Source: Desulfobacterales bacterium
GTDB taxonomy: Bacteria > Desulfobacterota > Desulfobacteria > Desulfobacterales > Desulfobacteraceae
Direction: 5' to 3'
Assembly (NCBI GenBank): GCA_022361095.1
Contig: JAKSBO010000585.1
Location: 1-14,696 of the forward strand
Length of the DNA stretch: 14,696 nucleotides
Shown: positions 1 to 14,696 of the stretch, in pieces
Position numbering within the stretch: position 1 is the stretch's first letter
How the letters are laid out: each line of letters starts with the position of its first letter
Position numbers and translations under genes: made by a program
Notes under the pieces: model-generated
Seen by the model: the letters and a program-made list of their open reading frames with translations, nothing else
Told to the model about the DNA's origin: nothing
The model's database searches: none

Positions 1-32
1 ATTTCGAGCCTAATGATATAAATTTTGGATAA

Positions 33-373
<341 letters not shown>

Positions 374-374
<1 letters not shown>

Positions 375-384
375 CAGCCACGGG
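374..384 (-). repeat. Inverted end copy of the 93-base repeat
   Basis: ACAGCCACGGG here is the exact reverse complement of CCCGTGGCTGT at 494-504 inside the adjacent repeat array. It starts at the last base of the katG-remnant stop codon. Together with similar inverted ends beside two other copies in this window, it suggests the repeat is bounded by inverted motifs. Confidence 0.5.
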
Positions 385-411
385 TAATCGGGAAAGAGTA
401 AACACGCTTCT

Positions 412-600
412 TTATAAGAAAGTCTGAGTATGGTTGCTCAGACTTTTCACGCTTTGTTGGGGGCTATGCCTGGCAGCAGATATGTCAGGTCAGCCCGTGG
501 CTGTTTATAAGAGATAAGGATAAGTTACTCAGATCTTTTAATCTTTGTTGTTGTGTAGGTCTGTGTGCTGACAGGCCCGGTGGGCCCATAACCGTTAATT
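412..600 (+). repeat. Two tandem units of the 93-base structured repeat
   Basis: Two head-to-tail units begin with TTATAAG at 412 and 505, exactly 93 bases apart. Unit 1 holds stem 1 (419-428 pairing with 437-446, ten perfect pairs plus a G.U closing pair), then TTTGTTG, then stem 2 (GGGCT 461-465 with AGCCC 492-496; CCTG 469-472 with CAGG 486-489), then a CCCGTGGCTGTTTATAAG-type end. Unit 2 keeps stem 2 with different bases (GGTCTGT 558-564 with ACAGGCC 571-577, one wobble) and a much weaker stem 1. The reverse complement of this region aligns almost base for base with 12173-12364. It fills the gap between the katG remnant and the porin promoter, in the same sense as both genes. Confidence 0.8.
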
Positions 601-621
601 CTACATACAGAAACAAAAGGG

Positions 622-691
622 TTGACAAAATTCTAACAATCATCGTAGGACTCTGAACCAATCAGGTTTTGTTGTATATTTGTAATATACA
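622..691 (+). promoter_or_regulatory. Putative porin promoter region and palindrome
   Basis: A perfect TTGACA lies at 622-627, with only a poor -10 candidate (TAGGAC at 646-651, 18-base spacer). Downstream, TGTATATT (673-680) and AATATACA (684-691) form a perfect 8-base inverted repeat with a 3-base spacer, ending 18 bases before the porin start codon. The palindrome could be an operator or a hairpin in the leader; TATATT within it could also serve as a -10. The regulator is not identifiable from the sequence. Confidence 0.4.
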
Positions 692-709
692 CTTAAAAGG
701 GAGAAAAAG

Positions 710-1747
710 ATGAAAAAGGTTATTGTGGTTTTGGCGGCTATTGTTTTAATGGCAGGTTCAGCCTATGCCTCGGAGTGGAATTTTTATGGAAGTGCGAGGG
801 TAACCACCTTTTGGACTAATACCGATGAATCTGGACCTGACGGAGATACACAATATTCCGAAGGTCTTCAGAGCAACGCCCGTATCGGTGCAAATGTTAA
901 GGTTTCCGACGAACTGGTCGGACGTTTTGAATATGGTGCTTCCGGTGGAAACGCCAACATCCGGTTGCTCTATGGTGAATGGGATTTTGGTGCCGGTAAA
1001 TTACTTGTGGGACAGGATTACGGGCCTCTAACCTGGATCTGGTCAAACCAGGTCTATGGCGATGATAATGACCTGCTGAGACATGGTTCTCTCTATTCCC
1101 ACCGTCACCCTCAGATCCGTCTGACTTTTGGTGGCTTTAAGATTGCTTTTATTAACCCGGACGACACTGTAAACAACGATGGTGCCGCCTTTGGCGGAAC
1201 GACTCAAGTTGTTATGCCTGCCATTGAATTGAGTTACGCCCTTGACCTTGACGTGATTAAGCTGGACTTCGGTGCGGGCTACAGCACCTTTGAAGCCACA
1301 ATTGGCGGAGACGAAGAGGATATTGATACCTACGTACTGGCTTTAGGCGCGCGGTTTGACAAAGCGGGTTTCTTCATGAAAGGCAATGTCTACTATGGCG
1401 AGAATGTCGGCAACCTGCTCTGGGTTTCGGTTGACGGCACCACGGCCCCGGATGACGGCTTTGCAGAATATGCCGGCGGAGAATTTCTTGACAATGAATG
1501 TCTCGGCTTCATGCTGGTTGCCGGGTATAAAATCAATGACATGTTTACTGTTGAAGCAGGTTACGGATTTACACAGACAGAGCTTGATGACAACGATGAT
1601 GATGAATCCGCTACATACTACATTAACACTACCATCAATCTGGCCCCCGGCGTGTTTGTTGTGCCTGAAGTTGGTTTCTTTGACGGCAAAGAAAGCGGCG
1701 ACACAGAAGTTTTTTACTACGGCATGAAATGGCAGATCAACTTCTAA
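710..1747 (+). CDS. Outer-membrane porin-like beta-barrel protein
   Basis: The 345-residue protein starts with a classic signal peptide: MKK, a hydrophobic core, and GSAYA before a likely cut after residue 20. The mature part is rich in alternating aromatic and polar residues (YGSARVTTFW, IRLLYGEWDF, YYGMKWQINF) and ends in phenylalanine, the usual C-terminal signal for outer-membrane barrel assembly. Acidic loops such as DDNDDDES are typical of exposed porin loops. It probably acts as a trimeric or monomeric general diffusion porin; the substrate cannot be read from the sequence. GGGAG lies six bases before the ATG and supports this start. The gene stands alone, preceded by the repeat array and a palindrome, and no partner gene is apparent. 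Porins of this kind are common in Desulfobacteraceae. Confidence is high for an outer-membrane barrel and moderate for the porin function. Confidence 0.85.
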   Translation: MKKVIVVLAAIVLMAGSAYASEWNFYGSARVTTFWTNTDESGPDGDTQYSEGLQSNARIGANVKVSDELVGRFEYGASGGNANIRLLYGEWDFGAGKLLVGQDYGPLTWIWSNQVYGDDNDLLRHGSLYSHRHPQIRLTFGGFKIAFINPDDTVNNDGAAFGGTTQVVMPAIELSYALDLDVIKLDFGAGYSTFEATIGGDEEDIDTYVLALGARFDKAGFFMKGNVYYGENVGNLLWVSVDGTTAPDDGFAEYAGGEFLDNECLGFMLVAGYKINDMFTVEAGYGFTQTELDDNDDDESATYYINTTINLAPGVFVVPEVGFFDGKESGDTEVFYYGMKWQINF

Positions 1748-1870
1748 TGAGTTGACCATTAAATTGGATACGACAAAACCTGAAGGGTTCCGGGTCTTTC
1801 GTTTATAAAGATATATTGCGGTTATATACAAAATACCATCTGTCAAAGATTGCCAATTATTTTTGCGATT

Positions 1871-1990
1871 TTGGAAAGGAAGCCGGGAAACCCATCTTTC
1901 TTTAATGAAAGAGCGGAAGCGTCATCTTCATTGTGTCAAGGTTACGGCTGCAGCGAAATCTTGTCAATTAAAGAAGATGGCGCTTTTTTA
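1871..1990 (+). ncRNA. Candidate small RNA or structured 3' UTR
   Basis: This gap of almost 400 bases between the porin and the next gene has no plausible coding frame on the plus strand. From 1871 it reads GGAAAGGAAGCCGGG, then a perfect 6-pair hairpin (TCTTTC 1895-1900 with GAAAGA 1907-1912), then a second GCGGAAGC motif leading into a large terminator hairpin (1919-1983). A consensus-like promoter for the following gene lies beyond the terminator, so this RNA is not that gene's leader. It is either the porin mRNA tail or a separate small RNA. It matches no riboswitch consensus I can recall. The rest of the gap (1748-1870) is AT-rich and I see nothing firm in it. Confidence 0.3.
1919..1990 (+). 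terminator. Rho-independent terminator with large loop
   Basis: The stem GCGTCATCTTC (1919-1929) pairs with GAAGATGGCGC (1973-1983): eleven pairs including one G.U. Six T residues follow at once (1984-1989). Inside the 43-base loop, CAAG 1937-1940 pairs with CTTG 1960-1963, so the hairpin is long and branched or extended. It would end transcripts from the porin or from a small RNA starting near 1870. Confidence 0.75.
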
Positions 1991-2065
1991 TTTGTGATCT
2001 GTTCCGGATCGTAATTAATCGTCAGATTGCATGAAATTTTCTGCCTGGGTGCGGGTTCTTTTGGC

Positions 2066-2093
2066 TTGACACTCACAGGCACAGGTTTATATG
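2066..2093 (+). promoter_or_regulatory. Sigma-70-like promoter
   Basis: A perfect TTGACA at 2066-2071 and TATATG at 2088-2093 are separated by 16 bases. They lie about 50 bases before the start of the small gene at 2144 and downstream of a strong terminator, so they most likely drive that gene. Confidence 0.55.
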
Positions 2094-2143
2094 CTTTTGG
2101 GAGGGGAATCCAGTCACCAGATATTTAATCAAGGAGCGTTTGT

Positions 2144-2482
2144 ATGGAATTAAAAAAATTTCTTGAACTTAAAGATGCCTTTGAACTGAAAAAATATGTC
2201 AGAAACATGGACTTTGATAAGAAGAACTGCTGCTCGTTCTATGGATCACCCAAAAAACATCCATATGGAAAAGAGCGTGTTATTCTGGTGGCAGACCCAT
2301 TTGGCGAGCACACCTTTTACTATGATTTTAAATTGAAAGACATTCTGTCAATAGAGGAGCAGCCCCGCATTACAAGTCCTTCAGGGGATTCTATCTCCAT
2401 GGTCCGGCTCTGGGTAAAAAACGGCAGTATCGGACTGCAGTGCACCCCCTTTGCCGTGGGACGGACATTGGGAATGGATTAA
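2144..2482 (+). CDS. Small conserved protein of uncertain function
   Basis: The 112-residue protein has no signal peptide or membrane segment. Its N-terminal 25 residues look helical (MELKKFLELKDAFELKKYV). The middle has a recognisable block, SPKKHPYGKERVILVADPF then HTFYYDF, and the end has MVRLWVKNGSIGLQCTPF. From memory, deltaproteobacterial proteins of this size and pattern carry the database name 'inorganic pyrophosphatase Ppa'. I cannot verify this, and I do not see the canonical acidic metal-binding motif of family I pyrophosphatase, so I assign no function. AAGGAG sits eight bases before the ATG and the upstream promoter is good, so expression is well supported. A repeat hairpin begins three bases after the stop and may act as a terminator. 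Confidence 0.75.
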   Translation: MELKKFLELKDAFELKKYVRNMDFDKKNCCSFYGSPKKHPYGKERVILVADPFGEHTFYYDFKLKDILSIEEQPRITSPSGDSISMVRLWVKNGSIGLQCTPFAVGRTLGMD

Positions 2483-2485
2483 GCG

Positions 2486-2528
2486 CCTGGGTCTTGATAG
2501 ACCCGGCCGGTCCATGGCCGTTAGTATA
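2486..2528 (+). repeat. Partial copy of the structured repeat
   Basis: A perfect hairpin, GGGTCT (2489-2494) with AGACCC (2499-2504) and loop TGAT, is followed by the repeat's end motif in the form GGTCCATGGCCGTTAGTATA. It has the stem 2 half and tail of the unit but lacks the stem 1 half. It starts just after the stop codon at 2480-2482 and has the same sense as the flanking genes, so it may also help end transcription. Confidence 0.5.
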
Positions 2529-2548
2529 CCTAAACAAAAATACTGTCA

Positions 2549-2577
2549 TTGACATTTAATACAAAGAACGGCAGGAT
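2549..2577 (+). promoter_or_regulatory. Possible tdh promoter
   Basis: A perfect TTGACA at 2549-2554 is followed 17 bases later by the poor -10 hexamer CAGGAT (2572-2577). It is placed correctly for tdh and kbl, but the -10 makes it tentative. Confidence 0.25.
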
Positions 2578-2612
2578 GTAAGAAAACCTTTACGAAAAGG
2601 ATTTTTCCCATC

Positions 2613-3662
2613 ATGACTTCATCTATTCCCGCTACCATGAAAGCCCTGGTAAAGGCCTGGCCGAAAAAAGGACTCTGGCTGCAAGAGGTACCGGTTCCCG
2701 GTATAAATCACAATGAAGTGCTTATTAAAATTTTGAAGACAGCCATCTGCGGCACGGATGTTCACATATACAACTGGGATCAATGGGCCCGGCAAAACAT
2801 TCCCGTGCCCATGCACATTGGACACGAATTTGTGGGGCAAGTCGTTGCTGTGGGGTCCCATGTGAAGGATTGCAAGCCCGGGGATCTGGTCTCCGGGGAA
2901 GGACATATCATCTGCGGCCATTGCCGGAACTGCCTTGCCGGGCGGCGTCACCTGTGCCGGAATACAAAAGGCGTGGGGGTCAACCAGCCCGGTGCCTTTG
3001 CCCAGTATCTATCCATCCCGGTGACCAATGTGTGGTTTTGTGACAGGAAAATTCCCTTGGACGTTCTTGCTTGTTTTGACCCTCTGGGAAATGCTGTTCA
3101 TACGGCATTGACCTTTGACGTTCTTGGCGAGGATGTGCTGATCACAGGTGCAGGTCCCATAGGATGCATGGCTGCGGCCATCTCAAAACACGCCGGGGCA
3201 AGAAACATTGTTGTCACGGACATTAACGATTTTCGTCTGGGGCTTGCCGAAAAGTCCGGGGCCACCCGGATCGTAAATCCGAAAACAGAACACCTGCCCC
3301 AGGTTCAAAAGGAGCTTGGTATGAAAGAGGGGTTTGACGTGGCCATGGAAATGTCCGGAAGCCCTGCCGCGCTTGACCTTATTCTGGATAACATGTTTCA
3401 TGGCGGTAAAATCGCTCTTTTGGGCATTCTGCCCGACCAAATCCCCATGGACTGGAATAAAGTGATCTTTAACATGTTTACCATAAAAGGGATATATGGT
3501 CGGCAGATGTTTGAAACATGGTATAAAATGACGGCCATGGTTCAAAGCGGCCTTGATATCTCCCCGTTGATCACCCACAGGTTCCACTATACTGAATTCC
3601 AAAAAGGATTTGATGTTATGCGGTCCAAAAATTCAGGAAAGGTGATTCTTGATTGGGATTGA
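2613..3662 (+). CDS. tdh: L-threonine 3-dehydrogenase
   Basis: This zinc-dependent medium-chain dehydrogenase oxidises L-threonine to 2-amino-3-ketobutyrate with NAD+. The match to Escherichia coli Tdh runs the whole length. Catalytic zinc ligands are Cys46, His71 and Glu72. Structural zinc cysteines are 101, 104, 107 and 115, within [11 protein letters not shown]. The nucleotide-binding turn GAGPIG is at 179-184, followed by VVTDIND, and the family end ITHRF...GFDVMRS...GKVILDWD is present. Residue numbers run eight ahead of the E. coli protein because of an extra MTSSIPAT. The ATG at codon 9 (2637) would match E. coli exactly but has no ribosome site, whereas AAAAGGA precedes 2613 at a rather long distance, so I keep 2613 with moderate certainty. 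The next gene, kbl, follows after 63 bases and completes the pathway, so the two are likely one transcript. Confidence 0.96.
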
Positions 3663-3725
3663 ATGGCTTGCCCCTTTTTAAGGTGCATTATAGTGGAATA
3701 AGAATTTTTAAAATAGGGTCTTGAT

Positions 3726-4958
3726 ATGACGACAAACAAACTGGACAAAAGTCTTCGGACTGAACTTGCAGCGCTGGCCGCCGAAGGCAGGGCAAAAGCC
3801 CCTGAAAGGGTTATCACTGAATTTATTCCCCCAAAAAACGGTTCAGGCCCAAGATACCGGCTCCAGGGATCAGGCAAAGAATATATCCGTCTCAATTCAA
3901 ATTCCTATCTCTCTTTATCCGTCCATCCGGGCCTGATTCAGGCTGCGGACAAAGCCACCCGGGAATTTGGCGTGGGTCCCGGTGCGGTACGGTTTATAGA
4001 CGGTACATTTTGTTACCACGCGGCTTTGGAAAAACGAATTGCCGAATTTGTCGGCATGCCCTGTGCCAAAATCTTCAACTCGGCATATACATCCAATTGT
4101 GGTTTGGCTTTGTCCATCTCCAATGCCAAAACATACTGGATTGGGGATCAACTCAACCACAACTCAATTATCCGGGCCATGCGCATTTCAAATATTCCAT
4201 CCGGGAACAAGGGCATTTTCAAGCATAACGATATGGACGACCTGAAACGCTGCCTTGACGAAGCTGGCCCGGACATTGAACGTGTGGTGGTTATTTTTGA
4301 CGGAATTTTTTCCATGCGCGGCGATTTTGCCCCGATTGACGAAATTCTTGACATCTGCAGGCCCTATGAAGACAAGTTCAGAGACGGGGTTATAACTGTT
4401 GTGGATGATTCGCACGGGATTGGCGCCTATGGCGCAACAGGCCGGGGAACCAGCGAGTTTACAGGTGGCAGACCCGACGTCATTGTGGGTACTTTCGGCA
4501 AAGCCTTCGGGGTTAACGGCGGATTTATCGCAGCAAGTGAAACCATAATTGAAGCGATTCGCCAAAAGGCAGATACCTATATCTATACAAATCCCTTAAG
4601 TGTTGCAGACTGTGCTGCTGCCCTGGCGGCCATTGATATCTGTGACAGTGATCAGGGGCTGGATCTCCTGGATCACTTAGGCGCTGTAACCACAGCGTTC
4701 CGCGACGGCCTTAAGCGTATGGCCCTTGAATCGATTGACGGACCCCATCCCGTAGTGCCGCTCATGGTCAGGGATACCGACAGAACCCATGAACTGGTTA
4801 ATTTTCTATACGAAAACGGCGTGCTGGTCGTGGGTTTAACCTTTCCGGTTGTTCCCAGGGGAGATGAATCCATACGGTTTCAAATCAACGCCTGCCACAC
4901 CCATGCTGATATTGACTATGTCCTGGGACAGATCCGGTCTTTTAACAGTTCTTTCTAG
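3726..4958 (+). CDS. kbl: 2-amino-3-ketobutyrate CoA ligase (glycine C-acetyltransferase)
   Basis: This is a PLP-dependent alpha-oxoamine synthase of 410 residues. It cleaves 2-amino-3-ketobutyrate with CoA to give glycine and acetyl-CoA, taking the product of the adjacent Tdh. Visible marks are NSNSYLSLSVHPGL near residue 60, GAVRFIDGT, DQLNHNSIIRAMR, FDGIFSMRGDFAP, the PLP-stacking and ring-contact segment VVDDSHGIGAYG (226-237), and the Schiff-base lysine Lys259 in GTFGKAFG. The last third has FPVVPRGDESIRFQINACHT, close to Kbl. The protein is slightly longer than E. coli Kbl (398) and the similarity is moderate, so another oxoamine synthase (BioF-like or an autoinducer-type synthase) is possible on sequence alone; the tdh neighbour makes Kbl by far the likeliest. 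The ribosome site is weak (AGGG nine bases upstream). Its TAG stop lies inside the CTAG shared with the opposing gene. Confidence 0.88.
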   Translation: MTTNKLDKSLRTELAALAAEGRAKAPERVITEFIPPKNGSGPRYRLQGSGKEYIRLNSNSYLSLSVHPGLIQAADKATREFGVGPGAVRFIDGTFCYHAALEKRIAEFVGMPCAKIFNSAYTSNCGLALSISNAKTYWIGDQLNHNSIIRAMRISNIPSGNKGIFKHNDMDDLKRCLDEAGPDIERVVVIFDGIFSMRGDFAPIDEILDICRPYEDKFRDGVITVVDDSHGIGAYGATGRGTSEFTGGRPDVIVGTFGKAFGVNGGFIAASETIIEAIRQKADTYIYTNPLSVADCAAALAAIDICDSDQGLDLLDHLGAVTTAFRDGLKRMALESIDGPHPVVPLMVRDTDRTHELVNFLYENGVLVVGLTFPVVPRGDESIRFQINACHTHADIDYVLGQIRSFNSSF

Positions 4959-5923
4959 TTGATCAGGGTACTTGGCGGCTGTGACCTGTCTGAATCGGAG
5001 GTTTTGGAAAGACAGCCGATGGCGTCTTTGCTGGTTTCCTTTATTCTGAACATCAGTTGATCGGCCAGCTTGAGCAAGGCTCTTGCCTCAGTTGCATCGT
5101 CAGGAAAAGCTGCGATGCCGAAGCTTGCACTCAGTTGCACGTCACACCCCTTGTTTTTCAGGTATTTGGTCGCTTTCATCCGGGTTCGGATGGTTTCAGT
5201 GGTTTTTATTGCCTGGTCCTTGTCAAATCCAGGCAATACAATGACGAATTCATCCCCGCCATACGCCACCCCATAGCATGGCTCTGAAATTGATTCCATG
5301 ATGGTTTCGGCGATTTCCCGCAGTGCCCGGCTGCCGTTTAGATGCCCGCAAGTATCCACAACATATTTGAAATTGTCAATATCCATAAACAGCAGTGCAA
5401 AGGATCTGTTTTCAGCTTTACTGCTTTCAACCAACTGGTACAAGGCATCGTAAAGATAGCGCGTATTGTAAAGCCCGGTTAAGTCGTCATGAATCGTTAA
5501 ATGTTCCAGTCTTGCATTAATTCGTTTCATTTCCTTTCGCGAATGGGCCAGCTCAAGCTGTGTTTTTACGCGCACCAGCAATTCGGTCACATTAAACGGT
5601 TTCCCGATGTAGTCCACCGCACCGGCCTGGAATCCCTCCACAATACTTTTTCCATCGGTCTTTGCCGTCAGGAAAATGATGGGAATATCTTTTGTATCGG
5701 GTTTATCTTTAAGTTGCCGGCAGACTTCGAAACCGTCCATTTCCGGCATCATAACGTCCAGAAGGATCAGGTCCGGCGGTTCTTTGTCAATGCGTGCCAA
5801 AGCCGATTTACCATCCATGGCGATACTTACCTCATACTGAATTCCTAAAACCGTGGAAAGAATATCGATATTTTCCTGGATGTCATCTACCACCATTACC
5901 GTAAATTTTTTATCGTTATTCAC
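4955..5923 (-). CDS. Response regulator with GGDEF output (probable diguanylate cyclase)
   Basis: The 322-residue cytoplasmic protein has a receiver domain at about 8-125 and a GGDEF domain at about 145-305. The receiver is canonical: VVDD at 11-14, phospho-acceptor Asp56 in LLDVMMP, Thr86 in FLTAK and Lys108 in IGKPF. The cyclase has DDLTGLYN, the metal-binding MDIDNF (Asp181, Asp183) and an intact GGDEF at 222-226, so it should make cyclic di-GMP when phosphorylated. It lacks the RxxD inhibitory site five residues before GGDEF. The usual GHxxGD is GHLNGS, which may weaken activity. No kinase gene is nearby. It starts at GTG (5921-5923) behind AAAGG. The region just upstream is a repeat array in the same sense. 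The gene converges on kbl with both stops in one CTAG. Confidence 0.92.
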   Translation of the reverse strand: MNNDKKFTVMVVDDIQENIDILSTVLGIQYEVSIAMDGKSALARIDKEPPDLILLDVMMPEMDGFEVCRQLKDKPDTKDIPIIFLTAKTDGKSIVEGFQAGAVDYIGKPFNVTELLVRVKTQLELAHSRKEMKRINARLEHLTIHDDLTGLYNTRYLYDALYQLVESSKAENRSFALLFMDIDNFKYVVDTCGHLNGSRALREIAETIMESISEPCYGVAYGGDEFVIVLPGFDKDQAIKTTETIRTRMKATKYLKNKGCDVQLSASFGIAAFPDDATEARALLKLADQLMFRIKETSKDAIGCLSKTSDSDRSQPPSTLIN

Positions 5924-5951
5924 AGGAATTTACCTTTCTGGTTAGATTAGA

Positions 5952-6115
5952 AATAACAGCTATGAGCTGCCCGGGCCTATTAATTCCCGGACTCAACCCA
6001 TAACGAAACGAGATGTCAATTTTGTAACGTATTGAAACTTTATTATAAACAGCCGTGGGCTGCCTTGATCTATCAATGCTGAGATTAGCTTACAACTGAT
6101 GTTGAACAATCCGTG
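5952..6115 (-). repeat. Two tandem units of the 93-base structured repeat, one degenerate
   Basis: On the minus strand, two units are spaced 93 bases apart (end motifs centred at 6055 and 5962). The downstream unit keeps stem 1 as TCAAT/ATTGA (6016-6035) and stem 2 as CCGGG/CCCGG (5971-5975 with 5986-5990), extended by a GAGT/GCTC arm that pairs only with a G.U in minus-strand RNA. The upstream unit is decayed but keeps the motif ACAGCCGTGGGCTGCC and a TTGA/TCAA core. The array ends 28 bases before the GTG start of the receiver-GGDEF gene, so it likely lies in its leader. Confidence 0.7.
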
Positions 6116-6220
6116 GAGATTACACAAATTCATTTCTAAAAATAAGGAACTGTCAATAGAATGGAATAGAACCCCCTACTTTGTCAAGTAAATATATGAA
6201 ATATTTATAATTTTCAATCT

Positions 6221-6240
6221 CGGCCCATGGCTGTTATAAA
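6221..6240 (+). repeat. Inverted end motif of the repeat
   Basis: CGGCCCATGGCTGTTATAAA is the repeat's tail, in inverted orientation to the array at 5952-6115 (whose end reads TAACAGCTATGAGCTG on the plus strand). The two form imperfect terminal inverted repeats about 290 bases apart. It lies 28 bases past the selO stop codon. The sequence between (6116-6220) is AT-rich and holds two minus-strand TTGACA hexamers (6182-6187 and 6151-6156) that could be -35 elements for the GGDEF gene, but no good -10 is evident. Confidence 0.5.
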
Positions 6241-6268
6241 AAAGGTTCAATCAGTGATAAATGTCATG

Positions 6269-7768
6269 TCACGTGCCGCAAAAGGTCCGGGTGACCCGTT
6301 CTGCCTTGGCAGGTGCCTGGGCGTAGTCTGTAAATTCCGGCTGTTGGGTAAACGGTTTTTCAAAAAGTGCAGCCAGCAGGTGTACTTGAGTGAAATCTTT
6401 TTTGATTTCCGCATCCTCAATAGCCTTTTGAATCCGGTGATTTCTTGGAATGAAAAGGGGATTAACCCGGTTCATTCCTTCACGGATGACTTCAGGACTG
6501 TTCTCTTCAGCAAGCCGCCGCTGCCATGATTTAAGCCAGGCTGCAACGGCATCCGGTGCATTGAAAAGTCTTTGAAATTGCATTGTCATATTTGAATTTT
6601 GCCTGACATGATCTGCAAGATATCGAAACGTCAGGGTAAAATCAGCTTTTTGGGTTTCCATCAGGGCAAGTAGTTCCCCAAGCAGGGAAACATCCTGGTC
6701 CCATGGGCGTTCTATGCCGATTTTTTTGAGCATGCCGATCTTTTGGGCGTTAAGGAATTCCTGCTCAAACTCGGCCAGGACAGCATCAATCACATCCATT
6801 GCCTCTTCATTGGTTTTTCCTAAAAGCGATTGTAAACATATGCCAAGGCAATGCAGGTTCCACTTCATGATCGCGCTTTGGTTGGTATACCGGTATCGTC
6901 CCATGGTATCAATGGAACTGAAGACCATGTTCGGATCATAATAATCCATAAAAGCACACGGGCCATAATCAATCGTCTCCCCGGAAATTGAGGTGTTATC
7001 CGTATTCATGACACCGTGAATAAATCCAAGCTGCATCCATTTGGCTATAAGCTGTGCCTGCCTTAGTGCAACTGCCGAAAAAAATTGGTGATAACAATCC
7101 TTTTTTTCAAAAATTTCAGGATAATGCCGGGTGATCACATAATCGGCAAGCATGCGTATTGCCGCCTCATCTCCCCGGGCGGCAAAATATTCGAAACTGC
7201 CCACGCGGACTAATCCTGGTGCAACGCGGGTCATGACCCCTCCCGGGTGAATGCCGTCCGGGCGTAGAATTTTCTCTTTTGTGGAGACAATGGCCAGGGC
7301 CCTGGTGGTGGGCACCCCTAATCCATGCATGGCCTCACTGACAAGGTATTCACGGATCACCGGCCCCAAGGGAGACTTGCCGTCTCCGCCTCGTGAAAAC
7401 CGGGTCCGGCCCGAACCTTTGAGCTGAACATTCAAACGTTTTCCGTCCGGGGTACTTTTTTCTCCGAGCAAAATGGCACGGCCGTCACCAAGCAGCGGAA
7501 CAAAGTTGCCGAATTGATGCCCGGCATAGGCCATGGCAATAGGTTCGGCATCTGAAAAAACAAGATTGCCTGCCAGGCAATCTGCAAGTCCCGGCGTCTC
7601 TTTGGTAAAATTAAACCCCATATCCCGGCCCAGTTTTTGGTTATATTTTTCCAATACAGCCCCGTGTACGGATTCAGGCATCGCTGCGTCATAAAATTTT
7701 TGTGGAAGCGCCGCAAAACTGTTTTCAAAACCGGCTTTAAGTGCTGACACGGCAGTTGTCTTTTTCAT
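6269..7768 (-). CDS. selO: Protein adenylyltransferase SelO (YdiU/UPF0061 family)
   Basis: SelO is a kinase-fold enzyme that binds ATP in a flipped pose and transfers AMP to protein hydroxyls; bacterial forms act in redox stress. This 499-residue protein has the family blocks: MAYAGHQFGNFVPLLGDGRA (79-98), the nucleotide-binding QLKGSGRTRFSRGGDG (115-130), GPVIREYLVSEAMH, VASR-like MTRVAP, the metal and catalytic loop HGVMNTDNTSI (251-261), and IDYGPCAFMD with the DYG metal motif at 267-269. The C-terminus ends FCGT, placing a Cys third from the end where many SelO proteins carry Sec or Cys. The TGA after it is a plain stop as far as I can tell. The start at 7768 has GAGGAG seven bases upstream; an in-frame ATG at 7819 lacks a ribosome site. 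It is transcribed alone, divergent from ychJ. Confidence 0.93.
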   Translation of the reverse strand: MKKTTAVSALKAGFENSFAALPQKFYDAAMPESVHGAVLEKYNQKLGRDMGFNFTKETPGLADCLAGNLVFSDAEPIAMAYAGHQFGNFVPLLGDGRAILLGEKSTPDGKRLNVQLKGSGRTRFSRGGDGKSPLGPVIREYLVSEAMHGLGVPTTRALAIVSTKEKILRPDGIHPGGVMTRVAPGLVRVGSFEYFAARGDEAAIRMLADYVITRHYPEIFEKKDCYHQFFSAVALRQAQLIAKWMQLGFIHGVMNTDNTSISGETIDYGPCAFMDYYDPNMVFSSIDTMGRYRYTNQSAIMKWNLHCLGICLQSLLGKTNEEAMDVIDAVLAEFEQEFLNAQKIGMLKKIGIERPWDQDVSLLGELLALMETQKADFTLTFRYLADHVRQNSNMTMQFQRLFNAPDAVAAWLKSWQRRLAEENSPEVIREGMNRVNPLFIPRNHRIQKAIEDAEIKKDFTQVHLLAALFEKPFTQQPEFTDYAQAPAKAERVTRTFCGT

Positions 7769-8085
7769 ATATGCGCTCCTCTTTTTCCTGTAATAAAGGC
7801 CATTTTGGCAATATTTCATTTATCCCTAATGATAATGCCGAATATGAAGAAGTCATTAATAATGATTGTTTCTTTTACATATAAGGTAGGATTGCAGCCA
7901 TGCGCTGGATTCCCACTTTATATTTTCAGATACCGGCTCTGATGCGAACAACGCGGCCCTGGCTAAGAAAGCACAAATTCAATGCCGTTTGTAAGAAAAA
8001 TGCATTATGAATGTTGCCGGACTGCGGCGCATGTGATATTTCCCATGGATTCAAACTAACTGATTTCCATGGAGGAAATGAAAAT
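7769..8085. other. Divergent intergenic region, selO / ychJ
   Basis: These 317 bases separate the start codons of two divergent genes and must hold both promoters. I see no -35/-10 pair that stands out on either strand. AATGATAATG (7828-7837) and ATTAATAATGATTG (7855-7868) resemble half of a Fur box but match the 19-base consensus poorly. CCATGG occurs twice near 8043 and 8069, the second just before the ychJ ribosome site. Nothing else is recognisable. Confidence 0.5.
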
Positions 8086-8568
8086 ATGGAAGAATGTCCC
8101 TGCGGAAGCAACCTTGCCTATTCCGAATGCTGCGAACCCGTCATTGCCGGAACACAATCGGCCCGGACGGCACAACAACTTATGCGGGCCCGCTATACCG
8201 CCTATACGATAGCGGACACGGAATTTATTTTTAACACCACCCATCCGGATCACCGGGAAGGCTATGATCATGCCGGTACTAAATCATGGGCGCAAAATTC
8301 CGATTGGCTGGGTCTTGAAATCGTTGCCGCAAAAGCCGGTTGCTCCGAAGACCAGGAAGGTACGGTTGAATTCATCGCCACGTTCCAATCAAACGGCATT
8401 GTTCAAAAACACCACGAGCTTGGCCGGTTTTTAAAACAGGACGATACCTGGCTGTTTACCACAGGTGATATGGTAAAACCCAAACCCGCGGTTTCCACCA
8501 AGGTGGGCAGAAATGAACCCTGCCCCTGCGGCAGTGGTAAAAAGTACAAGAAATGCTGCGGTAAATAA
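8086..8568 (+). CDS. ychJ: YchJ family protein with two SEC-C zinc motifs
   Basis: The 160-residue protein has the YchJ plan: an N-terminal SEC-C motif (CPCGS...SECC, residues 4-16), the YchJ core with [25 protein letters not shown] sequence (31-51), DWLGLEIV and [12 protein letters not shown], and a C-terminal SEC-C motif [16 protein letters not shown] (143-158). SEC-C motifs bind zinc through a CxC and CC (or HC) set and usually contact proteins such as SecB; the role of YchJ itself is unknown. I chose ATG 8086 because GGAGG lies ten bases upstream and the protein then begins directly with the zinc motif, as in E. coli. An in-frame ATG at 8011 would add 25 unrelated residues. A strong terminator follows. 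Confidence 0.92.
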
Positions 8569-8579
8569 AATTGTTCAAT

Positions 8580-8618
8580 GACCGCAGGACCGCCATATTA
8601 ATTGGGTATCCTGCGGTC
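8580..8618. terminator. Bidirectional terminator between ychJ and the dsrE-like gene
   Basis: GACCGCAGGA (8580-8589) pairs perfectly with TCCTGCGGTC (8609-8618), ten pairs with a 19-base loop. The T run after it (GTTTAA) is short. It lies between convergent stops at 8568 and 8636 and can serve both genes. Confidence 0.7.
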
Positions 8619-8635
8619 GTTTAATCCTGCATGAT

Positions 8636-8983
8636 TTAAAAAGTAATTATTTTATATCCTTTTTCGATGAATGTCCCCATGGCAGGATGGTTGGCCATCT
8701 CCCCAACTAAAGGGATCCCTTCATCTTCAATGGGACCAAGGGCTTCAAGTTTGGTTGCACAGGCCTTGCAGGCCCCGTAAATAAGCCCGGCCTCCTTGGC
8801 TTTTTGGTAAAGTGCGTATAAAAAATGGCCTGATTCAGACATGGGGCCGACAAGTTTAACAGATTCGCCTTCAAGAACGATCAACCCTTCCAGACCCCGC
8901 TCTTTCAGGTCAAGGGCGTTGAGCAGTACATGGATAAAGCATAACGGATCCCCCCGGAATGCGAATAATACGGTTTTTTCCAT
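8636..8983 (-). CDS. DsrE/DsrF-fold small protein
   Basis: The 115-residue protein fits the DsrE/TusD-like sulfur-relay fold. It has MEKTVLFAFRGDP, an FIHVLLNALDL helix, LIVLEGESVKLV, and a helix leading to YGACKACATKL with Cys72 and Cys75, then GIPLVGEMANHPAM and the closing strand GYKIITF. Some family members carry persulfide on a conserved cysteine here; whether either of these two does so is not known. Many stand-alone relatives in sulfate reducers have no known role. Two adjacent ATGs exist (8986 and 8983). AGGAG is only four bases from the first and seven from the second, so I prefer 8983. An in-frame ATG at 9073 lies in the repeat and is rejected. No dsr, tus or tRNA-thiolation gene is nearby, so context does not add a function. 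Confidence 0.8.
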   Translation of the reverse strand: MEKTVLFAFRGDPLCFIHVLLNALDLKERGLEGLIVLEGESVKLVGPMSESGHFLYALYQKAKEAGLIYGACKACATKLEALGPIEDEGIPLVGEMANHPAMGTFIEKGYKIITF

Positions 8984-9000
8984 CATAACACTCCTGTTTT

Positions 9001-9085
9001 GTATAATATTTTCATCATCTCTTTCAAATGTTGTTGTTGGGGAGTCTGGGGTTTGCAGGTCAGGCCGGCCCATGGTCGTCGCTGG
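9001..9085 (+). repeat. Single degenerate unit of the structured repeat
   Basis: On the plus strand it reads TATAATATT, a weak stem 1, CTTTCAAATGTTGTTGTTGGGG, stem 2 (GTCTG 9044-9048 with CAGGC 9061-9065, one T.G), and the tail GGCCGGCCCATGG. The reverse complement aligns with 12271-12364. It fills the gap between the second receiver-GGDEF gene and the dsrE-like gene but is antisense to both, unlike the other copies. Confidence 0.55.
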
Positions 9086-9120
9086 AAAGCTCGATGCACA
9101 ATATACTGTGGATAAAAACC

Positions 9121-10005
9121 TTATCGATCCCTGAAAATGCTGGTGTTTCGACCGCTCTCCTTGGCTTCATAAAGGGTCATATCCGCCTCTTTTAACAAGC
9201 TGTCCAATGTATTGAATTCAGAAAACTTTCGTCCGATTCCGATTGAAATTGTGCAGGAAATGCTGCCCCCGTTATTTAAGGGAATACGGGCCTGGGAAAC
9301 GGTTTTCAGTATTTCAGAGACAATATCCATGGACCGTTCATGGGTCTGTGCCGTATACATGACGGAAAATTCTTCTCCGCCCATACGCCCGAATATTGCA
9401 TCCGGAGGCAAAATCTCTTTAATGACATGTGCCACTTTCTTTAAAACGATATCACCCACATCATGGCCATACTGATCATTTATCTTTTTAAGATGATCAA
9501 TATCAATCATCAGGACATATAGTTCCCGGCCTGATCTACTGAACATGCTCTTTCCAAGTTCAAAAAATCTTTTTCGGTTCAACATACCGGTTAACGTGTC
9601 CCGGGTGGATATGAAATCCAGTTTGCTGAGAACTTCCTGCAATCGAAGCTGGATTTTAACCCGGGCTATCAGTTGCCTGGGTTTAAAGGGCTTGGTTATG
9701 TAATCAGCCCCGTCCACGTCATATATTTTTTTGATACTTTTCTCGTCGGTATTGGCAGTCATGAAAATGACGGGGATATTTTGGGTATCGGGATTTTTTT
9801 TGAGTGCCGAACAAATCCTATCTCTATCAGTCATCAGCATGTCCAGCAGGATCAAGTCAGTCTGTTGGTTCCTGACCATCTCCAGCGCATCCTCTTGTGA
9901 GGTACAGGATAATACATTAAAATCCTGGAGAATGGCCAAAGCCGCCTCAATATCTTCTGTGACGTTGTCTATCACCAGGATGGTTTTACGTTTGTTTCTG
10001 TCCAT
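9121..10005 (-). CDS. Response regulator with GGDEF output (probable diguanylate cyclase)
   Basis: The 294-residue cytoplasmic protein has a receiver at about 8-122 and a GGDEF domain at about 132-292. The cyclase half is textbook: RDTLTGMLNRKRFFE, MIDIDHLKKINDQYGHDVGD (metal Asp168 and Asp170), active-site GGEEF at 209-213, and SIGIG. No RxxD inhibitory site precedes it. The receiver keeps Asp55 (LILLDML), Thr83 (MTAN) and Lys105 (ITKPF), but its acidic pair reads Asp13-Asn14 and the usual MMP after the phospho-site is LMT. Metal binding and phosphorylation may therefore be altered. The ribosome site is poor (TAAG), and the start lies 50 bases after the acidic-protein gene, so translation coupling within the operon is likely. 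It is the last gene of the co-directional block that begins with the ABC transporter. Confidence 0.92.
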   Translation of the reverse strand: MDRNKRKTILVIDNVTEDIEAALAILQDFNVLSCTSQEDALEMVRNQQTDLILLDMLMTDRDRICSALKKNPDTQNIPVIFMTANTDEKSIKKIYDVDGADYITKPFKPRQLIARVKIQLRLQEVLSKLDFISTRDTLTGMLNRKRFFELGKSMFSRSGRELYVLMIDIDHLKKINDQYGHDVGDIVLKKVAHVIKEILPPDAIFGRMGGEEFSVMYTAQTHERSMDIVSEILKTVSQARIPLNNGGSISCTISIGIGRKFSEFNTLDSLLKEADMTLYEAKESGRNTSIFRDR

Positions 10006-10055
10006 ACTTACATGATTTACATCGTATTAAATGAACTTGGATTTATGTATTTCGG

Positions 10056-10751
10056 CTAATCCTTTTTCTTTTCCCAGAAATCACGGTTTTCCTGGAGAAT
10101 ATCATCTATATCACTATCGACCATCTCCTCGCCGGCTTCATTGCCTTCGTCTTCCAGGGCAAGATTCGTGAGTTCATCAACATCTATATTATGGTCATCT
10201 TCGGGCAAATCATTGATCTCTTCATCACCCTCTTCGGTGTCAATACCGTCAAGTTCGCCCTGGTCGATATCAAACTCAGATGTATCATCATCTTTGTCTT
10301 CAGGGCCTTCAATGTCGAATCCGGGCCCGGCATCCTGGGTTTCATCATGCGAATCCCCGGATTCCGGGGCCTCGGATTGATCTTCTTCGGATACCTCATT
10401 CAACGCGTCATCATAGTCAGGAAGGCCAATGGACAGATTATCGTCCAGGTCAAATGCCGATGTCTCATCTTCATCCGGCAAGTCTTGTTCCGGTACATTA
10501 GGTTCTTCGTCTTCAAGCAGGTTGCCGTTCCGGTCAAAAAGCAGGCTGCCGTCTAAATTAATTTCATAGTCAAGCCTGAACGCCACATCGTTGTCGTGCA
10601 CGACAATCCGGCCACCTTTGGGGGACAGCGCGCTTGCGGTGAGGCGTTTTGTGAGCAGATCCTTGACAGCTTCAAGGTCAAGATCTTTTTGAACAGATGC
10701 AATAAGATCTTTTTCTCCGTCCTGTATGACTTGGGGATCTGTAATTCTCAT
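10056..10751 (-). CDS. Very acidic protein with possible CheY-docking C-terminal peptide
   Basis: I do not recognise this 231-residue family. Residues 1-78 look folded: a helical DLIASVQKDLDLEAVKDLL segment, then strands GGRIVVHDNDVAFRLDYEI and GSLLFDRNGNLL. Residues 79-210 are a low-complexity Asp/Glu stretch, surely disordered, with three FD(I/L)(D/E) motifs near 100, 145 and 160. The last 20 residues regain pattern: MVDSDIDDILQENRDFWEKK. This end resembles CheY-binding peptides: CheZ ends VDDLLDSLGF, and FliM begins with SQAEIDALL. There is no signal peptide or membrane segment. AAGGAG lies six bases before the ATG, and the gene begins 15 bases after the receiver/binding-domain fusion stops, so the two are tightly linked. 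Docking to the neighbouring receiver is inference. Confidence 0.8.
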   Translation of the reverse strand: MRITDPQVIQDGEKDLIASVQKDLDLEAVKDLLTKRLTASALSPKGGRIVVHDNDVAFRLDYEINLDGSLLFDRNGNLLEDEEPNVPEQDLPDEDETSAFDLDDNLSIGLPDYDDALNEVSEEDQSEAPESGDSHDETQDAGPGFDIEGPEDKDDDTSEFDIDQGELDGIDTEEGDEEINDLPEDDHNIDVDELTNLALEDEGNEAGEEMVDSDIDDILQENRDFWEKKKD

Positions 10752-10766
10752 GCATAACTCCTTGGG

Positions 10767-12140
10767 TTAGATTTCGAATGCGGTGTTGGCAAAACTGGGT
10801 TCAATAAATTTTTCAAGGTCAATGATTTTACCGATTTCCATAACATCATGCATGTACTTTTGAATTTTATCAAGATCTGCCGCTTCAGGATAGAGACCGT
10901 CCCAGCGGATGGCCATGGGCTGGGAAAATACATTTTGAAGCACCTGGGGGTTCAGCCCCATTTTGCCTTCGGGATCTAAAAATTTTACGGCAACGTCTGC
11001 TGCCCGGGCCTTATCGTTTTCAATGTATTCACCGGTATCCACCAGCAGGGATACAAACTCCTGAACCGCTTCAGGATGTTTTTGAATAAAGTCCTTTTGC
11101 ATGGCCACAATACAGCAGGGGTGGTTTTCCCAGCGTGTGGCTGAATAAAACTCCAGGTTTCCGATCTCCCCTTTGATGGCTTTGGTGGCAACAGGTTCGG
11201 CAACCAAGAATCCGCCTACATCATCGTTTTCTTTCATAATGCCGGGCATTTTAATTGGGGGCACCACCTCAAAGCGTACATTAATCGCCTTTGTCCCAGG
11301 AACACCGGGTTTGAGCCCCAGTTCTTTTAAAAATTGATGTGCAAGCATGTGGTGAACCGACATTTTATGCGGAATATCAACGACTTTATACTTGTAGAAA
11401 CTTTGCAGCGAATCAAATCTGTGATCATAATGCCGGGAGCGCACAAAAGTGGAGCCGTTCTTGTGGGCAAACAGGATCAATTGAATCGGAGAGTCATAGG
11501 CAAACAAATCCATGGCAATGGGTGCCAGAACAAAGGCGCAGTCAATTTCCCCGCTTTCAAGGCCTTCCTGTATGGGGTTCCACCCTCCCATCAGGCTGGT
11601 GGACAGGTCGAAGTACTCAGGTTCCACATCCCCTTGGCTGATACGATGCTTCAAAGCACCCAGGGCAAGATGGTCAGTGATCTGTATGTGAGCGACATTG
11701 AGTTCAACACGGCCGCCGATAATAGATCTCTCTTTTGTTACCCGCTCCTTTTTTATCCCTCCGGAAAATGCGGTTTCAATGGCCTTTTTTATCTCGTGCT
11801 CATTGAACGGTTTCGGGCAATGGGCATTACCGCCGGCTTCCATGATGAGTTTCTGCTGGCCCATGTCTGCCTGGGCCGTGGCCATAATGAAAGGCAGATC
11901 CTTATATTCCTCAATGGCCCTCAGTTGTTTAAGAAACTCAAGGCCGTCTAATGTGGGCATGTTCCAGTCGGATATGACAAGATCAGGTTTTTCAGCCTTT
12001 ACTTTTTCCAGACCATCTGCACCGTTCACTGCCATAGCGAGGTTTGAAAATCCGGCTTTTGCCAAGATTTGTTTGAACATTATCCGCATGGTGCCTGAAT
12101 CATCAGCAACAACAATTTTGATATTGGGGTCTACCGCCAT
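10767..12140 (-). CDS. CheY-like receiver fused to NMT1/SsuA-type substrate-binding domain
   Basis: The 457-residue protein has two parts. Residues 5-127 are a complete CheY-type receiver: VADDSGTMR with Asp13/Asp14, phospho-acceptor Asp58 in VISDWNMP, Thr88 in MATAQ and Lys110 in CPKPF. Residues 147-457 are a periplasmic-binding-protein-like domain of the NMT1/SsuA/NrtA group (AHIQITDHLALGALK, MGGWNPIQEGLESGEIDCAFVL, HKNGSTFV, GGFLVAEPVATKA, WENHPCCIV). There is no signal peptide and no membrane segment, so the binding domain should sit in the cytoplasm. It aligns with the transporter's own binding protein at 13208-14410, sharing the NHPCC motif (339-343), NGS and the VAEP/VADP step. AAGGAG lies seven bases before the ATG at 12140; an in-frame ATG at 12224 falls in the repeat and is rejected. 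It lies downstream of the permease and 15 bases before the acidic protein. It probably senses a ligand and signals through the receiver; no DNA-binding or enzymatic output is present. Confidence 0.9.
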   Translation of the reverse strand: MAVDPNIKIVVADDSGTMRIMFKQILAKAGFSNLAMAVNGADGLEKVKAEKPDLVISDWNMPTLDGLEFLKQLRAIEEYKDLPFIMATAQADMGQQKLIMEAGGNAHCPKPFNEHEIKKAIETAFSGGIKKERVTKERSIIGGRVELNVAHIQITDHLALGALKHRISQGDVEPEYFDLSTSLMGGWNPIQEGLESGEIDCAFVLAPIAMDLFAYDSPIQLILFAHKNGSTFVRSRHYDHRFDSLQSFYKYKVVDIPHKMSVHHMLAHQFLKELGLKPGVPGTKAINVRFEVVPPIKMPGIMKENDDVGGFLVAEPVATKAIKGEIGNLEFYSATRWENHPCCIVAMQKDFIQKHPEAVQEFVSLLVDTGEYIENDKARAADVAVKFLDPEGKMGLNPQVLQNVFSQPMAIRWDGLYPEAADLDKIQKYMHDVMEIGKIIDLEKFIEPSFANTAFEI

Positions 12141-12172
12141 AAAATGCTCCTTATGTCCTGTAAAGGTGTTGT

Positions 12173-12364
12173 ATGTAACAGCTATGGGCCGGTTTGGTCC
12201 TTGATCCCCGGACTCTAAACCCACAACAAAACAAGAAAGTAACTCAGCAACTTATTGCAACTTTCTTATAACCGCCATGGGCTGGCCTGACATATCAACT
12301 GCCGGGCATAGCCCACAACAAACCTTGAAAGATCCGAGTAATTTACCCGGACTTTCTTATAAAA
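12173..12364 (-). repeat. Two tandem units of the 93-base structured repeat
   Basis: On the minus strand, two units are 93 bases apart (end motifs at 12274 and 12181). First unit: stem 1 at 12327-12356 (GAAAG/CTTTC plus TCCG/CGGA with one bulge and a minus-strand G.U) and stem 2 at 12279-12314 (GGGCT/AGCCC, GCC/GGC). Second unit: stem 1 at 12235-12265 (GAAAGT/ACTTTC, GCAA/TTGC) and stem 2 at 12191-12221 (GGTTT/AAACC, GTCC/GGAC). The array ends 33 bases before the start of the receiver fusion gene and together with 12394-12414 occupies nearly the whole gap between it and the permease, in the same sense as both. Confidence 0.8.
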
Positions 12365-12393
12365 AAAACTTTAAATCATATTTATCACGCATC

Positions 12394-12414
12394 GCCGGCC
12401 CGCGCCTAGCTGTA
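12394..12414 (+). repeat. Possible inverted end of the repeat overlapping the permease stop
   Basis: CCGGCCC, then five bases, then TAGCTGTAC matches the reverse complement of the array's other end at 12175-12192 (CCGGCCCATAGCTGTTAC) apart from a 4-base insertion and one missing T. The permease TAG stop (12406-12408 on the plus strand as CTA) lies inside it. The match is short and could be chance. Confidence 0.35.
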
Positions 12415-13245
12415 CCTGTGCTGCATCCTTTGAAAAACTCTGTCAAGGATAAATCCCAGTATACCGATGGCAATGATGACAGCCATAAGTTTGTCATATT
12501 CCATAGTATCCCTGGCATCGTTAATTAGATAGCCTAAGCCCGATGATACCCCTAAAAATTCCGCCGGCACTAAAACGATCCATGCAATCCCCATTGCAAA
12601 CCTGATGCTGGTCATCATATGGGGAATGGAATATGGGATAACAATCGTTTGAATGAGTTGGACGTTGCTGGCACCCTGGTTCAAAGCCATTTTTATCCAC
12701 TGAGGGTTGATGTCCATGACACCGACAGCCGTATTCAGTATTATAGGGCAAATTGTCGCCATTACAATCAAAAAGTGAACCGCAGACTCAAAGCTTGCAA
12801 ATAAAAGCAGTGCAATGGGCATCCAGGACAGGGGACTGATCATTCTTACGAATTGAATCGGCGAATATGTCAGCTTGCGAAGGCGTGCAAAAAAACCGAT
12901 CAGTACACCCAGTGGAAGTCCGATTGATGCAGATATGGCAATGCCTAGAACGATTCGACGCAGGCTTGCAAAAACCGACACCCAGAATTTGGTATTCTGG
13001 AAAGCATCTGCCAGAGCCGCAAGGGTCGGGCCGGGTAAAAATCCCTTAAAATGGTATAACTCCGGGCGGGTAAAAATAAATTGCGTCACAGCAATCCAGG
13101 ACAAGGCAAATATAAAAAATCCGGCTAATTCATATTTCCAACCTGACCATACCCGGTTAAAAAATAGAGAAACCCCGCTCCGAACACCTCTGTACGGATG
13201 ATTATCATTAATTGATTTCAACAATCTCTTCCCTGGTAAATTCAT
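12406..13245 (-). CDS. ABC transporter permease (SsuC/TauC/NrtB type)
   Basis: This 279-residue inner-membrane protein is a binding-protein-dependent transport permease. It has about six hydrophobic segments, starting near 38-58, 97-119, 140-160 and 160-177, with further segments toward the C-terminus. The cytoplasmic EAA loop that contacts the ATPase is ALNQGASNVQLIQTIVIPYS (187-206), with the conserved glycine at 191. LVPAEFLGVSSGLGYLI (225-241) is characteristic of the sulfonate/taurine/nitrate subfamily. The ATG at 13245 overlaps the end of the binding-protein gene by 38 bases, consistent with translational coupling; a later TTG start behind AGGGAAG is a possible alternative. The real substrate is unknown. 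The gene ends in TAG next to the repeat region. Confidence 0.92.
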   Translation of the reverse strand: MNLPGKRLLKSINDNHPYRGVRSGVSLFFNRVWSGWKYELAGFFIFALSWIAVTQFIFTRPELYHFKGFLPGPTLAALADAFQNTKFWVSVFASLRRIVLGIAISASIGLPLGVLIGFFARLRKLTYSPIQFVRMISPLSWMPIALLLFASFESAVHFLIVMATICPIILNTAVGVMDINPQWIKMALNQGASNVQLIQTIVIPYSIPHMMTSIRFAMGIAWIVLVPAEFLGVSSGLGYLINDARDTMEYDKLMAVIIAIGILGFILDRVFQRMQHRYS

Positions 13246-14410
13246 CTTTCATATCGCAATGGCAAAATCCTTTCATTCCCCCCATCTCGTCCAGAGCCTT
13301 TCTGACAAAGCGATCATCGACAAGCTGAGAAACGGCTGCTTGCGTATCAAGGGCGGTCAGAAAATCGGCGTTACCCTCAACCTTGGTTTTTTTCATCTGT
13401 TCCAAAATGAATCGGGTGGCCGATGGAAAAGGAAAAGGCTGAAAACCGATCCTTTCCACATGCCATTGTGGGTGTGTCAGTTCTTTGTCGGGGATGGAAC
13501 CAAAAACCCTGTTAAGAACGGATTCGTTAACCGGCAAAAAGCCTTCGCCGTCTTTGCTGAGCAGATGAGCGGTTTCCCTTGGATTCTGAAGGCACCAGGA
13601 TTGGGCTCTTACAATGGCGTTTATTGCCTTTTGAACGGTTATTGGACTTTCTTTAATGAGATGATCATTGGTTACGATAACGCAACAGGGATGATTTTTC
13701 CAAATATCTCCTGAGTATCGCATGATTTTTGCCGAAAATTTTTCCTGGGCAAGGGCATTGAAAGGATCGGCTACAATGAACGCGTCGACTTTTTTTCCTA
13801 AAAGTGCCTGGGGCATATCCGGGGGGGGCAGGGTAACCAGGTTCACTTCGTGTGCGGCTATATTTGAACCCGGCGGACGAATTACGGGTTCAAGGCCTTG
13901 GACCTGGAGGCCTAACTGCATGACCAGATTATGCATGGAGTACCATGAGGGAACAGCGACCTGCTTTCCCGAAAGATCTGCAAATCCGTTGATGCCGGAA
14001 TCAGCTCTGACTGTGACTGCGCTGCCGTTGGTATGATCCCAGGCCAAAACCGTGGCAGGAATATTCTGCTTGAATCGCATCCACACGGGAATGGGGAAGA
14101 GCATGTGAACCAGGTCAAATTTTCCGGTTAAAAACGATTCGGAAAGGATATTCCATGAACGCACCATGACCGGACGTTCCACGTCGAGCCCTTCATGGGA
14201 AAAATAACCAAGGCTATAAGCAACAAGCAGGGGCGTGGCGTCCGTAATCGGCAGATAACCAATTTTCAACGTTCTTTTTTTGCCCGCTGCCGGCCGCGGA
14301 AATACCATGGGTGCACAGGCCGCTACGCCTGCAGTGCGTATGGCTTTTTTTAAAAAAATTCGCCGAGAAATACGCTCAGGGCTTGCCGGCTTTACAGGGT
14401 TAGATTTCAT
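13208..14410 (-). CDS. Tat-type ABC transporter substrate-binding protein (NMT1/SsuA family)
   Basis: The 400-residue protein begins with a twin-arginine signal (SRRIFLKKA at 15-23, hydrophobic GVAACAPMVF, cut near AAG at 41-43), so it is probably exported already folded. The mature part is a NMT1/SsuA binding protein: LKIGYLPITDATPLLVAY (48-65), GLDVERPVMVRSWN, LTGKFDLVHML, NGSAVTV, DLSGKQVAVPS, DAFIVADPFNALAQ and the NHPCCVIV segment (239-246). Such proteins bring sulfonates, nitrate, bicarbonate or pyrimidines to their permease; nothing here fixes the ligand. The adjacent cysteines 242-243 and a C-terminal CHC (383-385) are unusual and might bind metal. The start overlaps the ATPase gene by 11 bases and the end overlaps the permease by 38, so the three form a tight operon. 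The binding domain of the downstream receiver fusion is a paralogue. Confidence 0.92.
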   Translation of the reverse strand: MKSNPVKPASPERISRRIFLKKAIRTAGVAACAPMVFPRPAAGKKRTLKIGYLPITDATPLLVAYSLGYFSHEGLDVERPVMVRSWNILSESFLTGKFDLVHMLFPIPVWMRFKQNIPATVLAWDHTNGSAVTVRADSGINGFADLSGKQVAVPSWYSMHNLVMQLGLQVQGLEPVIRPPGSNIAAHEVNLVTLPPPDMPQALLGKKVDAFIVADPFNALAQEKFSAKIMRYSGDIWKNHPCCVIVTNDHLIKESPITVQKAINAIVRAQSWCLQNPRETAHLLSKDGEGFLPVNESVLNRVFGSIPDKELTHPQWHVERIGFQPFPFPSATRFILEQMKKTKVEGNADFLTALDTQAAVSQLVDDRFVRKALDEMGGMKGFCHCDMKDEFTREEIVEIN

Positions 14411-14696
14411 TTGTAAGGTTCCTTTTGACTAAATGTGCGATTTTAAACCGATCAAGAATATCGTTTCTTAATGCTTTAATGACAGGGTCATGACGATTTC
14501 TGGGATAGGGAACCTCAATATTAAAAACATCTAAAATGACGGCAGGAGACCCTGCAAGAAGCACAATTTTATTTCCAAGCCGTATGGCTTCATCGATATC
14601 ATGGGTGACAAAAATCCCGGTAAAACTTTCGGACATCCACAGATTTATCAGTTCTTCCTGAATATGGGCCTGGGTAAAGGTGTCCAGGGAGGCAAA
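14400..14696 (-). CDS. ABC transporter ATPase, C-terminal part (5' end outside window)
   Basis: The frame is open to the window edge and shows the last 98 residues of an SsuB/TauB/NrtD-type ATPase. The D-loop reads FASLDTFTQAHIQEELINLW, and the H-loop follows as GIFVTHDIDEAIRLGNKIVLL, with the switch histidine in VTHD. Walker A, the signature motif and Walker B lie beyond the window. The tail (EVPYPRNRHDPVIKALRNDILDRF, shown here only in part) is the usual C-terminal extension of this subfamily. It energises the permease and binding protein that follow. An internal ATG at 14636 is not a start, because the D-loop lies upstream of it in the same frame. Confidence 0.93.
   Translation of the reverse strand, partial: FASLDTFTQAHIQEELINLWMSESFTGIFVTHDIDEAIRLGNKIVLLAGSPAVILDVFNIEVPYPRNRHDPVIKALRNDILDRFKIAHLVKRNLTNEI

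Follow-up and report, generated by a model that had tools for sequence, protein, structure and literature searches.

Which process is served by a protein that joins a CheY-type receiver and a transporter-type binding protein (SBP) in one chain and is encoded beside an ABC transporter? The question is raised by a gene from a Desulfobacterales bacterium (family Desulfobacteraceae), lying in a stretch of 14,696 nucleotides that we analysed as a whole and refer to as the window (Table 1). A reading made from these letters only had proposed a switch of the NasS/NasT kind, in which ligand that has entered the cell would change what the receiver can bind. We approached the question through the domains of the protein, the descent of its binding half and the gene neighbourhoods and domain composition of its relatives.

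A receiver and a binding domain in one chain

The gene, which runs from an ATG at 12140, with AAGGAG ahead of it, to 10767, encodes both domains in a single frame, as proposed from sequence. Pfam places Response_reg at residues 9–122 (84.2 bits, cut-off 30.2) and NMT1_2 (PF13379) at residues 147–384 (87.4 bits, cut-off 24.7). The receiver, which contains an SDWNMP motif, is closest to CheY, both by its best NCBIfam score and by its top PDB matches, which are CheY proteins. However, CheY is a lone receiver, and the fusion, with its extra binding domain, reaches 82.3 of the 189 bits set as cut-off for that family.

Table 1. Features of the fusion gene and its operon in the window
Feature	Position	Strand	Basis or remark
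Receiver-SBP fusion, 457 aa (receiver, linker, binding domain)	10767..12140	(-)	Pfam, conservation, structure model, Foldseek
Receiver domain, residues 9-122 (D58, T88, K110)	11775..12116	(-)	Pfam, conservation, NCBIfam, PDB
Signal-less binding domain, about residues 143-457	10767..11714	(-)	Pfam, conservation, Foldseek, alignment to exported SBP
ABC permease, same operon	12406..13245	(-)	Pfam BPD_transp_1, 69 bits
Exported (RR-motif) NMT1_2 SBP of the transporter	13208..14410	(-)	Pfam, NCBIfam, HHalign vs fusion
ABC ATPase, cut by window end	14400..14696	(-)	NCBIfam
Acidic protein	10056..10751	(-)	15 nt downstream of fusion

We evaluated conservation in an alignment of 76 sequences, hand-picked from the matches as the set for structure prediction and including the window protein. 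D58, T88 and K110, previously taken as the sign of an intact receiver, are invariant throughout, and so is D14; judged by these residues, the receiver should be phosphorylatable, like that of CheV. The binding domain carries the landmarks HKNGS, SVHH, PPIKMP, VAEP and ENHPCC, and W187, H226, G229, S230, S261, M298, A314, E315, P316, W337 and H340-P-C-C343 are likewise invariant; the landmarks of the binding cleft, whose loss would have spoken against a sensor, are kept. The structure predicted from this alignment has a mean pLDDT of 91.7 and a pTM of 0.88, values at which the two domains and the way they pack together can be considered confidently predicted. We saw no export signal in the fusion and the model places the first receiver strand at residue 9, consistent with the proposed lack of a signal peptide. 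A Pfam scan of the fusion likewise found no ANTAR, DNA-binding or enzymatic domain, as had been claimed, and no CheW domain.

Among PDB structures, Foldseek ranks first the zinc-containing structure of a binding protein, 3un6 (E 2.4e-21, TM by target 0.88), and places CmpC and NrtC chains with cytosolic regulatory domains at ranks 2–5, before NrtA, TauA, SsuA, CmpA and Thi5. The PF13379 binding-protein fold is therefore indicated both by a score over the curated cut-off and by structure. These matches also bring up a different use of the fold, as an enzyme or metal holder of the Thi5 or MqnA kind with the receiver as its switch; the zinc of 3un6, the Thi5 enzymes among the matches, and an invariant Cys-Cys pair with several invariant His would all fit. 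We consider this highly improbable, because the Cys-Cys and the His of HPCC/HxNGS are common to the exported SBP, which argues for ligand binding, and because it leaves the association with che genes described below unexplained.

Kinship of the binding domain and its transporter operon

The binding domain had been described as a paralogue of the exported SBP encoded next to it, with NHPCC, NGS and VA(D/E)P in common. Alignment confirms the shared landmarks (W, H-x-NGS, S-x-H, VA-x-P and HPCC) and the two are matched by profile-profile comparison with a probability of 99.5 (HHalign), although the exported neighbour is not the nearest kin. Two stand-alone signal-less proteins of the same genome are 38% and 34% identical to the binding domain of the fusion, against only 29% for the neighbour. 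Likewise, in a tree of 62 out of 147 prepared domains (5 odd-length frames were dropped in preparation), with supports from the quick SH-aLRT method and long branches on some stand-alone rows, the signal-less binding domains, fused or not, form one fully supported clade with the exported ones outside it, and the receiver-fused domains a fully supported clade within it. Together, identities and tree rule out the neighbour as closest kin, and the separate clades indicate that it is an older relative.

Even so distant, the two may bind similar compounds. Of 301 aligned residues 72 are identical; these cover 34 of the 65 columns with at least 97% conservation among the receiver-fused proteins and 38 of the remaining 236. 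Although conserved positions tend to agree more often anyway, the agreement at the 65 columns suggests a related ligand for both proteins. Both families show P-C-C in place of the P-K-K or P-G-K of the NrtC/CmpC domains, with a Lys that we take to contact nitrate in NrtA, which makes nitrate or bicarbonate an unlikely ligand on sequence grounds.

The full operon consists of a signal-less stand-alone SBP, the ATPase, the exported SBP, the permease, the fusion and the acidic protein, in this order. The exported SBP has an RR motif and scores 15.8 bits with the NCBIfam Tat model, just below the cut-off of 16.7. The truncated ATPase appears to continue on another contig of the genome (G000:C582, locus L011), because the peptide FASLDTFTQAHIQEELIN is common to both, and this contig encodes the stand-alone SBP (L011:539-1495; NMT1_2, 63.2 bits). 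The latter shows HPGS for HPCC and HRAGS for HKNGS and, considering also its low conservation, it may have lost ligand binding. Membership of the Sao transporters (SaoX is treated in PMC13188914) was discarded, because the NCBIfam scores for SaoX and SaoP fall far under their cut-offs. Downstream of the operon, the window also encodes two receiver-GGDEF proteins (4955-5923 and 9121-10005; Pfam).

We identified 61 loci with relatives of the fusion, 47 of them close (at least 68% identity, plus one Spirochaetales locus at 51%) and 14 at 41–47% identity. The Spirochaetales copy is a receiver-SBP fusion on a 3787-base contig of a metagenome-assembled genome (L082:1046-2425). Another protein, P0131 (1068 aa), is a tandem chain in which the receiver and NMT1_2 stretches each occur twice. 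Within the Desulfobacteraceae, 60 of 86 genomes carry the fusion at 68–95% identity (own genome included, with 100%) and, as these include genomes in a single contig, we can rule out that it originated from an assembly error, the concern raised in the first reading. Transporter and fusion go together: 60 genomes have both, 24 have neither and two have the exported SBP only, in both cases on short contigs that end near this gene (L156 and L157). Among five proteins compared with those of a Desulfobacula locus (L047), the ATPase being left out, the fusion is the best conserved, with 85% identity (88% in the binding half and 82% in the receiver) versus 69% for the permease, 64% for the exported SBP, 46% for the acidic protein and 32% for the stand-alone signal-less SBP.

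The expectation that the fusion always sits beside an ABC operon was largely, but not fully, borne out. The permease gene is directly upstream and on the same strand in 41 of the 47 close loci. Of the six others, one was a gene masked by the ORF caller (L046), which hid true genes in places (also in L127 and L131), and two are at contig starts (L071 and L099); in L072 and L077 the fusion belongs to other gene clusters, and the last is the Spirochaetales locus. The real exceptions to the expectation are L072, L149 and L077, all in chemosensory or kinase clusters.

The acidic protein follows the fusion directly in 43 of the 47 close loci (including L099, with a cut fusion) and has a conserved N-terminal part, a long acidic stretch and a conserved C-terminal end of the (D)DIDDILKESRDFWEKKK type, which is presumably reminiscent of the helices by which CheZ and FliM dock on CheY; its predicted structure is a poor model. 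Its gene persists in a genome that has lost the transporter-fusion operon (L153:7037-7540, in G061). Because some genomes that lack the fusion still have it, the acidic protein is perhaps not a dedicated partner of the fusion, and we set it aside as such.

The gap between permease and fusion is 265 nt in the window versus 41–61 nt in many relatives, and contains an interspersed repeat (12200-12370) with units of approximately 92 nt; counting this copy, the genome has 46 matches to the repeat at 75–100% identity. No part of the window matches Rfam over the gathering scores, so we discarded a riboswitch or ANTAR target in this gap. This bears on the possibility of a one-chain regulator of the NasS/NasT type, in which ligand frees the receiver and a partner controls expression of the operon. 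NasS, a predicted cytoplasmic sensor that resembles NrtA but has no signal sequence, holds a receiver-ANTAR partner (PMC3795266), and the fusion is similar in coupling a signal-less NrtA/SsuA-like sensor to a receiver and in being encoded with its own transporter. However, NasS and NasT are two proteins with an ANTAR output and nitrate or nitrite as ligand, while the fusion is one chain lacking ANTAR and DNA-binding domains. With Cys-Cys in place of the Lys of NrtC/CmpC-type relatives, the NasS/NasT nitrate site is probably not kept in the fusion. As such a regulator would also have no use for the CheW domain of the relatives or for the che genes next to them, we regard it as very unlikely.

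Control of the transporter itself is the main rival to the chemosensory role argued for below. In such a scheme, the cytosolic binding domain would sense accumulated substrate and regulate the ABC transporter encoded beside it, as proposed for the C-terminal domain of NrtC/CmpC, and phosphorylation of the receiver would provide a further level of control. It is favoured by the position of the window form directly behind the permease, by the joint presence of transporter and fusion across the family, and by CmpC and NrtC, whose C-terminal regulatory domain is cytosolic, SBP-like and close to the fusion in both sequence and fold. In CmpC, this domain is described as presumably regulatory and solute-binding (PMC11349869). 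That domain is, however, fused to the transporter ATPase, whereas here the binding domain is fused to a receiver and the ATPase is a separate gene.

CheW-bearing relatives and chemosensory gene clusters

Relatives of the fusion at 41–51% identity mostly have an added C-terminal CheW domain. Matches to this receiver-SBP-CheW form came from 13 other genera in a sample of 394 further genomes of the phylum, 20 of which have it (one on a cut contig); within the family, it occurs in six genomes (L142-L147). Pfam scans of five relatives having CheW (L088, L084, L127, L143 and L132) gave 112.6–134.4 bits for this domain and, among the best 120 protein matches listed for the CheW form, 119 have CheW and NMT1_2 and 118 also the receiver, according to precomputed Pfam annotation. 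Of the 14 loci at 41–47% identity, 13 had their genes labelled by similarity to our seeds (all but L096), and 10 of these showed CheW. The proteins of L085 and L094 end without CheW and that of L087 runs to the contig end; L085 lies inside a contig of 54,953 bases, and not all members of the CheW clade therefore carry this domain. Outside the family, the relatives in the 20 other genomes have frames of 645–734 aa, with a single exception of 420 aa, where the match is cut. These long frames favour that CheW was lost in Desulfobacteraceae, although the tree gives no direction to the change.

Several relatives are encoded among chemosensory genes. For instance, in L127 (G280) the order is MCP, receiver-SBP-CheW, MCP, CheR, CheB, CheA, receiver and CheD (Pfam), with an HDOD gene after CheD by similarity to our seeds. 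Three receiver-SBP proteins without the permease context, with 68–73% identity to the window protein, make up a subclade with a tree support of 94, which is not starred. In L072 (73%), CheW, CheA, CheD, HDOD, CheX, CheB and CheD precede the fusion, which is followed by a MerR-like protein, a signal-less SBP, CheR, a receiver and a second CheA; in L149 (73%) the fusion comes after CheA, hemerythrin, CheD, HDOD, a receiver, CheX, CheB, CheR and CheD (both by Pfam). The third, in L077 (68%), has hybrid kinases and two CheA-type proteins in its vicinity, one a CheA with Hpt, dimer, ATPase and CheW domains and the other CheA-like. Pfam bore out the seed labels for the che-cluster genes of L072, L149 and L127. 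In L083 (2369-5936), the hook genes FlgD and FlgE lie approximately 2 kb before a receiver-SBP-CheW gene. By similarity to the 22 seeds, no che gene was labelled near the receiver-SBP-CheW loci L083, L084, L089, L092 and L130, which is weak evidence of absence because genes were labelled only by similarity to these seeds.

A stand-alone signal-less SBP accompanies all three forms, being present in most operons, in L072 and beside the receiver-SBP-CheW gene of L132. Additionally, the genome of the window has a signal-less SBP between hybrid histidine kinase genes (L010:4003-4950). A MerR-like protein adjoins the signal-less SBP in L009 (4001-5734) and L072 (9713-11026); these MerR-like proteins are 40% identical to each other, and that of L009 has many acidic DDLSxLI-like repeats.

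The operon form also has a chemosensory neighbour in many genomes. No che gene lies beside the fusion within the window, and the operon lacks a CheD neighbour in L042-L044, from named Desulfobacter species, and in the contig of the same genome that appears to continue the operon. A divergent CheD gene is, nevertheless, found beside the transporter operon in 21 of the 30 loci with at least 900 nt of upstream sequence (these neighbours were checked with Pfam at three loci); in addition, L051 has a divergent CheD with a 74-codon ORF in between. L045, a locus on a contig that matches one genome of the window's genus group, also has CheD. CheD acts at receptors (PMC3513319).

These neighbourhoods weigh against control of the transporter. 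The transporter operon was not seen beside the che-cluster copies or in the labelled loci of the CheW form, and one genome (G052) keeps ATPase, exported SBP and permease together (L151) while its receiver-SBP protein sits apart in a che cluster (L072, assigned to G052 because its contig position matches G052:C23). We thus consider it unlikely that the fusion serves to govern the neighbouring transporter.

CheA (PF02895) occurs in all 60 family genomes that hold the fusion, and none of the 14 CheA-less genomes of the family has it (Fisher p 2e-9, with genome relatedness not removed). Within genus g4, 13 genomes have both, none has the fusion only, 3 have CheA only and 10 neither (p = 0.0001); the corresponding numbers for genus g8 are 6, 0, 4 and 3, a difference that is not significant (p = 0.19). 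The link is in part lineage background, because a nifH control (over cut-off) goes in the same direction, with 31 of 72 CheA genomes versus none of the 14 CheA-less ones (p = 0.0015). Neither is it specific to the fusion, as the exported SBP shows the same association (62 of 62 holders with CheA). FliM was found in 53 of the 60 fusion holders versus 8 of the other 26 family genomes; flagella are an uncertain output, because the remaining seven holders, including the genome of the window, have no FliM match.

Predicted role and closest precedents

The frequent occurrence of CheW in the relatives, or of CheA, CheB, CheR and CheD genes around them, points to chemosensory signalling rather than to an output-less switch of the NasS/NasT kind. 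We predict, with a probability of roughly 60%, that the fusion is a cytosolic ligand sensor of a chemosensory (CheA) system. A cytosolic sensor that speaks to CheA is the simplest common denominator of the operon, che-cluster and CheW-bearing forms. SBP-type domains are also described as sensor domains of cytosolic signalling proteins (PMC9602780).

For this cytosolic sensor we propose the following mechanism. The ABC transporter would import the compound recognised by the exported SBP, and this compound or a related one would, once in the cytosol, be bound by the receiver-fused domain. As its two lobes close, this domain could then shift the receiver packed against it. CheA would phosphorylate D58 of the fusion, with ligand occupancy setting either the readiness of this phosphorylation or the binding partners of the phosphorylated receiver. 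In the longer relatives, CheW would tether the sensor to the array of CheA and receptors, which would make these proteins a kind of CheV equipped with a nutrient gauge. The window form has no CheW and may work in solution, either as a competitor resembling CheY or as a phosphate sink, so that the imported compound would tune swimming or another output of CheA.

The closest functional precedents are CheV and CheWS. CheV resembles the long relatives in having a receiver and CheW in one chain, and its phosphorylation is described as deciding the binding to some receptors (PMC12691637). The relatives differ from it in their receiver-SBP-CheW order, with a binding domain of approximately 310 residues in the middle, and the window protein differs in being without CheW. 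CheWS from Treponema denticola is, likewise, an intracellular small-molecule sensor fused to CheW and anchored in the array, which detects SAM in the cytosol (PMC10653840). Its sensor is, however, a CheR-like domain and not a transporter-type SBP, and the word receiver is absent from the main text of that article. The window protein has no such fusion to CheW, and its longer relatives show the domain order of a putative cytosolic ligand-binding domain fused to CheW. In the open-licence literature we found no description of receiver-SBP or receiver-SBP-CheW proteins, although the supplement of PMC10653840, with 30 further CheW architectures, may show the latter form.

In teaching, chemotaxis is mostly presented as a response to what lies outside the cell. 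Tentatively, and with odds that we put a little short of even, the family could represent a transport-coupled chemosensory route that dispenses with a chemoreceptor: a transporter-type SBP would have lost its export signal and been joined to a CheY/CheV chassis, which would let the CheA array detect the compound once it is imported, with receiver-SBP-CheW proteins anchored in the array and receiver-SBP proteins soluble after having shed CheW. In all, the receiver-SBP(-CheW) family of sulfate reducers would be the second cytosolic metabolite sensor in the chemotaxis machinery, after CheWS and with a different architecture, and the window form would tie a specific ABC transporter to this machinery, making ligand and output testable on purified proteins.
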